From positions 620,001-684,000 of the forward strand of contig NZ_RKLR01000001.1 of the NCBI RefSeq assembly GCF_019599465.1: DNA of 64,000 nt. The letters run 5' to 3'. The notes beneath the pieces are model-generated. The model was not told where the DNA came from, ran no database searches, and was given only the letters and a program-made list of their open reading frames with translations. This document shows positions 1 through 64,000 of the stretch, piece by piece (position 1 is the first letter of the stretch; the number at the start of each line of letters is the position of its first letter). The translations under genes and the position numbers were made by a program. This DNA comes from Haloarcula rubra. GTDB lineage: Archaea; Halobacteriota; Halobacteria; Halobacteriales; Haloarculaceae.

Positions 1-508
1 GCGGGCGGAGATAGAGTCGGCGCTGGACGAAGACCCGACCGTCGACGACGTCGACCTGCTCGGTGAGTTCGACGACGAGTGCCTGTTCAGGATGGAGTGG
101 GTCAGCCGCATCGACCTCATCATGCAGATGCTCACCAACTCCGAGGCGACGGTCCTCGACGCCGTCGGAAAGAACGACCGCTGGAAGGTGCGGGTCCTCT
201 ACCCCCGCCGGTCGCTGTTCTCGAAGACCCACGACTTCTGTGAGGAACACGGGGTCGAGTTCGACGTCTCCTCCATCCGCGAACTGGACGAGGAACCGGC
301 GGGTCGCTACGGGTTGACCAGCGCACAGTACGAGGTGCTCTCGGAGGCGTCCCGACGGGGGTACTTCAAGGTCCCCCGAGAGGTGAGCCTCTCGGAACTC
401 GCCGACGAACTCGACATCTCACACCAGGCGGCGTCCGAGCGTCTCAGGCGGGCGACGGACGCGCTCGTCGAGGACACGCTGTTCGTCGGGATGACCGAAC
501 TGGAGTGA
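1..508 (+). CDS. HTH_10 (Bat-type) transcriptional regulator, C-terminal part
   Basis: The reading frame is open from the first bases of the window, so the start lies outside. The visible part is about 168 residues. Its last 60 residues have the layout of the haloarchaeal HTH_10 domain: LTSAQYEVLSEASRRGYFKV, then a proline-arginine turn, SLSELADELDISHQAASERL, and a terminal helix. This domain is typical of Bat, the bacterioopsin activator, and its many paralogues; the upstream part of such proteins usually senses a signal. The regulon cannot be told from the sequence. The visible upstream segment has no recognisable PAS or GAF motif. A second member of the family lies at 17037-17726. Confidence 0.85.
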   Translation, partial: RAEIESALDEDPTVDDVDLLGEFDDECLFRMEWVSRIDLIMQMLTNSEATVLDAVGKNDRWKVRVLYPRRSLFSKTHDFCEEHGVEFDVSSIRELDEEPAGRYGLTSAQYEVLSEASRRGYFKVPREVSLSELADELDISHQAASERLRRATDALVEDTLFVGMTELE

Positions 509-538
509 CCGCGCCGAGGCGGCGAGGCCGCCGGCAGG

Positions 539-868
539 TCACGCCCCGGTCGTGCCCGACCGGCGTCGTCGCCGGAGGTAGACGAGGAGTGCGAGGACAC
601 CGACGGAGAGGACTCGCTTCGACGGCAGGCGACGGCCCGAACTCGTCTGTGTCTGGTCGCCGTCGTCCGCCGTCGACTCGGACCGAGCCGGTTCACTCGA
701 CGGCTCCGAGTCCGTCTCGGCGTCGACGGCGTCGGCGGCCGCGTCCGACTGTGCGCCCTCGGCGAGGGCCTCGTGGACGGCCTCTTTGACCGGCCGTTTG
801 AGCAACTGTTCGACGCTCGTCTGGACGCGGGCCCGCGGTCCGCGCTGCAGTGATGCTGAATCGCTCAT
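539..868 (-). CDS. small acidic protein with a C-terminal membrane segment
   Basis: This encodes 109 residues starting at MSDSASLQRG. The N-terminal 40 residues are predicted helical and charged. Residues about 41-78 are a low-complexity acidic Ser/Asp/Glu linker of the kind common in haloarchaea. A short hydrophobic stretch (about 84-97, VLSVGVLALLVYL) is followed by a run of arginines, as in a tail-anchored membrane protein with the basic end in the cytoplasm. I do not recognise a family. The gene lies convergent to the regulator at the window start. The frame stays open upstream of this Met, but the acidic halophile composition begins here, so I prefer this start. Confidence 0.6.
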   Translation of the reverse strand: MSDSASLQRGPRARVQTSVEQLLKRPVKEAVHEALAEGAQSDAAADAVDAETDSEPSSEPARSESTADDGDQTQTSSGRRLPSKRVLSVGVLALLVYLRRRRRSGTTGA

Positions 869-1016
869 CTGACAGACGAGGAGAGGGGTGGCACGACGAG
901 GTGCGTGCTGCTTGCCAGCGCAAGTCACCGGACGGGTCCGGTGAACGGAGTCCCGTTTCGTGCTCGCGACCGTCGCGAGCGTCGCTATCCTGTCTCGCGT
1001 CCGGACGCGGCGAGCG

Positions 1017-1775
1017 CTACCAGTCGACCGCCGCGTTGACCACGACGCCGAGGAGGAGCACGACGGCGGCGAGATAGAGCGCGGTGACGAACAGGAGAAT
1101 CGCCCCGATGTAGCCGTAGGCCGCGTACTGCCCGACGGCCCCGGCATAGTAGTGGAAGGCCACGGGGATGGTGACCCAGCCGACGGCGGCGAGGACGGTC
1201 CCCGGGAGCACGTGCCGGACGGTCGTATCGACCGGCGAGAGGGCGTAGTAGATGGGGACGAACGTGACGACGAGGACCGCCAGTGCGGCGACCGCACCCA
1301 CCAACAGCGGGTGGGGAATCCGGAGGTCGGCGTAGGTGAGGCCGACGGCGGTCGCCGACAGGAGCGCGACCGCAGCGAGCAGCGACCCCATGACCAACAG
1401 GCTCCGGGCCAGTCGAGCGGGGAGCGAGACGTTCGAGACGCTCCCGTACACCTCCGTGAACGCGATACAGAGACCACGGAACACCTTGCTCCCGCTCCAG
1501 ACGGCGACTGCCAGCCCGAGTGCCCCGGCAGTGCTGTGCCCGCGGGTGTTGGCTAGCAACTGTTCGAACACCGCCTGCCAGTGCTCCGTGAGCGTCGACC
1601 GCAACAGGTCCAGCAGGGTCGCCGTCCCGCCGACGGCCGAGAGCAGGGCCAGCGAGACGACGAGCAACGGCACGATGGACGCGAGGCCGTAGTACGCGAT
1701 ACTCGCGGCCATGAACGGGACGTTCTCCTCGCGGACGGTCCCGACGACGTCGCGGCCGGTCTCGACGACGCTCAT
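1017..1775 (-). CDS. YihY/virulence factor BrkB family membrane protein
   Basis: This encodes 252 residues starting MSVVETGRDVV. The N-terminal segment with FMAASIAYYGLASIVPLLVV is characteristic of the YihY/BrkB family (once misnamed RNase BN). Several hydrophobic helices follow, and a conserved loop (GLCIAFTEVYG) is visible. The protein is a multi-spanning inner membrane protein, somewhat shorter than bacterial members of about 280-300 residues. Its transport role is not established; the family has been suggested to take part in export or envelope functions. It is a single gene, divergent from the deacylase that begins at 1954. Confidence 0.85.
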   Translation of the reverse strand: MSVVETGRDVVGTVREENVPFMAASIAYYGLASIVPLLVVSLALLSAVGGTATLLDLLRSTLTEHWQAVFEQLLANTRGHSTAGALGLAVAVWSGSKVFRGLCIAFTEVYGSVSNVSLPARLARSLLVMGSLLAAVALLSATAVGLTYADLRIPHPLLVGAVAALAVLVVTFVPIYYALSPVDTTVRHVLPGTVLAAVGWVTIPVAFHYYAGAVGQYAAYGYIGAILLFVTALYLAAVVLLLGVVVNAAVDW

Positions 1776-1953
1776 CGACGGTCCCGTGTCGCCGAGCGAC
1801 AGCAGTCGTCGCCGGACAGCCAGACAGCGTACATGTGGGAGACGTGACGGCGAAGACGCAAGTAGGGCGGGCAAGCGCAGGCAAGCGCAGGGGGACCCCG
1901 ACCGGACAGATACGGGACCAACAGTCTTGTCGGAGGCCGCCATCACGAGCGGT

Positions 1954-3018
1954 ATGGCCGACACCTTCCGCTACGAGGGCGAGGTTCCGCCGGGCGAGAC
2001 GCGACACGTCCGGTACGAGGTGGGCGAGACGTACCTCGGGGACCCGATAGAGATTCCGGTGACCATCGTCAACGGCGACCACGACGGGCCGACGGTCGGG
2101 CTGACCGCCGCGCTCCACGGCGACGAACTCAACGGCGTGAAAGTGTTACAGGAGGTGGCCGACCGCTACACGCCGGCCGACGTCCACGGGACGCTGGTCT
2201 GTCTGCACGTCCTGAACGTGCCGGGCTACCTCGCCCAGACGCGGGACATCCCCATCTACGACCAGGACCTCAACCGTGCGTTCCCGGGCAGACCCCGGAG
2301 CAACACGGCCGAGCGGATGGCCGACCGCATCTACGACACGTTCGTCAGTCAGTGTGACCTCCTGCTGGACTTCCACACGTCGACGCGGAACCGGACGACG
2401 ATGTACCACGCCCGGGCCGACACCAGCAACCCCGAGGTAGACCGGCTCGCGAGGGCCTTCGGCGCGAACGTCGTCATCGCCGGCCCCGGTGAGACGGGGT
2501 CGCTCCGCCGGACCGCCACGGACGACGGCATCCCGGCGGTGACCGTCGAGATGGGGAAGGCCCACCGGTTCCAGCCGACGCTCATCCACCGCGCGTTGGA
2601 CGGCGTCGCCAGCGTCCTCGCGGAGTTCGGCGTCGACCCCGAGGCGACGGTCAGCTGGCCCGGCTGGTACCGCGCGGTGCCCGCCGACCAGGGCGACAAG
2701 ACGTGGCTCCGGGCGGACACCGGTGGCCTCGTCGAGATGCGGTGGGGACCGTACCCGCTCGTCCAGGAGGGCGAGACTATCTGTACCATCAGCGACCACT
2801 TCAAGCACGAGGAACGCGTCGTCACCGCGCCGTTCACCGGCATCCTCGTCGGCGTGCTGGAGAACCCCGTCGCACAGCCCGGTCACCCGCTGTGTCACCT
2901 CGTCCGCATCGACGAGACGACCCACGACGAAATCGTCGCGGAGATAGACCGCGGGGAGTTCGACGGCTACCGCCAGCGCGGCCTGCGCTGGCGCGGGGAG
3001 AGTCCGGCGCTGGACTGA
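1954..3018 (+). CDS. succinylglutamate desuccinylase/aspartoacylase (AstE/AspA) family protein
   Basis: This encodes 354 residues and belongs to the M14-like zinc deacylases. The expected zinc ligands are visible: H55 and E58 in the HGDELNG motif and H141 in DFHTS. E199 in AVTVEM is a candidate catalytic glutamate, and DLNRAFPG (105-112) is a substrate-binding signature. The C-terminal 100 residues form the beta-barrel extension of the family. Members cleave N-acyl amino acids (aspartate, succinylglutamate) or related amides; the substrate cannot be fixed here. The ATG at 1954 is chosen because the acidic halophile composition begins there; upstream codons in the same frame overlap the divergent YihY gene. 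Confidence 0.88.
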   Translation: MADTFRYEGEVPPGETRHVRYEVGETYLGDPIEIPVTIVNGDHDGPTVGLTAALHGDELNGVKVLQEVADRYTPADVHGTLVCLHVLNVPGYLAQTRDIPIYDQDLNRAFPGRPRSNTAERMADRIYDTFVSQCDLLLDFHTSTRNRTTMYHARADTSNPEVDRLARAFGANVVIAGPGETGSLRRTATDDGIPAVTVEMGKAHRFQPTLIHRALDGVASVLAEFGVDPEATVSWPGWYRAVPADQGDKTWLRADTGGLVEMRWGPYPLVQEGETICTISDHFKHEERVVTAPFTGILVGVLENPVAQPGHPLCHLVRIDETTHDEIVAEIDRGEFDGYRQRGLRWRGESPALD

Positions 3019-3221
3019 GCGTCAGACACCTTCAACAATTATGACACGAGTGTAGTGATTTCTTATCCGAATTATTATACAAGCTCCGCTGGGTACGGTC
3101 AGATTTCGTATACGAAGTGCCGTACGGCGTAGTCTCAGCGCAGAAATCTCCAGTCGAACTAGGGGTCGCTATCTCGCTCGTATCTCGGTGAGATAGTGGT
3201 CCGAAGTCCGATATTTTCCCG

Positions 3222-4211
3222 TTACCAGCGGTGGTGGACGGCGTCGAAGACGTACTCCTCGTAGACGTCGCGCACCGCCCCGTGGGTCTGGTGTGAGAGC
3301 GGTGCCATCTCGCTGACGGCCGCGTTGGCCTCGATGTGGTCGGGCGTCGTCGACCCGGGGATGACCGTCGACACCGCGTCGTGGTCCAGAATCCAGCGCA
3401 GCGCCATCTGGGCCATCGTCATCCGCTCGGGGACGTGGTCGCGGAGTTCGTCGACGGCGTCGAACCCGTCGTCGACAGGCAGGCCGGCGAACGTCTCGCC
3501 CCGGTCGAACGCCTCGCCCTCGATGTTGAAGTTGCGGTGGTCGTTCTCGGGGAACTCGGTGTCCCGCGAGAGTTTCCCCGTCAGCAGTCCCGACGCGAGC
3601 GGTACGCGGACGACGACGCCGACGTCTCGTCGGGCGGCCTCCTCGAAGAACAGGTCCGCGGGGCGCTGTCGGAACATGTTGAAGATTATCTGGACCGTCT
3701 CGACGCCGGGGTACTCGATGGCCTTCAGCGCCTGTTCGACCTTCTCGACGCTGACGCCGTAGTGGTCTATCTTCCCCTCGTCTTTCAGTCGGTCCAGCGC
3801 CGCGAACGTCTCGGGTTGGTAGTACGCCTCGGTGGGCGGGCAGTGGAGTTGGACCAGTTCCAGCGAGTCGACGCCGAGGTACTCCCGCGAGCGGTCGACG
3901 AACTGCGAGAGGTTCTCGTAGTTGTAGCGGTCGGCGGTGTGGGGGTCCAGCCGTCGTCCGGCCTTCGTCGCGACGGTCACGTCGTCGCGGACGCCACGCT
4001 CGTCGAGTACCTCCGCGATGCGCTGTTCGCTGAAGCCGTCGCCGTAGACGTCCGCGGTGTCGATGAAGTCGATGCCGGCGTCGAGTGCAGCCCGGACGGC
4101 CTCCCGGCCCTCCTCTTCGTCGACGTCGCCCCAGTCGCCGCCGATGTTCCAGGTGCCGAAGCCGACGTCTGTCACGTCGTAGCCTGTCGTCCCGAGTTGG
4201 CGTCGATGCAT
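3222..4211 (-). CDS. aldo/keto reductase
   Basis: This encodes 329 residues, the usual size for a single-domain (beta/alpha)8 AKR. The catalytic tetrad is visible: D51 and Y56 in DTADVYG, K83 in VATKAGR and H123 in VQLHCPP. The C-terminal segment with IPGSTTPDHIEAN is the cofactor-binding signature. It probably reduces aldehydes or ketones with NAD(P)H, but the substrate is not predictable. It is a single gene. The AT-rich spacer at 3019-3221 after its stop separates it from the convergent deacylase. Confidence 0.9.
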   Translation of the reverse strand: MHRRQLGTTGYDVTDVGFGTWNIGGDWGDVDEEEGREAVRAALDAGIDFIDTADVYGDGFSEQRIAEVLDERGVRDDVTVATKAGRRLDPHTADRYNYENLSQFVDRSREYLGVDSLELVQLHCPPTEAYYQPETFAALDRLKDEGKIDHYGVSVEKVEQALKAIEYPGVETVQIIFNMFRQRPADLFFEEAARRDVGVVVRVPLASGLLTGKLSRDTEFPENDHRNFNIEGEAFDRGETFAGLPVDDGFDAVDELRDHVPERMTMAQMALRWILDHDAVSTVIPGSTTPDHIEANAAVSEMAPLSHQTHGAVRDVYEEYVFDAVHHRW

Positions 4212-4334
4212 ACCCCGCGGTACGATTTCGGGACACTTGTGGCTGTGGTAAGCGGCACACGAGCGCTCTACCGAGGAAAAAGGGCGTGATGCCCGATAGC
4301 GTTGGCAGGGACGTGCCAGCGTGGACGCCGAGGG

Positions 4335-4493
4335 CTATTCGACCCACTTGGCCCGGCGGATGTCGTATCCACCGCAGACGGGACAGGAGTGGTGCTGGAC
4401 TTCCAGTGACGCCTCACATACGATACATATGTACGGGCGTCTCGTTCGCTCCCCGAGTTGGGAAACGGTGCGTGCTTTGTCAAAGACTCCCAT
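4335..4493 (-). CDS. small zinc-ribbon protein
   Basis: This encodes 52 residues starting MGVFDKARTV. Two CxxC knuckles, C23-IV-C26 and C37-PV-C40, form a compact zinc ribbon (YICIVC ... SCPVCG), followed by a basic tail. Haloarchaea carry many such micro zinc-finger proteins, most without a known function. The frame can be extended upstream to 4529, but the Met at 4493 gives a typical N-terminus. There is no clear operon partner; the aldo/keto reductase lies downstream on the same strand. Confidence 0.7.
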   Translation of the reverse strand: MGVFDKARTVSQLGERTRRPYICIVCEASLEVQHHSCPVCGGYDIRRAKWVE

Positions 4494-4765
4494 CGACGAC
4501 CACATCCACGCTTCGACCCACACTGTCAAAAAGAGCGAGGATAGTTCACACCGTCCGGACGGTCGCAGTCTGGTGGTTCTCGGATTCGAGATGGTCCGGA
4601 CTTGGGCGCGTGCACCGTCTCGCTACCCACCCGAATACGTAGAGTCATAGACACCACTCCCGCACCGTTCTCAGAGCAGATACCCCACTATCCTGATACG
4701 ACAGCGCGGGTCGTACGTAATCTGATATGTCCGACGACGGTGAGTTGGGGCCGAACCACATTCTT
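4494..4765. other. intergenic region without a recognised gene
   Basis: This is about 270 bases of lower GC content than its surroundings between the small zinc-ribbon gene and the aminotransferase promoter. No open frame shows halophile codon use or a recognisable motif. It probably holds divergent promoter sequences. Confidence 0.5.
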
Positions 4766-4775
4766 CATAAAAATT
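4766..4775 (+). promoter_or_regulatory. TATA-like box of the class V aminotransferase gene
   Basis: CATAAAAATT is centred about 25 bp before the ATG at 4794. This is the spacing expected when transcription starts at or next to the start codon, as in a leaderless haloarchaeal mRNA. No ribosome binding site is present. Confidence 0.6.
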
Positions 4776-4793
4776 GGGCCGTATTGGCCGAGT

Positions 4794-5975
4794 ATGGTGG
4801 AGAAACCAGACGTCGGAGAGTTGGCACCGCCGAACCGCACACTGATGGGCCCCGGTCCGAGCGACGTCCACCCGCGCGTGTTGCGGGCGATGAGTACGCC
4901 ACTCGTCGGCCATCTGGACCCCTCGTTCATCGACATCATGAACGAGGTGCAGGAGCTACTGCGCTACACTTTCCGCACAGACAACCAGTGGACGATTCCC
5001 GTCTCCGGCACCGGGTCGGCGTCGATGGAGGCCGCCGTCGGCAACCTCGTCGAACCCGGCGACACGATGCTCGTCCCGACGAACGGTTACTTCGGCGACC
5101 GGATGGCCAGCATGGCCGAACGCGCCGGCGGCGAGGTCGTCACCGTCGACGCGCCGTGGGGCGAACCGCTGGACCCCGTCGACGTCGAGACGGCCTTCGA
5201 CGAGCACAGCCCAGACGTGTTCGGCTTCGTCCACGCGGAGACGAGCACCGGCGTCCTCCAGCCGTCGGTCCCGGAACTGACCAGCATCGCCCACGAGAAC
5301 GACGCGCTGGTCGTCGCGGACACGGTCACCTCGCTGGGGGGCGTGGAGTTCCGCGCCGACGAGTGGAACGTCGACGTGGCCTACTCCGGCCCACAGAAGT
5401 GCCTCTCGTGTCCCCCCGGCGCGAGTCCGCTGACGCTCAACGACGACGCGATGGACAAGGTGCTCTCTCGCGAGACCCAGCCACGCTCGTGGTACCTCGA
5501 CCTCTCTCTGCTCGAAGGCTACTGGGGCGACGAACGGGCCTACCACCACACCGCGCCCATCACCAACGTCTACGCGCTCCGGGAGGCCCTCCGGTTGGTC
5601 GCCGAGGAAGGTATCGAGGAGCGCTGGGCCCGCCACCGCTCGGTCGCGAGTGCGCTCAAGACCGGCGTCGAGGCGATGGGCTTAGAGATGAACGCTCCCG
5701 ACGCCTACTGGCTCCCGAGCCTCAACACCGTCCGCGTGCCCGACGGCGTCGACGACGGCGCGGTCATCGAGTACCTGCTCGACGAGTACGATCTCGAAAT
5801 CGCGAGCGGCCTCGGTGCGCTGGCAGGCGACATCTGGCGCATCGGCTGTATGGGTCACTCCGCCCGCGCGAAGAACGTCAGCTACCTCATGACCGCGCTG
5901 GGCGACGCGCTCAGCGAACAGGGTGCCGACGTGGACGTCGAGGCCGGACTGGCCGCGACCGGCGACGCGCTGTAA
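4794..5975 (+). CDS. class V aminotransferase (alanine-glyoxylate / serine-pyruvate type)
   Basis: This encodes 393 residues, a typical length for fold-type I PLP aminotransferases of the AGXT/SPT group. Visible signatures are LMGPGPSDVHP (17-27) near the N-terminus, SGTGSASMEA (71-80) for phosphate binding, D176 in VVADTVTSLGG, and the PLP lysine K202 in YSGPQKCLSCPPG. It transfers the amino group of alanine or serine to glyoxylate or a related keto acid. In archaea members may also serve serine or glycine metabolism, so the precise substrate pair is uncertain. The start at 4794 is supported by the TATA-like box 25 bp upstream. Confidence 0.9.
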   Translation: MVEKPDVGELAPPNRTLMGPGPSDVHPRVLRAMSTPLVGHLDPSFIDIMNEVQELLRYTFRTDNQWTIPVSGTGSASMEAAVGNLVEPGDTMLVPTNGYFGDRMASMAERAGGEVVTVDAPWGEPLDPVDVETAFDEHSPDVFGFVHAETSTGVLQPSVPELTSIAHENDALVVADTVTSLGGVEFRADEWNVDVAYSGPQKCLSCPPGASPLTLNDDAMDKVLSRETQPRSWYLDLSLLEGYWGDERAYHHTAPITNVYALREALRLVAEEGIEERWARHRSVASALKTGVEAMGLEMNAPDAYWLPSLNTVRVPDGVDDGAVIEYLLDEYDLEIASGLGALAGDIWRIGCMGHSARAKNVSYLMTALGDALSEQGADVDVEAGLAATGDAL

Positions 5976-6176
5976 GAGGCCGTCGGCGTCGCGACCGCTG
6001 TTCTCACAGTTCGGCCGACGACTGCGACCACTACACGACGCCGTTCGACCCGAGACAGTTCGAGCAGTCGCTTCCTAGCAGACGTGACGTGTCGGCGGAG
6101 TCGAGCCTGAGCGGCGTGAGCGCTCACGGAGACACGAGACGAGCAGAGCTACGAGCCGAAACGACGGGAGAAGGAG

Positions 6177-6250
6177 TCCGCCCTCCCCGATTTGAACGGG
6201 GGACAAGTCGATCTACAGTCGACTGCTCTACCAGTCTGAGCTAAGGGCGG
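6177..6250 (-). tRNA. tRNA-Tyr (anticodon GUA)
   Basis: The reverse strand reads as a complete cloverleaf. The acceptor stem is CCGCCCT paired with AGGGCGG, the D-arm contains TAGCTCAGACTGGTAGAGCA, and the anticodon stem GTCGA/TCGAC carries the loop CTGTAGA, so the anticodon is GUA. A T-arm CCCCG/CGGGG follows. The C1-G72 pair is the identity element of archaeal tyrosine tRNA. The discriminator base is A (position 6177), CCA is not encoded, and there is no intron. Confidence 0.97.
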
Positions 6251-6374
6251 GCTGTACCCGAAATTACCCCGCCGTCCAGACTTAAGCATTGTTATTCGGT
6301 GGTGGTTCGCGGAGTAGTCACACGGTTCACCCACGTAACACGTAAACCACCGCTCGTTGTAGCTGGGAGTACAC

Positions 6375-6593
6375 GTGCTCACCGACTGTCCCTACTGTGG
6401 CGACCCGCTGACCAACGAGCTACAGTCGGTGACGTGTGACCACTGCGGCGAGGGGTTCCACGTCCCGTGTGCTCGCGACGCGGGTGAGTTCGCCGTCGAG
6501 GAGGAGTCACACTTTCTGCGGTCGAACACCTATCGCATCGACTGCCCGAACTGCGGTGACTCGTGGAGCACCGGGTTCGACCCCCGCGAGTAG
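6375..6593 (+). CDS. RING-like/zinc-ribbon small protein
   Basis: This encodes 72 residues from a GTG start. It has four metal-binding half sites: C5-x2-C8, C21-x2-C24, H29-x2-C32 (CDHCGEGFHVPC) and C57-x2-C60. The order CxxC, CxxC, HxxC, CxxC resembles a cross-braced treble-clef or RING-type finger, but with very short loops. No function can be assigned. It lies divergent from tRNA-Tyr and about 70 bp before the CdrL-like gene on the same strand, so it may belong to the division locus, though this is only proximity. Confidence 0.7.
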   Translation: MLTDCPYCGDPLTNELQSVTCDHCGEGFHVPCARDAGEFAVEEESHFLRSNTYRIDCPNCGDSWSTGFDPRE

Positions 6594-6661
6594 CCCGCTC
6601 GCCGTCGGCAGACGTCCGTCAGACACAGCGGGAAGATTGAAATACCCGGGTGACAACGTGT

Positions 6662-7303
6662 ATGACGAGTCGGATGAGTAAGATAACGTTCCGCGCCGAC
6701 GACGACCTCATCGAGCGACTCGAGGCCTACGACGCCTCGAAGAGCGAGGTCATGCGGGAGGCGCTCCGAGCGTACCTGGACGGCGACGCGGAGTCGTCAG
6801 ACACTCGCTCGGCCGATGCACACCCGGTGACAGACACCGAGAGCATCGACGAACTCATCGCGGAGCGTGTCGACACCATCATCGCCGACCGACTGGAGGA
6901 GGCGGTGCCGAGTCGTCAGCCCCAGGACGTCAACGTAAACATCAACCTCGACGGCGATACAGACGCTGTATCGGCCGGACAGGCAGATTCGGCGACCGCG
7001 TCAGACGGCGTGTCTAACGAGGCGTCGAAAGACGTGTCACACGGGCGCGACAGTCGTAAGACAGGCGTCGACGAGCCCGAAAACGCGGCGAAAACGGAGG
7101 CTCGCCCGTGCGCCCAATGTGGTGAAAACCTGTCTGACGACCACGTTTACTGCCCGAACTGCGGTGAGAAAGCGTCCCGGCGTGTGTTCTGTGATTGCGG
7201 GGACGAACTCCGGTCTGACTGGGGCTTCTGCCCGAGCTGTGGCCGACGGACGCCGGCGGCCGACGTCCTCGACCAGACGAGAAGTGGTGCAAACGAACGA
7301 TAG
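6662..7303 (+). CDS. cdrL: ribbon-helix-helix protein with C-terminal zinc ribbons (CdrL-like)
   Basis: This encodes 213 residues. Residues about 5-40 (SKITFRADDDLIERLEAYDA onward) form a ribbon-helix-helix DNA-binding domain. An acidic linker follows, and the C-terminus carries cysteine pairs C150/C153, C164/C167, C177/C179 and C190/C193, which suit two zinc ribbons. In Haloferax and Halobacterium a larger RHH protein, CdrL, is encoded just upstream of cdrS-ftsZ2 and controls that operon; position and domain agree with that here, so the symbol rests on synteny. GTG at 6650 is an alternative start, but ATG at 6662 directly precedes the conserved strand. Confidence 0.75.
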   Translation: MTSRMSKITFRADDDLIERLEAYDASKSEVMREALRAYLDGDAESSDTRSADAHPVTDTESIDELIAERVDTIIADRLEEAVPSRQPQDVNVNINLDGDTDAVSAGQADSATASDGVSNEASKDVSHGRDSRKTGVDEPENAAKTEARPCAQCGENLSDDHVYCPNCGEKASRRVFCDCGDELRSDWGFCPSCGRRTPAADVLDQTRSGANER

Positions 7304-7350
7304 AGAGTGTCTCGACCCGTAAACGGAGTTTTGTCATACACTCGGCGGTA

Positions 7351-7360
7351 GTTTTAATAT
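7351..7360 (+). promoter_or_regulatory. TATA-like box of the cdrS-ftsZ2 operon
   Basis: GTTTTAATAT lies in the gap after cdrL. With haloarchaeal spacing the transcript would begin near 7381-7385, leaving a leader of about 135 bases before cdrS. That is unusually long for this organism type, where most genes look leaderless. Confidence 0.55.
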
Positions 7361-7384
7361 CCCCCAGTCTGTGGTACCTTGTGC

Positions 7385-7402
7385 GTAAGACGGTCGTCTT
7401 AC
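7385..7402. promoter_or_regulatory. perfect 18-bp palindrome at the cdrS promoter (candidate operator)
   Basis: GTAAGACG-GT-CGTCTTAC has two perfectly complementary 8-base arms around a 2-base centre. It sits 25-42 bp after the start of the TATA-like box, so it would overlap the transcription start. The right arm CGTCTTAC recurs at 7493-7500, just before cdrS. Ribbon-helix-helix dimers bind short palindromes, so CdrL or CdrS is the obvious candidate ligand; this is inference. Confidence 0.6.
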
Positions 7403-7519
7403 ACAGCGGGCGTCGGGGTGGCATCCCCGCCACTGTCTGGCGGTTTCGCTGTGTAAACGGTCGTGCGGGTCGTAAACACGCCCCGCTCGGACCGTCTTAC
7501 CCAAAGGGGACTACCAACC

Positions 7520-7714
7520 ATGGAGCGTGTGACACTACGGATTCCGAAGCAGCAGATCGAAGAGGTCGAACAGATGGTCGAAACGGGGGAGTACCCCAAC
7601 CGGAGCGAGGCGATCCGGTCGGCCGTCCGTGAGATGCTCGCAGAACAGGACGGTTCCGAACGTGCCTCCGAGAAGAGCAAGGGCAAGCGCAAGCGAACCT
7701 GGGCGAGGGCGTAA
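7520..7714 (+). CDS. cdrS: CdrS, ribbon-helix-helix regulator of cell division
   Basis: This encodes 64 residues. MERVTLRI is the beta strand and [20 protein letters not shown] with the following helix completes a minimal RHH fold, ending in a lysine/arginine-rich tail. In haloarchaea CdrS is a small, highly conserved regulator co-transcribed with ftsZ2 and needed for normal division. The TAA is two bases before the ATG of ftsZ2, so the two are an operon. The ATG at 7520 is chosen because the RHH strand begins directly there; the upstream frame codes for nothing plausible. Confidence 0.93.
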
Positions 7715-7716
7715 CG

Positions 7717-8946
7717 ATGCAGGATATCGTCAACGAGGCCCTCGAACGCGACGAGCAGGAACAGAAGCAACTGTCCGACGAGGACGTCGACGGGTTCGGT
7801 GACCCGCGCATCGTCATCGTCGGCTGTGGTGGTGCCGGGAACAACACCGTCAATCGACTCTACAACATCGGCGTCGAAGGTGCCGACACCGTGGCCATCA
7901 ACACGGACAAGCAGCACCTGAAGATGATCGAGGCCGACACGAAGATTCTGGTCGGCAAATCCCTCACCAACGGCCTCGGTGCCGGTGGCGACCCCTCGAT
8001 GGGTGAGCGCGCCACCGAGATGGCACAGGGGACCATCAAGGAGGTACTCGGCGACGCCGACCTCGTGTTCGTCACCGCCGGGATGGGTGGCGGGACCGGT
8101 ACCGGTGCCGCCCCCGTCGTCTCGAAGATAGCCAAAGAGCAGGGCGCGATCGTCGTCGGCATGGTGTCGACGCCGTTCAACGTCGAGCGGGCCCGTACGG
8201 TCAAGGCCGAAGAAGGCTTGGAGAAGCTTCGCAACGAAGCCGACTCCATCATCGTGCTGGACAACAACCGCCTGCTCGACTACGTCCCGAACCTGCCCAT
8301 CGGCAAGGCGTTCTCGGTGATGGACCAGATCATCGCCGAGACGGTCAAGGGCATCTCCGAGACCATCACCCAACCGAGCCTCATCAACCTCGACTACGCC
8401 GACATGACCTCCATCATGAACCAGGGCGGCGTCGCGGTGATGCTCGTGGGTGAGACCCAGGACAAGAACAAGACCGAGGAGGTCGTCAAGGACGCGATGA
8501 ACCACCCGCTGCTGGACGTGGACTACCGCGGCGCCAGCGGTGGTCTGGTCCACATCACCGGCGGCCCCGACCTCACCCTGAAGGAGGCAGAGGGCATCGC
8601 CCAGAACATCACCGAACGCCTCGAGGCCTCGGCGAACGTCATCTGGGGCGCCCGGATTCAGGAGGAGTACAAGGGCAAGGTCCGCGTCATGGCCATCATG
8701 ACCGGCGTCCAGTCCGCACAGGTGCTCGGTCCGACCACCCAGAAGCAGGCCAACAAGTCCCGCGAGGCCATCGAGGAGGTCGGCGACGACACCTCCTTCG
8801 ACGCGAGCGACAACGTCGAGAGCTTCGACGGCGCCAGCGCCGGCGGCAGCAGTTCCGGCGGCCACACCGGCTACGGCGAGACCGACGGCGGCCGCGACCA
8901 GCGAGAGAAGAACAACGGACTCGACGTCATCCGGACGAACGAGTAA
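7717..8946 (+). CDS. ftsZ2: cell division protein FtsZ2
   Basis: This encodes 409 residues. It is a tubulin-family GTPase: [13 protein letters not shown] near residue 36 is the first nucleotide-binding loop, [12 protein letters not shown] (122-133) is the tubulin signature, and NLDYADMT (224-231) is the catalytic T7 loop. A variable Ser/Gly-rich tail from about residue 350 ends in [11 protein letters not shown], a short conserved C-terminal peptide as expected for partner binding. Haloarchaea have two FtsZ proteins; linkage to cdrS and the N-terminal [16 protein letters not shown] mark this as FtsZ2, which drives constriction of the ring. No key residue is missing. Confidence 0.97.
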
Positions 8947-9001
8947 CGTTCGACCTCGCCTTCTCCGTTCTCTCGACGCCGACCCGTGAGCGACCGCGTT
9001 T

Positions 9002-10009
9002 TCAGACCGCTTCGAGCGCGTCCAGTAGGTTGCACTTCCGACAGAGGTCCCGTGCCGTCGGGGCACCGCACCGCTCGCACTCGCCGAAGTCCCGCTCGCT
9101 GTCCTCGCCGCCGTAGGCGTCGGCCGCCAGCGCCGCGAGTTTCTCGTAGCCGGCCATGATGGAGTGGCGGGTGCCCGGATGGTTCTCCTCCAGCCCGAGC
9201 ATCAGCTCCTGAATCTCGCCGCGGTAGGCCTCCTCGGCGTGGGGACACTCGGTGATGTGGGCCGGCAGGTCCCGGAAGCGAGCGTACAGCGCTATCTCCT
9301 TCTCGGGGACGTCACGGAGCGGTTTGGCCCGCGGGACGTGGTGGTCCTGTGCTTCGCGTGTCTGCTCGGTCGGCGCGCCGTCGTGGTCCTCGAAGGGGCC
9401 GAGCGAGGCGTCGAAGTGTTTGGCCATCTGGTCGACGTCGCCCTCGAGGAAGTTCATCAGCGCCGTCTCGGCCTCGTCGTCGAGGTTGTGGCCGGTCAGT
9501 AGTTTGTCCGCGTCCAGTTCCTCGGCGTAGCGCGAGAGGATGTCCCGGCGGAACACGCCACAGTACGCGCAGGCGGCCATGCCCTCGGGGTCCTTCTCGA
9601 CGACGTCGTCCATCTGCACGTCGAACTCGTCGGCGTAGGTGACCACCTCGTGGCGGATGCCCAACTCGGCGGTCAGTTCCTCGCAGGCCTCCAAGCTCTT
9701 GTCGCGGTACCCCTCGATGCCCTCGTGGATAGAGAGCGCGACGAGTTCGATTCGGGGGTCCCGCTCGAACACGTCGTGGAGAATCTCCGTGAGGACGACG
9801 CTGTCTTTCCCACCCGAGAGGCCGACGACCCACGTCTCGGGGTCCTCGGGCGTGGCGTCGTCCGGGACCAGTCCGTCCTCGCGGATGCGTCGTCGGACGC
9901 GCTTCTCGACGGCCCGACAGAGGTGGTCCTCACAGAGATAGAGGCCGGAGTAGGCCGCGTGCAGCACCGCGTCGTCCCCGCACTTGTCACACTCCATTGG
10001 CTCGGACAT
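9002..10009 (-). CDS. ncsA: tRNA thiolation protein NcsA (TtuA/Ncs6 family)
   Basis: This encodes 335 residues. An N-terminal zinc finger begins with CDKC (7-10). The PP-loop SGGKDS is at 65-70. CAYCGVFRR carries the cysteines of the TtuA/Ncs6 group, GHNLDDEAETALMNFL is the ATP-pyrophosphatase motif, and the C-terminus holds CERCG and CRKC knuckles. The family adenylates and thiolates uridine 34 (or 54) of tRNA using sulfur from a ubiquitin-like SAMP protein. The start at 10009 (MSEPMECDKCG) is chosen because the zinc finger follows at once. The gene is divergent from the DUF4442 gene. Confidence 0.92.
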   Translation of the reverse strand: MSEPMECDKCGDDAVLHAAYSGLYLCEDHLCRAVEKRVRRRIREDGLVPDDATPEDPETWVVGLSGGKDSVVLTEILHDVFERDPRIELVALSIHEGIEGYRDKSLEACEELTAELGIRHEVVTYADEFDVQMDDVVEKDPEGMAACAYCGVFRRDILSRYAEELDADKLLTGHNLDDEAETALMNFLEGDVDQMAKHFDASLGPFEDHDGAPTEQTREAQDHHVPRAKPLRDVPEKEIALYARFRDLPAHITECPHAEEAYRGEIQELMLGLEENHPGTRHSIMAGYEKLAALAADAYGGEDSERDFGECERCGAPTARDLCRKCNLLDALEAV

Positions 10010-10109
10010 TCGTGCGAGCGGTGGTGAGGGTTTCGTCTCGTCTCGAAACCTCGTTGGGGTTGTTTCTCGATGGAAACGGTCATACGCGTCCGACCACGTG
10101 TGAGGCGTA

Positions 10110-10577
10110 ATGAGCGAATCGTGGCGGACACGGCTGGAGCGGGTCGTGTTCAACCTCTACCCCGCGTATCTGGGTACCGGCGGCCGGGTGACACACATCG
10201 AGGCGGACTGGTCGGAGGTACGCGTGCGACTCCCGCTGTCGTGGCGGACCAGAAACGTCGTCGGGACCATCTTCGGCGGGAGTCTCTACAGCGCCGTCGA
10301 CCCCTTCTACATGATGATGCTGATGCGCCGACTGGACGACTCGTACGTCGTGTGGGACAAGGCTGCGTCCATCCGGTTCCACAAGCCGGCCGAAGAGACG
10401 CTGTACGCGACGTTCGAACTCCCCGACGCGGAGGTCAGCGCCGTCGAAGACGAACTGGCAGACCGAGACTCGGTCGACAGGGAGTACGAGGTCGAACTGG
10501 TCGACGACGAGGGCGTCGTCCACGCCGTCGTCGAGAAGACGGTCCACGTCAGTACCGACGAGACGAAACGCGCCTGA
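10110..10577 (+). CDS. DUF4442 hotdog-fold protein
   Basis: This encodes 155 residues and matches the DUF4442 group, relatives of hotdog thioesterases. Conserved features are TRNVVGTIFGGSLYSAVDPF in the middle, where the active-site helix of hotdog enzymes begins, followed by a run of methionines and the KAASIRFHKPA strand. The likely role is in acyl-thioester chemistry, but no substrate is known. It converges on the alpha/beta hydrolase with one base between the stops. Confidence 0.8.
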   Translation: MSESWRTRLERVVFNLYPAYLGTGGRVTHIEADWSEVRVRLPLSWRTRNVVGTIFGGSLYSAVDPFYMMMLMRRLDDSYVVWDKAASIRFHKPAEETLYATFELPDAEVSAVEDELADRDSVDREYEVELVDDEGVVHAVVEKTVHVSTDETKRA

Positions 10578-10578
10578 G

Positions 10579-11277
10579 TTAGAGTGCCGACGGCCCCTCG
10601 GCGAGGGCATCGAGAACGGTGTCGACGTGTCGCGTTCTCGCGCTCGAACTGAACAGTTCGTGGCCGCCGTCGTACAGACGGATGCGGTCGGCGGGCAGTC
10701 GCGCGCCGATGGCCCGCGGGTCGACCACCTCGTCGGTGAGCGTACAGAACGCGACGGCGTTCTCGCGGGCGGGCGGCAGCGTGGCGTGGGCCCGCCGCGT
10801 CGTCCGGAGGAACGCGGGCGAGGCGGCGTCGGGACCGTCCGCTAGCTGGGCGTCGGTCGCGAGGTCACCGATGGTCTCGGCCTCGATGTTCCCGGTCGGG
10901 ATGCACGGCGTGCGCACGGGGAGACTCGCGATGGCGTCGACCACGGGGTCGGGCAGGGGAAAGTCGCTCGCCCACCACGGACTCAGGTACACGCGGTTCG
11001 TGACGCCGTCGAGGTCGGCGTGGGCCGTCGTCAACCCGCCGGCGCTGTGGGCCAACAGCGCGAACTCGTCTATGTCGGCGGCGTACTCGCGGACAGGGTC
11101 GACCCACTCGCGCTGGACGTCGGTGATGTGGGTCGGCAGTTCGACGGCGTGGACCCGGTACCGTTCGGCGACGCGGTCGACGAGCCACTGGACGTTCTCG
11201 TGGCGACAGCGGTTCCCCCACCCGAGGACGAACAGGCAGTCGTCCTCGGCCCCGTCGTCGTACACGCGGACCTGCAT
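10579..11277 (-). CDS. alpha/beta hydrolase
   Basis: This encodes 232 residues. The fold is recognised by FVLGWGNRCRHENVQ (oxyanion-side loop), the nucleophile elbow LLAHSAGGL with S78, an acid in LTDEVVDP and the histidine in YDGGHELF near the C-terminus, a complete Ser-Asp-His triad. Substrate unknown; a small esterase or lipase-like enzyme. The ATG at 11277 gives the natural N-terminal strand; the open frame upstream runs into noncoding sequence before the DUF2332 gene, with which it may be co-transcribed. Confidence 0.82.
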   Translation of the reverse strand: MQVRVYDDGAEDDCLFVLGWGNRCRHENVQWLVDRVAERYRVHAVELPTHITDVQREWVDPVREYAADIDEFALLAHSAGGLTTAHADLDGVTNRVYLSPWWASDFPLPDPVVDAIASLPVRTPCIPTGNIEAETIGDLATDAQLADGPDAASPAFLRTTRRAHATLPPARENAVAFCTLTDEVVDPRAIGARLPADRIRLYDGGHELFSSSARTRHVDTVLDALAEGPSAL

Positions 11278-11339
11278 GCCCCTCCGTTCAGCCGCGGGCG
11301 GCAAAAACGTCCGTGCCGCTCGGACACGAGTGGAGGTAC

Positions 11340-12371
11340 CTACGCCCGCCAGTCCACCCACGCGCCGTGGGGGTCGTAGTCGGCGAGACGCGTCCGCTCG
11401 ATGCCGTCCGTTTCGGCCCGGACCCAGTCGAGCCGCACCGAGTCACCGCCCGAGAGGTCCGTCTCGCCGGTGAGCCAGTGGAGGGGCCGGCGGGCCATCT
11501 GCTCGGTGAGATACCCCTCCAGTTCCGCACAGACCGCCTCGGGGACCTGATACAGGACGAGCGTGTTGACGACACAGACCGGTACGTCCTCGGGGACCTC
11601 GTCGAGGACGGCCGGCAGGTCCTCCAACAAGTCGCCCGCGACCAGCCGTGGCGGGTCCGTGCGGGCGACGGTGAGCGCGGCGTCGAGGACGGCCCGCCGG
11701 TCCTCGTGGGCGGGCCAGACGAGCGCCCGGAGCCAGTCCGCGTCGGCGTCGTCGGTCACGTCCAGCGGGTTCAGGTCGACCCCGACGCGCGAGTGGAGAG
11801 CGGGTGGGTCCGCTGGGAGCGGCGGGTCGCCGCCGCGTGTCTCGCTCGCTATCGTGACCGGCGAGTCGGCCGCGCCGACGACGCGGTCCCCGTAGTCGTA
11901 CCGGTAGCGGTCGAACAGGAGGTTCAGACCGGCACTGGGTCCGAGTTCGACCACGGCGAGCGGGCCGTCGACGTGTGCCGCGACGTGGGCGAGAGCCGGG
12001 TAGAGGACGGCCGACCGTCGGACGGAGTTGGTCTGTGTCCGACGGCACCGGAGGAGCTGGCGGATGGCGTCGGCGTCGTCGAGACAGAACGCCCGGAACG
12101 CGGGGTAGCAGTCGTCGTCGGGTGCGCGTGGGTCGTCGGTGACGCTCGGGTAGTAGGCGGCGAGCGGGTGGTCGGGTCGCCGGGCGAGACGGTAGTGGAC
12201 CGCGGCCAACAGGAGGTTCGGGGTCGCGCGGTCCTCGGGGGCCGACTCGGCCAGCGCGAGCAGGTCCGGGTCGGCATCGGCGGCGACCCGCCGGGCGAGG
12301 TTCGCGTACAACGGGTCCGAGCCCTCCGCCCAGTCGGCGAACGACCGGAAGGCGTCGGTGAGAGCGGGCAT
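11340..12371 (-). CDS. DUF2332 family protein
   Basis: This encodes 343 residues. The layout fits DUF2332: a helical N-terminal half with YPAFRAFCL, and a methyltransferase-like core with VELGPSAGLNLLFDRY, WLRALVWPAHEDRR and CVVNTLVLYQVP. The central motif resembles the SAM-binding glycine loop of Rossmann methyltransferases, but no methyltransferase activity is established for the family. The start at 12371 follows an AT-richer spacer. Confidence 0.85.
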   Translation of the reverse strand: MPALTDAFRSFADWAEGSDPLYANLARRVAADADPDLLALAESAPEDRATPNLLLAAVHYRLARRPDHPLAAYYPSVTDDPRAPDDDCYPAFRAFCLDDADAIRQLLRCRRTQTNSVRRSAVLYPALAHVAAHVDGPLAVVELGPSAGLNLLFDRYRYDYGDRVVGAADSPVTIASETRGGDPPLPADPPALHSRVGVDLNPLDVTDDADADWLRALVWPAHEDRRAVLDAALTVARTDPPRLVAGDLLEDLPAVLDEVPEDVPVCVVNTLVLYQVPEAVCAELEGYLTEQMARRPLHWLTGETDLSGGDSVRLDWVRAETDGIERTRLADYDPHGAWVDWRA

Positions 12372-12486
12372 ACGGACCGTTCCGTCGCCTGACAATTCAA
12401 CATTTTGTTCGTGACCGGCCCTACCGGAGCGGGTGGCCGCGTTCGGAGCGTCAGCGATTTGCCCGCTCACCCGCTACCCACTGGCG

Positions 12487-13143
12487 ATGAGTATGGACCG
12501 CGCGGCGGCCGTCGAACGGGTCGAAGACGTCGTCGCCACCGTCGAGGACGAGACGATGCCGGTCCCGGTTCGCGAGGTGTGGGTGTACGGCGACGTGGCG
12601 CTGGGACTGGACCCCATCGAGCGACTGGACGTCTACGTCACCAAGGACATCCTGTTCAAGGACGCCCCCGAACGGGCCGAGGAGTTCCAGCGGAGCCACG
12701 GCGTCGACGGCGTCGGCAAGACGGTCCGGGCGGCGTGGGCCGACGAGTACCCCGAGTACCTCCGGGCCAACACCAACGGCCACGCCGCCCCGGAGAAGTG
12801 CCTCGCCGCCCACCTCCTGCCGGACGACGAGGACGAACCCATCCACCTCGAAGTGTGTAACGCCTCCTTCGACGACAACGTCACCCAGCGGCTGAAGGGC
12901 GCGATGGCCAGGGACGACTACGAGCAGATTCTGGACCCGCGCGGGGCGTGTCTCTGGGTGGACGGCCAGCGCTCCGAGGACGCCTTCCAGAAGTTGCGCG
13001 ACGGCGAGTTCGTCCTGCCGACGCTGTCGGGCGCCCTAGAGATGCTGGGGATGGACGCCGAGGAAGCGGACGAGGCGGCGGACGCGGTTCGGGCCTACCG
13101 TGAGCGTCAGGAGGGCGCGACGGTCCGGGGCGACGTGGTGTAA
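12487..13143 (+). CDS. uncharacterised haloarchaeal protein
   Basis: This encodes 218 residues (start MSMDRAAAVERVEDVV; a second ATG lies at 12493). The N-terminal 80 residues contain VREVWVYGDVALGLDPIERLD and DVYVTKDILFKD, which resemble a nucleotidyltransferase-like or restriction-related strand pattern without the catalytic GS motif. I recognise it only as a conserved haloarchaeal protein of unknown role. It is soluble, with no signal peptide. It lies about 40 bp before the CopD-like gene on the same strand. Confidence 0.7.
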   Translation: MSMDRAAAVERVEDVVATVEDETMPVPVREVWVYGDVALGLDPIERLDVYVTKDILFKDAPERAEEFQRSHGVDGVGKTVRAAWADEYPEYLRANTNGHAAPEKCLAAHLLPDDEDEPIHLEVCNASFDDNVTQRLKGAMARDDYEQILDPRGACLWVDGQRSEDAFQKLRDGEFVLPTLSGALEMLGMDAEEADEAADAVRAYRERQEGATVRGDVV

Positions 13144-13184
13144 CTCGACCCAGCTATTTTGTGTCGGCCGTCGTAGGTGAACCG

Positions 13185-13622
13185 ATGGCCCAACTGGTCT
13201 CCCTCGCGATACGGACCCTCCACGTCCTCGCGATAACGGTCGTCGTCGGCAGCACCGCCGCCCTCTGGTACGGCTACCGCACCGGCCTCACGGACAGCGT
13301 CGCCGCCGCCCGGCGCTACGAGTGGTTGTTCTGGGGTGCCCTCGGCGTCGTCGTCCTCACCGGCGTCGGCAACCTCGGCGCACTCGGCCCGCCCGGCCCG
13401 GGCACCGACTGGGGTCGGACCCTGTTCGTGAAACTCGTACTTGTCCTCGCCCTCGTCGTCGGGTCGGCGGTCCGGACCCTCGTCGTCGTCCGGGCCGACG
13501 ACCGCCGCGAGACCGACGAGCACACCGCCGGAGTGGAGCGGACGCTCGGCCGTGCCTACGGCGCGACGGCCGGGACACTGCTCGTCCTCGTCGTCCTCGC
13601 GGAGGTGCTGGCCCATGGGTGA
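13185..13622 (+). CDS. CopD-like four-helix membrane protein
   Basis: This encodes 145 residues. Four hydrophobic helices are visible, at about 5-25, 45-65, 80-103 and 123-142. The first carries RTLHVLAITVVVGSTAALW, the histidine-bearing helix of the CopD/YebZ copper-associated membrane family, and WGRTLFVKLVLV is the second hallmark. A copper or membrane-stress role is suggested by the family only. The ATG at 13185 lies about 30 bp after a TATTTTG box. The next gene starts inside the last codons of this one, so the two are translationally coupled. Confidence 0.75.
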   Translation: MAQLVSLAIRTLHVLAITVVVGSTAALWYGYRTGLTDSVAAARRYEWLFWGALGVVVLTGVGNLGALGPPGPGTDWGRTLFVKLVLVLALVVGSAVRTLVVVRADDRRETDEHTAGVERTLGRAYGATAGTLLVLVVLAEVLAHG

Positions 13623-14160
13623 GGGCGACGACGAGAGTGACGACGGAGCCGACCCCGCGCTCTCGCTCACCGCGTGGGCGCTGGCGACGTTCGACGTCGC
13701 CCTGTTCGTCCTCGCGGCGCTCCTCCCGATTCACGCCGCCGGCGCGCTGGCGGACCTGCTCTCGGGCCTCGACACTCTGCTCGGCGTCGCCGTGTTCTGC
13801 TACCTCTGGGCGCTGTTCGTCCTCGCGGTCCGCTGGGTGCTGTCGGACGCTGGACTGGACGCTCCGCTCAGAACGCTGGTCCCGCGCGGCGTCGCCGCCG
13901 GGAGTGCCGCCGGCGCCGCCTTCCTCCTCGGCGTGCTCGTCGTCGCCGTCGGCCCCCTCGTCGTCACTGGTGACGTCCCGCCGCTGTCGGCACTGCTCGT
14001 CACGCTCGTCGGCGGCGCCGTCGCCGCGGTAGTCGGGAGTCTGGTCGGGCTCCTCTTGGGTGCCGTCGACGTGGCGCTGTACCGAATCGCAGGCGGCCTC
14101 CTGCCGGACCCGCCGACACGTCACGACGAGTCCACCGCGGTCACACCCGACCGACCGTGA
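13615..14160 (+). CDS. integral membrane protein of unknown function
   Basis: This encodes 181 residues overlapping the CopD-like gene by 8 bases. After an acidic N-terminus of 16 residues there are about five hydrophobic segments, and a short hydrophilic tail follows residue 165. No recognisable motif. The overlap suggests it works with its CopD-like neighbour. It overlaps the convergent methyltransferase gene by 20 bases at the 3' end. Confidence 0.75.
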   Translation: MGEGDDESDDGADPALSLTAWALATFDVALFVLAALLPIHAAGALADLLSGLDTLLGVAVFCYLWALFVLAVRWVLSDAGLDAPLRTLVPRGVAAGSAAGAAFLLGVLVVAVGPLVVTGDVPPLSALLVTLVGGAVAAVVGSLVGLLLGAVDVALYRIAGGLLPDPPTRHDESTAVTPDRP

Positions 14161-14929
14161 CGAAGAACGGGACCGTCTCGCTGCGCTCGTAGCGCTCGTC
14201 CTGCATCTGTGCGACGACCGAGCGGCCCATCTCCCGCCAGCGCTGGCGGAGGGCATCGTACTCCTCGGGCGTCGTCTCGCCGTCGAGGATGGTCTCGCGG
14301 TCGGTCGCCAGCCCCTCGCCCGTAGCCTTCCGCTGGGCGGCCCGGACCGCGGCCTCGTCGTACGGTGGCTCGACGGTCCGGCGCTGGTCGTACCGGCGCG
14401 TCGACACCACGTCGAGCCCCGCCGACTCGAAGACGTCGGCGGCACCGGCCCCGAGCGTCACGTCCGTCTCGACGCCGTCCAAGAAATAGCGTCTGGCCCG
14501 CCGCGCGAGTCGGGGTTCGCTGTCGACGGTGGACTCGACGGTGACCGCCTCGTTGTCGGGTTCGACGGCCGCGACCCGGTCGCTGGCGACGCGGGCGAAC
14601 TCCCGCACCGCCACCTCGGGGTCGGGGAGGTTGATGAGGAGCGCCTGACAGACCACGAGGTCGAACGAGTCGTCGGCGAACGGGAGGCGGGTGGCGTCGC
14701 CCTGCGCGACCGGTCCCGGAACGGATTCGAGGAGGGCCGCGTCGGCGTCGAGGCCGACGACGGTCCCGCCGGTCTCCTCGCGGAGGACGCGAGTGAGTTC
14801 GCCGGTTCCACAGCCGACGTCCAGCACCCGGTCACACTCGCTCAAGTCGAGGTCTGCGAGTGCCTCGCGAGAGTCGGCCCACATCCCCGAGCGGGTGGCG
14901 TCGAGGTAGTCGGCGGAGAACCTGCGCAC
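14141..14929 (-). CDS. class I SAM-dependent methyltransferase
   Basis: This encodes 262 residues from a GTG start. The SAM-binding signature is RVLDVGCGTGELTRVL (34-49), followed by VVGLDAD (motif II) and LPFADDSFDLVVCQALLIN (motif IV region), as in UbiE/Methyltransf_11 enzymes. The C-terminal part is a separate cap with RRYDQRR. The substrate is unknown. I prefer GTG at 14929 over a TTG further upstream because a TATA-like CTTTTTG on the reverse strand (14955-14961) lies about 29 bp upstream, which fits leaderless expression. Confidence 0.85.
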   Translation of the reverse strand: MRRFSADYLDATRSGMWADSREALADLDLSECDRVLDVGCGTGELTRVLREETGGTVVGLDADAALLESVPGPVAQGDATRLPFADDSFDLVVCQALLINLPDPEVAVREFARVASDRVAAVEPDNEAVTVESTVDSEPRLARRARRYFLDGVETDVTLGAGAADVFESAGLDVVSTRRYDQRRTVEPPYDEAAVRAAQRKATGEGLATDRETILDGETTPEEYDALRQRWREMGRSVVAQMQDERYERSETVPFFVTVGRV

Positions 14930-14954
14930 TATCGGGTACAGTCGATTCGGCGGC

Positions 14955-14961
14955 AAAAAGT
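14955..14961 (-). promoter_or_regulatory. TATA-like box of the methyltransferase gene
   Basis: The reverse strand reads CTTTTTG, about 29 bp before GTG 14929. This supports the downstream GTG start rather than the TTG that overlaps the box itself. Confidence 0.45.
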
Positions 14962-14986
14962 TCGCGGTCGGTCGTCGTCGAGGACG

Positions 14987-15820
14987 CTACTCCGCGCGCA
15001 GTTCCCGGACCCGCTGGATGTTCCACTCGAAGCTCTTGCCGTTCTCGGTGGGCGTCTCCAGGACGAGGGGGACGTCTTCGACCGCGTCGTGATTGACGAA
15101 CGCGCGCATCCCTTCCTCGCCGATCTCGCCCTCGCCGACGTGGGCGTGTTCGTCCTTGTTCGTCCCGCAGGCGTGTTTGGAGTCGTTGAGGTGGACGCAC
15201 GCGAGGTCGTCCAGTCCGACCACGTCGTCGAACTCGGCGAACGTCTCCTCGACGCCCTTGGCCGTCGAGATGTCGTAGCCCGCGGCGAACATGTGGGCGG
15301 TGTCCAGACAGAACTCGATGTCCGCGTCCGTGCGCTCACGGACCGTCGCGAGATGCTCGAACTGGCCGCCCAGTTTCGTCCCGCTCCCGGCGTCGGACTC
15401 GACGAGGACCGTCACCCCGTCCGGGACATCGAGGTCGTCCAGCACGCTCGCGGCGTTGTCGAGGCCGCCGTCGACGCCGGCGCCGGTGTGAGCGCCCAGG
15501 TGGACGTTGACGTACTCGATGTCCAACTTCGCGGCGGCGTCGACCTCCTTCTGCATGGAGTCGCGGGACTTCTCGCGGAGGTCCTCTTTGGGCGTACAGA
15601 GGTTGACGAGGTACGACGAGTGGATGACCCACGGGCCGACGCCGTGTTCGTCGCTCAGTTCGCGGAACTTCTCGGCCTCGTCGTCCTCGATGTTGGGGTC
15701 CTGCCAGACCTGTGGCGAGTGGGAGAAAATCTGGCCACAGTTGCCGCCGTACTCGACCTGTTCGTCGACGGCGTTGTACGCGCCGCCGGCGATGGAGGTG
15801 TGTGCACCGACTCGTACCAT
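14987..15820 (-). CDS. nfo: deoxyribonuclease IV (endonuclease IV, Nfo)
   Basis: This encodes 277 residues, normal for Nfo. It begins [18 protein letters not shown], the family's N-terminal motif with the first zinc histidine. Further metal-site motifs follow in order: [70 protein letters not shown] and VLETPTENG. It cuts 5' of abasic sites in base-excision repair. The long [20 protein letters not shown] segment is the conserved zinc and phosphate loop. The ATG at 15820 is fixed by the N-terminal motif. Confidence 0.95.
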
Positions 15821-15872
15821 GGACAGCGGTCGGGGACGGGCCGGCAAAGCGGTTTCGGAGTGGGCATCGGAG

Positions 15873-16169
15873 TCAGAGCCAGTCGCGAGCCGGCGGAATC
15901 ACGCCCAGCGTGGCGGCCGTGAGGTAGAGGCCGCCGAGAGCGACCACCGCCGCCAGAACCATCGCACCGAACCCGTCGGCGCCGAGGAAAGCGCTCCCGC
16001 CGACCAGAAACAGGACGACGCCGACGCCCGACAGCAGTAGCGTGCCGACGGCCCCCAGAATCGCGTCCTCGGTCGCGAGACGGACGATGCGGTACAGTTC
16101 GGCGTCGGAGCGCTGAGCGGGCACGCTCTCGGAGGCTGTGTCGTCGGCATCCGACGGAGAGGGGACCAT
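15873..16169 (-). CDS. small two-to-three-helix membrane protein
   Basis: This encodes 98 residues: a hydrophilic N-terminus with an acidic and serine-rich start, then hydrophobic segments at about 36-57 and 64-90. The tail ends IPPARDWL. No known motif. It lies upstream of nfo on the same strand with about 50 bp between. Confidence 0.65.
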
Positions 16170-16216
16170 AGCGGCCGTTTATCCTGGACCGAGATAAACG
16201 GTCGTGGTAGGCACGG

Positions 16217-17011
16217 TCAGGGCGACCGGCGCACCCACTCGTCGGTGGCGTACTTCGACCTCTCGCGCTCGCGTGCGCGCGTGCGTTCGTCGTCGGTCCA
16301 CCCGCCCGCGTCGGCGTCGACCCACTCGGCCAGCGTCTCGCGGAGCGTCTCCACGACCGTCTCGCGGTCGACATCGACGTACTCGTCGATAGCGCCCACG
16401 CGCTCACGGAAGGCGTCGGGGTCGGGTTTGCCGGCGAAACAGCCACAGTGACGCTCCGGACGGGTCGACACCGACAGCGACCCGTGCTGGATGACCGCGT
16501 CCTTCTGGCGGTACTGAGCGTTGCCGGCGAGTTTGCGGCCGTCGGGGCCGACGACGTCGTGGGCGGGGTGGAGCGCCCGGAGGTAACAGGCTGGCTGGTG
16601 GATGGCCTCACGTTCGCTGTCGACGAAGGCCGCGTCGACGCCCATCCGCTCGAAGGCCTCGAGAATCGGTTCGCAGAACAGTTCGTAGCAGTCCATCAGG
16701 TCCCCCGGCACGGCGTCGGCCGGTGCGACGATGCCGTAGGAGAGGTCGGCGTGGTGGTCGTGGTAGATGGCGCCGCCGCCGGTCGGCCGGCGGGTGACGC
16801 CGATACCCTCGCGTTCGCAGAACGCCCAGTCGATGCTGTCGGGGTCCTGATTGTACCCCAGCGAGAGCGTGTCGGGCCACGTGTACACCCGAACCGTCGC
16901 TGGACCGCCGTCGGCCGCCGTCTCGGCGGCTATCTCTTCGAGCGCCATCGTCAGCGGCCCGTCGTGGGACTCCTCGCCGACGACGCGCCAGTCGAGGTCC
17001 GCGAGTGTCAT
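16217..17011 (-). CDS. lipoate-protein ligase A / biotin-lipoate transferase family
   Basis: This encodes 264 residues, the LplA/LipB fold. The lipoyl-AMP loop RRPTGGGAIYHD (74-85) and the catalytic lysine K160 in GRKLAGNAQYRQ are present. The family attaches lipoate or octanoate to the E2 and GcvH proteins through an acyl-AMP. Archaeal LplA is often split from its C-terminal domain; at 264 residues this looks like the catalytic part, with a charged C-terminal extension. The usual archaeal partner LplB is not next to it. Confidence 0.88.
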   Translation of the reverse strand: MTLADLDWRVVGEESHDGPLTMALEEIAAETAADGGPATVRVYTWPDTLSLGYNQDPDSIDWAFCEREGIGVTRRPTGGGAIYHDHHADLSYGIVAPADAVPGDLMDCYELFCEPILEAFERMGVDAAFVDSEREAIHQPACYLRALHPAHDVVGPDGRKLAGNAQYRQKDAVIQHGSLSVSTRPERHCGCFAGKPDPDAFRERVGAIDEYVDVDRETVVETLRETLAEWVDADAGGWTDDERTRARERERSKYATDEWVRRSP

Positions 17012-17036
17012 GGCCTGCGGTAGGCGGGGGGGAGCG

Positions 17037-17726
17037 TTATGGGTTGCGGGCCGACGCCGGCCCGGCGTCCTCGTCGACGAGTCGTGTCATCACGCGAGCC
17101 TCGGCCTTGCGGAGGTGTTCGGCGGCGGTGCCGGGTGCACAGTCCAGTCTGTCGGCCACGTCGGCGGTGGTCCCCGCTCGCGGGTCGTCGTAGTAGCCAC
17201 AGCCGACGGCGGCGGTGACGGCCGCGAACTGCCGGTCGGTCAGGGCCGCGGCGGACTCGAACCGACTACTGTCGTACTCGCCCACCTCGCGGACGTCGAC
17301 GCCGACGCCGTCGGGGACGGCCTCGACCGCCCGCTGGACCGTCCCGCCGGGGCCGACGAGCGTGAGGTCCATGGTACCGTCCGAGCGGTAGGCGATGGGG
17401 GAGACGACGACCAGTCCCGCCGTCGTGAGCGCCTCGACGAGTTCGCCGCCAGTATCAGAGGGGCGGTCCCGGACGTAGAGGTAGAACGTCTCGTCCGGGC
17501 ACGTCGAGATGGCGTACTCGACGACGTGGTCCGTGGCGTCGAGGGCCGCCCGGTACGGGTCCGGTGGGTGGCCGTCGACGTGGAAGAGGAGCGTCTGGAC
17601 GTCATCGCCGACCTCGTTCCCGCGCAGGAGGTAGCTGGCGTCGTACCCCTCGTGGTCGACGACGAACTGGTGCATCGGGTGGCGCACCTCGGGCGCCATC
17701 GAGAGCGAGAGCCTGACGTACTTCAC
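17037..17726 (-). CDS. HTH_10 (Bat-type) transcriptional regulator
   Basis: This encodes 229 residues from a GTG start. The N-terminal 150 residues form the sensory part seen in haloarchaeal Bat-like regulators (MKYVRLSLSMAPEVRHPMHQ). The C-terminal HTH_10 domain is visible in LTDRQFAAVTAAVGCGYYDD, followed by TTADVADRLDCAPGTAAEHL and the recognition helix. The GTG at 17726 is chosen because a strong TATA box (reverse strand CTTTATATTC) is centred 24 bp upstream. It is divergent from nuoCD and may control it, but this rests on position only. Confidence 0.88.
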   Translation of the reverse strand: MKYVRLSLSMAPEVRHPMHQFVVDHEGYDASYLLRGNEVGDDVQTLLFHVDGHPPDPYRAALDATDHVVEYAISTCPDETFYLYVRDRPSDTGGELVEALTTAGLVVVSPIAYRSDGTMDLTLVGPGGTVQRAVEAVPDGVGVDVREVGEYDSSRFESAAALTDRQFAAVTAAVGCGYYDDPRAGTTADVADRLDCAPGTAAEHLRKAEARVMTRLVDEDAGPASARNP

Positions 17727-17744
17727 ACCGTCAGTTTCTCCGCC

Positions 17745-17754
17745 GAATATAAAG
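17745..17754. promoter_or_regulatory. TATA box between the HTH_10 gene and nuoCD
   Basis: GAATATAAAG on the top strand reads CTTTATATTC on the other. For the HTH_10 gene it is centred about 24 bp before the GTG. On the top strand it could also serve nuoCD with a leader of roughly 30 bases, so one element may direct both transcripts. Confidence 0.55.
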
Positions 17755-17808
17755 GTGCCTCGCCGGCGAGGCAGTACGACGAGGGAGGTGGGCACCGACG
17801 CGAGCACT

Positions 17809-19452
17809 ATGTCCCAGACAGTCGCGGGTGCCTCGCAGGCGACCCACGCCGACCTCCTCGCGCCGATACGCGAGTACGTCGTCGACGAGGAGACCCACCT
17901 GAACGCGCCGGCAGTAGTCGTCCGCGCCGACGAGGTGCAGACCGTCCTCTCGACGCTGAAGGCCGAGGCCGGTTTGGACCACTGCGCCTGCGTCACCGCT
18001 CAGGAGTACGCCGACCGTTACGAGACCATCTACCACCTGCGGAGCTACGACGACCCGACGCGGGAACTCTCCGTCGTGGTGCCGACGACGAGCGACGACC
18101 CGACCAGCGAGTCCGCCGCGCCGGTGTACCCGACGGCAGCGTGGCACGAACGGGAGGCCTACGACCTCGTCGGCATCCACTACGAGGACCACCCGAACCT
18201 GCGGCGGCTCCTCCTGCCCGAGACGTGGCAGGGCCACCCGCTCTCGCGGGACTACGACCAGAGCCAGCCCCAGATCGTCACCTACCGCGAACACCAGCGA
18301 CTCCTCGAAGACGAACGCACCGGGCCGGACCGGATGCACCTCAACATGGGGCCACACCACCCCTCGACTCACGGCGTCCTCCATCTGAACATCGAACTCG
18401 ACGGCGAGGAAGTGGCGGCCGTCGACCCGGACATCGGCTTCATCCACCGCTGTGAGGAGCAGATGTGTCAGTCCAAGACCTACCGCCACCAGATAATGCC
18501 CTACCCCGACCGCTGGGACTGGAGCGGCGCCGGCCTCCTGAACGAGTGGGCCTACGCCCGCGCCGCCGAGGACTTCGTCGACATCGAGGTGCCCGAGTAC
18601 GCCCAGGTCATTCGGACGATGTGCGGGGAGTTCTCCCGCATCCTCGGCCACATGCTCGCCGTCGCCACCTACGCGCTGGACGTGGTCAGCGAGTTCACCG
18701 CCGTCTTCCAGTGGGGCATCCGGGACCGCGAGATCGTCCAGGACATCCTCGAGGACCTGACCGGGCAGCGTCTGATGTTCAACTACTTCCGGCTGGGCGG
18801 GGTCGCGTGGGACCTGCCCGAACCGCGCGAGACCTTCTTCGAGAACATCCGGGAGTTCCTCGACGGCCTCCCCGAGAAACTCGGCGAGTACCACGACATG
18901 CTGACGAGCAACGAGATCATCCAGATGCGGACCGTCGACACCGGCTACCTCGACCCAGAGACGGCCAAGGCGTACGGCTGTACCGGCCCGGTCGCCCGTG
19001 GCTCCGGCGTCGACTACGACCTCCGGCGGGACGACCCCTACGGCTACTACGACGAACTCGACTGGTCGGTCGTCACCGAGGACGGCGGCGACAACTTCTC
19101 GCGACTGCTCGTCCGGATGCGCGAAGTGGAGGAGTCCGCGAAGATAATCGAGCAGTGCGTCGACCTGCTGGAGGAGTGGCCGGAGGACGACAGAGAGATT
19201 CAGGCCAACGTCCCCCGCACGATTCGGCCCGACCCGGACACCGAGATCTACCGCGCCGTCGAGTCAGCGAAGGGCGAACTGGGCATCTACATGTGCTCGG
19301 ACGGCACCGACACGCCCGCCCGCTTCAAGATTCGCGGTCCCTCGTTCTCACACGTCCAGACGCTCCCCGAGATGGCAAGAGGCGAGTACATCCCGGACCT
19401 CGTGGCGACCATCGGCAGCCTCGACCCCATCATGGGCGACGTCGACCGGTAG
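17809..19452 (+). CDS. nuoCD: NADH dehydrogenase-like complex, fused NuoC-NuoD subunit
   Basis: This encodes 547 residues. Residues about 1-165 are the NuoC domain, with WHEREAYDLVGIHYEDHPNL. Residues about 180-547 are the NuoD (49 kDa) domain, beginning MGPHHPSTHGVLH and including IGFIHRCEEQM, QVIRTMCGEFSRILGHML, ARFKIRGPSF and SLDPIMGDVDR at the end. These form the peripheral arm near the quinone-binding site of complex I; in haloarchaea the electron donor is unlikely to be NADH. Unusually, no other nuo gene is adjacent: an HTH_10 regulator lies upstream and oxidase genes downstream. The sequence looks intact. Confidence 0.92.
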   Translation: MSQTVAGASQATHADLLAPIREYVVDEETHLNAPAVVVRADEVQTVLSTLKAEAGLDHCACVTAQEYADRYETIYHLRSYDDPTRELSVVVPTTSDDPTSESAAPVYPTAAWHEREAYDLVGIHYEDHPNLRRLLLPETWQGHPLSRDYDQSQPQIVTYREHQRLLEDERTGPDRMHLNMGPHHPSTHGVLHLNIELDGEEVAAVDPDIGFIHRCEEQMCQSKTYRHQIMPYPDRWDWSGAGLLNEWAYARAAEDFVDIEVPEYAQVIRTMCGEFSRILGHMLAVATYALDVVSEFTAVFQWGIRDREIVQDILEDLTGQRLMFNYFRLGGVAWDLPEPRETFFENIREFLDGLPEKLGEYHDMLTSNEIIQMRTVDTGYLDPETAKAYGCTGPVARGSGVDYDLRRDDPYGYYDELDWSVVTEDGGDNFSRLLVRMREVEESAKIIEQCVDLLEEWPEDDREIQANVPRTIRPDPDTEIYRAVESAKGELGIYMCSDGTDTPARFKIRGPSFSHVQTLPEMARGEYIPDLVATIGSLDPIMGDVDR

Positions 19453-19466
19453 GTCGGCGACGCGTC

Positions 19467-20015
19467 TCAGGAGGAGACCGGGACGTCCCCGATGGCGACG
19501 GTGTACTGCCGGGCCGACGGGGTGCCGTCGGCAGGCGTCGTCACGACGGTGACGACGACGCTGGCCGGTCGCTGGCCCTTCGGGAGCATCCACGACCCGG
19601 TGACGGACCCCGACTCGCCGGGTGGGAGTTCCCCCGTCGTCGCGTCGCTCCCCTCGACAGTCCGGCCCGCCCGCGTCGTCGCCGTGCCGAGTCGGAGTTC
19701 GTAGCTGCTGTTCCCGGTGTTGTCGACCGCTACCGAGAGCGTGAATCGCCAGCCGTCGTTGCCGGTGACGACCGAGGCGCTGTCGACGCGTTCGACGGCG
19801 GCCGTCTCCGCGAGTATCTCGTCGCCGACCGTCGCCCCCTCGACGTCGGGCGTCGGCGTCGACGCCGCGCCACCGTCGCCACCGCCACCGGCGACGTAGT
19901 GGCTCAGTAGCCCGCCGAAGGTCACCACCTCGATGAGTATCGGGATGCCGATAGCGAGGATGATGAGTATCCGTACCCAACTCGTCTGCTCAGGACCCTC
20001 GACGTCGTCTAACAT
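19467..20015 (-). CDS. membrane-anchored protein linked to the cba oxidase operon
   Basis: This encodes 182 residues: an N-terminal membrane helix (about 13-38, WVRILIILAIGIPILIEVV), a glycine-rich hinge, then a beta-rich extracytoplasmic domain of about 120 residues with alternating Val/Thr strands. No cysteine or histidine cofactor site is evident. It follows cbaA by 21 bp on the same strand, so it is probably part of the oxidase transcript, as an accessory or small subunit. I do not recognise its family. Confidence 0.7.
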   Translation of the reverse strand: MLDDVEGPEQTSWVRILIILAIGIPILIEVVTFGGLLSHYVAGGGGDGGAASTPTPDVEGATVGDEILAETAAVERVDSASVVTGNDGWRFTLSVAVDNTGNSSYELRLGTATTRAGRTVEGSDATTGELPPGESGSVTGSWMLPKGQRPASVVVTVVTTPADGTPSARQYTVAIGDVPVSS

Positions 20016-20036
20016 AGTGGAATAGGGAAGTCGACC

Positions 20037-21725
20037 TCAGACCGGTATCGGCGGACTGCCGGGCACGGTGATACCGTCGGCGAGCATGGCCGCCAGCGGC
20101 GGGCCGTAGGCGATGACGATGAGCACCAGCGCGATGGCCGTCCAGAGCTTGTAGTTGTCGAGGATACGCGGACTGTGTTCGGCCCCGGAGAGCGGCGCGG
20201 GGAAGTCGCTGTTGACCGACAGCCGACCGCCGCGGTGGGCCAGCCACGTCTCCGCCATCACGGCGAGGAACATCACGGCCGCGACGAACAGCAGGAGGCC
20301 ACCGATGGCTATCTGGAGGCGCATCTCGGCGACGGTGCCGACGAGTCCTTCGAAGGCAAATTCGTCGTAGGTCGGCTCTGCGGTCCGTCGCGGGATGCCC
20401 GCGAGGCCGGCACGGTGCATCGCGTTGGACATCAGCGCCATGCCCACGAACCAGACGTAAGGCTGTGCGATGGCGACCGACCGGCGCTGGAGCTTCTTGC
20501 CCGTAATCTGTGGCACCAGCCAGTAGCTTATCGCCATCGCCGTCAGCGCGAACGCGGTGCCGACGGTGAGGTGGAAGTGGCCGGGCACCCACAGTGTGTT
20601 GTGGATGAGGTAGTTGATGTTCATCCCGGCGTTTATCATCCCCGAGAAGCCGCCGGCGGCGAACATCAGGCCGGCGAGCATACACCCGGAGAAGGCGGGG
20701 TCGTCCCACGGGAGACTCCGGAGCCACCCGAAGTACCCCTCACCGCCCCGCTGGCGGGCCCCGTGTTCGACGCTGGCGACGACGGTGAAGGCCGTCAGCA
20801 GCGACGGCAACAGGAGGAACATCGTGTTCGTCATCGCGATGAACTTGAACCCCTCCGGGATGCCGGGGTCGACGTACTGGTGGTGGAACCCGACCGGCGT
20901 CGACAGCAGGAGGAAGAGGACGAACACGACGCGGGCCAGCGGGTCGCTGAACAGGCGTCCACCCGCGAGTTTCGGCAGGATGGTGTACCAGACGAGGTAC
21001 GCGGGCATCAGCCAGAAGTAGACGACCGGGTGGCCGAAGTACCAGAACAGCGTCCGGGTCAGGAGCGGGTCGACCTGACTGATGAGCCCCAGCGACCACG
21101 GGATGAGGAAGACGACGACTTCGACGGCGACGCCGATGGTGGAGATGTACCACATCAGCATCGTCGTCACTATCATGAACGTCTTCAGCGGGATGCGCTC
21201 GTCGGGGTGCTCGGAGCGCCACGCCCACAGCGACTGGAAGTACGCAAGCCCCGCTATCCACGACCCGACGATGATGAGCGCCGCGCCCACGTAGAACGCC
21301 GGATGGGCCTTCATCGGCGCGTAGAACGTGAACAGCACGTCCGCTTCGAGGTCGTGGCCGAAGACCGAGGGCGCGCCGAAGACGCCGCCGAGGATGGCGA
21401 CGGCCGCCAGCACCGTCCCGGTCAACATCAGCCAGAACGCCGTCCACGCGGTGCGCTGTGGCAGTTCGCGTTCGAGGCTGTTGGCGACGCCCCACGCGAA
21501 CAGGCCGGCGATGAAGAACGTCGTGAAGACCAGCGCCAGCAGGACGCCGTGACCCGTCAGGAGCGTGTAGTAGTCCGCCGAACTGACGAACCCACGGAAC
21601 AGGCCGGTCCGGTGGAGTGCCTGCACGATGCCGAAGAGGGCACCGATACCCAGTGCGACGAACGCGACGACGAACTCGCTCCGGACGAGTTTCGACGTCT
21701 TCGGGTACTCGTCGACGAACACCAT
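20037..21725 (-). CDS. cbaA: ba3-type cytochrome c oxidase subunit I
   Basis: This encodes 562 residues. It has the pattern of B-type haem-copper oxidases: low-spin haem histidine in LLTGHGVLLA, the CuB-histidine with the cross-linked tyrosine in FGHPVVYFWLMPAY, the pair in FHHQYVDPG, and the haem ligands in VPGHFHLTVGTAF. About twelve or more transmembrane helices are evident. It reduces O2 to water, with electrons from subunit II. The start ATG overlaps the subunit II stop by one base (TGATG). The gene symbol follows Natronomonas usage and is by similarity of type only. Confidence 0.93.
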   Translation of the reverse strand: MVFVDEYPKTSKLVRSEFVVAFVALGIGALFGIVQALHRTGLFRGFVSSADYYTLLTGHGVLLALVFTTFFIAGLFAWGVANSLERELPQRTAWTAFWLMLTGTVLAAVAILGGVFGAPSVFGHDLEADVLFTFYAPMKAHPAFYVGAALIIVGSWIAGLAYFQSLWAWRSEHPDERIPLKTFMIVTTMLMWYISTIGVAVEVVVFLIPWSLGLISQVDPLLTRTLFWYFGHPVVYFWLMPAYLVWYTILPKLAGGRLFSDPLARVVFVLFLLLSTPVGFHHQYVDPGIPEGFKFIAMTNTMFLLLPSLLTAFTVVASVEHGARQRGGEGYFGWLRSLPWDDPAFSGCMLAGLMFAAGGFSGMINAGMNINYLIHNTLWVPGHFHLTVGTAFALTAMAISYWLVPQITGKKLQRRSVAIAQPYVWFVGMALMSNAMHRAGLAGIPRRTAEPTYDEFAFEGLVGTVAEMRLQIAIGGLLLFVAAVMFLAVMAETWLAHRGGRLSVNSDFPAPLSGAEHSPRILDNYKLWTAIALVLIVIAYGPPLAAMLADGITVPGSPPIPV

Positions 21726-22252
21726 CAGTTGGTCACCTCCGTTGCGTTGTACTGCGACTCGGGCACTACTTCGACGGAGCCACCCATCGTGTGGTGGCCC
21801 GCGCCACAGTACTCGTGGCAGACCAGTCCGTAGGTCCCAGTCTCGTCGAAGCGGGCAGTGACCTCGGCGACCTGTCCCGGGATGACCATCGTGTTGATGT
21901 TCGTCTCGGTGATGGCGAAGCCGTGTAGCACGTCGGCGCTGGTCACCTTGAACGTGACCAGCGTGTTCGCGGGCACCCGGATGGGGTTGTCGCCGCTACC
22001 CGGGACGAACTGGAACTGCTGGGCCACCACGTAGACGACGTAGTGGCTCTCGTTTTCCTTGACGATGCCGGGGTCGTCGAAGGTGGTCCCCGTCTCGCCG
22101 CTCTGGACCGCCTGCGGGTCTATCTGTCCACCCGAGTCGTCGACCATCGCGACGCCGGCACCGACCGTGCCGTACGAGATGGTCGCGATGAACCCGACGA
22201 TGAGGAGCAACGCTGCACCGAGCCAGACTTTCTCGAAGTTGTGAACCTGCAT
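21725..22252 (-). CDS. cbaB: ba3-type cytochrome c oxidase subunit II (CuA)
   Basis: This encodes 175 residues. One N-terminal membrane helix (11-34) is followed by a cupredoxin domain. All CuA ligands are seen: H110, C145, E147, C149, H153 and M156, in VLHGFAI and CHEYCGAGHHTM. It accepts electrons from a soluble or membrane carrier, probably the halocyanin protein encoded just upstream, and passes them to subunit I. Its TGA and the ATG of subunit I share one base, so the two are translationally coupled. Confidence 0.93.
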   Translation of the reverse strand: MQVHNFEKVWLGAALLLIVGFIATISYGTVGAGVAMVDDSGGQIDPQAVQSGETGTTFDDPGIVKENESHYVVYVVAQQFQFVPGSGDNPIRVPANTLVTFKVTSADVLHGFAITETNINTMVIPGQVAEVTARFDETGTYGLVCHEYCGAGHHTMGGSVEVVPESQYNATEVTN

Positions 22253-22258
22253 CGTGTA

Positions 22259-23455
22259 TCACCCGATGACCGAGACGCGGCCGAGGAACTCGACGAAGTA
22301 CATGAACACCCAGAGCAGGGCGATGAGCACGAAGTAGAACGCGACGAGCGCCGCCGTCCCCTTCGGGTCGTACTCCTCGTGACCGAGTTCGACTGCTGGC
22401 TCTGCCTCCGTGGCTTCCTCGACCGGCACCGTGCCGTCCTCGTCGACGAGGTCCCGCGGTGGCCGCGTCGACTCACGGTGACGCATCGTCGCCGCGTACA
22501 GCAGCGGCGTGAAGAACGCGAAGAGGACGGACCCGCTGAGGAGCCACCGCGGGCCCGAGACGGGCAGGCGTTGACTCCCGCCGCCGCCTCCGCCACCGCT
22601 CCCGCCGGGTGGCCCGCCGACGACGACGGCGCCTTTCATCCCGAGCGAGAGGTGCGGTTCGCAGACGTACGTGTAGATGCCCGTCTCCTCGAAGGTGTAG
22701 CTGTACGTGGTCCCGGCCTCGGCGACCGGGTCACCCGAATCGAGCGGACCGTCGCCGTCGGAGACGACGTTGTGGCCGCCACCGTCGCCGGTCCAGGTGA
22801 AGACGACTTCGGTCCCGGGCGAGACGCGGACCGCCGGCGGGGCGAAGGCGAACGCGCCGTTGTTCCCCTGTGCGCCGACGGCTATCTCGACGCTGTCCTG
22901 TCCGGTCCGGTCGACCGTCTCGCCGTCGTAGTTCGAGACGTCGTCGAACCAGCCGCCGTAGTCGGGGTTCGCCGGCGGCCCCTGTTGGGCGGTGCCGCCG
23001 CCGCTACTGCCGCCGCCGGGCCTGATCACGACGGCGCCTTTCATCCCGAGACCGGCGTGTGGCTCACAGACGTACTTGTAGATACCTTCGCTCTCGAAGG
23101 TGTAGCTGTACGTCGCACCCTGTTCGGAGACGAGTTCGCCCGAATCGAGGGGGCCGTCGCCGTCGGAGATGACGTTGTGGCCGCCGCCCTCCCCGGTCCA
23201 GGTGAAGACGACTTCGGTCCCGGGGCTGACCATCACCGCCGCCGGCGCGAAGGCGAACGCACCGTTGTTGCCCTGCGCGCCGACGGCTATCTCGACGGTG
23301 TCCTGGCCCCGTCTATCGACGGTACCGTCGTAGTTCGAGACGTCGTCGAACCAGCCGCCGTAGTCCGGTTCTTCCTGTGCTGTCGCCGTCCCGACCGTGC
23401 CGAGTGCGGCCCCGGCGGCCGCGGTCTGGACGAACTCGCGGCGTCCCAGCGTCAT
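22259..23455 (-). CDS. tandem halocyanin fused to two membrane helices
   Basis: This encodes 398 residues. A Tat signal (GRREFVQTAAAGAALGTVGT) starts the protein. Two halocyanin (type I copper) domains follow: residues about 28-145 with ligands H93, C130, H133 and M138, and about 163-280 with H228, C265, H268 and M273. The two domains are nearly the same in sequence. A Gly-rich hinge leads to two membrane helices (about 303-322 and 367-391). The C-terminal helix resembles the single-helix small subunits of ba3 oxidases. It heads the oxidase operon (six bases before cbaB), so it probably carries electrons to CuA while fixed to the membrane. Confidence 0.9.
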   Translation of the reverse strand: MTLGRREFVQTAAAGAALGTVGTATAQEEPDYGGWFDDVSNYDGTVDRRGQDTVEIAVGAQGNNGAFAFAPAAVMVSPGTEVVFTWTGEGGGHNVISDGDGPLDSGELVSEQGATYSYTFESEGIYKYVCEPHAGLGMKGAVVIRPGGGSSGGGTAQQGPPANPDYGGWFDDVSNYDGETVDRTGQDSVEIAVGAQGNNGAFAFAPPAVRVSPGTEVVFTWTGDGGGHNVVSDGDGPLDSGDPVAEAGTTYSYTFEETGIYTYVCEPHLSLGMKGAVVVGGPPGGSGGGGGGGSQRLPVSGPRWLLSGSVLFAFFTPLLYAATMRHRESTRPPRDLVDEDGTVPVEEATEAEPAVELGHEEYDPKGTAALVAFYFVLIALLWVFMYFVEFLGRVSVIG

Positions 23456-23582
23456 CGCCGACCCTCCCGAAACGTGTGAGATGGTCTCTGTGTGGTATCG
23501 ATTCCACTACCCATGTTCGGGGCGACAGGAGAGCAGAGCAAAAAGCCAACACCGCCTTTTCAGCCGGTAGGAACACGCGACG

Positions 23583-23590
23583 GTTTTTAT
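23583..23590 (+). promoter_or_regulatory. TATA-like box of the copper-handling operon
   Basis: GTTTTTAT is centred about 28 bp before the ATG at 23615, consistent with a leaderless start. Confidence 0.55.
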
Positions 23591-23614
23591 GCTCCCTCAA
23601 TCGTACGGCCGACC

Positions 23615-23791
23615 ATGTCCACGTCTAGCCCGCGGCTCGTCACAGTGCTCGCGCTCCTCGGGCTCGCGCCCGTGGCGTACTACCTGCTGGGGACCGGTCG
23701 GACGATAGTGGCGCTCTCGCTGGTCAGCGTCGTCCTCATCGCCGGGAGCCTCCTCCTGATGACCGGTCCACACGAGGGACAGACCGCCTGA
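23615..23791 (+). CDS. small two-helix membrane protein
   Basis: This encodes 58 residues with two predicted helices (LVTVLALLGLAPVAYYLL and IVALSLVSVVLIAGSLLLM). It is the first gene of the copper operon and divergent from the oxidase operon. The next gene starts two bases after its stop. Its small size and position suggest an assembly or structural subunit of the oxidase, but no family is recognised. Confidence 0.7.
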   Translation: MSTSSPRLVTVLALLGLAPVAYYLLGTGRTIVALSLVSVVLIAGSLLLMTGPHEGQTA

Positions 23792-23792
23792 G

Positions 23793-24566
23793 ATGGCCCC
23801 CGTCACGGCCGGCCTGAGTGCTGGCGAGACGGCCGGACTGGCGGCGTTCGCCGGTCTCGGCCTCATCGGGAGCGTCCACTGCCTCGGGATGTGTGGCCCG
23901 CTGGTGACGACGTACGCCGACCGCCTCGACGCCGGCGGCCCAGTCTCCGCTCACGAGATTCGGCAGCAGGCGCTGTTCAACGTCGGCCGCGCCGTGAGTT
24001 ACACGCTGTTGGGGGCGGCGTTCGGTGCCGCCGGGGGCCTGCTGTACGACGCCGCCGGCCTCGCGCGAGTGGCGACCACCGTCCGCGGCGTCGTCGGCGT
24101 CCTCGTCGGCCTGTTCGTCCTCGCCGTCGGCGTCGGCTACCTGACGCGGGGGCAGGCCACCGACGTCGCCGCGTCGCTGCCGGTCGTCGGAGGCGTGTTC
24201 CAGCGCGTCTCGGCGGCGCTGGTCGCACGGCTCGACGATCTCGTGGACGGCCCGGGGATGGTCGCACTGGGCGCGATGCACGGCCTGTTACCCTGTCCGC
24301 TGCTGTACCCGGCGTTCCTCTACGCCTTCGCGACGGGGTCGGCCGTGACCGGCGCGCTCTCGCTGGCGGCGCTGGGCGTCGGCACCATTCCCCTGGTGTT
24401 CGCCTACGGCACCGCGTTCGGGTCGCTGTCGCCGAGCCGCCGGTCGTCGCTCCACCGCGCCCTCGGAGCCGTCTTCCTCGTCCTCGCGCTCGTCCCGCTC
24501 GCAAACGGACTGGCGGCGTTCGGCGTCGCCGTCCCGAGACCGCCCCTGCCGATGCCGTGGACCTGA
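23793..24566 (+). CDS. sulfite exporter TauE/SafE-like membrane protein
   Basis: This encodes 257 residues with about six membrane helices. Two metal-binding signatures stand out: GSVHCLGMCGPL near the N-terminus and MHGLLPCPLLYPAF in the second half. They fit the COG2836 branch of the TauE/SafE superfamily, members of which are often encoded beside CcoI/FixI copper ATPases. Here it is followed at once (one base) by such an ATPase. A role in copper delivery to the oxidase is therefore likely; sulfite export is not supported. Confidence 0.82.
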   Translation: MAPVTAGLSAGETAGLAAFAGLGLIGSVHCLGMCGPLVTTYADRLDAGGPVSAHEIRQQALFNVGRAVSYTLLGAAFGAAGGLLYDAAGLARVATTVRGVVGVLVGLFVLAVGVGYLTRGQATDVAASLPVVGGVFQRVSAALVARLDDLVDGPGMVALGAMHGLLPCPLLYPAFLYAFATGSAVTGALSLAALGVGTIPLVFAYGTAFGSLSPSRRSSLHRALGAVFLVLALVPLANGLAAFGVAVPRPPLPMPWT

Positions 24567-24567
24567 C

Positions 24568-26940
24568 ATGACCGACTGCACACTCTGTGGCCTCGCGACG
24601 ACGTCGCCCGTCACCGACAGCGGCGTCGACGGCGCCTTCTGCTGTCGGGGCTGTCTGGAGGTCGCCCGGACACTAGAGGACCCGGCCGAGGAGGACGTCG
24701 ACACCGTCGACAGCGGCCCCGACCCCGAGACGGTCGACGGGGAGACGGCCTTCCTCGCCGTCGACGGGATGCACTGTGCGACCTGCGAGACGTTCCTCGA
24801 AGCACGGGCCACAGAGCACGAGGGCGTCCGGGCGGCGGCGGCCAGTTACGCCACCGGGACGATGAAACTCACCTACGACCCAGAGGTGGTCGCCGAGGAC
24901 GACCTTTCGGAGGTGGTGGCCGGCACCGGCTACGGGGCGAGTTCCCAGACCACCGACCGCGAGGACGATTACGAGCGCGAAGGCCGCCTCGTCGTCGGCG
25001 GCTTTTTCGGCATGATGACGATGCTGTGGTACGTCCTCTTTCTCTATCCGGCCTACCTCGGCGTCGACCCGGGACTGCTGTTGCTCGACCCGAACGGCCC
25101 CGCCGGCGACTATCTCCTGTGGAACATGGCGGTGATGACCGCCGTCGTCGTCGGCTACACGGGGTGGCCGCTCCTGCGCGGGGCCTACGTCAGCCTGCGG
25201 GCCGGGCGCCCGAACATGGACTTGCTGGTGGCGATGGCCGCGACGACGGCCTTCGCCTACAGCGTCGTCGCCGTCGGCCTCGGGGAGACGGAGGTGTACT
25301 TCGACGTGGCGACGGTCGTCGTCCTCGCGGTGTCGGTCGGTGACTACTATCGGGACCGGGTCCGCCGGGCGGCGGCCGGGCGGCTGACCGACCTCACGGC
25401 CCAGCGAGCGGACTCGGCCCGCCGCCGGACCGAATCGGGCACCGAGACTGTCGACCTCGCGGCGCTCGACCCCGGCGACGAAGTGGTCGTCAAGTCCGGC
25501 GAACGCGTGCCCGTCGACGGCAGCGTCGTCGAGGGGACCGGCGCCGTCGACGAGTCGCTGGTCACCGGTGAGTCGCTGCCGGTCCGCAAGACCGAGGGCG
25601 ACGAGGTCGTCGGCGGCGCGATGGTCACCGAGGGCGCACTCGTCGTCGCGGTCGGCCCCGACGCCGAGAGCACGGTCGACCGCCTCACCGAACTGCTGTG
25701 GACCGTCCAGAGCGACAGCGGCGGCGTCCAGCGACTCGTCGACCGCATCGCCGCCGTCTTCGTGCCGCTGGTGGTCGCGCTGGCCGGACTGGCCGCTCTC
25801 GGTCACCTCCTCGCGGGCGCGGGCGCGACAGACGCCCTGCTGACCGGCCTCGCGGTGCTGGTCGTCTCCTGTCCCTGCGCGCTGGGGCTGGCGACGCCAC
25901 TCGCCACGGCGGCAGGGATCAAGACCGCACTGGAGGAGGGTATCGTCGTCACCGACGGCGCGGTGTTCGAGACGGCCACCGACGTCGACGTGGTCGCCTT
26001 CGACAAGACGGGGACGCTGACGACCGGCGAGGTGACGATTCTCGACCGACCCGACGACGAGGTGATGCGGCGGGCGGCGGCCGTCGAACAGTTCGCGGAC
26101 CACCCGCTGGCGACGGCCGTCACCGAGGCCGCGCCGCCGCCGAACGCCGCCGTCGACGGGTTCGAGCGCCACCCCGGCCGCGGCGTCAGCGCCAGCGTCG
26201 ACGGGGAACGGGTCGTTGTCGGGACGCCCGCACTCCTGCGTGACCGCGACCTCTCGGTGCCCGAGGACCTGCGGGCGCGCTGTGCCGAAGCGCGAGCGAA
26301 CGGGCACGTCCCCGCGCTCGTCGGGTGGGGCGGCCGCGCTCGCGGCGTCCTCGTCGGCGGCGACCGACCCCGCGAGTCGTGGACGTCGGTCGTCACCGCC
26401 CTCTCGGCCGACCACGAAGTCGTCGTCGTCACGGGCGACAGCCCCGAGGCCGCGGCACCGTTCCGCGACCACGAGGCCGTCGACGAAGTGTTCGCCGGCG
26501 TCCCGCCGGAGGCGAAAGCCGAGGTGGTCGAGCGGTTGCAGTCGCGGGGGACCGTGGCGATGGTCGGCGACGGCACCAACGACGCTCCGGCACTGGGGTC
26601 GGCCGACCTCGGCATCTCGCTCGCGTCGGGGACGAAACTCGCCGCCGACGCGGCCGACGCCGTCGTGACGACCGACGACCTCCGGGCGGTGCCCCGCGTG
26701 TTCGACCTGACCGCGGCGACGCGCCGACGCATCCGGGAGAACCTCGCGTGGGCGTTCTGCTACAACGCCGTCGCACTCCCGCTGGCACTGCTCGGCCTGC
26801 TGAACCCCCTGTTCGCCGCGCTGGCGATGACCGCGAGCAGTCTGCTCGTCGTCGGGAACTCCGCCCGGTCGCTGGGTGGGAGTACGGTGGGCGACGTCGC
26901 CGAGTCGGCGGGCCCGACCGCGACTCCAGACGCCGACTGA
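24568..26940 (+). CDS. heavy-metal P1B-type ATPase, CcoI/FixI-like (copper)
   Basis: This encodes 790 residues. The N-terminus carries C4-TL-C7 and FCCRGC (24-29), the signature of CcoI/FixI ATPases, followed by an HMA domain with GMHCATC (C70, C73). The metal-transport motif CPC is at 435-437, the phosphorylation site DKTGT at D479 and the ATP-hinge GDGTNDAP begins at G667. These identify a Cu(I)-type P1B ATPase. CcoI-type pumps send copper to the cytochrome oxidase rather than only expel it. Its position in a divergent operon next to the ba3 oxidase supports that. The alternative is general copper efflux (CopA). Confidence 0.9.
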   Translation: MTDCTLCGLATTSPVTDSGVDGAFCCRGCLEVARTLEDPAEEDVDTVDSGPDPETVDGETAFLAVDGMHCATCETFLEARATEHEGVRAAAASYATGTMKLTYDPEVVAEDDLSEVVAGTGYGASSQTTDREDDYEREGRLVVGGFFGMMTMLWYVLFLYPAYLGVDPGLLLLDPNGPAGDYLLWNMAVMTAVVVGYTGWPLLRGAYVSLRAGRPNMDLLVAMAATTAFAYSVVAVGLGETEVYFDVATVVVLAVSVGDYYRDRVRRAAAGRLTDLTAQRADSARRRTESGTETVDLAALDPGDEVVVKSGERVPVDGSVVEGTGAVDESLVTGESLPVRKTEGDEVVGGAMVTEGALVVAVGPDAESTVDRLTELLWTVQSDSGGVQRLVDRIAAVFVPLVVALAGLAALGHLLAGAGATDALLTGLAVLVVSCPCALGLATPLATAAGIKTALEEGIVVTDGAVFETATDVDVVAFDKTGTLTTGEVTILDRPDDEVMRRAAAVEQFADHPLATAVTEAAPPPNAAVDGFERHPGRGVSASVDGERVVVGTPALLRDRDLSVPEDLRARCAEARANGHVPALVGWGGRARGVLVGGDRPRESWTSVVTALSADHEVVVVTGDSPEAAAPFRDHEAVDEVFAGVPPEAKAEVVERLQSRGTVAMVGDGTNDAPALGSADLGISLASGTKLAADAADAVVTTDDLRAVPRVFDLTAATRRRIRENLAWAFCYNAVALPLALLGLLNPLFAALAMTASSLLVVGNSARSLGGSTVGDVAESAGPTATPDAD

Positions 26941-26993
26941 GCGGCGCCGACACCGGCCGTCTCCTTTTGTGCCTGCCGCGCCTACTGCTGGTG

Positions 26994-27518
26994 ATGACCG
27001 AGCAAGCGACCTTCGCGGGCGGGTGTTTCTGGTGTACCGAGTCGGTGTTCAAGCAGGTACGGGGGGTCGAAGACGTTGTGTCGGGCTACGCCGGCGGCCA
27101 CGTCGAGAACCCCTCCTACGAAGCGGTCTGTCGCGAGGAGACGGGCCACGCCGAGTGCGTCCAGCTAACGTTCGACCCCGACGTCGTGAGCTACGAGGAC
27201 CTCCTCGCGGTGTTCTTCACGACCCACAATCCGACGACGCTGAACCGGCAGGGCAACGACGTGGGCACCCAGTACCGCTCGGCGGTGTTCTACCACGACG
27301 AGAGCCAGCGAGAGACTGTCGAGGCGTTCGTCGAGGAGATTCAACCGGGCTACGACGACGACATCGTCACCGAAGTCGAACCGCTGGAGACGTTCTACCC
27401 CGCCGAGGAGTACCACCAGGACTACTTCGAGAAGAACCCGAATCAGGGCTACTGTCAGATGACAATCCCGCCGAAGATAGAGAAACTGAAACAGAAGCAC
27501 GCGGAGTTGCTGGCATGA
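26994..27518 (+). CDS. msrA: peptide methionine sulfoxide reductase MsrA
   Basis: This encodes 174 residues. GCFWC (10-14) contains the catalytic cysteine C11; VSGYAGG, YEAVCREETGHAE and GTQYRSAVFYH follow in the usual order. It reduces methionine-S-sulfoxide in oxidised proteins. It is the first gene of an operon in which every following start overlaps or touches the previous stop. I use ATG 26994; a GTG at 26991 would add one residue. Confidence 0.96.
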   Translation: MTEQATFAGGCFWCTESVFKQVRGVEDVVSGYAGGHVENPSYEAVCREETGHAECVQLTFDPDVVSYEDLLAVFFTTHNPTTLNRQGNDVGTQYRSAVFYHDESQRETVEAFVEEIQPGYDDDIVTEVEPLETFYPAEEYHQDYFEKNPNQGYCQMTIPPKIEKLKQKHAELLA

Positions 27519-27937
27519 GCTTCGAGTTCACGACCGACGTTTCGATTCGGTACGACGATCTGGACACCTACGGCCACGTCAACAACGTCCGCTACGGCAC
27601 CTACTTCGAGGAGGCCCGCATCGACTACCTCGCCGAAGTGGTCGGCCAGGGCGACAGGGAGTACCTCGCGGCGACCGGCGAGGGGACCGGCATCGTCATC
27701 GCGAACCTCGAGATAGACTTCGAGCGACCGATTCGGTCGGCCGACAGCGTCACCGTCGGCGTCCGCGTACCGAATCTCGGGACCAAGAGCTTCCCGTTCG
27801 AGTACGAGGTTCGCGACGACGGCGCCGTCGTCGCCACCGGCGAGAGCACGCAAGTCACCTACGACCGCGACGCCGAGGCACCGCGACCGATTCCCGAGGA
27901 CTGGCAGGAGGCCATCGCCGAGTTCGAGTGGCAGTGA
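27515..27937 (+). CDS. acyl-CoA thioesterase (4HBT hotdog)
   Basis: This encodes 140 residues. The hotdog signature IRYDDLDTYGHVNNVRYGTY (about 11-30) with its catalytic aspartate belongs to the 4-hydroxybenzoyl-CoA thioesterase/YbgC type. The start ATG overlaps the msrA stop (ATGA). The substrate is unknown; an aromatic or short-chain acyl-CoA is plausible from the next gene. Confidence 0.88.
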   Translation: MSFEFTTDVSIRYDDLDTYGHVNNVRYGTYFEEARIDYLAEVVGQGDREYLAATGEGTGIVIANLEIDFERPIRSADSVTVGVRVPNLGTKSFPFEYEVRDDGAVVATGESTQVTYDRDAEAPRPIPEDWQEAIAEFEWQ

Positions 27938-28872
27938 CGCTCTCGGACACGCCGGGCGTCCACCACGTCTCGGCCATCGGCGGCGACCCACAGCGCAACG
28001 CGGAGTTCTACGTCGCGGGACTGGGGCTCCGACCGCTAGTGCGGACGGTCAACTTCGAGGACAAGTTCACCCACCACCTCTACTACGGCGACGACGCGGG
28101 CCGGCCCGGGTCCGTGGTGACCTTCTTCGCGTCGCCGGGCCAGCAGGCGGGCCGGACCGGTCGGCCCGGTATCCGGTCGTTTCTGCTGGCCGTCCCCGAC
28201 GGGACGCTGTCGTACTGGGCCGACCGACTCGAAACGCACGGCGCGGACGTCGACGAGCCACAGACCCGGTTCGGCGAACGGGTACTTCCGGTCCGGGACC
28301 CCGACGGTACCCACGTCGAACTCGTCGCCGACGGCGACCACGGCATCCCGGTACAGTCGGGGCCGGTCCCCGAAGGACGGGCAATCCGCGGCGTCCGCGG
28401 TATCAGCCTGCACTCGAGGAGTCCGTACGTGACCGCGAGCCTCCTCGATACGTTCGGGTTCGAACTGGCCGACGAGACGCCAGACGCCGTCCGCTACCGT
28501 GTCGACAGGCGTGGGTCGACGGTCGACATCCTGAAAGACGACGCCCCGTTCGGTCGGGAGGGCGCGGGGTCGATTCACCACGTCGCGTTCAGCGTCGACA
28601 GCGAGGCGCAACTCCACGAGTGGCACGACCTGCTCAGAGAGCGCGACTTCGACGTCTCGCGGGTCAAGGACCGGCACTTCTTCCACTCGCTGTACGTCCG
28701 GGACCCCGGCGGCATCCTGTTCGAACTGGCGACGGAACGGCCGGGGCTCGGGGTCAGTCCCGGCGACGACGCGCCGGCCGACACGCTCCGACTCCCGCCG
28801 TGGCTGGAGGCGGACCGCGAGATGCTGGCGTCACAACTCCCGCCGCTCTCGATGCCCGACTGGAGACGATGA
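27934..28872 (+). CDS. ring-cleaving dioxygenase, VOC superfamily (MhqO-like)
   Basis: This encodes 312 residues in two vicinal-oxygen-chelate halves. Metal-site motifs are visible: GVHHVSAIGG with a first histidine, HVELV, SIHHVAF and the glutamate in LFELAT. This arrangement fits MhqO/PcpA-like extradiol dioxygenases that open hydroquinone or catechol rings. The GTG at 27934 overlaps the previous stop (GTGA); another GTG at 27928 would add two residues. The following gene is an MhqD-type esterase, as in the Bacillus mhqNOD operon. Confidence 0.85.
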   Translation: MTLSDTPGVHHVSAIGGDPQRNAEFYVAGLGLRPLVRTVNFEDKFTHHLYYGDDAGRPGSVVTFFASPGQQAGRTGRPGIRSFLLAVPDGTLSYWADRLETHGADVDEPQTRFGERVLPVRDPDGTHVELVADGDHGIPVQSGPVPEGRAIRGVRGISLHSRSPYVTASLLDTFGFELADETPDAVRYRVDRRGSTVDILKDDAPFGREGAGSIHHVAFSVDSEAQLHEWHDLLRERDFDVSRVKDRHFFHSLYVRDPGGILFELATERPGLGVSPGDDAPADTLRLPPWLEADREMLASQLPPLSMPDWRR

Positions 28873-29522
28873 GCGACGCCGAACCACACGCCGGACAGGA
28901 AATCGTCACGTCGGGGGCACCGCCACAGGCCGCTGAGGCGGCGGTCATCATGCTCCACGGCCGCGGCGACTCGGCGCGGCATTTCCTCCGACTCGCCGAC
29001 GAGTTCCACCACCACGGCGCGATGTACCTCGCGCCGGAGGCCGCGGGCAAGGCGTGGTTCCCGGGGCCCGCCGACGCCCCCGACGAGCGCCGAGCGCCGT
29101 GGCTCACCTCGGCGTTCTCGCTGGTGGAGCGCACGCTCGACCGGGCGGCGGCCGCCGGCGTGGCCCCCGAGCGCACCGTCTTCGTCGGTTTCTCGCAGGG
29201 CGCGAGCGTCGCCGGGGCGTACGTCGCCGCCGACCCGGCCCGCTACGGCGGCCTCGCGATGCTCGCGGGCGGCCTCCTCGGCCCGGACCCCGTCGCCGCC
29301 GCCGACTCGGGGTCGCTGGAGGGGACGCCCGTCTTCGTCGGGTGTGGCGACGAGGACCCCTACATCTCGCCGGACCGCGTGCGCGCGACGGCCGCGGCGT
29401 TCCGGGCACTGGACGCCGACGTGACCGAGCGGGTGTACGAGGGGGTCGGCCACGCCGTCAACGACGACGAGATAGCGGCCGTCGACGCCCTCGTCGCGGC
29501 CGTCGCCGACGGCTCAGCGTGA
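28869..29522 (+). CDS. phospholipase/carboxylesterase family hydrolase (MhqD-like)
   Basis: This encodes 217 residues. The alpha/beta-hydrolase triad is visible: S109 in VGFSQGAS, D163 in GDEDPY and H195 in GVGHAVND; the oxyanion loop is MLHGRGDS. The family includes carboxylesterase 1/2 and MhqD. The ATG overlaps the dioxygenase stop by four bases, so the two are translationally coupled. Its 3' end overlaps the convergent antiporter by nine bases. Confidence 0.9.
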   Translation: MSDAEPHAGQEIVTSGAPPQAAEAAVIMLHGRGDSARHFLRLADEFHHHGAMYLAPEAAGKAWFPGPADAPDERRAPWLTSAFSLVERTLDRAAAAGVAPERTVFVGFSQGASVAGAYVAADPARYGGLAMLAGGLLGPDPVAAADSGSLEGTPVFVGCGDEDPYISPDRVRATAAAFRALDADVTERVYEGVGHAVNDDEIAAVDALVAAVADGSA

Positions 29523-30701
29523 GGCGACGCGGTGCCTGAGTCCCGCGATGTCGTCGGCGCGGTGGAGGAGGACGCTCCCGGCGACGCTGGTCAGGAGGAC
29601 GTAGCCGACGGTGAAGGCCGGAATCGTCTCCGAGAGCGTGGGCGTCGTCCCGGCCGCCGTGAGGAACGCGGCGATGACCAGCGAGAACTCGCCGCGTGGC
29701 GTCAGCGCCGCACCCATCCGGACCGCGCCGTCCGCGTCTAACCCGAACGCCCGCCCGGCGTAGTAGCCGCTGACGAGTTGCCCGGCGAGTGTCACCGCGC
29801 CCGCACCGAGGACGAGCGGCGTGACGTCGGCGACCACGCGGGGGTCGGTCTGGACCCCGACCCAGACGAAGAACACGACGGCGAAGACGTCCCGGACCGG
29901 CGCGAGGTAGCGCTCGGCCTCCGCGGTCAGGTCGGCGTTCTGGAACAGCCCGCCGGCGAGGAAGGCGGCGACGGCTTCGCTGGTTCGGGTGAGCGCCCCC
30001 AGACCGGCGACGAAGGCCGCGACGCCGAGGGCGGCGACGACGAACAGGTCCCCGCGGAGGGGTCTGAACGCCCGACCGAGACGGTCGGCGCCGCGGAGCG
30101 TCACGCCGACGACGGCGAGTAAGAAGACGACGCCGACACCGAGCGACCGGGCGAGGTCGAGGCCGCTCCCGCCCGCGACCAGCGCCGAGAGCACTGCGAA
30201 CAGCAGCGCTGTCACGATGTCCTCGACGACGACGACGCCGAAGATGGCGTCGGCGGTCCGGGACCCCAGCCACCCGGCGTCGACGACGGACTTCGCGATG
30301 ATGACCGTCGAGGAGTTGAACACGACCAGCGCGAGGAAGCCCGCTTCCAGCGGCGTGAACCCCACGGCGAGGCCGACGAGGAAACCTAGCGGGAGGCTGA
30401 CGCCGACGTCGACGCCGCCGGCCAGCGCGAACGCCCGCCGCTCGGCCAGCAGTTCGTCGACGCTCAACTCCAGCCCCACGAAGAACAACAGCAGGACGAC
30501 GCCGAGGGCCGCCGGAAGCGAGAGGAGCGTCGGGAGCGCGACGCCGACGGTGTCGGTCCCGAGACCGACGCCGAACGGGCCGAGCGCCACGCCGGCGAGG
30601 ATGTACGTCGGGATGACCGACTGGCCGACACGCTGAGCGGCGAGCGCGAGCGCGACCAGTCCGAGTAACGACACACCGGCGACGAGCAACGGGTTCGCCA
30701 C
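29514..30701 (-). CDS. cation:proton antiporter (KefB/CPA2 type, KhtU-like)
   Basis: This encodes 395 residues with about 12 membrane helices, the CPA2 monovalent cation/proton antiporter fold. FFVGLELSVDELL, VVFNSSTVIIAKSVVDAG and PRGEFSLVIAAFL are typical of KefB/KhtU/GerN transporters. It lacks the C-terminal TrkA-N domain found in KefB itself. The gene just upstream encodes a separate TrkA-C protein, so the pair resembles KhtT-KhtU, a K+/H+ antiporter with its own regulator. Confidence 0.88.
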   Translation of the reverse strand: MANPLLVAGVSLLGLVALALAAQRVGQSVIPTYILAGVALGPFGVGLGTDTVGVALPTLLSLPAALGVVLLLFFVGLELSVDELLAERRAFALAGGVDVGVSLPLGFLVGLAVGFTPLEAGFLALVVFNSSTVIIAKSVVDAGWLGSRTADAIFGVVVVEDIVTALLFAVLSALVAGGSGLDLARSLGVGVVFLLAVVGVTLRGADRLGRAFRPLRGDLFVVAALGVAAFVAGLGALTRTSEAVAAFLAGGLFQNADLTAEAERYLAPVRDVFAVVFFVWVGVQTDPRVVADVTPLVLGAGAVTLAGQLVSGYYAGRAFGLDADGAVRMGAALTPRGEFSLVIAAFLTAAGTTPTLSETIPAFTVGYVLLTSVAGSVLLHRADDIAGLRHRVASR

Positions 30702-30704
30702 GAC

Positions 30705-31178
30705 TCAGTCGAGGTGGGCCGACAGTTTCGCGTGGGCCTCGTCCGTACCGACGGTGACCAGGACGTCCCCGGCCTCGACGTGCGTCTGCGCGTCGGGGCT
30801 CGATATCGTCTGCTCGCCGCGCTGGACCGCGAGGACGAGGACGCCCGTCTCGCTCCGAATCGCGCTCTCGCCGAGCGTCCGGCCGACGACTGGGTCGTCC
30901 GGCCCGACCTCGACCCAGCGGATACGCGCGTCCTCGAGAGCGTGGTCTATGTCGTCCGGTGCCGGTTCGAAGTACGTGCCGTCGTATATCTCGGCGAGTT
31001 TCCGGGCCTGTCCCTCGGTGAGCGAGAAGAGGCGCTCGCTGTCGCCGTCTTCGTCCGCTCGCCAGTACGTCTCGCGGCTGCCGTCGTTGCCGAGGAGCAC
31101 GGTCAACCGACCGCCGTCCGGGAACGACACCGCGTAGCGACGCCCGACGCCCGGGAGCTCGGTCTCGTAAACGCGCAT
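30705..31178 (-). CDS. TrkA-C domain regulator (KhtT-like)
   Basis: This encodes 157 residues. The N-terminal 70 residues are a small domain seen in KhtT-like regulators (VYETELPGVGRRYAVSFPDG). Residues about 75-157 are the RCK C-terminal domain with RIRWVEVGPDDPVVGRTLGE and SSPDAQTHVEAGDVLVTVG. It precedes the antiporter by three bases. In Bacillus such a protein gates KhtU on nucleotide binding. It is soluble. Confidence 0.88.
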   Translation of the reverse strand: MRVYETELPGVGRRYAVSFPDGGRLTVLLGNDGSRETYWRADEDGDSERLFSLTEGQARKLAEIYDGTYFEPAPDDIDHALEDARIRWVEVGPDDPVVGRTLGESAIRSETGVLVLAVQRGEQTISSPDAQTHVEAGDVLVTVGTDEAHAKLSAHLD

Positions 31179-31376
31179 GCCGGTGTGTCGTCGGCTACCT
31201 ACTTCGGTGTTCGTATCAGTCGAGAACTGCTGCAGACACTGAATCCGCCCGTACGGTCAGACGCGGGACTCACTCGCGGCGGTGGCCGTCTGGACCGCTG
31301 ACCGGTTTAATCCCGCTTTTACCCACCTTACCTGAGTGATAGTTACGGGGCGACCAGTGGTTGTCGGAAAGGCACC

Positions 31377-32708
31377 ATGAGACTACGGATACCAGTACTG
31401 TTAGGGATTCTCGTCCTCGCACCGGTGGCCGCGACGCCGGTGGTGGACGCACAGACACAGGCATCCGAGCCGACCGCGATCACCGAGTGTCGGACCATCA
31501 CCGAGTCCGGCCGGTACGTCGTCACGCAGACCCTTTCCCGAGAGGAACTCAGCGACGACCCCTGTCTCCGCGTGCAGGCGAGTGACGTCGTCCTCGACGG
31601 GCGGGGACACACCATCGAGGTTCCCCGTTTGGCGACCCCGGTCAGCGTCGGCGTCGAGGACCGACGGCTCTCGAACGTGACGGTGCGTAACCTCAGCGCC
31701 GACAACTACTACGAGGCGTCGGCCATCGCTGTCGACGGCGTCGACGGCGTCACCGTCAGGAACGTCACGCTGTCGGACAACCGCGTCGGCCTCTCGGTGG
31801 TCGACTCTACGGCCGTCCGCATCGAGTCGAGCGGGTTCTACGGCGCCGGTGGCTTCGGTGCGACGACGACGCCGTCGGGGTACGGCGTCGCCCTCTCGAA
31901 CACCACGGACACCGTGATAGTCGACAACAGGTTCGCCAGGTTCACGCGCGGGACCGCGGTCAGCGTCGACCACGGGGCCGCGAACACGACGGTCGCGAAC
32001 AACAGCATCCGTGGCTGCGTCGAGTGCGACGAGTCACTGGAGTTCGAGTGGCACGGCGGAGGTGCGGACGCCGGGACGGCCGTGGAGGTCACCTGGTCGA
32101 CCGGGACGACGGTCGTGAACAACTCCATCTCGTACCACGCCGACGGCGTCGTCGTCGGCGGAGATGCGACCGACACGGTGGTGCGGCGCAACCGAATCAC
32201 GCGCACGAGAAACGGCGTCCTCGTCGCGACGACCGGACCGACCGATACCGGTGACACCGACCGGCGGACGCTCGTCGCGAACAACACGCTCCGGACGAAC
32301 GCCGTCGGTCTGCGGGCCGCCTCGACGCACGTGCCGCTGGTGGTCCGACACAACGTCATCGCCGGAAACGACGTGGGACTGTCCCTGCCCGAGGTCAGCA
32401 TCTGTCCGCCCGATGCCGGCGGTACCGAGCGCACGACGGTCAGTCGGAACGCCATCGTGAACAGCACGCTGTGGGCGGTCAACAACGAGCGGGCGGCCAC
32501 GCTGAACGCGACGGACAACTACTGGGGCACCGCCAGCGGCCCGTCGAGCGCGAACGACACTGACGCCCCGTTCACCGACCCGGTGACCGGGACGCTCGCG
32601 GACGGGCAGGGCAGCGCCGTCTCGGAGTCCCCGACGACGGCGGGCGAGTCCAACGTCCACTTCGACCCGTGGCTGAACGAGTCGGTAGCCGAGGCCGGGG
32701 CGCCGTAG
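31377..32708 (+). CDS. secreted right-handed beta-helix protein (NosD-like)
   Basis: This encodes 443 residues. A signal peptide runs to about residue 25 (ILVLAPVAATPVVDAQ). Parallel beta-helix repeats follow, with the turn motif NVTVRNLSADN, GVTVRNVTLSDN, TTVANNSIRG, TVVNNSIS and TLVANNTLRTN recurring every 20-24 residues, as in NosD/CASH proteins. The Asn-rich turns suit N-glycosylation. It may bind or modify polysaccharide or surface protein; no catalytic site is clear. TATA-like TTTAAT at 31306-31311 lies about 69 bp upstream. Confidence 0.85.
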   Translation: MRLRIPVLLGILVLAPVAATPVVDAQTQASEPTAITECRTITESGRYVVTQTLSREELSDDPCLRVQASDVVLDGRGHTIEVPRLATPVSVGVEDRRLSNVTVRNLSADNYYEASAIAVDGVDGVTVRNVTLSDNRVGLSVVDSTAVRIESSGFYGAGGFGATTTPSGYGVALSNTTDTVIVDNRFARFTRGTAVSVDHGAANTTVANNSIRGCVECDESLEFEWHGGGADAGTAVEVTWSTGTTVVNNSISYHADGVVVGGDATDTVVRRNRITRTRNGVLVATTGPTDTGDTDRRTLVANNTLRTNAVGLRAASTHVPLVVRHNVIAGNDVGLSLPEVSICPPDAGGTERTTVSRNAIVNSTLWAVNNERAATLNATDNYWGTASGPSSANDTDAPFTDPVTGTLADGQGSAVSESPTTAGESNVHFDPWLNESVAEAGAP

Positions 32709-32737
32709 CGCCTCACGCCGACCGCCCGTAGCCGCGG

Positions 32738-32890
32738 CTACACCAGAAGCGACAGCACCGCCAGCACGAGGAAGGCGAGGACGAGCCACTTCGCGATAGT
32801 CATCGACATCCCGGCGACGCCGCCGGCACCGAAGACGCCGGCGACGACGGCGAGGACGAAGAACCCGACGGCGAGTTCGAGTATCGCCAC
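32738..32890 (-). CDS. DUF1328 (YtjA) family micro-membrane protein
   Basis: This encodes 50 residues from a GTG. The sequence [30 protein letters not shown] and two hydrophobic helices match the DUF1328/YtjA family, which is widespread in bacteria and archaea and of unknown function. It is easy to miss because of its size. It lies between the beta-helix gene and dabA, on the same strand as dabA. Confidence 0.85.
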
Positions 32891-33122
32891 GTCACCACCA
32901 CCTCGTCGTCTGAGAGTAACTGGCGAAACTGTGCGAGTCGGGTTCGGAACCGGTCGGGAGTAGGTCGGTCATGCGACACCCGTAGTACGGCGCGGGTCGC
33001 CGAGTCGGGCCGCGTTGCAAGTGCAAGGTCGACGGCTGTCGGCCCGTCCGCATCGGACCCACCGCACCCGGTTCGCGGCGGGACGGTCAGACGTCGGTCG
33101 TCCGGGCCGGGTTCGTGTCGGC

Positions 33123-35552
33123 TCAGTCGTCTGCGACGGTCGGTGCGGTCGGCTCCGCCGCGTCGACGTCGGGACTCTCGGACATCGGCGTCCACGCCAA
33201 CTCGTCCTCGTAGTGGAACGCACGGTGGTCCTGCGTCGGGTCGACGACGGTCAGCGAGAGCCAGCCGTTGTCGAGCAGGTCGGTGAGTTCCTCGTGGTCG
33301 GCCAGCACGTCGGTGACGCGGTCGACGGGCGCGTGAATCACCGTCGAGAGGCGCAGGGGCTGGTGGTGCGGGTCGTCGTCGGCGGCCATCACGGACTGGT
33401 GCGGGAGGCCGGTCATCAGGTCGCCGCCGTTGCCCTGATAGACGCCGACGTTGCCGACGGGGTTGTGGGTGACCTTCGACCCGCTCCCGAAGACGGCGGT
33501 GTCGACGGTGGCGAAGTAGTACTGGCTGTTTATCCACTGGGTGACGACCATCGGGCCGGGCATGATGGCCGCCAGCGCGTCACCGTCGGGGTCGGTCGTC
33601 CAGTCGTAGGAGTGGAGGAACGCGCGCCCGTCGAGGTCGAGGCCCTCGGTCAGGTCGCGAGGCCCGACGACGAACCCGGCGTTGCCGGCGAGGCCCCACT
33701 CGGGGCGCGTCTCCGCCCAGTCGGCGGCGCGGCGCTCCGTCTCGCGGACGCCCGCGCCTTCGGCACCCATCGAAGCGGCGCGTTCGGCGGCCGCTCCCTC
33801 GCGGGCGGTGTCGAGGTCCGCACGGAGCTGTTCGAGGTCCTCGCGGTGGCTCGCTGGAACGCCGTCGTCGTAGAGCGTCACCTCGTCGGTCGTCGTGTTG
33901 TGCTCGCCGGCGAGGAAGACGGTGTCCTCGGGGACGTCGAACCCGCGCTCGCGGAGTTCCTCGACGACGGCCTCGTCGTTGCAGATGGCGGCGAGGACGC
34001 GCGCGCTCGGTCCACCGGGGTTGCCGGCACAGGCGCCGCAGTCCAGACTCGAATCGAACGGGTTGTTCGCCGTCTCGCTGGCGTGGCCGGTGAACACGAC
34101 GAGGCGGCCGAACGTCTCCCACCCCATCAGGTCGAAGGCCGTCGCGGCGTACTCGACTTTCTCGTCGAGGGTGAGCCCCTCGCGGAGTTCGTGGACGCCG
34201 TCGGGGTTGTAGTCCACGCCGGGCGCGCAGAACTCGTGGTCGTCGGGGGTGCGGTCGTCGGCGGCGTCGAGGAGGCCGGCGGCGCGGGCCGGCGCGAGCG
34301 TGCGGGCCGCCAGCGCGGCCCCGTAGCCGCTCCCGGCCGTCTCGACGAAACTGAACGCCGTCGCGGCGTTCTTCTTGAGCGACGCGAGCAGTTCGCCGCC
34401 GGCGTCGAGTGTCGCCGACCAGCGGTCGTAATCGGCCTGCGTGCCGTCGGCGTCCTTCGTCGGGCGGTCGGCGACGTGGTGCTGTGCGTCGACGATGGGC
34501 GGGCAGGCGTCGACGGCCACGTCGGCGTCGTACCCCTCGTAGCGCATCGGGACGCCGAAGAAGCCGGCGTAGCCGTGCGTGTCGTAGTCGCCCGTGGCTT
34601 CGAGGTGGCGGCGGAGTATCTCCGAGCGGGTGTCGATACAGAAGACGAGTTGGGCGTCCGGGCGGCCGCCATCGTCGGCCTCGGCGTGGGACTCGCTGGC
34701 GTCGCTGACGGCGTCGACCAGTTCCTCGCGATAGCTGGCCTCCCACGCGGTCAGCCAGCACTCGCGCAGCGGGACGTCCTCGCGCTCGCCGACCGGGTCG
34801 ACGGTGCGGGTGGTGCCCGGCGCGTCGAGGGGGTCGATGGGCGCGCCGACCAGGTCGGCGAGCGTCAGGCGGACCGCCAGGTACCCCGCGAGCGTGATGG
34901 GGTACTCCGACTGCCAGTCGCCGCCGTCGGCCGCGCGCTGCTTGACGTAGCCCGTCCAGCCCGGGAGAGCCGTCAGGTGGTGTTCGAAGACGTCCGGCAG
35001 GCGGTCGGCCGGGTGGTCCGCGAGGAGGTGTTCGAGCGCGTCGACCGGGTCCTCGGGCAGGTCGGCGATAGCCCCGGCGTTCGGAAGCTCGCCGTCGTGA
35101 CGGGCCACGGCGTGGAACGCGGCGTAGAACCCCTGTTCACGGTTCGGCATCGACCACTGGGCCTGCCCCTGGTCGAGGAACGACGACAGCCACTTCGTCA
35201 GGAGGCGGTCCACCTCGTCCTCGACGGTCTGCTCGGCGTCCGCGTCGGTCGACGGCGAGTCCATGCGCTCCAGCGACGTCTCCGGGTCCGTGTCGTACCC
35301 GTGGTCGGCCAGTTCGGCACGCAGGACTCCGGGGGCTATCTTCCCGGCCTCCCAGGCCCGGCGGAACACCTCGGGGCTCGGGTAGCCGTCGGCGTCGAAC
35401 AGTTCCTCGGCCTCCGAGACGGCCCCGTGGAACGGCTGGTCTTCGAAGCCCGAGAGCGGGTTGGCCGTCACGAACGAGTGGAGCGGCCAGGCGTCTCCGA
35501 CCGCGGTCGCGGCCTGTTCGATACTGTCGCGAATCTGGGTCTCAGTACTCAT
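33123..35552 (-). CDS. dabA: DabA, DUF2309 subunit of the inorganic carbon transporter
   Basis: This encodes 809 residues, the DUF2309 (UPF0753) family. In bacteria DabA forms a complex with DabB and acts as a proton-driven, carbonic-anhydrase-like bicarbonate accumulator. The zinc site of the characterised DabA is Cys, Asp, His, Cys with the last two 15 apart; here C305 and D307 in FCIDTRSE, H490 in FTGHASET and C505 in LDCGACAG keep the spacing. HSFVTANPLSGFEDQPF near the N-terminus and TQWINSQYYFATVD near the C-terminus are further family blocks. It overlaps the dabB stop by 11 bases. Confidence 0.92.
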   Translation of the reverse strand: MSTETQIRDSIEQAATAVGDAWPLHSFVTANPLSGFEDQPFHGAVSEAEELFDADGYPSPEVFRRAWEAGKIAPGVLRAELADHGYDTDPETSLERMDSPSTDADAEQTVEDEVDRLLTKWLSSFLDQGQAQWSMPNREQGFYAAFHAVARHDGELPNAGAIADLPEDPVDALEHLLADHPADRLPDVFEHHLTALPGWTGYVKQRAADGGDWQSEYPITLAGYLAVRLTLADLVGAPIDPLDAPGTTRTVDPVGEREDVPLRECWLTAWEASYREELVDAVSDASESHAEADDGGRPDAQLVFCIDTRSEILRRHLEATGDYDTHGYAGFFGVPMRYEGYDADVAVDACPPIVDAQHHVADRPTKDADGTQADYDRWSATLDAGGELLASLKKNAATAFSFVETAGSGYGAALAARTLAPARAAGLLDAADDRTPDDHEFCAPGVDYNPDGVHELREGLTLDEKVEYAATAFDLMGWETFGRLVVFTGHASETANNPFDSSLDCGACAGNPGGPSARVLAAICNDEAVVEELRERGFDVPEDTVFLAGEHNTTTDEVTLYDDGVPASHREDLEQLRADLDTAREGAAAERAASMGAEGAGVRETERRAADWAETRPEWGLAGNAGFVVGPRDLTEGLDLDGRAFLHSYDWTTDPDGDALAAIMPGPMVVTQWINSQYYFATVDTAVFGSGSKVTHNPVGNVGVYQGNGGDLMTGLPHQSVMAADDDPHHQPLRLSTVIHAPVDRVTDVLADHEELTDLLDNGWLSLTVVDPTQDHRAFHYEDELAWTPMSESPDVDAAEPTAPTVADD

Positions 35553-37029
35553 TGTAGTCCTCCTTGGCAGTCAGGACGGTGTCAGCGGGGGGTTGGCTCA
35601 GGTTCAGGAGCGCCACGTACAGGCGCTGGCTGTGCTCGTACGCGCCACGCTCGATGGCGACGTAGACGGCGAGGAAGGCGGCCGCGACGGCGCCGTGGAC
35701 GAGCGTCAGGTCGGCGGGCGCCGTGACGACCGGCACGCCGACCAGCAGTGCGTGGACGAGGTTGTAGGCGAGGGCGTAGACGGCTATCGCCGGCAGGAAC
35801 ACGAGCGGGACGGCCCCGAACCGGACCGCGGCCGGCAAGTCGGTCTGCGCGACGGCCGTGCGAGTCGCGTGTAGCGTCGTCAGCACCACCAGTCCCGCGA
35901 GCAGGAGGCCGCTGTCGAGGTGCGTCCCCTTACCGGTGAGGGCGGCGAAGACGGCACCGCCCGCGAGCGCGGACAGGATGGCGACGCCGGCACCGAGGAC
36001 GCCGGCCGACTGTGACTCGGCCCCGCCCGGTGCCGTCTGTTCGACCTGTTCTCCCGCCGAGAGGAACTGGTAGGCCTTGTAGAACCCGTGCAGGACGAGG
36101 TGTGTGAGCGCCGCGCCGAAGAAACCGAGGCCGGCCTGCATTATCATGAAGCCCATCTGGCCGACCGTCGAACAGCCCAGTTGGCGCTTCACGTCGGACT
36201 GGACGGTCTTGAGGAGTTTCCCCACCAGCGCGCTCGTCGCGCCGACGACCAGCACCAGGAGCATGAACTGCGCGTCGGCGGTGACCACCGGAGCGAAGCG
36301 GACCAGCAGGACGCCGCCCGCGTTGACGAAGCCGGCGTGCATGAGCGCCGACGCCGGCGTGGGGGCGGTCATCGACGAGAGCAGCCACGTGTGGAACGGT
36401 ACCAGCGCGGACTGTATCATCGCCGCCAGCAGGAGCGCCCCCGCCGCGACCAGCCACGCGGTCTGCGGGACGGTGTCGGCGGCGGCCACGATACCGGAGA
36501 CGGTGGTCGTCCCCGTCGACAGCGACAGCGTCACGAGCGCGACGGTCAGCAGGGCGCCGCTCGCGAGGAAGTAGCGGCGAGCGAGTGCGGCCGCGGCCTG
36601 TGCCTGTGGCCAGCCACGGACGTGGCCTATCAGGTCGGCCATCAGGAGTCCCATGGCCACCCACGCGCCGGCAAAGAGCGCGACGTGGTCGGCCGCGACC
36701 AGCACCATCACGGCCAGCGTGAACGCGAACACGCCGCCGAAGAAGCGGTCTATGGTCTGGCTCCCGGCCATGTAGCGGCGCGAGTAGCTGTGGACGATAC
36801 CGCTGAAGAACGTGACGACCACCCACATGACGGCGGTCAGTCCGTCTACGGCAGCCACGCCGGGCAGCGTCCACGCGCCGTCGACGGCGAATCGGGCGAC
36901 GAGAACGCCGAGGCTGGCGACACACAGCGCCCACACGACGCGTGTGAACACTCGGGGCGCCAGCGACGTCGACTCCGTCCCCGTGTTCGGTAGCTGTCCG
37001 ACCGCCGTCGTCTGCTGTTGTTCTGTCAT
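35542..37029 (-). CDS. dabB: DabB, NuoL/MrpA-like proton-translocating subunit
   Basis: This encodes 495 residues with about 13-14 membrane helices. NuoL/M features are visible: SYSRRYMAG, IQSALVPFHTWLLSSMTAPT, ALMHAGFVNAGGVLLVRFAP and STVGQMGFMIMQAGLGFFGA. In the Dab system this subunit supplies proton flux to drive bicarbonate capture by DabA. It lies upstream of dabA and the two overlap. A stray complex-I subunit is the alternative, but the linkage with DUF2309 argues for Dab. Confidence 0.92.
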   Translation of the reverse strand: MTEQQQTTAVGQLPNTGTESTSLAPRVFTRVVWALCVASLGVLVARFAVDGAWTLPGVAAVDGLTAVMWVVVTFFSGIVHSYSRRYMAGSQTIDRFFGGVFAFTLAVMVLVAADHVALFAGAWVAMGLLMADLIGHVRGWPQAQAAAALARRYFLASGALLTVALVTLSLSTGTTTVSGIVAAADTVPQTAWLVAAGALLLAAMIQSALVPFHTWLLSSMTAPTPASALMHAGFVNAGGVLLVRFAPVVTADAQFMLLVLVVGATSALVGKLLKTVQSDVKRQLGCSTVGQMGFMIMQAGLGFFGAALTHLVLHGFYKAYQFLSAGEQVEQTAPGGAESQSAGVLGAGVAILSALAGGAVFAALTGKGTHLDSGLLLAGLVVLTTLHATRTAVAQTDLPAAVRFGAVPLVFLPAIAVYALAYNLVHALLVGVPVVTAPADLTLVHGAVAAAFLAVYVAIERGAYEHSQRLYVALLNLSQPPADTVLTAKEDYNEY

Positions 37030-37189
37030 CGTTTGTTCCGTGCCGACCGGTCACCGCCGCGGGCGTCTCGGGCCCGTGACGGTCACCGGTCGCGTTCGTC
37101 CACCTATACGAACAAACTGGTTATTAAAGTCTTCTATTCGACCAAAACGTTCCCGATATTGCGTATTATAGAACATTATGTTTTCGTGG
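37030..37189. promoter_or_regulatory. promoter region between dabB and the structured region
   Basis: This spacer is notably AT-rich. On the reverse strand, TATA-like CTTTAATAA (37121-37129) and CGTATAGG (about 37102-37109) could start the dab transcript with a leader of roughly 50-70 bases. On the top strand ATTATA (37165-37170) could start a transcript near 37192. Confidence 0.45.
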
Positions 37190-37400
37190 CTAGGAACGAC
37201 GGTGCCTGAGTCCCGGCCACGGTGGAGACGGGCAGGAGAAATGTCGGGGCGACGCCGAGACGCGGACGTAGCCGCCGGAACGGCGGCAGTCCGGGGCAGT
37301 GCCCAGCAGTGTCAGTTGCGAGGCGTTCGGGTAGCCCGCCCGTGTGAAGGGGGACCACCGACGCCGGGATAGCCCCCACGAGCGAGCGGGGCGCACCGGG
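37190..37400 (+). ncRNA. candidate structured non-coding RNA
   Basis: No open frame here has halophile-like composition, yet the sequence folds well. A long hairpin occupies 37263-37293 (CGGAC, bulge GTA, GCCGCC, loop GGAAC, GGCGGC, A, GTCCG). Shorter ones are GGGC/GCCC at 37294-37304, CGGG/CCCG at 37328-37338 and GGGGG/CCCCC at 37349-37353 with 37373-37377. CGGTGC at 37200-37205 can close the whole region with GCACCG at 37393-37398. A TATA-like ATTATA lies about 25 bp before 37192. It lacks the signatures of RNase P or SRP RNA. The strand is inferred. Confidence 0.3.
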
Positions 37401-37490
37401 CGCGTGGCGAACGAATCGGTCGGTTTGATGCTGTGTTTCGACCAGATTGTGAAATGCGGGCCGTGGTCGAGACGAAGCGGACGCCGCGGA

Positions 37491-37952
37491 CTACTCGGAC
37501 CTGAACTCGCCGAACGGCGTCGTCTCGTGGCTACGGACGAGCACTTCGTCGGCGACGGTCAGCCCCATGTCGAGCAGTTTCTGTGCGACGGGCGTGATGT
37601 CGCTGTCCGTCTCGCCGACGACGGTGACGAGGAGGTTCTGCTCGCCCGTGACCAGTTCCTGTACGGAGACGACGCCGTCTATGTCGAGAATCTCGGGGAT
37701 AAGCTCGCCACGCTCGGGTATCGAAGCGGTACAGAACAGCAGCATCCGGAGGGGATACCCCGACTGCTGGTAGTCGACCTCGGCGCTGTACCCCTTGATA
37801 ATCCCGTCGGACTCGAGGCGCTGGATGCGCTTGCGAACCGTACTGTCGGACGTGCCGGTCCGGTCGGCGATGTCGCCCGACGACGTGTTTCGAGCGTCCT
37901 CCTGAAGCGCGTGGATGATCTCCTTGTCCACTTCGTCTATGTCGTCGCCCAT
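37491..37952 (-). CDS. Lrp/AsnC family transcriptional regulator
   Basis: This encodes 153 residues. An N-terminal HTH (VDKEIIHALQEDARNTSSGD, then RTGTSDSTVRKRIQRLESDG) is followed by a RAM/Lrp-type ligand domain with IIKGYSAEVDY and GEQNLLVTVVG. Such regulators respond to amino acids or other small molecules. The gene lies upstream of dabB across the structured region, on the same strand; a link to dab regulation is only positional. A TATA-like GCTATATCG lies about 75 bp upstream on the reverse strand. Confidence 0.92.
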   Translation of the reverse strand: MGDDIDEVDKEIIHALQEDARNTSSGDIADRTGTSDSTVRKRIQRLESDGIIKGYSAEVDYQQSGYPLRMLLFCTASIPERGELIPEILDIDGVVSVQELVTGEQNLLVTVVGETDSDITPVAQKLLDMGLTVADEVLVRSHETTPFGEFRSE

Positions 37953-38021
37953 ACAGATTCGTCCCGCGTCGCCGACAAAGGTACTTCGGCTCTCGGCGTC
38001 CCCCGTGGCGGCCCGGGACGG

Positions 38022-38033
38022 TTCGATATAGCG
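38022..38033 (-). promoter_or_regulatory. CGCTATATCGAA element upstream of the Lrp gene
   Basis: The reverse strand reads CGCTATATCGAA. The same core occurs at 39096-39107 (with an A in place of G) and 39987-39998. It is TATA-like and lies about 70 bp before the Lrp gene start. Confidence 0.4.
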
Positions 38034-38072
38034 TCATCTGATTTATCCCCGCGAGACACCCGACGCGTCGAA

Positions 38073-38079
38073 CTTTTAC
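38073..38079 (+). promoter_or_regulatory. TATA-like box of the rio2 gene
   Basis: CTTTTAC is centred 28 bp before the ATG at 38104, as expected for leaderless transcription. Confidence 0.5.
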
Positions 38080-38103
38080 GAGTCGGGCGATTATGAGCCG
38101 CTA

Positions 38104-39012
38104 ATGGTCCAGAACGTCGCCTCTGTGATGCCGGAGCTGGAGCCGGAGGACTTCCACCTGCTCTCCGGCGTCGAGCAGGGGATGCGGTTCTCCGAGTACG
38201 TCAACCGCGAGAAACTCACGGAGTTCTCCCGCCTGTCCGCCGAGAACGTCGACTACCGGCTGGACCGCTGTGAGGACCGGGAGCTCGTCGAGCGCAAGAC
38301 CATCCAGTACGAGGGGTTCAAACTCACCTTCGAGGGGTACGACGCGCTCGCGTTACACACCTTCGTCGAGCGCGACACCATCGAGGGGTTCGGTGCGCCG
38401 CTGGGCGTCGGCAAGGAGAGCGACGTCTACGAAGTGCAGTCCTACAAGCCGATGGCCCTGAAGTACCACCGCGAGGGGTACACCAACTTCCGCGAGGTGA
38501 TGCGCGAACGGGACTACACCTCCGACCGGGACCACGTCTCGTGGCTCTACACCGCCCGGAAGGCCGCGGAGCGAGAGTACGAGGCCCTGGAGACGCTGTA
38601 TCCAGACGTCTCGGTCCCCCAGCCCATCGACACGAACCGCCACGCCATCGTGATGGAGAAAGTCGACGGCGTCGAACTCTCCCGCACCGGCCTCGAACCC
38701 GAGCAAGTGGTTCCGATACTCGAACTGATTCTGGACGAGATGCAGACCGCCTACGAAGAAGGGTTCGTCCACGCGGACATGAGCGAGTACAACGTCTTCG
38801 TCACGACCCAGGGGGTCGTCGTCTTCGACTGGCCACAGGCGGTGCCGACCGACCACGAGAACGCACGCGACCTGTTGAGGCGTGACGTGGACAACATCGT
38901 GAGCTACTTCCAGCGGAAGTACCCCGCCGAGGTCGGCGACGTGGACGTCGACGCCGTCGCCGAGGCACTCGCGACCGAGTCGTTCGACTCGCTGAGCGAG
39001 CACACCGACTGA
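38104..39012 (+). CDS. rio2: serine/threonine protein kinase RIO2
   Basis: This encodes 302 residues. The N-terminal winged helix of Rio2 (about 1-90) precedes the RIO kinase domain: GVGKESDVYEV (101-111), lysine K120 in MALKYHREG, the catalytic loop HADMSEYN (H223, D225) and the metal-binding FDWPQ (D242). In eukaryotes and archaea Rio2 acts in the late maturation of the small ribosomal subunit. All kinase residues are in place. Confidence 0.96.
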   Translation: MVQNVASVMPELEPEDFHLLSGVEQGMRFSEYVNREKLTEFSRLSAENVDYRLDRCEDRELVERKTIQYEGFKLTFEGYDALALHTFVERDTIEGFGAPLGVGKESDVYEVQSYKPMALKYHREGYTNFREVMRERDYTSDRDHVSWLYTARKAAEREYEALETLYPDVSVPQPIDTNRHAIVMEKVDGVELSRTGLEPEQVVPILELILDEMQTAYEEGFVHADMSEYNVFVTTQGVVVFDWPQAVPTDHENARDLLRRDVDNIVSYFQRKYPAEVGDVDVDAVAEALATESFDSLSEHTD

Positions 39013-39081
39013 CCCGGTTTCCGCGTTTTGCTGGTGCTTTGGCGACGAACGACGGCCCTGAGCAGCGTTCGGCGACCGCCT

Positions 39082-39108
39082 CGTAAACTGTATGGCGCTA
39101 TATCAAAT
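39082..39108 (+). repeat. 27-bp repeated promoter-like element, copy 1
   Basis: CGTAAAC, six variable bases, then GCGCTATATCAAAT. Copy 2 at 39973-39999 differs by one base in the second part. TATA-like CTATATC sits within it. It lies in the 219-base gap between rio2 and the cupin gene, about 125 bp before the cupin ATG. Confidence 0.5.
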
Positions 39109-39231
39109 TGCCAGTCCGCCGGCGACCCCCGGCCTGAGTGAGTGCCGCGCGAGAAGGACTGAACGTGCGGTTTTCGGCCATCGAACGGGGCAGAGCCAAC
39201 GGCTAAGTTCGCGCGGGCCGACGGTCGGGCC

Positions 39232-39552
39232 ATGACGCTCGAACTACTCGGCGACTTCGACGCCGACCCGGCGGAAGGCGAAGTCGTCGACGGCGAACTG
39301 GCAGTGACAGACGACGTCCTCCTCAAGGCCTTCGCACTCGGCCCGGGCGGACGTATCGAACCACACGAACACGACGGCGCGACCAACGTCTTCCACGTCG
39401 TCGAGGGGACGGTGACCGTCCAGCGAGACGACGAGTCCGAGACGGTGACCGCACCGGGCGTCGTCCTCAACGAGCGCGGACAGGTCCACGGCGCACACAA
39501 CGAGGGCGACGAGCGAGCGGTGCTGACCGCGAGCCTCTGTCCGTTACCCTGA
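39232..39552 (+). CDS. cupin-domain protein
   Basis: This encodes 106 residues, a single cupin barrel. Metal-site motif 1 is PHEHDGATNVFHVVEGTVTV (about 44-63), with His, His and Glu; motif 2 is GQVHGAHNEG near residue 83. Small cupins of this size may bind metal and a small ligand or be isomerases; no substrate can be named. Confidence 0.88.
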   Translation: MTLELLGDFDADPAEGEVVDGELAVTDDVLLKAFALGPGGRIEPHEHDGATNVFHVVEGTVTVQRDDESETVTAPGVVLNERGQVHGAHNEGDERAVLTASLCPLP

Positions 39553-40003
39553 GTCCGAGTCACACACGACCATCCGAGCCGTGTCGTGTCGGCGAACGGG
39601 GGGTATCGGCGAGGCGACTACGTGGCCGTAGCCGTCGACGACGGTGTGACCCCTTCGGGTCGAGGTCGTAGAAAGGGAGACTCGGCACCGACCGGACACG
39701 CGGTGTCGGTCGACCGACAGCCGTGACACACGCCACGGACACCGCAGTTCGTGGTGTTCGACGTTCGGTACTGCCTCGGACGGCGCCAGCGGTTGGTCGG
39801 GTCGAATCCGCCGGCCTGACGTGCCGTGGGAAGTCTCACCGACGACGTCGGGCCGGCTACGACGCGACACGGTCGAGTGATAGCCGAGGCACTTCGGTAC
39901 GGATGCGCGAGTTCGAGGCCCGCGCCGTTCGCGCCGGAGCAGTGCCGTGAACGGCTGGCTGGGCAAACGAGGCGTAAACGTCTGCGCGCTATATCGAATC
40001 GGA
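39553..40003. other. 450-base region without a recognised gene
   Basis: Between the cupin gene and the DUF4396 gene no frame has halophile-like composition; open frames here are rich in Arg, Ser and Pro, which is typical of noncoding high-GC DNA. It contains the second 27-bp element. It may be a gene remnant or a regulatory region. Confidence 0.5.
39973..39999 (+). repeat. 27-bp repeated promoter-like element, copy 2
   Basis: CGTAAAC, six variable bases, then GCGCTATATCGAAT. See copy 1 at 39082-39108. Here it points towards the convergent DUF4396 gene, so it is not an obvious promoter of a known gene. Confidence 0.5.
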
Positions 40004-40723
40004 CTAGCTGGCCGACCCCTGTCCCATCTCCGCGGGGTTCTGCATCCCCTCTTTGACGCCGACGCTGACCAGCGCGAGGTTGACGGGGAACGCCGCGAGG
40101 AAGCCCAGCGACAGCGACAGCACCAGCGCCAGCCAGAACAGCACGTCGGTGATGTGGGCCTCCGCCGCGACGAAGAGGTCGGCCCCGATGGCGACGACTT
40201 CCATGACGGTGATAGACGGCGTCTCGCTGTAGAGCGCGTCGCGCATCGCCGTCCAGAAGTCGACGCCCTCCTGCATCAGCGGGCCGACGGTGAGCGCGTA
40301 CCCGAATGTGTACGCGAAGCCGAACGTGATGGCGGCGACCCACCCGACAGTGAGGCCGAGCAGGCCCTGTGCGAGCAGGATACCTACGACTTCGCCGGCG
40401 CCACACCCGGAGTAGCAGTGCGCCGTCGACCGGAGCCCGCGACGCCACAGCGAGTCGCCGCGTATCTGGGTGCGACCGGCGTACCAGTAGACGGCCAGTC
40501 CGAAGGGGCCGGAGTAGAGGACGACCAGCGACCAGACGCCCTTCATCATCGACGGGAGCGCTTGGTTGTTGGCTCTGATGTCCCACCACAGGACACCGAC
40601 CGACGCGACGGCGACGAGCGCCCAGACGAACAGCACGCGCGGGTCCGAGAGGACGGGCTGGAGCGTCGCTCGGACTGGTTGAGCGGCCTCTGCTAGCTGG
40701 GTGAACAGTCCCTGTTGGAGCAT
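40004..40723 (-). CDS. DUF4396 domain membrane protein
   Basis: This encodes 239 residues starting MLQQGLFTQL. It has about six membrane helices and a distinctive cysteine motif HCYSGCGAGEVVG in the first half, which resembles a metal site at the membrane surface. MEVVAIGADLFVAAEAHITD near residue 190 is a second conserved segment of this family. DUF4396 is uncharacterised; a metal-related role is speculation. Confidence 0.82.
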   Translation of the reverse strand: MLQQGLFTQLAEAAQPVRATLQPVLSDPRVLFVWALVAVASVGVLWWDIRANNQALPSMMKGVWSLVVLYSGPFGLAVYWYAGRTQIRGDSLWRRGLRSTAHCYSGCGAGEVVGILLAQGLLGLTVGWVAAITFGFAYTFGYALTVGPLMQEGVDFWTAMRDALYSETPSITVMEVVAIGADLFVAAEAHITDVLFWLALVLSLSLGFLAAFPVNLALVSVGVKEGMQNPAEMGQGSAS

Positions 40724-40916
40724 GATGCGTATGCGTCGAGAGCGTCGTTCGGGCGACGCCGACCTCGCCGTCACTTGGGCCGGACGACTCTATGACGTTG
40801 CGGTTAGCGTTCCAAAGGCGGGGCTGTCGAACGGCCCGGCGTTCGGACGGCGTCGTCCCGGGAGCGGGACGCAGGAGCCAGAATCGGCCGGATACGGAAT
40901 CCAAACCGGTCGACAG

Positions 40917-41357
40917 TCACCAGCTATCGCGCAGGTTCTCGACCGGACGGGTCTCGGCCGTCTCCCCCATGTCGGCGTAGAGGTCGGCTACGACGTGGAC
41001 GTACAGCGTGACGCCGACGACGAGCGCCCAGTAGGGGGCCGACGCCAGCCACAGTCCCCCGACGGCGACGCCCGCGAGGAGGACGTGGCTGAGCAGTCGC
41101 TGGGACTTCGAGAGATCCGCCGTCTCGAAGATGTCGTCCTGCCCGGTGAACGCGAGGCGCGGGTTCCGGAGGACGCGACGGGTGCTCTCGGCAGACCCGG
41201 TGTTGAGATAGGCGACGAGGAAGTGGTCGAAGTCGATGCCGACGCCGAGGGCGACGGCGACGGCGACGACCACGGCGGGGTGGACCGGCGGCGTGGTCAG
41301 GACGACGAGAGCGAGGCCGGCGAGGACGGAGAGAATCGCGTGGTCGCGGGAGTACAT
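40917..41357 (-). CDS. membrane protein with a DFDH motif (metal-hydrolase-like)
   Basis: This encodes 146 residues starting MYSRDHAILS. Helices are at about 8-38, 82-118. Between them IDFDHFLVAYLN and LSKSQRLLSHVLLAG carry aspartate and histidine residues like those of YdjM/LexA-regulated membrane metal-dependent hydrolases. The C-terminus YVHVVADLYADM adds more acid and His residues. Function unknown. Confidence 0.7.
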   Translation of the reverse strand: MYSRDHAILSVLAGLALVVLTTPPVHPAVVVAVAVALGVGIDFDHFLVAYLNTGSAESTRRVLRNPRLAFTGQDDIFETADLSKSQRLLSHVLLAGVAVGGLWLASAPYWALVVGVTLYVHVVADLYADMGETAETRPVENLRDSW

Positions 41358-41440
41358 TCGTCGGGAGTTCACCCCCCAGCGTAATGAACGCTGGCCGTGG
41401 CGACCGGTACACTGACACTCCCCTCTCACAATCGGGGCGT

Positions 41441-41866
41441 ATGGACGAGCAGTTCCTCGAAGCGACAGTGAGCGTCCGCGGGGTCGTCTGTCGGCCCGAC
41501 GGGCGAGTCCTCACCGTCCGTCGGTCGAGCGACGGCGGGTGGGAACTGCCGGGCGGACGGATTCGGGACGGCGAAGCCGTGACGCAGTGTCTCCGTCGCG
41601 AAGTCGAAGAGGAGACCGGGCTGTCGGTCACGGTCCACGACCCGGTCCACACGGTCACCTGGCACAACGAGGCCGGCGACGGTCGACTCGCGGTGTACTA
41701 TCGCTGCACGACCGGGCGTGCGGACGTCGTGCTGAGTCACGAACACACCGAGTTCGAGTGGCTCCCGGAGGCGGACGCCTGCGAACGACTGAGCGAGCCA
41801 CAGACGACGGCGGCGAGTCGGGCCCTCGCCCGGAGTGAGTCGAGGCCCGCGGAACGCGTCGACTAG
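41441..41866 (+). CDS. Nudix hydrolase
   Basis: This encodes 141 residues. The Nudix box is complete: GRIRDGEAVTQCLRREVEEE followed by TGL, with the REVEEE metal-binding core. The strand VRGVVCRPDGRVLTVRRSSD precedes it. It hydrolyses a nucleoside diphosphate linked to another group; the substrate is unknown. The ATG at 41441 is preferred over an upstream Met at 41384 because the Nudix fold begins directly. Confidence 0.9.
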   Translation: MDEQFLEATVSVRGVVCRPDGRVLTVRRSSDGGWELPGGRIRDGEAVTQCLRREVEEETGLSVTVHDPVHTVTWHNEAGDGRLAVYYRCTTGRADVVLSHEHTEFEWLPEADACERLSEPQTTAASRALARSESRPAERVD

Positions 41867-42927
41867 TCGCCGGGTCGCCGACCGAGCGCCGACCCGAACA
41901 GGCGCGCGACGACGCGGTCGCTCCCGAGGAGATAGAGGACCCGACCGACGAGCGAGTCGACGCGTTCCCACCGCACCGTCGGGACCGCACGCCCACCGAA
42001 CGCCGTCTTGAACGAGAACGTGCCGTCCGCGAAGTCCGGCGTCGTCTCGCCGAAGTTGCAGGTCCCGTAGCCGGCATCGATGCCCCACTGGATAGCCGCC
42101 CGGTACAGCACCTCCGAGGGGAACTGCCGGAAGTTCGTCGGGTCGTAGGCCGGAAACAACAGGTCGATACAGTCCCGTTCGTCGTCGCGGACCGCGAGCA
42201 GTTCGCCGGCGGGGTCGCCCTCGGCGTCGGTCGCCCGGAACAGTTTCAGTCGGTCACCGAGCGCCGCCAGTAGCGCCCGCAGGAACTCCGGCGAGGCCCC
42301 GTCGCCGTCGAGACGGCGCACGTGCTCGGCGTGGCGTGCCGCGAAGGTGTCGATACTGTCGGGCGTGACCGGCACGTCCGTCGCGGTGACGCCGGCGTCG
42401 TCTGCCTTCCGGAGGTTCCGGCGTTTCTTCTGCGAGAGGTCGGCGGCGACGGCGTCCCACGGCCGATCGGTGTCGAGGACGAACTGGCAGTCTCGCACCG
42501 ACGGGAAGTAGCCCCGGTCACGCAGTCGCGTCGCGTATCGGAGCGAGTCGCCCCCGGCGGGTCTGAGCAGGTGGCCGATGGTCCGGCCACCCGTCAGCGC
42601 GGCCATCTCGTCGGTGATGGCGTCGAAGACGGCGGCCTCGTCTGTCGCAATCATCGCCCCGTTGCACCCCGGTTTCGCCGGCCCGAGAAAGCGGAAGGGC
42701 GTCCCCGGTAGTGACCGGACGAACGCCGGGTGGACGCCGACGAGCGTCCCGTTCTTGCGGACCTGCACGTGCCGGGCGGACGCGCCGGTCGCGTCCTCGT
42801 AGGCGTTCAGCCACTCGTAACGCTCGAAGACGCTCCCCGTCCGGGACTGCTGGGCGACGACAGCGTTCCACTCCCCCTGTTTGACCTCGGTGATAGAGCG
42901 GTGGACCGAGGTCGTGAGGTCGGTCAT
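41863..42927 (-). CDS. GNAT/BioF2-type acyltransferase (CelD/FemAB-like)
   Basis: This encodes 354 residues. It has the layout of BioF2/CelD-like acetyltransferases of the GNAT superfamily: FERYEWLNAYEDATG in the first GNAT-like half, LSQKKRRNLRKADDAGV at the centre, and LYRAAIQWGIDAGYGTCNFG with FKTAFGGRAVP at the end. Relatives work in polysaccharide or cell-surface synthesis. It overlaps the Nudix stop by four bases, tail to tail. Confidence 0.85.
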   Translation of the reverse strand: MTDLTTSVHRSITEVKQGEWNAVVAQQSRTGSVFERYEWLNAYEDATGASARHVQVRKNGTLVGVHPAFVRSLPGTPFRFLGPAKPGCNGAMIATDEAAVFDAITDEMAALTGGRTIGHLLRPAGGDSLRYATRLRDRGYFPSVRDCQFVLDTDRPWDAVAADLSQKKRRNLRKADDAGVTATDVPVTPDSIDTFAARHAEHVRRLDGDGASPEFLRALLAALGDRLKLFRATDAEGDPAGELLAVRDDERDCIDLLFPAYDPTNFRQFPSEVLYRAAIQWGIDAGYGTCNFGETTPDFADGTFSFKTAFGGRAVPTVRWERVDSLVGRVLYLLGSDRVVARLFGSALGRRPGD

Positions 42928-43011
42928 CCGGTGGGTGTTCACGCCGCCCCGCCCTAACTGTATGGTTCGGTCGAAGCGCGTCGCGTCCCGTGGTAAGCCA
43001 CGCCTAGGGAT

Positions 43012-43020
43012 GGGTTTATC
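43012..43020 (+). promoter_or_regulatory. TATA-like box of the Gfo/Idh/MocA operon
   Basis: GGGTTTATC is centred about 28 bp before the ATG at 43045. Confidence 0.45.
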
Positions 43021-43044
43021 TCCGCGACGGGCGAGAGATAGCCC

Positions 43045-44055
43045 ATGACCGAACTGGCCGTCGGGGTCGTCGGGGCTGGCTGGATGGCCACCGACTACCA
43101 CGTGCCGGCATTCACCAGTCACCCACGCACGCGCGTCGTGGCCTTCGCCGAACGCGACGACGCCCGGCGGGCGGCCGTCGAGGGGGACCTCTCGGTACCG
43201 GGCTACGCGAGCGCCGAAGCGATGCTCGCGGCCCACGAACTCGACGTCGTCAGCGTCTGCACGCCGCCGAGTACACACGAAGGTATCTTCCTGGACGCCG
43301 TCGACGCGGGCTGTCACGTCCTCTGTGAGAAACCGCTGGCGCTGACCGCCGAGAGCGCCCGCCGGATGGCCGAGGCCGCCGACGCGGCCGGCGTCGTCAC
43401 GCAGGTGGGTTACCTCCACCGGTACTACCGGAACTACGAACGGGCGCTGGAGATGCTGTCGAACCACCTGCTCGGCGATATCGTCGAGGTGACCGTCGCC
43501 CACCACTCGGCGCCGCCACAGCAGGGGTGGTACTACAACCCCGACCTCTCGGGCGGCGGGGTCGCCCGCGACCTGTTCCCGCACTCGCTGGACGTCCTGT
43601 TCGAGGCGTTCGGCGAGGACGCAGACGTGACCGACGCGAGCGTGCGACACCTCCGAGGGAACGCCGTCGAGGACACCGCCCGCGTCTCGCTCGAAATCGG
43701 CGGCGTTCCGGTGAACCTCTCGGCAACGTGGACACAGACCGACGGCGTGACGCGGGTCCTCGTCGTCGGGACGGAGGGGTGGCTGGAACTGGACGCCGAG
43801 ACGTTACAGGGCGAGGTCCACGGCCGCCCCGTCGAGTTCCAGCACGGCGACCTGCCGCTGGTCGACGTCGGCGTCGCGACGCTGTTCCCGGCCAGCGACG
43901 AGGACGCCCACACTGCCCGCATCCACGACTTCGCGGACCACGCCGCGGCGGGCGACACCGAGACGGCCGCCCCCGCGTCACGGGGCGTCGCCGTCGCCGA
44001 AGTCGTCGACGCGGTGTACGAGCGAACCGGGGCCGCGTGGAGGGCCGACCAGTGA
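43045..44055 (+). CDS. Gfo/Idh/MocA family oxidoreductase
   Basis: This encodes 336 residues. The N-terminal Rossmann fold has VGVVGAGWMATDYH and VSVCTPPSTHE, followed by the family hallmark CEKPLAL with the catalytic-region lysine, and QVGYLHRYYRN. The C-terminal domain is the sugar-binding beta-sheet. It oxidises or reduces a sugar or its nucleotide derivative with NAD(P). The next gene overlaps it by four bases (GTGA), so the two form a unit for sugar modification. Confidence 0.93.
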   Translation: MTELAVGVVGAGWMATDYHVPAFTSHPRTRVVAFAERDDARRAAVEGDLSVPGYASAEAMLAAHELDVVSVCTPPSTHEGIFLDAVDAGCHVLCEKPLALTAESARRMAEAADAAGVVTQVGYLHRYYRNYERALEMLSNHLLGDIVEVTVAHHSAPPQQGWYYNPDLSGGGVARDLFPHSLDVLFEAFGEDADVTDASVRHLRGNAVEDTARVSLEIGGVPVNLSATWTQTDGVTRVLVVGTEGWLELDAETLQGEVHGRPVEFQHGDLPLVDVGVATLFPASDEDAHTARIHDFADHAAAGDTETAAPASRGVAVAEVVDAVYERTGAAWRADQ

Positions 44056-44969
44056 CGGTCCTCGTCACGGGCGCGACGGGCTTCATCGGCCTGAACCTCC
44101 TGCACGCGATGACCGACCGCGAAGCGGTGGCGATGGTCCGACCGAGCGCGTCGACGGCGCGGCTTCCCGACGGCGTCGAGACAGTCGAATCCGACCTCTC
44201 GGACCCCGACTCGCTCGCGGCGGCGATGGAGGGCGTCGACGCAGTCGTCCACCTCGCGGCGGCGGTGTACGCTCAGGCAGAGATGGAGCGGACCAACACC
44301 GGCGGCACCGAGCGTCTCGTGGACGCGGCGGCCGAGGCGGACGTCGAGACGTTCGTCTTCCTCAGCACCGTGGGAGCCCACCCGGAGGTGCCGACCGATA
44401 CGGACTCGCCGTACCAGCGTTCGAAGGTCGCCGTGGAGGACCTGCTGTTCGGGCAGGACCATCCCTTCGACGTGGCGGCGCTGTACCCCACGTACATCTT
44501 CGGCCCGCGGGACTACCGGCTGACCCGCTACGAGCACGTCCGACCCATCGCGGCCAACCGAGTGCTGGTGCCGCCGCTGTACACCTACGACGAGTACAAC
44601 GTCGTCCACGTCGACGACGTGGTCGGCAGCGTCGTGCACTGTCTCGACGAGAGAGCGACCGGACGGCACCTGATTACCGGCCCGAACCTCACGAACCGGC
44701 AGGTACTGGGAACCATCGCGCGACACGCACCGGGGAACTGCCGCGTCGTCGGCGTCCCCTACGGCGTGACTCGCTGGGTCGTCAAGCCGACGCTGGACCT
44801 GCTCCACCGGGTCGGCGTCTCGCCGGTGCCCGGCGACGGGTTCCTCGAACGCGGCGACTTCGGGACCGTGCGCGAGGACCTGACGGAGCGAGCGCCGGTC
44901 CGCCAGCGCTCGTGGCAGTCGGCGCTGACCGAGACCATCGACTGGTACGAGTCGGTCGGCGTCCTCTAG
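44052..44969 (+). CDS. NAD-dependent epimerase/dehydratase (extended SDR)
   Basis: This encodes 305 residues from a GTG. The cofactor loop GATGFIG is at 7-13 and the catalytic tyrosine and lysine are in SPYQRSKVAVED (YxxxK). YNVVHVDDVVGSVVHCL is the SDR substrate-domain element. It probably acts on a nucleotide sugar or isoprenoid-derived substrate; the exact reaction is not predictable. It converges on the next gene with a four-base overlap. Confidence 0.92.
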   Translation: MTVLVTGATGFIGLNLLHAMTDREAVAMVRPSASTARLPDGVETVESDLSDPDSLAAAMEGVDAVVHLAAAVYAQAEMERTNTGGTERLVDAAAEADVETFVFLSTVGAHPEVPTDTDSPYQRSKVAVEDLLFGQDHPFDVAALYPTYIFGPRDYRLTRYEHVRPIAANRVLVPPLYTYDEYNVVHVDDVVGSVVHCLDERATGRHLITGPNLTNRQVLGTIARHAPGNCRVVGVPYGVTRWVVKPTLDLLHRVGVSPVPGDGFLERGDFGTVREDLTERAPVRQRSWQSALTETIDWYESVGVL

Positions 44970-46369
44970 CTGGTGAGTCGATAGACGACGCCCTCCCGTT
45001 TCGAGAGCGGGTTCTCGGCGAGTGCCGCTCTGGTGCCGAGGACGTAGCTGTCGTCGCCGTCCTGTCCGAACGACAGCACCTGTATGTCGAGGCCGCCCTC
45101 GACCTGCACCTCACGCATCGGCCACCGACCGGTATCCCGCGGCGTCGCGGCGACGATGCGGCCGGCGGCCTCGGTGAACGAACTCGTGAACGCGCCGAAG
45201 ACGTACTGGTCGCGGAGCGCGTCGACGCTGCCGGTGTGGACGTGGCCGCCGATGACCGCGAAGCCGACGGGGTACCCCTCCTCGTCGAAGTGCGGGAACT
45301 CGAGCACCGGGTCGACGAGCGGTTCGCCGCGGTCGGACTCGACGACGCACTCGCCGTCCTCGCTGGTCCCCAGTTGCGGGTCGTGACAGTGGAACCCCTC
45401 CTTCAGGGGCCACCCGTAGTTGGCACCCTTCTCGACGACGTCGACCTCCTCGTAGGTCGCCTGCCCGACGTCGCCCAGAACGAGTCGGTCCCCGCTGAAG
45501 GCCATCTTCCACGGGTTCCGCAGGCCCCACGCGTACTGTTCGTCGCGGCCCTCCCGCCCGACCAGCGGGTTGTCGTCGGGGATGCCGTAGGGCAGGTCGC
45601 CGGTGCGCCCGTCCACGTCGAGGCGGAGGACGCTCCCCTTGAGGTTGTTCGTCAGGTCCTGTCCGTTGAACGGGTTCAGGCCGTCGCCCAGCGCCGCGTA
45701 GAGGTAGCCGTCCGGGCCGAATTCGAGGGTGCCGGCCTGATGGATGGGCCGTTCCCACGGCAGGTCCAGCAGGATTCGCTCGGTGTCGGGGTCGCCACGC
45801 GTCCCGTCGGCCGTCGCCCGGAACTCCGAGAGCCGTTCCCGGTGGTCGAGTTCGTCGTCGGTCGCGGGCGTGCTGTACCGAACGTAGAACAGGCCGTTGT
45901 CGGCGAACTCGGGGTGGAACGCCAGTCCCAACAGCCCGCGTTCGTCGAAGGCCACCCAGTTCGGCAGGTCCTGTCCGAGTGCGACCAGTCGGTCCGAGAG
46001 GTCCAGAAACGGGTCCTCGCGGAGGCCGTCGGCGCCGTGGACGTACACCACGCCCGTCTGGTCGACGACGAACCGCCTGTCGGTGCCGTCGTCTGCCGTC
46101 ACGAGGGCGGTCGGCGAGACCAGACCGGTCGCCACCGCTTCGACGCCGATCGTCGGCCCCTGTTCGAAGAAGTTGCCGGTCGACCCGCCGCTGTCGCTCC
46201 CGTCGCCGCCGTCGGCGGTGTCGCCACCGTCGCCGTCGCCACCGTCTCCGGCGTCTTCGCGCGCGCCGAACGAGCACCCGGCGAGTGCGCCCGTCACCCC
46301 GACCGCACCGAGCGTCCGCAAGAAGACTCGTCGCGACGACCCCGCACCCCCCTCGTTCCGTCGATTCAT
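44966..46369 (-). CDS. PQQ-dependent sugar dehydrogenase-like Tat lipoprotein
   Basis: This encodes 467 residues. A Tat signal with lipobox (SSRRVFLRTLGAVGVTGALA then GC) is followed by an acidic, Gly/Asp-rich linker, then a six-bladed beta-propeller of the glucose/sorbosone dehydrogenase (GSDH) family: GLLGLAFHPEF, YLYAALGDGLNPFNGQDLTN, GSVLRLDVDG and YAWGLRNPWKMAF. Family members oxidise sugars with PQQ, or bind sugar without catalysis. The catalytic histidine region IHQAGTLEFGPDGYLY is present. A TATA-like GTTAAATG lies about 25 bp before the start at 46369, on the reverse strand. Confidence 0.9.
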   Translation of the reverse strand: MNRRNEGGAGSSRRVFLRTLGAVGVTGALAGCSFGAREDAGDGGDGDGGDTADGGDGSDSGGSTGNFFEQGPTIGVEAVATGLVSPTALVTADDGTDRRFVVDQTGVVYVHGADGLREDPFLDLSDRLVALGQDLPNWVAFDERGLLGLAFHPEFADNGLFYVRYSTPATDDELDHRERLSEFRATADGTRGDPDTERILLDLPWERPIHQAGTLEFGPDGYLYAALGDGLNPFNGQDLTNNLKGSVLRLDVDGRTGDLPYGIPDDNPLVGREGRDEQYAWGLRNPWKMAFSGDRLVLGDVGQATYEEVDVVEKGANYGWPLKEGFHCHDPQLGTSEDGECVVESDRGEPLVDPVLEFPHFDEEGYPVGFAVIGGHVHTGSVDALRDQYVFGAFTSSFTEAAGRIVAATPRDTGRWPMREVQVEGGLDIQVLSFGQDGDDSYVLGTRAALAENPLSKREGVVYRLTS

Positions 46370-46390
46370 GCACCGAAGAAGGACCGAACG

Positions 46391-46398
46391 CATTTAAC
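46391..46398 (-). promoter_or_regulatory. TATA-like box of the sugar dehydrogenase gene
   Basis: The reverse strand reads GTTAAATG, centred about 25 bp before the ATG at 46369. This supports the choice of 46369 rather than the Met at 46393, which lies inside the box. Confidence 0.5.
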
Positions 46399-46484
46399 GG
46401 TTTGTCGGTGCCTACCGGACACGGAGCAACCTATATGCCGGTCGGCGACCACCGGTAAGCCATGCTTATCGGGACGGTAGACCC

Positions 46485-47636
46485 ATGCAAGCAGTGATAC
46501 TCGCGGCCGGCGAAGGCCGACGGCTCGGCCCGTTGACCGAGGGCCGGCCGAAACCGATGGTACCGGTGGGGAACCAGCCGATACTCGAATCCGTGCTGGA
46601 GGCCGCAGTCGAAGCCGGGGCCGACGAGATAGTGCTCGTCGTGGGCCACGCCCGCGAACGAATCCAGAGTCACTTCGGCGACGGCGACGAGTGGGGCGTC
46701 CCGATACGGTACGTCGTACAGGACCACCAGCTCGGCGCGGCCCACGCGCTGGCACAGACCGAGTCCGCCGTCGACGGGCCGTTCCTCGTCCTCCACGGCG
46801 ACCAGTTGGTCGACGCCGACCTGCTGGCCGACCTGCTGGAGCGGACCGAGCGAGCGACCATCGCCGCCGTGCAGTCCGACCGTCCGACGGAGTACGGCGC
46901 GGTCGACGTGGACGGCGAGTCGGTCGTGGCCGTCTCGAAGGACCCGACCGACGACCCGCCGTTCCTCGTCAACGCCGGGGCGTACGTCTTCGGTTCGGGC
47001 GTCTTCGACGTCGTCCGGGACATCGACCCGGCGGAGGGACAGGACTACGGGATGGCGACCACGCTCCAGCGGTTGGCCGACGACGGGTCGCTGTCGGCGG
47101 TGCTCCACCGCGGCACGTGGCAGGACCTCACCTACCCGTGGGACCTGCTGACGACGAACGCCGCGTTGCTCCGCCGGCAGGACGACGACGTCGACGGCGC
47201 CACCGTCCACGACAGCGCCGCCATCTCGGGCGACGTGGCGCTGGACGAGGGCGTCACCGTGGGGCCGAACGCGACGCTCCTGCCGGGGACGGCACTGGGA
47301 CGGAACGTCCGCGTGGGCGCGAACGCGACGCTCTCGAACTGCATCGTGATGGCGGGGGCGCGAGTCGGCGACGGCGCCGTCCTCCACGACTGCATCGTGG
47401 GCGAGTCGGTGTCGGTCGGTCCGAACGTCACCGCCGAGGGCGGCCCGGCGCGGGTCGTCGTCGGTGACACCGTCCACGACGACGTGGGACTGGGGGCGGT
47501 ACTGGCAGACCGGACGACCCTGCGCGGCGGCGTCACCGTCGCACCGGGCACCGTCGTCGGCCGCGAGGTGCTGGCCGACTGCGGGACCGTCCTGCGGGGA
47601 CGCATCGACAGCGGCGACACGATACGGAGGGGGTAA
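46485..47636 (+). CDS. nucleotidyltransferase with left-handed beta-helix (GlmU-like)
   Basis: This encodes 383 residues. The pyrophosphorylase loop LAAGEGRRLGPLTEGRPKPM is at 6-25 and QLGAAHAL and HGDQLVD continue the nucleotide-binding core. After about residue 235 come left-handed beta-helix hexapeptide repeats (VGPNATLLPG, VRVGANATL, VGDGAVLHD). It joins a sugar-1-phosphate to a nucleotide, and perhaps acetylates glucosamine-1-phosphate. The glmS gene follows two bases later, which supports a UDP-GlcNAc pathway. Confidence 0.9.
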   Translation: MQAVILAAGEGRRLGPLTEGRPKPMVPVGNQPILESVLEAAVEAGADEIVLVVGHARERIQSHFGDGDEWGVPIRYVVQDHQLGAAHALAQTESAVDGPFLVLHGDQLVDADLLADLLERTERATIAAVQSDRPTEYGAVDVDGESVVAVSKDPTDDPPFLVNAGAYVFGSGVFDVVRDIDPAEGQDYGMATTLQRLADDGSLSAVLHRGTWQDLTYPWDLLTTNAALLRRQDDDVDGATVHDSAAISGDVALDEGVTVGPNATLLPGTALGRNVRVGANATLSNCIVMAGARVGDGAVLHDCIVGESVSVGPNVTAEGGPARVVVGDTVHDDVGLGAVLADRTTLRGGVTVAPGTVVGREVLADCGTVLRGRIDSGDTIRRG

Positions 47637-47638
47637 TC

Positions 47639-49438
47639 ATGTGTGGAATCATCGGCTACGTCGGCGAGGAACCGGCCCAGCCACGACTGGTGGCGGGGTT
47701 ACAGAAACTGGAGTACCGCGGCTACGACTCGGCCGGTATCGCGCTGGTCGACGACGCCCTCTCGGTGTCGAAGCAGGTCGGCCTCGTGGCCGACCTCGAC
47801 CTGCCCGACGAGGCCCCACAGACGTGTGGCATCGGCCACACCCGCTGGAGCACGCACGGGAAACCGACGGACGCCAACGCCCACCCGCACACGGACTGTT
47901 CGGGCCGGGTCGCCGTCGTCCACAACGGCATCGTCGGCAACTACGACGACCTGCGGGCCGAGATGCCCGAGCACACGTTCCGCAGCGAGACGGACACGGA
48001 AGTCGTCGCCCACCTCGTCGAGGACGAACTCGAACGGACTCCCGACCTACGCGAGGCAGTGGCGGCCGTCGTCGACCGTATCGAGGGCAGTTACGCCCTC
48101 GGCGTCGTCGCCGCGGGCTACGACGGCATCGTCGCCGCCCGGCGGAACAGCCCACTCGTCGTCGGCCACGGGGCCGACGGGAACTTCATCGCGAGCGACG
48201 TGACGCCGCTGCTGGAACACACCCGCGAGGTGTCGTATCTGGAGGACGGCGACGTCGCCCACCTGACGCGTGACGGCATCTCGGTCTGGCACGACGGCGC
48301 CCCGGTCGACCGCGCGGTCCACACCATCCAGTGGGACGCCGAGGCCGCGGAGAAGGGCGGCTACGAGCACTACATGCTCAAGGAGATTCACGAGCAACCG
48401 CAGGCGCTGCGGCAGGCCGTCGCCGGCCGCATCGACCCCATCGAGGAGCGGGTCGACCTCGACCTCTCGCTGTCTCGGTCGTTCCTCGACGACCTCGACG
48501 AGATTCAACTCGTCGCCTGTGGCACCTCCTACCACGCCTGTCTGTACGGGAAGCAACTGCTGGAGACGCTGGCGGACGTGCGCGCGACCGTCGAGTACGC
48601 CAGCGAGTACACCGTCGGGAGCGGCCGGGACCCGAGTCGGACGCTCGTCGTCGGCGTCAGTCAGAGCGGCGAGACGGCCGACACGCTCCGCGCGTTGCGG
48701 ATGGCGAAGCGGACCGGCATCCGGACGCTCGGCGTCACCAACACCGTCGGGAGCACCGTCGCCCGCGAGTGTGACGACGCGCTGTACATCCAGGCGGGGC
48801 CGGAAATCGGCGTCGCCGCGACCAAGACGTTCGCCTCGCAGGTGGTGACGCTCGCCATGTTGGCACTGGACGTGGCCGACACGCGCGGCGAACTCGACCC
48901 CGCGCAGGGCCGGGAACTGCTCTCGAACCTGCAGGACCTGCCGGGTGCCGTCCAGCAGGCCCTCGACCGCGACGAGGCGGTCCGCGAAGTCGCGGAGGCC
49001 TACGCGGGCGGCGAGGCGTTCTTCTTCATCGGTCGACGGTTCGCCACCCCGGTCGCGCTGGAGGGCGCGCTCAAACTGAAGGAGATATCCTACGACCACG
49101 CCGAGGGGTTCCCCGCGGGCGAACTGAAACACGGGCCGCTGGCGCTGGTCACCGAGGCGACGCCGGTGCTGGCGGTCCTCACCGACGGCGCCCGCCCCGA
49201 GGAGACCCAGAACAACGTCAAGGAGGTCCAGTCCCGCGGCGCGCCGGTCATCGCCATCGCCTCCGAGTCGGGCCGCGAGGGCGACTACGAGGTGGGGTTC
49301 GACGTGCCCGACCTCGGCCTGCTGGAACCGCTGGCCGCGAACGTCTATCTCCAGTTGTTCGCCTACTACGTCGCCGACAGCAAGGCCCGCCCCATCGACA
49401 GACCGCGTAATCTCGCGAAGAGCGTCACCGTCGAGTAA
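47639..49438 (+). CDS. glmS: glutamine-fructose-6-phosphate aminotransferase (isomerizing)
   Basis: This encodes 599 residues. C2 (MCGIIGYVG) is the glutaminase nucleophile. GIGHTRWSTHGKPTDANAHP and VVHNGIVGNYDDLR complete the Ntn-hydrolase domain. Two SIS domains follow (VACGTSYHACLYGKQ; VGVSQSGETADT; YDHAEGFPAGELKHGP). It makes glucosamine-6-phosphate, the first committed step to UDP-GlcNAc. The end RNLAKSVTVE is the usual C-terminal signature. It forms an operon with the GlmU-like gene. Confidence 0.97.
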   Translation: MCGIIGYVGEEPAQPRLVAGLQKLEYRGYDSAGIALVDDALSVSKQVGLVADLDLPDEAPQTCGIGHTRWSTHGKPTDANAHPHTDCSGRVAVVHNGIVGNYDDLRAEMPEHTFRSETDTEVVAHLVEDELERTPDLREAVAAVVDRIEGSYALGVVAAGYDGIVAARRNSPLVVGHGADGNFIASDVTPLLEHTREVSYLEDGDVAHLTRDGISVWHDGAPVDRAVHTIQWDAEAAEKGGYEHYMLKEIHEQPQALRQAVAGRIDPIEERVDLDLSLSRSFLDDLDEIQLVACGTSYHACLYGKQLLETLADVRATVEYASEYTVGSGRDPSRTLVVGVSQSGETADTLRALRMAKRTGIRTLGVTNTVGSTVARECDDALYIQAGPEIGVAATKTFASQVVTLAMLALDVADTRGELDPAQGRELLSNLQDLPGAVQQALDRDEAVREVAEAYAGGEAFFFIGRRFATPVALEGALKLKEISYDHAEGFPAGELKHGPLALVTEATPVLAVLTDGARPEETQNNVKEVQSRGAPVIAIASESGREGDYEVGFDVPDLGLLEPLAANVYLQLFAYYVADSKARPIDRPRNLAKSVTVE

Positions 49439-49533
49439 CGGCCGTTCGACGTGTATTCGTCCAATTTCCGAGCTTCGGACGTCGGTTTCGACGCGCCAGC
49501 AGACATTATAGTTCGACAACAGTAGTAGAAAGG

Positions 49534-49543
49534 GGTATATTTG
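49534..49543 (+). promoter_or_regulatory. TATA-like box of the LamG lipoprotein gene
   Basis: GGTATATTTG is centred 28 bp before the ATG at 49566; flanking sequence is AT-rich. Confidence 0.6.
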
Positions 49544-49565
49544 CTGGTAACCAACCGATACGAAG

Positions 49566-51458
49566 ATGGCACCAGACCCACCGGCAGACGAGGAACGGGA
49601 CGAGTACGACCTCTCGAGGCGGTCGCTGCTCAAGGTGACTGGGGCCGCACTCGGGTCCACGTCGGTCGCCGGGTGTCTTGGAGAGCGCCCCACCGGCTAC
49701 CGTCGTCTGGGCTACGGCGGGGTCCCGTGGTTCGTCTCCGGCGACGTCGAATCGGCGGTGTTCGCACCGCTCGCGCTGTCGCTCTCGGGACCGAGCGACG
49801 GCCTCGTCGCCCACTGGACGCTCGACGGAACCGGGGGGACCGCGGCGGACGCCGTCGGCGGCAACGACGGCGCTATCCGCGGTGCACCGACACAGGGGGT
49901 CCCGGGCGTCCACGACTCGACGGCTTACGACTTCCTGTCGGGGTCTGGCAACTACGTCGAGGTAGCCGACGCGGGCGCTCTCCGTCCCGCCGAACTCTCC
50001 TTCGGCGGGTGGTACCGGACAGACAGCGGCGCGAACAGCCAGACCGTCCTCCAGAAGGCCGACGCGCGCTTCGGCGACGAGGGGTACGCCGTCGACGTCC
50101 AGACGGACAACAGCGTCCGCGGCCACGTCGCCGTCGAGAGCGGACGGGCCTCGGTCAACCCGTGGGGTGTCGCCACCCACGACGGCGAGTGGCACCACCT
50201 CCTGCTGACGTGGGACGGGAGTGCGCTCGTCCTGTACCTCGACGGCACGGAGGTCGACCGCGACGCCTCCCAATCGGGCGCCGTCGTCCACAGCGACCGG
50301 TCGCTGTTCGTCGGCCGCGGCGACAACGGCTACACCACCTACTACGGGATGGACGGGGCCATCGACGACGTGCGCGTCTACGACCGCGCGTTGTCGGCGA
50401 GCGAGGTGACAGACCTCTACGAAGGGGTGACGGAGACGGCGACGGCGACAGCCACAGAGACGCCTACGGCGACGGCGACATCGACTGCATCGCCCACGCA
50501 GACCGAGACGGCGACAGCAACCGAGACGCCAACACCGACACCGACGGAGACCGCGACGCCGACAGCCACCGAGACGGCGACACCGACCCCCACCGAGACG
50601 GCGACACCGACCCCCACCGAGACGCCCACGTCGACACCGACCCCCACGCCGACCCCGACGACCACCGAGAGCACCGGCCCGGCGCCGGTCGCTCGCTGGC
50701 GGTTCGAGGAGACGAGCGGGACCGTCGCGGCCGACAGCGTCGGGTCCGCAGACGGGTTCCTCCGTGGGTCGCCGACGCTCGACACGACCGGCGTGTTCGC
50801 CACCTCGGGCGTCACGTTCGGGTCGAGTAGCGAGGACTACGTCGAAGTCGCGGACGCCGCCTCGCTGACGCCGACCGCCGAACTCTCCTTCGGCGGGTGG
50901 TACCGGACGACCAGCGGCGAGAACAGCCAGACCGTCCTCCAGAAGGCCGACGCGCGCTTCGGCGACGAGGGCTACGCCGTCGACGTCCAGACGGACAACA
51001 GCGTCCGCGGCCACGTCGCCGTCGACAGCGGACAGGCCTCGGTCAATCCGTTCGGCGTCGCCACCCACGACGGCGAGTGGCACCACCTCCTGCTGACGTG
51101 GGACGGCGACGCACTCGTCCTGTACCTCGACGGGGCCGAGGCCGACCGCGACGCGTCGCAGTCCGGGTCGGTCGTCCACAGCACCCGGTCGCTGTACGTC
51201 GGCCGCGGCGACAACGGCTACACCTCCTACTACGGGATGGTCGGCACCGTCGACGACGTGCGCGTCTACGACACCGCGCTGACCGCCAGTGCGGTCACGT
51301 CGCTGTACGAGGGGACGGCGCCGTCGCCTACCCCGACAGCGACAGAGACTGCGACGCCCACCGAGACGGCGACTGCGACGCTGACACCGATTCCAAACGA
51401 CGAGTTCGGCGAGTCCGGCTACGGGAGCCACGGCTACGGCGGCATCGTCGACAACTGA
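49566..51458 (+). CDS. Tat lipoprotein with two LamG/concanavalin-like domains
   Basis: This encodes 630 residues. The N-terminus has SRRSLLKVTGAALGSTSVAG with C37 after it, a Tat lipoprotein signal. A first LamG-like jelly-roll domain spans about residues 78-285 and a second about 377-585; each holds AELSFGGWYRT or a close form, VDVQTDNSVRGHV, HDGEWHHLLLTWDG and ALVLYLDG. Between them is a Thr/Pro/Glu linker of about 80 residues. Short GYGG motifs occur near both ends (LGYGGVPW; GYGSHGYGGIVDN). A surface adhesin or sugar-binding protein is likely. The two domains are almost the same, which points to a recent duplication. Confidence 0.88.
   Translation: MAPDPPADEERDEYDLSRRSLLKVTGAALGSTSVAGCLGERPTGYRRLGYGGVPWFVSGDVESAVFAPLALSLSGPSDGLVAHWTLDGTGGTAADAVGGNDGAIRGAPTQGVPGVHDSTAYDFLSGSGNYVEVADAGALRPAELSFGGWYRTDSGANSQTVLQKADARFGDEGYAVDVQTDNSVRGHVAVESGRASVNPWGVATHDGEWHHLLLTWDGSALVLYLDGTEVDRDASQSGAVVHSDRSLFVGRGDNGYTTYYGMDGAIDDVRVYDRALSASEVTDLYEGVTETATATATETPTATATSTASPTQTETATATETPTPTPTETATPTATETATPTPTETATPTPTETPTSTPTPTPTPTTTESTGPAPVARWRFEETSGTVAADSVGSADGFLRGSPTLDTTGVFATSGVTFGSSSEDYVEVADAASLTPTAELSFGGWYRTTSGENSQTVLQKADARFGDEGYAVDVQTDNSVRGHVAVDSGQASVNPFGVATHDGEWHHLLLTWDGDALVLYLDGAEADRDASQSGSVVHSTRSLYVGRGDNGYTSYYGMVGTVDDVRVYDTALTASAVTSLYEGTAPSPTPTATETATPTETATATLTPIPNDEFGESGYGSHGYGGIVDN
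49992..50425 (+). repeat. LamG-coding DNA repeat, copy 1
   Basis: This segment closely matches 50880-51313, at a spacing of 888 bp. Long identical stretches include the codons for VDVQTDNSVRGHV and for HDGEWHHLLLTWDG. The identity extends to third-codon positions, so the copies are young or kept alike by gene conversion. Confidence 0.8.
50571..50618 (+). repeat. tandem 24-bp repeat in the Thr/Pro linker
   Basis: Two exact copies of a 24-base unit (50571-50594 and 50595-50618) encode ETATPTPT twice. The surrounding linker (about 50424-50671) is made of imperfect ACN/CCN/GAG units. Confidence 0.8.
50880..51313 (+). repeat. LamG-coding DNA repeat, copy 2
   Basis: See copy 1 at 49992-50425. Confidence 0.8.
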
Positions 51459-51460
51459 CC

Positions 51461-52792
51461 ATGACTGACAACCACCAATACGAGACGCCGGCCGCCGGCA
51501 CGCTGGACTGGGACGAACCGCTGAACCGCAACTTCGAACGCATCGACACGGACGTCGAGATACGCGACGTCGACGCCGACCGGTCGAACTACGTCGCGAA
51601 GGCCGGCGCGAAGTTCCTCGCGACGGACACCGGGAACGTCTACATCGGCGACGGCGGGTCGTGGAGCCAACTCGGCACCATCGGCGGGTCGAGCGACACG
51701 ACGACTGTCGAGGGGTCGGGCATCACCTCGCTCCTCCTCGACGGCTTCGTCGTCGCCATCGGTCGGAACCTCTCGGACCCGCAGACTATCGACCCTTCGG
51801 GGACCGATACCCCGATTCAGGACGCACTGGACCTCGTCGCAGCCAACGGCGGCGGCGAGGTCCACCTTCCGGCGGGCGTCGTCGAGGAGACGGGCCCCAT
51901 CCGCCCCTACGAGGAGACGCAGATACTCGGTCTCGGCGTCGAGATCTCGAAAGTGTCCATCACCGACCAGACCGCCGACGGCATCCTGTTCGACCGGGAC
52001 GGGAGCGTCGACCGCGTCGTCCTCGACGGGTTCGCGCTGAACGGGCCGGCCGGGACCCAACCGACCGGCGTCGCCATCCACCACGCGAACAGGGACACGC
52101 AGGACCTGCAGGTCGGCCGCCTGTTGTTCTGGGGCTGGAACAACTCCGTCTACCGCGTCGACGAGGGCGTCGGCCCGTTCCAGTGCCGCCACGACCAACT
52201 CACCATCTACGAGTGTGACGCCGGCGACCAGGACGGCCTCTTCGAGTTCCGCTCGTGGTACGGCCCGGCCAACTGGTTCGGCACCATCGCCGCCTACCCC
52301 AGCGCCACCGTCAGCGGGCAGAACACGACGGTGTTCTTCTCCCGGGGCGGCACCCAGACCGTCGACTACCTCACGATGGGCGGGTCCGCGGGCGTCGCCG
52401 TCCACCAGACGTGGGACAGCGTGTTAGAGTTCGGCAACGTCCACTGGGAACCGACGACGAACCCGACGAACCCGCCAGCTATCGTGCGACTGCTCGGCCA
52501 CGGGTCGGCGGTCGTCGACACGGTCAAGCACGTCACCGGCACGGCCGACTACGTGTACGAACTGGGGTACGACAGCTACAACGGCCGCGGACCGGGCCGG
52601 AAGATACTCGGGCCGTACATCGAACTGGGTGCCGAGGCCGACATCACCTCGAACGTCGTCAACCTCTCGGCGGCCGGCGACCCCAGCCAACCGTCGCTGT
52701 ATCAGGGTGCCCCGGAAGACGTGACGGTCACCCACAGCGACGGCAACACCGGCGGCCTCCGGGCACTCGGCACGGCGGGGACCGGGTTCTGA
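51461..52792 (+). CDS. pectate-lyase-like beta-helix protein with phage-tail-type N-terminus
   Basis: This encodes 443 residues without a signal peptide. Residues about 1-75 (YETPAAGTLDWDEPLNRNFE, then ATDTGNVYIGDGGSW) resemble the base region of haloarchaeal and viral tail-fibre proteins. From about residue 105, TPIQDALDLVAANGGGEVHL begins the pectate-lyase-3/parallel beta-helix fold, with many Gly/Asn turns. The gene follows the LamG lipoprotein gene by two bases, so it is probably translated with it. It may bind or cut polysaccharide. No other phage gene is nearby. Confidence 0.85.
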   Translation: MTDNHQYETPAAGTLDWDEPLNRNFERIDTDVEIRDVDADRSNYVAKAGAKFLATDTGNVYIGDGGSWSQLGTIGGSSDTTTVEGSGITSLLLDGFVVAIGRNLSDPQTIDPSGTDTPIQDALDLVAANGGGEVHLPAGVVEETGPIRPYEETQILGLGVEISKVSITDQTADGILFDRDGSVDRVVLDGFALNGPAGTQPTGVAIHHANRDTQDLQVGRLLFWGWNNSVYRVDEGVGPFQCRHDQLTIYECDAGDQDGLFEFRSWYGPANWFGTIAAYPSATVSGQNTTVFFSRGGTQTVDYLTMGGSAGVAVHQTWDSVLEFGNVHWEPTTNPTNPPAIVRLLGHGSAVVDTVKHVTGTADYVYELGYDSYNGRGPGRKILGPYIELGAEADITSNVVNLSAAGDPSQPSLYQGAPEDVTVTHSDGNTGGLRALGTAGTGF

Positions 52793-52848
52793 CCTGCCGC
52801 CGTCGTGTGTGATTAAGTAGTCCCGCAGCGGAATGGTAGGCATCGATT

Positions 52849-53964
52849 ATGGCCGACGACTCCTCCCAGAGCCCACTACTCGCCCACGCACGCACTCGAG
52901 TCGACCCCGTCGTGAGTGGCGTTCGGAGCGGGCTTGCGAAGTTCACGCTCCTCGAACGGACGGCGTGGCACACCGGCGAACGCCTCCACATGCGACCACC
53001 GACCGCCCGGCGACGACCCGACCCAGTCGACGTCGCCGGCCGCTACGACGGCCCAGTAGTCCCGTCGTACCCCACCGACGCCGACCGGTCCCCCTCGCTG
53101 TTCCAGCCGGCAGGTGACCTCAATCCCGTGTTGACCGGCGCGGACGTCACCGACTTCGGCCGCACCGACTGCGTGGCCGACCCGTTCCTGTTCGTCACCG
53201 AGGCCGGCGAGTGGCACATGTTCTTCGAGGTATACACCCACAACCGCGACCCCTCGGCGGCCATCGCCCACGCCGAGAGCGCGGACGGCTACGACTGGAC
53301 CTACGACCGCGTGGTGCTCGAGACCGACGAGCACCTGTCGTACCCCTACGTCTTCCGCTGGGACGGCGACCACTACATGATTCCCGACCGCTGGGCCAAA
53401 GAGAAGGGGCCCGCCGGCGTGACCCTCTACCGCGCCGAGTCGTTCCCCCACGAGTGGACCCCCGTCGCGGACCTCGTCCAACCGGCGACGCCGCTGCACG
53501 ACTTCAGCGCCTTCCGCTGGGAGGGTCGCTGGTGGGGGTTGCTGGGCGATGGCGTCGACCTCTACGCGTACTACAGCGACGCCCTCGAAGCGCCCGACTG
53601 GACGCCACACGACGAGAATCCCGTCGTCGAGGGGCGGGCCCGTGCGGCCCGACCCGGCGGTCGGCCCATCGTCTTCGAGGACCGGATTCTCGCGTTCTAT
53701 CAGGACTGTGCCGACCGCTACGGGGAGCGGGTGCGCCTCTACGAGATTACCGACCTCACGCCGACGAGCTACGACGACCGAGAGCGCGACGATTCGCCCG
53801 CCGTCGAGGGGACCGGTGGCCTCGGGTGGAACTCCGGAGCGATGCATCAGGTCGACCCGTGGTTCGACGGCGAGGGGTGGCACTGCGCGGTCGACGGGAA
53901 CCTCGGACTCGGCTATCAGATGCTCGGCGAGCACCACTGGGCCATCGGTATCTACCGGGCCTGA
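52849..53964 (+). CDS. beta-propeller protein of the GIPC-transferase-like / GH43-like family
   Basis: This encodes 371 residues. It has blades with ADPFLFVTEAGEWHMFFEVY, YPYVFRWDGDHYMIPDRW and AFRWEGRWWGLLGDGVDLYA, typical of the five-bladed beta-propeller found in glucosamine inositolphosphorylceramide transferase-like proteins and related to GH43. It is cytoplasmic, with no signal. It may bind or transfer a sugar. It stands at the head of a glycosyltransferase block. Confidence 0.8.
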   Translation: MADDSSQSPLLAHARTRVDPVVSGVRSGLAKFTLLERTAWHTGERLHMRPPTARRRPDPVDVAGRYDGPVVPSYPTDADRSPSLFQPAGDLNPVLTGADVTDFGRTDCVADPFLFVTEAGEWHMFFEVYTHNRDPSAAIAHAESADGYDWTYDRVVLETDEHLSYPYVFRWDGDHYMIPDRWAKEKGPAGVTLYRAESFPHEWTPVADLVQPATPLHDFSAFRWEGRWWGLLGDGVDLYAYYSDALEAPDWTPHDENPVVEGRARAARPGGRPIVFEDRILAFYQDCADRYGERVRLYEITDLTPTSYDDRERDDSPAVEGTGGLGWNSGAMHQVDPWFDGEGWHCAVDGNLGLGYQMLGEHHWAIGIYRA

Positions 53965-53965
53965 G

Positions 53966-54988
53966 TCAGGGGAGGTCCTGTGGCACCGGGTCCGGCGTCG
54001 TCAGCCCTTCGAGGAAGCCGACGCCGTAGAGACAGTACTGCGCGGCGAGCAGCACCGGGACCAGCAGCGCCAGCGGGCTCCGCCGGTCGCGGTACACCTG
54101 CGCCGTGGCGTAGCCGCTCACGACGAGGAACGCGAGGAGCAAGAGCGGGACGTAGCGGGCCTTCCGGGCGCAGATGTCGGCCAGCGCGGCGAGGGCACCG
54201 CCACCGAGCGCCAGCGAGGGGAGCGCGGAGTACCACCGAATCACTCTCCCGTGCCGGCGCTGGATGCGAGCCATGGCGTAGCCGTACGACCGGTTCTTCT
54301 TGCAGAAGGCACCGAAGTCGGCCGAGAGGTGGTGCGAGACGGCGATGGTGGGGTCGAAGACGAACCGGTAGCCCGCCTCGGAGAGGCGGAAGTGGAACTC
54401 CGCGTCCTCGCCGACGTTGACGGCGTCGTCGTACCGGTACTCCTCGAACACGTCGGCCCGGTAGAGGACGTTGCAGGCCGCGACCGACCGCACCAGTCGC
54501 ACCTCGTCGATAGCGTGGGACTGTGGGGACCCGCCGGACCCGAAGACCGTCCCCTGCAGACTCCCGATCAGTTTCGCGAAGGCCGGGTCGTCCGGGAACG
54601 GCCGGTTCGGCCCGCCGACGCCGACGACGTCCTCGTGGTCGGCGTAGGCTTCGATTCGCTCGACGTGCGAGTCGAGCCACGTCGCCGGCACGGCACAGTC
54701 GGAGTCCGTGAAGGCGACGTACTCGCCGGTGGCGGCGTCGACGCCGCGGTTCCGACACTCGCCGATAGTCGCACCCTCGGCGACGAGCCACTCGACGCCG
54801 TGGTCGCTGGCGATTCGCGCCGTCCCGTCCGTCGACCCGCCGTCGACGACCAGTACTTCGTAGCGGTCGTCCGGGTACGTCTGTCTGTCCAGCGACGTGA
54901 GCGTCTCGCCCACCGTCCCCTCGGAGTTGTACGTCACGACGACGACGGACACCATCGGCGCCACACCGTCGTCTCCCTGTGCTGACAC
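53966..54988 (-). CDS. family 2 glycosyltransferase with C-terminal membrane helices
   Basis: This encodes 340 residues. The GT-A fold is visible: VSVVVVTYNSEGTVGETLTS, VLVVDGGSTDGT, NRGVDAATGEYVAFTDSDC (DxD-like DSD), and EDAEFHFRLSEAGY for the acceptor region. The C-terminal 80 residues carry two or three hydrophobic helices. It adds a sugar from a nucleotide donor to a lipid or protein acceptor on the membrane. A second Met at residue 12 is an alternative start. Confidence 0.92.
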   Translation of the reverse strand: MSAQGDDGVAPMVSVVVVTYNSEGTVGETLTSLDRQTYPDDRYEVLVVDGGSTDGTARIASDHGVEWLVAEGATIGECRNRGVDAATGEYVAFTDSDCAVPATWLDSHVERIEAYADHEDVVGVGGPNRPFPDDPAFAKLIGSLQGTVFGSGGSPQSHAIDEVRLVRSVAACNVLYRADVFEEYRYDDAVNVGEDAEFHFRLSEAGYRFVFDPTIAVSHHLSADFGAFCKKNRSYGYAMARIQRRHGRVIRWYSALPSLALGGGALAALADICARKARYVPLLLLAFLVVSGYATAQVYRDRRSPLALLVPVLLAAQYCLYGVGFLEGLTTPDPVPQDLP

Positions 54989-55313
54989 GGGTATGCAGTT
55001 GTTTCCGCGGCGAATAATCCTGTCGGTGAGTCCGGGTCAGTCCGCATCCCGACCGGCGGTGTCCAGTACGCGGCGATTACCGGTCTGGGGCCCGCCGGTG
55101 ACTGGCAGGCCGCCCGCGGTCGTCGTCGGGGGAGACACACGAGGCTGCGCCGGGAGGACGAGAGCGAGAGGGTCGGCGCAGACTGGCCCGTCCGTCGCGT
55201 TCGTCTCCGCTCGCCCCGGAAAGCATAACACCCCGCTCGGCGATACAGTAGGACGTACGTACCGTCTCCCGGTCCACGCAGTGCGGGCGCGGGTGACACC
55301 CTTCCCATCCTAC
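54989..55313. promoter_or_regulatory. divergent promoter region of the glycosyltransferase genes
   Basis: On the reverse strand GGATTATTCG (55013-55022) is centred about 29 bp before the start of the GT2 gene. On the top strand AAGCATAACA at about 55220 could drive the GT4 operon with a leader of some 65 bases. No other feature is seen. Confidence 0.5.
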
Positions 55314-56555
55314 ATGTCAGACGATTCGATATCTCGAAGCGACCCGGTCGCGAGGCCGGACGGCGGACCGTCCTACCGCGTCCTCGGCTGTGCGACCGAA
55401 CACCCGAACCACGTCTTTCAGGTTCGGACCCCGTTCAACCACCGGTCGTTCGACGCCCTGAACGCCACCGGCGTCGACTTGGACGTGGTGTCGCCGACGC
55501 CGTTCGCCCCGCCCGTCGGCCCCTACTCCGAGTACCGTCGCGTCCCGAAGACCGAACAGTGGGGCTCCTACCGCGTCCACTACCCGCGCTTCCTCTACAT
55601 GCTCCCGAAGCGGTACTTCTACCAGGTCTCGGGAAACTCCGCCCAGAAACGCGTCACGAAGTACGTCGAGGAGACGTTCGAGACGCCCCACGACGTGGTA
55701 CAGGCCTGTGGGTTCTACCTCGACGGCTACGCCACGCTGGAGTACTGCAAGCGCCACGACGTCCCCCTCGTGGCCCTCTCGCACGCCGGCGACCTGAAGA
55801 ACTTCGACCGGTTCAACGACACCGTCCAGTCACACATCCGCGAGACCATCGACTACTGCTCGGCCGTCCTCACGGTCAGCGACGAACTCAGCGCCGTCGC
55901 CCGCCGGTTCGCGCCCGCGAGCAAGGTGACCACGCTCCCCATCGGCGAGGACCCGGAGAACTACCCGACCGACCGCCGGGAGGCCATCCGGCGGGAACTC
56001 GGCATCGCACCGGAGACGAAACTGCTCCTGTTCGTCGGCCGGTTCGAGAAGGAGAAGGGGGTTCGTGACCTCGTCGCCGCGCTCGAATCGCTGGACCGCG
56101 ACGACGTGGCCGTCGCCGCCGTCGGCCACGGCGGGGCGCTCCACTGGTGGTTCCTCGACCGACTGGGCGAACTGCGTCACCCGGCCCACGCCTACTGGCA
56201 ACTCGACCCAATCGCCGTCCGGCGTCTCCACGTCGCCGCGGACCTGCTGGTCCACCCCAGCCACTTCGAGGCCCGCCCGACAGTCATCTACGAGGCGATG
56301 GCCGCCGAGACGCCGGTGCTGGCGTCGAACGTCGGCGGCATCCCGGAGATGGTCGTCGACGGCGAGACGGGCGTGCTGGTCCCGCCACACGACCCCGAGA
56401 CGCTCGCCGAGACGCTCGACTACCTGCTCGACGACCCCGAGCGACTGCGCGAGATGGGGACGGCGGGGCTCCAGCGACTGCTCGACCAGCAGTGGACGTG
56501 GAAGCGCCACGCCCAGCGCCTCAACGAGATTCACCGGGAGGTCCTGCGTGCGTAA
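55314..56555 (+). CDS. family 4 glycosyltransferase, copy A of a duplicated pair
   Basis: This encodes 413 residues in the GT-B fold. The N-terminal domain contains FNHRSFDALNATGVDLDVVS. The C-terminal domain has LLLFVGRFEKEKGVRDLVAA and HPSHFEARPTVIYEAMAAET, the nucleotide-sugar E-x7-E region, followed by PVLASNVGGIPEMVVDGETG. It transfers a hexose-type sugar. It is homologous throughout to the gene at 57468-58685. The next gene overlaps by eight bases. Confidence 0.92.
   Translation: MSDDSISRSDPVARPDGGPSYRVLGCATEHPNHVFQVRTPFNHRSFDALNATGVDLDVVSPTPFAPPVGPYSEYRRVPKTEQWGSYRVHYPRFLYMLPKRYFYQVSGNSAQKRVTKYVEETFETPHDVVQACGFYLDGYATLEYCKRHDVPLVALSHAGDLKNFDRFNDTVQSHIRETIDYCSAVLTVSDELSAVARRFAPASKVTTLPIGEDPENYPTDRREAIRRELGIAPETKLLLFVGRFEKEKGVRDLVAALESLDRDDVAVAAVGHGGALHWWFLDRLGELRHPAHAYWQLDPIAVRRLHVAADLLVHPSHFEARPTVIYEAMAAETPVLASNVGGIPEMVVDGETGVLVPPHDPETLAETLDYLLDDPERLREMGTAGLQRLLDQQWTWKRHAQRLNEIHREVLRA
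56331..56416 (+). repeat. 86-bp exact repeat inside GT4 copy A
   Basis: This is identical to 58458-58543 in copy B. It encodes VGGIPEMVVDGETGVLVPPH and the codons that follow. An exact match of this length in otherwise diverged paralogues suggests gene conversion. Confidence 0.85.
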
Positions 56556-57471
56556 CCCCCGCGTGAGCGTCGTGATTCCGGCCTACGAGCGGGGCCACAT
56601 GGTCGGCCGGGCCGTCGACACCGCCCTCGCACAGACCGTCGAGGACCTCGAAGTGGTCGTCGTCGACGACGGGTCGACGGACGACACGCGAGCGGTGGTC
56701 GAGGGGTACGACGACCCCCGAGTTCGCTACCTCGCCCACGAGACGAACCGGGGCGTCAGCGCCGCCCGGAACACCGGCGTCGAGGCGGCCCGCGGCGAGT
56801 ACGTCGCGTTCCTCGACTCGGACGACGAGTGGCTCCCCCGGAAACTGGAGCGCCAACTCGCCGCTATCGACGCCCGGGGCGAGGGGTGGGTCGGCGCCTA
56901 CTGCGACGTCGCGACGGCCGGTGTCTCCCTGCTGGGACGCCTCGCAGCGGCCGTCTCCGACCGCCTGTTCCGTGCCGCCGCGCCCCGCGAAGGGGGGCGG
57001 GAACTGGCCGCGTCGCTCCTCGCGATGCAGGTGTTCATGGGACCGGGGTCGACGCTCGTGGTCGAACGGTCGGTTCTCGAAGCGACGGGGGGGTTCGACG
57101 AGGGTCTCTCCGCGTACGAGGACTGGGACCTCGTCCTGCGAGTCCTCGCCGTCGGGAAACTCGCGTACGTGGACGAACCGCTCGCGCTGACCCACTTCAC
57201 CGGCGACGCGCCCGCGGCGACCTACGTCGAGAACGACCGCCGCTACCTCGACCGGAACGCCGCCCTCGTCGCCGAACTGGAGGCGGAGGGGATTCCGGTC
57301 CGGCGCGTCCACCGGATGGGACTCGTCGGGCACTACCTCACCGAGGGCCGGTTCGGCGAAGCCGCCGAGCACCTCGACTGGGAGACGTTCACCCGGCCGA
57401 AGGACCTCGCGCGACTGGCGTTCTGGTCGGTGCTGGGCCTCCGGTCGCTGACGAGGGGTGAGACCGGATGA
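56548..57471 (+). CDS. family 2 glycosyltransferase
   Basis: This encodes 307 residues from a GTG. RVSVVIPAYERGHMVGRAVD, VVVDDGSTDDTR and AARGEYVAFLDSDDEWLPRK identify the GT-A core with the DxD-like DSDDE. A long C-terminal extension (GGFDEGLSAYEDWDLVLRVL) follows. It overlaps copy A by eight bases and the next GT4 gene by four, so it is fully embedded in the operon. Confidence 0.92.
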   Translation: MRNPRVSVVIPAYERGHMVGRAVDTALAQTVEDLEVVVVDDGSTDDTRAVVEGYDDPRVRYLAHETNRGVSAARNTGVEAARGEYVAFLDSDDEWLPRKLERQLAAIDARGEGWVGAYCDVATAGVSLLGRLAAAVSDRLFRAAAPREGGRELAASLLAMQVFMGPGSTLVVERSVLEATGGFDEGLSAYEDWDLVLRVLAVGKLAYVDEPLALTHFTGDAPAATYVENDRRYLDRNAALVAELEAEGIPVRRVHRMGLVGHYLTEGRFGEAAEHLDWETFTRPKDLARLAFWSVLGLRSLTRGETG

Positions 57472-58685
57472 CCGTCCAGTCCGACGACGCCGGCGACCCG
57501 TACCGCGTGCTGGCCTGTTGTATCCACCACCAGAGCCACGCCCTGCCGGTCCGGTCGCCGTTCAACCACCGATCGTTCGACGCGCTGAACCGGACCGCTG
57601 CCGACCTCGACGTGGTAGTGCCGACGCCCTTTGCCCCGCCGGTCGGCCCCTACTCCGAGTACTCGCGAGTCCCCCGAACGGAGCGCTGGGGGACCTACGT
57701 CGCCCACTACCCCCGGTTCCTCTACGCGGTGCCGAAGCAGTACTTCTACCACGTCTCCGGCGACTCGCTCCAGAAGCGCGTCACGAGGTACGTCGAACGC
57801 ACCTTCGAGACGCCCCACGACGTCGTCCACACCTCGGACATCTACCTCGACGGCTACGGGATGTTGCGGTACTGCCGCCGGCACGACCTGCCGCTGGTGG
57901 TCAACAGCCACGCCGTCGACCTCCACAACTACGAGTCGTTCAACGAGCAGGCACAGGCCCGCATCCGCGAGACGCTGGCGTACGCGGCCCGAATCGTCGT
58001 CGTCAGTGACGAACTCGCGACCCGCGCCGCCCAGTTCGTCCCGGCGTCGAAGGTCCGGACAGTCCCCATCGGCGAGGACCCGTCGCGGTTCCCGACCGAC
58101 CGGCGCGACCAGATTCGCGACGAACTCGGCATCGGTCCCGAGACGACGGTGCTGCTGTCGGTCGGTGCCTACGCCGAGGAGAAAGGGCTGAAGGAACTCG
58201 TCGCGGCCGTCGACGCCCTCGACCGGGAAGACGTGATGCTCGTGACCGTCGGCCACGAGGGCGACCTCCGGTGGTGGCTCCTAGACCGCCTCGGCAAACT
58301 CCGCCACCCCGCCCGGTCGTTCTGGCAACTCGACCCCGTGGCGCTCCGGCGCTGGCAGATAGCCGCCGACGTGCTCGTCCACCCGAGTTGGGCCGAGGGG
58401 CGACCGACGGTCATCTACGAGGCGATGGCCGCGAAGACGCCGGTCGTCGCCTCCTCTGTCGGCGGCATCCCGGAGATGGTCGTCGACGGCGAGACGGGCG
58501 TGCTGGTCCCGCCACACGACCCCGAGACGCTCGCCGAGACGCTGGACCGCCTGCTCGACGACCCCGAGCGACTGCGCGAGATGGGGGCCGCCGGGCACCG
58601 CCGACTGCTCGACCAGCAGTGGACGTGGCGCCACCACGCCGAGCGCCTCAACGAGATTCACCGGACGGTGATGGCCGAGTGGTGA
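57468..58685 (+). CDS. family 4 glycosyltransferase, copy B of a duplicated pair
   Basis: This encodes 405 residues, homologous over its length to the gene at 55314 (FNHRSFDALNRTAADLDVVV; VLLSVGAYAEEKGLKELVAA; HPSWAEGRPTVIYEAMAAKT). Differences in the N-terminal acceptor domain suggest a different acceptor. The first base of its ATG overlaps the previous stop (ATGA), and the next gene overlaps its stop (GTGA). Confidence 0.92.
   Translation: MTVQSDDAGDPYRVLACCIHHQSHALPVRSPFNHRSFDALNRTAADLDVVVPTPFAPPVGPYSEYSRVPRTERWGTYVAHYPRFLYAVPKQYFYHVSGDSLQKRVTRYVERTFETPHDVVHTSDIYLDGYGMLRYCRRHDLPLVVNSHAVDLHNYESFNEQAQARIRETLAYAARIVVVSDELATRAAQFVPASKVRTVPIGEDPSRFPTDRRDQIRDELGIGPETTVLLSVGAYAEEKGLKELVAAVDALDREDVMLVTVGHEGDLRWWLLDRLGKLRHPARSFWQLDPVALRRWQIAADVLVHPSWAEGRPTVIYEAMAAKTPVVASSVGGIPEMVVDGETGVLVPPHDPETLAETLDRLLDDPERLREMGAAGHRRLLDQQWTWRHHAERLNEIHRTVMAEW
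58458..58543 (+). repeat. 86-bp exact repeat inside GT4 copy B
   Basis: See 56331-56416. Confidence 0.85.
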
Positions 58686-59458
58686 CCGACGACGCGGACC
58701 GGACCGTCTCGGTCGTCGTCCCGTACAGTCCGAGATACACGCCCGCTGAGATGCTCGAAGAGGCGAAGGCGACCGTCGCCGCCCAGACGGTGCCGACCGA
58801 ACTGGTCGTCGTCGACGACGTGGATACGGGACCGGCCGACGCTCGCAACGCCGGCCTCGACCGCGCCGAGACGCGCTACGTCGCGTTCCTCGACGCCGAC
58901 GACCTCTGGGAACCGGACAAACTCGAACGCCAACTGGAACGGGTGGCCGAGACGGGTGCGGGCCTCTGTCTGGCAGGCGACCCGATGTCGAGAGACGAGT
59001 TCGTCTACGAGGCGTTCGTCGGCGACCTGGACGAGGTCACGTCGGCCATCCTCGTCGACACCGACCGGGTCGGCGTCCGGTTCGAGGGGTCGCTCCGCCG
59101 CGGCGAGGACACCCTGTACGTCCTCGAAGCCGCGACGGCGGCCGGCGTCTGCTTCTGTCCGGACCTGTTCACCCGTCGACACCACGACCGGAGCATGATG
59201 GCGTCGGGGATGCCGGTCGACGAGTACCTCGAACAGGCCAAACGCTTCGGCTATCTGGTCGACCAGCGGGTGCCGGCGGCCCACCCGTACACCGACATCT
59301 ACTACGTCCAGTTGTTCACGACCGTCGGGCGGGCCTACCACCGAGAGGGCGAGTACGACCGCGCCGTCGCCTACTTCATGCGGGCGCTCCGCATCTCGCC
59401 CCACCCGTCGACGGCCCTCGCGCTGGTGCGGACGCTGGTCGCACGGGTGATGCCGTGA
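58682..59458 (+). CDS. family 2 glycosyltransferase, small
   Basis: This encodes 258 residues from a GTG that overlaps the previous stop. VSVVVPYSPRYTPAEMLEEA begins the GT-A fold and VAFLDADDLWEPDKLERQLE is the DxD-type region. The C-terminal 90 residues (AAHPYTDIYYVQLFTTVGRA and following) resemble a helical repeat that may bind an acceptor. It completes the second GT4-GT2 pair in the operon. Confidence 0.88.
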   Translation: MTDDADRTVSVVVPYSPRYTPAEMLEEAKATVAAQTVPTELVVVDDVDTGPADARNAGLDRAETRYVAFLDADDLWEPDKLERQLERVAETGAGLCLAGDPMSRDEFVYEAFVGDLDEVTSAILVDTDRVGVRFEGSLRRGEDTLYVLEAATAAGVCFCPDLFTRRHHDRSMMASGMPVDEYLEQAKRFGYLVDQRVPAAHPYTDIYYVQLFTTVGRAYHREGEYDRAVAYFMRALRISPHPSTALALVRTLVARVMP

Positions 59459-59507
59459 TGGTGGCCGACAGTCCCGGACCCGCGCTATCGCTCGAACGGA
59501 CCCGACG

Positions 59508-60980
59508 ATGACACGAGACGCCGACCGACCCGTCGAGTCCGTCGGCCGGCCGACGATGCCCCGGAAGTTGAACTTCGCGAGAGCGGGGGGCCTCCTGTTG
59601 GCGCTGGAACTCGTCGGCGTCGTCGTCGGGTTCGGGTCGACGGTGTACTTCGCGGGTGCGCTCGGCGCGACGGCGCTCGGCGTGTTCTTCCTGTTCGAGG
59701 CCGTGCTGAGTACGCTCGGTACGTTCGCCGACTTCGGCATCAACGGGGCCGTCGAGAAACGCATCAGCGAGGGCGGGGACGCCGACGCGATTCTCGCGGC
59801 GGCGCTCCTCCTGAAAGGGGGGCTCCTGCTGGGGCTCGCGGCCCTCGTCGTCCCGTTCCGGGGCGTGGTGAACGGCTACGTCGGCGCTCGGGTGGTGGTC
59901 CCGCTACTGGTCGCCGCCGTGCTGTACCAGTTGTCGATGCTGACCGTCCACGTCCTCCGCGCGGAGTTGCGCGCCGACGAGACGGCCGTCCTCCAGTTCT
60001 TGCGGCTGGCGACGTACGTCGTCGTCGCCGTCGCCCTCGTCCAGTTCGGTGCCGGTGTGATGGCGCTGGTCTACGGCCTCGTCGCGGGCTACGTCGTGTT
60101 GCTGGCTGCCGGCGTCGTCCGGATGGAGACTGGACTGGCCCGGCCCTCGGTCCGGCACTTGCGGACGCTCGTCGACTACGCGAAGTTCAACGGCGTCTGG
60201 GGACTCGGCGGCCACGTCTACAACACCATGGACATCCTCGTCGTCGGTCTGTTCCTCTCCGGAGCCCACGTCGCCAGTTACGAACTCGCGTGGCGGGTGA
60301 CGGTGATGACCGGCATCGTCGGCGGCGTCGTCGCGAACACCGTCTTCGCCCAGATGAGCGCGTGGGACGCCGGCGGCGAACGAGAACGCATCGCGCCGAC
60401 GGTCCGTGACGGACTGGCCGCGTCGCTCGTCCTCGTGATTCCGGCCTTCGTCGGGGTCGCGCTGCTCTCCGAGCAGATACTCGGCCTCGTCTTCGGGCCG
60501 GAGTTCCTGCTGGCGACGGCGGCGTTCGTCGTGCTGATGGGCGAGAAACTAGTCGCCGCCGTCAACAACGTCTTCGACGCGGCGGTCCGGGCCGTCGACC
60601 GGCCCGACGTCGGGGCGTACGCGACGGTGGCGTCGCTGACGCTCAACGTCGTCCTGAACTTCCTGCTAGTGCCCCGGTACGGCCTCGTCGGGGCCGCCGT
60701 GGCCACCGGGACGGCGATGGCGGTCAACACCCTCGTCCTCGGCGGGTTCCTCCGGCGCATCGTCCCGCTCTCGTTCCCGACGGGCGTCGTCGCGTGGTGT
60801 GCCGGCGCGGCGGCGGTGATGGGCGGCGTGTTGGTCGTCGCCGGCACCGTCGCGCCGGCGACGCTCCCCGGCCTCGTCGCGCAGGTGCTGCTGGGCGGGG
60901 TCGTCTACGGCGCCGTCGTCCTCGCCTCGCCCTCGCTCCGGGCGAAACTGCTGACGACGGTCCGGCAGTTCGGGGCGTGA
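59508..60980 (+). CDS. polysaccharide flippase (Wzx/MATE-like)
   Basis: This encodes 490 residues with about 14 membrane helices, the polysaccharide biosynthesis/MurJ-like (MOP) fold. FGSTVYFAGALGATALGVFF and FGINGAVEKRISEGG are typical N-terminal elements, and LVPRYGLVGAAVATGTAMAV is a conserved C-terminal one. It would flip the lipid-linked glycan made by the adjacent glycosyltransferases. The start lies 50 bases after the previous gene. Confidence 0.92.
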   Translation: MTRDADRPVESVGRPTMPRKLNFARAGGLLLALELVGVVVGFGSTVYFAGALGATALGVFFLFEAVLSTLGTFADFGINGAVEKRISEGGDADAILAAALLLKGGLLLGLAALVVPFRGVVNGYVGARVVVPLLVAAVLYQLSMLTVHVLRAELRADETAVLQFLRLATYVVVAVALVQFGAGVMALVYGLVAGYVVLLAAGVVRMETGLARPSVRHLRTLVDYAKFNGVWGLGGHVYNTMDILVVGLFLSGAHVASYELAWRVTVMTGIVGGVVANTVFAQMSAWDAGGERERIAPTVRDGLAASLVLVIPAFVGVALLSEQILGLVFGPEFLLATAAFVVLMGEKLVAAVNNVFDAAVRAVDRPDVGAYATVASLTLNVVLNFLLVPRYGLVGAAVATGTAMAVNTLVLGGFLRRIVPLSFPTGVVAWCAGAAAVMGGVLVVAGTVAPATLPGLVAQVLLGGVVYGAVVLASPSLRAKLLTTVRQFGA

Positions 60981-60983
60981 CCC

Positions 60984-62951
60984 CTAGCCGGTGGCGTTCG
61001 CCGCCGTGGTGCCGTTCTGGCCGTAGAGGCCGCGGAACCCGTCGGAACTGTGGTACACCCGGACGGAGTCGGTGGCGTACACGACGTTCGACCGCGCCTC
61101 CGTCGCGGCGAACCGCTCCTCTGAGAGCGTGAAGACGTTCTGCTCGCTACTTCGGAGACTCAGACCGAGCGCGACGAGGTGGTCGGTCCAGCGGTCGCGC
61201 ACCACGACGAAGTCGGCCTCGGTCCGTAACCCGTCCGGCCGGGCGCGGAGGACCCGCGTGGCGTTGTAGTCCGCCGTCTCGAAGGCGCGGTTGGTCACCT
61301 TGTCGGTGGCGACGTCGTCGGAGCCGTACGTCTCGACGAACCCGGCGGTGGTCCCGACAGCCCGGAACTCGGCGTCGGTCATCGACACCTGCTCGCGGCG
61401 CTCGTCGGTGTAGACGCCCGCCACGTCGTCGGCCGTGAGGACGGTGAACGCCGTCGCACCGCCGAGCGATGCCACCAGCAGGAGCGCGACGGCGACGTAC
61501 CGGCCGTCGACGGCGAGTGCCCGGCGGAGGCCGACGGCGAGCGGGAACACCGCGACGAGCGTCACGACGAACTTCAGTCGCTCTAGCTGCGGGACGGGAA
61601 TCGGCAGCGGGAGCAGCAGTCCCGACAGACCGAGGCCCGTGACAGCGAGCGTGAAGCCACGTCGGTACCGCCCGAGGTGGTCCAGCAGTTCGTACGCCGC
61701 GAGCAACAGGAGGGCCCCGAGGCCGGCGGCGTAGACGCCCGTCGGCGTCAGCAGCCACTGGACCGCCCGCTCGACGCTGTCGCCGGGCAGCGTGACGCCG
61801 TAGGTGTACAGTTGCGCGGGCGGGACCGTCGCCACGTCGAACAGGACGCCCAGCGACAGTTCGACGATGCCGACGACGATGAGGCTGGGCGAGTACGACC
61901 AGTACGCGAGCAGGAGCGCCCCGCCGACGACGCCGGGGAACAGCCACCGGTACCGCAGCGTCGGCCAGCGGCCACCCGAGACGGACGGGAGGAGGTACGG
62001 GCGTGCGAGCACGACCGGAAGGGCCGCGGCCGCGACCCCGGCGAACAGCAGGTACGTCAGGTGGTGCGTGACGACCATCGTCCCGACGAGGAGGAGGACG
62101 AACACCGAGAGGCGGCGGTAGGTCCGTTCGTCGCCGGCGTCGAGTACCCGGCTGTTGACGTAGATGGCGACGAGCAGGAGGACCGACGCCAGCGCCTGCG
62201 GGTAGAAGTACAGCGCGTGGTAGCTGAAGAACTCCAGCACGACGACCGAGAGGGCGGCCGTCAGCCCCAGTCGCGTCGACCCGAACACCGACGCGCCGAG
62301 GAGGTACGCGAGCGGGACGACCAGCGTGAACAGCAGGACGCCGGTCAGGGCCAGCGCGTCGTACGCGCCGAGGCGGGTGAGGTGCGTGACCGCACCGACG
62401 AGGAAGTGAAAGACCGGGTAGAGGTCGTACCCGTGGGGGATGGCCGTCGTGTAGCGGGCCGAGAGTAGCGTGTCGACGGCGGCGACGTGGGCGAAGGTGT
62501 CGGTGCCGCCGAAGTAGAACCCGGTCGTGAGGTACTTGCCGAGACGGCCCGCGAGAAAGAGCGCCGAGAGCTGTGTCACGACGGCTGGGACGGACGGTTC
62601 GGCCCGTATCTGCAGGGCGACCAGCAGGAGCCCGAGCGGCAGGACGACGGCGAACGGGAGCAGGCGCGACCCGAGGAGCGCCGTGGCGACGACGGCCCCG
62701 CCGGCGAGGGCGAGGACGACTTTCGTCACCACGCTGGCCGGGACGTGGCTACTGGCGTCGGGGAACCCGCCACGGGAGGCGAAAAAGAGCGCCAGCGCGA
62801 CGACGGCGCCGACGAGCGTGAATCCGGCCCGGAGGAGCGTCGGCCGCCCCAGCAGGTCGAGCGCGTACAGCGACGACAGTCCCGCGGCCGCCAGTAGACA
62901 GACGGCGATGGGGACGTACTCGGCGCGGCGGAGGGTCGGAGCGGAGACCAT
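60984..62951 (-). CDS. large multi-spanning membrane protein with an external domain
   Basis: This encodes 655 residues. About 14 hydrophobic helices cover residues 12-500, followed by a C-terminal extracytoplasmic domain of about 150 residues. GGTDTFAHVAAVDTLL and LYPVFHFLVGAVTHL carry Asp and His residues in loops, in the way of GT-C glycosyltransferases, but I do not see the classic WWDYG of AglB. A glycosyltransferase or surface-polymer role is plausible from context. It is convergent with the flippase, the stops three bases apart. Confidence 0.75.
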   Translation of the reverse strand: MVSAPTLRRAEYVPIAVCLLAAAGLSSLYALDLLGRPTLLRAGFTLVGAVVALALFFASRGGFPDASSHVPASVVTKVVLALAGGAVVATALLGSRLLPFAVVLPLGLLLVALQIRAEPSVPAVVTQLSALFLAGRLGKYLTTGFYFGGTDTFAHVAAVDTLLSARYTTAIPHGYDLYPVFHFLVGAVTHLTRLGAYDALALTGVLLFTLVVPLAYLLGASVFGSTRLGLTAALSVVVLEFFSYHALYFYPQALASVLLLVAIYVNSRVLDAGDERTYRRLSVFVLLLVGTMVVTHHLTYLLFAGVAAAALPVVLARPYLLPSVSGGRWPTLRYRWLFPGVVGGALLLAYWSYSPSLIVVGIVELSLGVLFDVATVPPAQLYTYGVTLPGDSVERAVQWLLTPTGVYAAGLGALLLLAAYELLDHLGRYRRGFTLAVTGLGLSGLLLPLPIPVPQLERLKFVVTLVAVFPLAVGLRRALAVDGRYVAVALLLVASLGGATAFTVLTADDVAGVYTDERREQVSMTDAEFRAVGTTAGFVETYGSDDVATDKVTNRAFETADYNATRVLRARPDGLRTEADFVVVRDRWTDHLVALGLSLRSSEQNVFTLSEERFAATEARSNVVYATDSVRVYHSSDGFRGLYGQNGTTAANATG

Positions 62952-63010
62952 CGGGGTTCGTTGTGGCCCCTTTCGCTGGTGACGGCAAAAGTGTTGCAGT
63001 CGCGGACTAA

Positions 63011-63018
63011 GCTTAACC
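63011..63018 (+). promoter_or_regulatory. TATA-like box of the halocyanin gene
   Basis: GCTTAACC is centred 27 bp before the ATG at 63041. Confidence 0.5.
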
Positions 63019-63040
63019 TACTGGCGAGCGTCTGGTCCGT

Positions 63041-63457
63041 ATGTACAGACGGACGGTACTGCGGTTGGGTGGGGCGGGAGTGGTCGGCGCGCTGGCCGGG
63101 TGTGGCGGGTCGAGCGACGCCGGCGACGACGGACCGAGCGAGACGCGCGTCGCGATGACCGACGACCTCGTGTTCGACCCGAAGGAGGTGACGGTCGCCG
63201 TCGGCGACACCGTAGTCTGGGAGACGACGGGGTCGGTGGCCCACAGCGCCACCGCGTACGAGGCCGACCTGCCCGACGGTGCCGCCTACTTCGCCTCCGG
63301 CGACTTCGACAGCGAGTCGGCCGCCCGGCAGGCCTACCCCGACGGCAGCGTGGGGTCGGGCGAGACGTACCGCCACACGTTCGAGACGGCCGGCGAGTAC
63401 CCCTACTTCTGCATCCCCCACGAGTCGGGGATGCGCGGCACCGTCGTCGTGGAGTGA
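63041..63457 (+). CDS. halocyanin (blue copper) Tat lipoprotein
   Basis: This encodes 138 residues. A Tat-type lipoprotein signal (MYRRTVLRLGGAGVVGALAG, C21) is followed by an acidic linker and one plastocyanin-like domain. The type I copper ligands are H68, C124, H127 and M131 (VAHSA; YFCIPHESGM). Halocyanins carry electrons at the outer face of the membrane, for example to a terminal oxidase. It stands alone among glycan genes. It is a likely single-domain relative of the tandem halocyanin at 22259-23455. Confidence 0.93.
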   Translation: MYRRTVLRLGGAGVVGALAGCGGSSDAGDDGPSETRVAMTDDLVFDPKEVTVAVGDTVVWETTGSVAHSATAYEADLPDGAAYFASGDFDSESAARQAYPDGSVGSGETYRHTFETAGEYPYFCIPHESGMRGTVVVE

Positions 63458-63482
63458 GTGGGCGAGAGGGCCCCGTGGCCTC

Positions 63483-64000
63483 TCAGCCCAGATAGTCGGC
63501 GAGGCCGTCCTCCAGCGCCACAGTGGGTTCGTACCCCAGTCGCTCGCGGGCCTTCCCGACGTCGGCGACGCTCTCGCGGATGTCGCCCCGTCGTGGCTCG
63601 ACGCTCGTTATCTCGGCGTCGGGCGCGACCCGGTCCCGAATCGTCTCGGCGACGGTCCAGATGGTCGTGCCCGTCCCGGTGCCGACGTTGAACGCCTCGC
63701 CCGTCGCGTCGGTGGTGGCCGCCAGCAGGTTCGCCTGCACCACGTCCGCGACGTTGACGAAGTCCCGTGTCTGCTGGCCGTCGCCCTGCACGGTGAGGGG
63801 GCCGCCGCTGCGGGCCTGTTCGGTGAACGCGGTGATGGCGCCGGCGTAGTCCCCGCCGGACTGGCGCGGTCCGTAGACGTTGAAGTAGCGGAGCGCGACC
63901 GTCGGCAGGTCGTAGAGGTCGGCGTACAGCCGACAGTAGTGGTCGCCAGAGAGCTTCTCTAGCCCGTACGGTGACGAGGGCTGTTTCGGTGCCGTCTCGG
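63483..64000 (-). CDS. NAD-dependent epimerase/dehydratase, N-terminus beyond the window
   Basis: About 172 residues of the C-terminal half are visible and the frame stays open to the window edge. PYGLEKLSGDHYCRLYADLY carries the catalytic YxxxK, and RYFNVYGPRQS is the extended-SDR signature. RDFVNVADVVQANLLA and EAFNVGTGTGTTIW follow. It is probably a UDP-sugar 4-epimerase or 4,6-dehydratase-like enzyme that supplies the nearby glycosyltransferases. Confidence 0.9.
   Translation of the reverse strand, partial: ETAPKQPSSPYGLEKLSGDHYCRLYADLYDLPTVALRYFNVYGPRQSGGDYAGAITAFTEQARSGGPLTVQGDGQQTRDFVNVADVVQANLLAATTDATGEAFNVGTGTGTTIWTVAETIRDRVAPDAEITSVEPRRGDIRESVADVGKARERLGYEPTVALEDGLADYLG

Follow-up and report, generated by a model that had tools for sequence, protein, structure and literature searches.

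DAB2 of H. neapolitanus imports CO2 with vectorial hydration (PMC13144422). In its cryo-EM structure, zinc is held by C351, H524, C539 and water, while D353 pairs with R355 to form an Asp-Arg dyad. DAB2 complements carbonic anhydrase (CA)-deficient E. coli and the conserved residues are required for this, whereas an ion pair modulates DAB2 without being required, its loss only weakening the complex (PMC13144422). For the homologous MpsAB of S. aureus, which is also found in a heterotroph, the supply of DIC is interchangeable with that by carbonic anhydrase, and sodium bicarbonate cotransport has been proposed (PMC6689103). DAB-type systems and CA rarely coexist in Firmicutes, and their co-expression in S. 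aureus brought no benefit (PMC8552792). Haloferax volcanii has the haloarchaeal dabAB genes HVO_2410/HVO_2411, which were assigned by homology to a CO2 transporter in a paper whose main text does not mention a regulator or an operator (PMC8305020). DACs have also been reported in heterotrophic Halobacteria (PMC10880623).

The dabBA locus of Haloarcula rubra described here lies in a stretch of 64,000 nucleotides of contig NZ_RKLR01000001.1 (the window; Table 1). Such pairs are common and already known in haloarchaea, and this locus is a further member of the known system. What is new is a regulator gene and a conserved control site next to the pair, for which we found no earlier description in the literature and which provide a handle on the control of inorganic carbon in archaea. 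We propose that the haloarchaeal DAB complex probably traps CO2 as bicarbonate for anaplerotic and biosynthetic carboxylases, and that dabBA is under a dedicated Lrp-type regulator.

Table 1. Features of the dabBA locus, numbered by position in the window
Feature	Position	Strand	Description and basis
dabA	33123..35552	(-)	809 aa; cytoplasmic beta-CA-like subunit; PF10070 and residue mapping to DabA2 (9rd0)
dabA residues			C305, H490 and C505, zinc; D307-R309, dyad; E404, membrane-finger coupling glutamate
dabB	35542..37029	(-)	495 aa; NuoL-like membrane subunit; PF00361/PF00662, best PDB match DabB2 (9rd0_B)
Conserved promoter site, putative operator	37110..37157	(-)	48 bp; GAAC (37149-37152)-N35-GTTC (37110-37113), around the TATA box
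dabB TATA box, CTTTAATAA	37121..37129	(-)	Within the 48-bp site; sequence and motif
Third half-site, ATAATGTTCTATAAT	37165..37179	(-)	TGTTC begins 22-23 bp upstream of GAAC in 75/82 loci
Lrp/AsnC-type regulator	37491..37952	(-)	153 aa; precedes dabB, same strand; HTH matches, PDB sequence and fold matches to Lrp/FFRP proteins

The DabA-DabB gene pair

In a profile search, DabA matches PF10070 over 747 of 747 positions (876 bits, E 3.6e-263). In the PDB it has a single relative, DabA2 of H. neapolitanus (9rd0_A; E 1.4e-106, ~36% identity). The alignment places C305, D307, H490 and C505 at DabA2 C351, D353, H524 and C539, with a His-to-Cys spacing of 15 in both proteins, and R355 (R309 here), S356, H585, D590 and E444 (E404 here) are also kept. 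The zinc ligands, the dyad, E404 and the other mapped residues are identical in all 115 aligned haloarchaeal DabAs. The sequence-only reading of this DNA had recognized DabA and DabB, with the active site intact, this 15-residue spacing and an overlapping NuoL-like partner; all of this is borne out, the overlap is 11 nt, and the coordinates and strand are exact. It listed C305, D307, H490 and C505 together as zinc ligands, which is correct for the two cysteines and the histidine, but D307 belongs to the dyad with R309 and is not a resolved zinc ligand.

DabB keeps seven of the seven proton-path residues mapped from DAB2 (S227, H231, K281, S287, H310, H314 and K318). The DabB2 ion pair R182, D185 and K235 is replaced by L155, G158 and Q206; it is missing from every aligned haloarchaeal DabB, with Q at the K235 position in 111 of 112, and is variable in bacteria. 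We recognize a DAB/DAC complex by full-length PF10070, the Cys-His-Cys ligands with the Asp-Arg dyad, the coupling Glu and an adjacent PF00361 partner with the proton-path residues of DabB2, each of which is found here; the ion pair was not counted as defining. A role of DabB as the complex I subunit NuoL was rejected, as the TIGR01974 score of 170 bits falls short of the 407.5 cut-off and dabB adjoins dabA. Judged by sequence, the two genes encode a complete DabA-DabB complex whose conservation is far beyond chance.

The locus shares with H. neapolitanus DAB2 the dabB-dabA unit, the zinc ligands, the Asp-Arg dyad, Glu444, Leu658 and the seven proton-path residues. It differs in DabA sequence, at the identity given above, in the missing ion pair, in the lack of a RuBisCO or carboxysome context and in having an Lrp-type rather than a LysR-type neighbor. 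In the bacterial loci examined, dabB is preceded by LysR-type genes.

Proposed CO2 hydration and ion coupling

By analogy with DAB2, we infer the activity and ion coupling of the complex: zinc-containing, beta-CA-like DabA on the cytoplasmic side would convert CO2 to bicarbonate only during ion flow through DabB. Hydration tied to ion flow would make the reaction one-way and trap CO2 in the cell. The earlier description of the pair as a bicarbonate collector is imprecise, since DAB2 imports CO2, and the homolog MpsAB is the only one with a proposed symport of bicarbonate.

A Na+-coupled bicarbonate importer of the MpsAB kind, powered by the large haloarchaeal sodium gradient, is a possible but rather unlikely alternative. 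The residues R182, D185 and K235, present in proton-driven DabB2, are missing from the haloarchaeal DabBs and likewise from the sampled Staphylococcus protein (a relative from S. pettenkoferi), and Staphylococcus falls on the haloarchaeal side of the tree, though on a long branch. Sodium coupling is proposed for MpsAB, and this would be a difference from proton-driven DAB2. The invariant zinc site, the dyad and the coupling Glu fit CO2 hydration instead, and the effect of ion-pair loss on DAB2 is only a weakening. Since both kinds of protein retain the seven proton-path residues, the sequence does not decide between H+ and Na+.

Distribution among haloarchaea and probable role

The genome search suggested in the sequence-only reading found no RuBisCO in the Haloarcula rubra genome, and the host is therefore very probably a heterotroph, as had been expected. 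It did find one PEP carboxylase, along with two beta-carbonic anhydrases. The finding of dabBA in a heterotroph had been called surprising. This does not hold for Halobacteria, where such systems have been published and where DabA is present in 238 of 391 genomes (61%) and 53 of 84 genera, independently of RuBisCO: both are found in 88 genomes, DabA only in 150, RuBisCO only in 52 and neither in 101 (p = 0.59). A CO2-concentrating device for autotrophy or RuBisCO-based fixation has precedents in the DAB of H. neapolitanus and, judged by neighboring genes, in Nitrobacter, where dabA adjoins RuBisCO and carboxysome genes. It is extremely improbable here, as the genome content and the statistics of the class speak against a CCM for RuBisCO.

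The nearest named relative by DabA is Haloarcula pellucida (94% identical). A DabA phylogeny had been suggested as a check for transfer. In the tree, 31 haloarchaeal sequences form one clade (100/99) distant from nine bacterial sequences, a small and long-branched sample, and recent acquisition from bacteria is unsupported.

DabA is present in 34 of the 37 genomes that lack beta-CA, in 14 genera (Fisher p = 2.4e-5; these are raw genome counts that ignore phylogeny). The three genomes with neither are G129, G184 and G303. Carboxylases, buffering and anaplerosis had all been named as possible uses of the bicarbonate. Anaplerosis is the best supported of these by the PEP carboxylase, the independence from RuBisCO and the beta-CA-less genomes, and the high frequency of DabA in the latter makes bicarbonate supply for anaplerosis the likely role of DabAB. 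The bicarbonate would go to PEP carboxylase and similar anaplerotic or biosynthetic carboxylases, beside the two beta-carbonic anhydrases.

It is very improbable that the main role is pH or ion homeostasis, through buffering by bicarbonate or through DabB acting as an ion channel. In favor of it, DabB resembles antiporters, and 2-3 kb downstream of dabA there is a Na+/H+ exchanger-like gene, together with a TrkA-C partner. This exchanger-like neighbor, however, does not recur near other dab loci, the zinc site is strictly conserved and DabA is complementary to beta-CA.

Counting against the proposed trapping of CO2, some of the accumulated bicarbonate should be lost again through the action of cytoplasmic beta-CAs. 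DabA and beta-CA nevertheless occur together in 204 of the 391 genomes (again a raw count), in contrast to Firmicutes. DAB and a cytoplasmic carbonic anhydrase are thus both kept by over half of the haloarchaeal genomes, a puzzling pairing that is said to make little sense. A secreted partner CA was considered as an explanation and rejected, as the linked canonical CAs inspected by eye begin with a cytoplasmic-type N-terminus.

A linked Lrp/AsnC-type regulator

The gene upstream of dabB encodes an HTH (PF13404, 48.6 bits) and a C-terminal half with a beta-alpha-beta-beta-alpha-beta order that is RAM-like in a moderate-confidence predicted model (mean pLDDT 64). Nearly all Foldseek matches of the model are Lrp/FFRP proteins. 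The AsnC-type HTH and RAM-like half are shared with P. furiosus LrpA (1i1g) and a halophilic Lrp (8q90), though the fold search puts the identity to such relatives at about 21-25%. The protein reaches no curated NCBIfam equivalog. The combination of an AsnC-type HTH with a predicted RAM-type domain points to an Lrp/AsnC-type protein. The sequence-only reading overlooked this gene and the promoter site.

The regulator is linked to dabBA in 79 of 80 named loci. By raw counts that ignore phylogeny, it is present in 234 of 238 genomes with DabA and in one of 153 without; of the four DabA-positive exceptions, two have dabA remnants, and in the other two dabB or dabA lies close to the end of a contig. 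Its identity of 74-97% exceeds the conservation of DabA. No other gene recurs around dabBA save an amidohydrolase (33 of 80 loci). We propose from these patterns that the regulator is dedicated to dabBA.

The conserved promoter site

The motif derived from 82 sequences has 52 bits and a fixed spacing across genera. Mean pairwise identity is 70% in the site, against 35% and 30% in the adjoining control stretches. In the Haloarcula rubra genome, the dabB promoter has the single site within 3 mismatches, which leaves no extra operator copies for a wider regulon in this genome. No further copies at >=22 bits occur in the remainder of 1.66 Mb of loci, and the site is found at neither the two beta-CA loci nor the PEPC locus.

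The Lrp-type regulator would bind the TGTTC, GAAC and GTTC half-sites around the dabB TATA box and, placed on all three, would control whether TBP/TFB can reach the promoter. The signal to which it responds is probably the CO2/bicarbonate status of the cell or a metabolite reporting it. It is improbable that the Lrp-type gene just travels with dabBA while another, general factor reads the conserved site. Linkage by co-transfer alone would also yield the co-occurrence, and we infer regulator binding to the site, as well as its sign and signal. However, the regulator is better conserved than DabA, the uniqueness of the site in the genome argues against a global factor, and one genome (G129) keeps regulator and site together without dabBA.

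Regulator and site, conserved throughout the class Halobacteria, would form a one-gene, one-promoter control unit with a defined putative operator. A response of the regulator to CO2 or bicarbonate would make it an Lrp-family sensor of carbon status in archaea, in place of the bacterial LysR-type genes.

A regulator without dabBA

G129 is the one DabA-negative genome with the regulator and is also without beta-CA. It might point to a self-contained haloarchaeal regulon for inorganic carbon, with a single regulator and a single promoter. The regulator would be an Lrp switch responsive to CO2/bicarbonate, which serves dabBA in the normal case but here, with neither DAB nor beta-CA, would drive a NarK-like MFS protein as a new kind of bicarbonate importer; we regard this as speculative and unlikely. 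The G129 orthologue of the regulator is 70% identical and shares an operon with the MFS transporter. In this single genome (n = 1), the MFS promoter has a weaker copy of the site (29 bits), spaced from the ATG as in front of dabB, in which the GAAC half-site is not kept.

The DabA-DabB pair

The dabB and dabA genes of the window overlap by 11 nt and encode what is, on sequence grounds, a genuine DAB complex with predicted transport activity. The PF10070 profile covers DabA end to end (876 bits), and the closest solved relative of DabB is DabB2 of Halothiobacillus neapolitanus. When aligned to the DabA2-DabB2 structure of that bacterium (DAB2, PDB 9rd0), the zinc-site residues C351/H524/C539 correspond to C305/H490/C505 and the dyad D353-R355 to D307-R309. 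The sequence-only reading had named C305, D307, H490 and C505 as zinc ligands. This stands for the two cysteines and the histidine but not for D307; zinc in the DAB2 structure has three protein ligands and water, and the Asp is part of the dyad (PMC13144422). The membrane-finger E444 is E404 in the window, and S356, H585, D590, A376, F378, R653, W656 and L658 (DAB2 numbering) are also conserved. DabB retains S256, H260, K310, S316, H339, H343 and K347 (DabB2 numbering), mutation of which impairs DAB2 (PMC13144422).

The DabB2 ion-pair residues R182/D185/K235 align with L155/G158/Q206. This difference from DabB2 is uniform in haloarchaea: R182 and D185 are conserved in none of 112 aligned DabBs, and K235, the aligned counterpart of the TM7 lysine in NuoL, is replaced by Gln in 111 of them. 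These positions vary among seven bacterial DabBs (K, R, A or P at 235), of which the Staphylococcus protein likewise lacks all three residues. The loss is compatible with function because these residues tune DAB2 and are dispensable (PMC13144422); the ion coupled may be H+ or Na+.

Two other features lie near dabA. Genes for a TrkA-C domain protein and, behind it, a PF00999 Na+/H+ exchanger-type membrane protein likely form a two-gene cation antiporter 2-3.6 kb downstream, and a NosD-like protein is encoded convergently with dabA.

Coordinates of the features discussed (L-numbers denote individual loci)
Feature	Sequence	Position	Strand	Remarks
dabA	window	33123-35552	minus	809 aa; PF10070
dabB	window	35542-37029	minus	495 aa; PF00361 + PF00662
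Lrp/AsnC-type regulator	window	37491-37952	minus	nearest upstream neighbour of dabB, in the same orientation; AsnC-type HTH
Na+/H+ exchanger-type protein	window	29514-31178	minus	PF00999
NosD-like protein	window	31377-32708	plus	right-handed beta-helix; apparent signal peptide
Amidohydrolase	L115	5100-6116	minus	PF01979, chlorohydrolase-like; tail to tail with regulator
MFS-Usp-Lrp operon, convergent cooC-like and Ni-CODH (cooS) genes	L118	6510-12061		genome G129
CA-like ORF	L040	7662-8300	plus	between lrp and dabB
Beta-CA	L103	12467-13144	minus	immediately downstream of dabA
Beta-CA	L108	12519-13196	plus	immediately downstream of dabA
Beta-CA	L082	12587-13249	plus	immediately downstream of dabA
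DabA-DabB (MpsAB-type) pair	L129	2510-9122		flanked by two IS6 transposase genes

Distribution in haloarchaea

Of 391 haloarchaeal genomes with a completeness of 90% or more, 238 carry PF10070; by genus the figure is 53 of 84. When species genomes were scanned, 379 relatives came up, and among those with a name the one from Haloarcula pellucida is closest (94%). DACs, as DAB-type complexes are also called, have been stated for heterotrophic Halobacteria (PMC10880623), and HVO_2410/2411 of Hfx. volcanii are annotated as dabAB (PMC8305020). The pair, thought surprising in a presumed heterotroph, thus belongs to a family already known from haloarchaea and is unexceptional within it. When 31 haloarchaeal DabA sequences were placed in a tree with nine from bacteria, the haloarchaeal proteins formed a single clade (support 100/99); the bacterial side, small and long-branched, names no source for the transfer that had been proposed for checking. 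Branching within the clade mixes families, and plasmid-borne copies occur in Haloarcula, Halorientalis and Halorussus. This suggests that DabA has long been present in haloarchaea, with exchange among them. An MpsAB-type pair between IS6 transposase genes was also seen on a mobilizable Staphylococcus pettenkoferi plasmid.

A conserved Lrp/AsnC-type regulator

The gene upstream of dabB encodes an Lrp/AsnC-type protein. All its PDB relatives are Lrp/FFRP proteins, and its model (moderate confidence, mean pLDDT 64) shows a b-a-b-b-a-b unit at the C-terminus, grouped by Foldseek with Lrp proteins. Of 80 named loci, 79 have this gene upstream of dabB in the same orientation, and the other one is a short contig; regulator identity across them (74-97%) exceeds that of DabA. 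The orthologue group, set in the class survey by the gap between best matches (E <= 7.2e-65 vs E >= 5.8e-48), includes 234 of 238 genomes with DabA but 1 of 153 without; the two no-match genomes in this count were taken as G353 and G355, the sole ones absent from the match table. Among DabA-bearing genomes outside the group, dabA is only a remnant with large internal losses in G206 (L121, L123) and G273 (L120, L122); in G196 it begins 0.9 kb away from the end of a contig, and in G021 the contig starts 1.1 kb before dabB. An amidohydrolase gene between regulator and dabB (33 of 80 loci) is the only recurrent extra gene; no other neighbour exceeds 8/72 loci downstream of dabA or 6/73 upstream of the regulator. 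In contrast to this Lrp-type gene, bacterial loci carry a LysR-type gene upstream of dabB (Mesorhizobium, Ideonella, Leisingera, Salinivibrio and Niveispirillum, the genera whose loci were fully read with an intact upstream region).

A candidate operator at the dabB promoter

Ungapped alignment of 82 dabB upstream regions gave a 48-bp motif, GAAC-N35-GTTC with TTTAATA in between (52 bits). Mean pairwise identity is 70% in its 43-bp core vs 35% immediately downstream and 30% upstream. Of 80 loci, 78 have an intact GAAC and 78 an intact GTTC, and in 75 of 82 regions TGTTC/CGTTC begins 22 or 23 bp before GAAC. Scanning 1.66 Mb of loci with the motif matrix recovered the site in 78 of 80 and found no second site of at least 22 bits. 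The window genome holds one occurrence within three mismatches; a reversed control pattern gave zero matches in the same search. Since the site sits over the TATA box, the sequence suggests that binding there would govern promoter access, for repression or for activation. The conserved regulator and operator, with putative binding of one to the other, are undescribed as far as the literature searched shows, and they open the regulation of archaeal inorganic carbon supply to testing.

Genome G129 lacks both DabA and any beta-CA match and carries the regulator orthologue (70% identical) as the last gene of an MFS - universal stress protein - regulator unit. The MFS gene is preceded by a 29-bit copy of the site, whose end lies 78 bp from the start codon, close to the usual dabB placement; GTTC, the TATA-like stretch and the upstream TTGTTC are conserved and GAAC is lost. 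The MFS protein is NarK-like, below the family cut-off. Convergent to the regulator are genes for a CooC-like ATPase and a Ni-CO dehydrogenase (TIGR01702, 611 bits), an enzyme that produces CO2. As a single case, this arrangement suggests that the regulator may track inorganic carbon, with the MFS protein as a putative replacement of DAB in G129.

Carboxylases and carbonic anhydrases

The genome, searched for RuBisCO or PEP carboxylase as had been advised, has one PEP carboxylase and no RuBisCO; it also has two beta-CAs with intact CxDxR/HxxC motifs. Across the 391 genomes DabA and RuBisCO are independent (odds ratio 1.14, p = 0.59). Of the 37 genomes that lack a beta-CA match, 34, from 14 genera, carry DabA (Fisher p = 2.4e-5, uncorrected for phylogeny), and 388 of 391 genomes carry DabA, beta-CA or both. 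In Firmicutes, MpsAB (the Staphylococcus aureus relative) and CA are mutually replaceable and their coexistence is said to be rare (PMC8552792). The haloarchaeal counts of DabA and beta-CA fit this mutual replacement and, with the PEP carboxylase, this supports the suggested supply of bicarbonate to carboxylases. Unlike in Firmicutes, both occur together in 204 of 391 genomes. DAB plus cytoplasmic CA in one cell is thought wasteful.

Of the 80 named loci, 17 have a CA or CA-like ORF no more than 10 kb from dabBA. In six of these it is placed between lrp and dabB (L040, L046, L083, L088, L107 and L114); the one fully read, L040, has CSMSN at the CxDxR motif, with loss of the Asp-Arg dyad. Canonical beta-CA genes immediately downstream of dabA were seen in several genera, at L103, L108, L082 and others.
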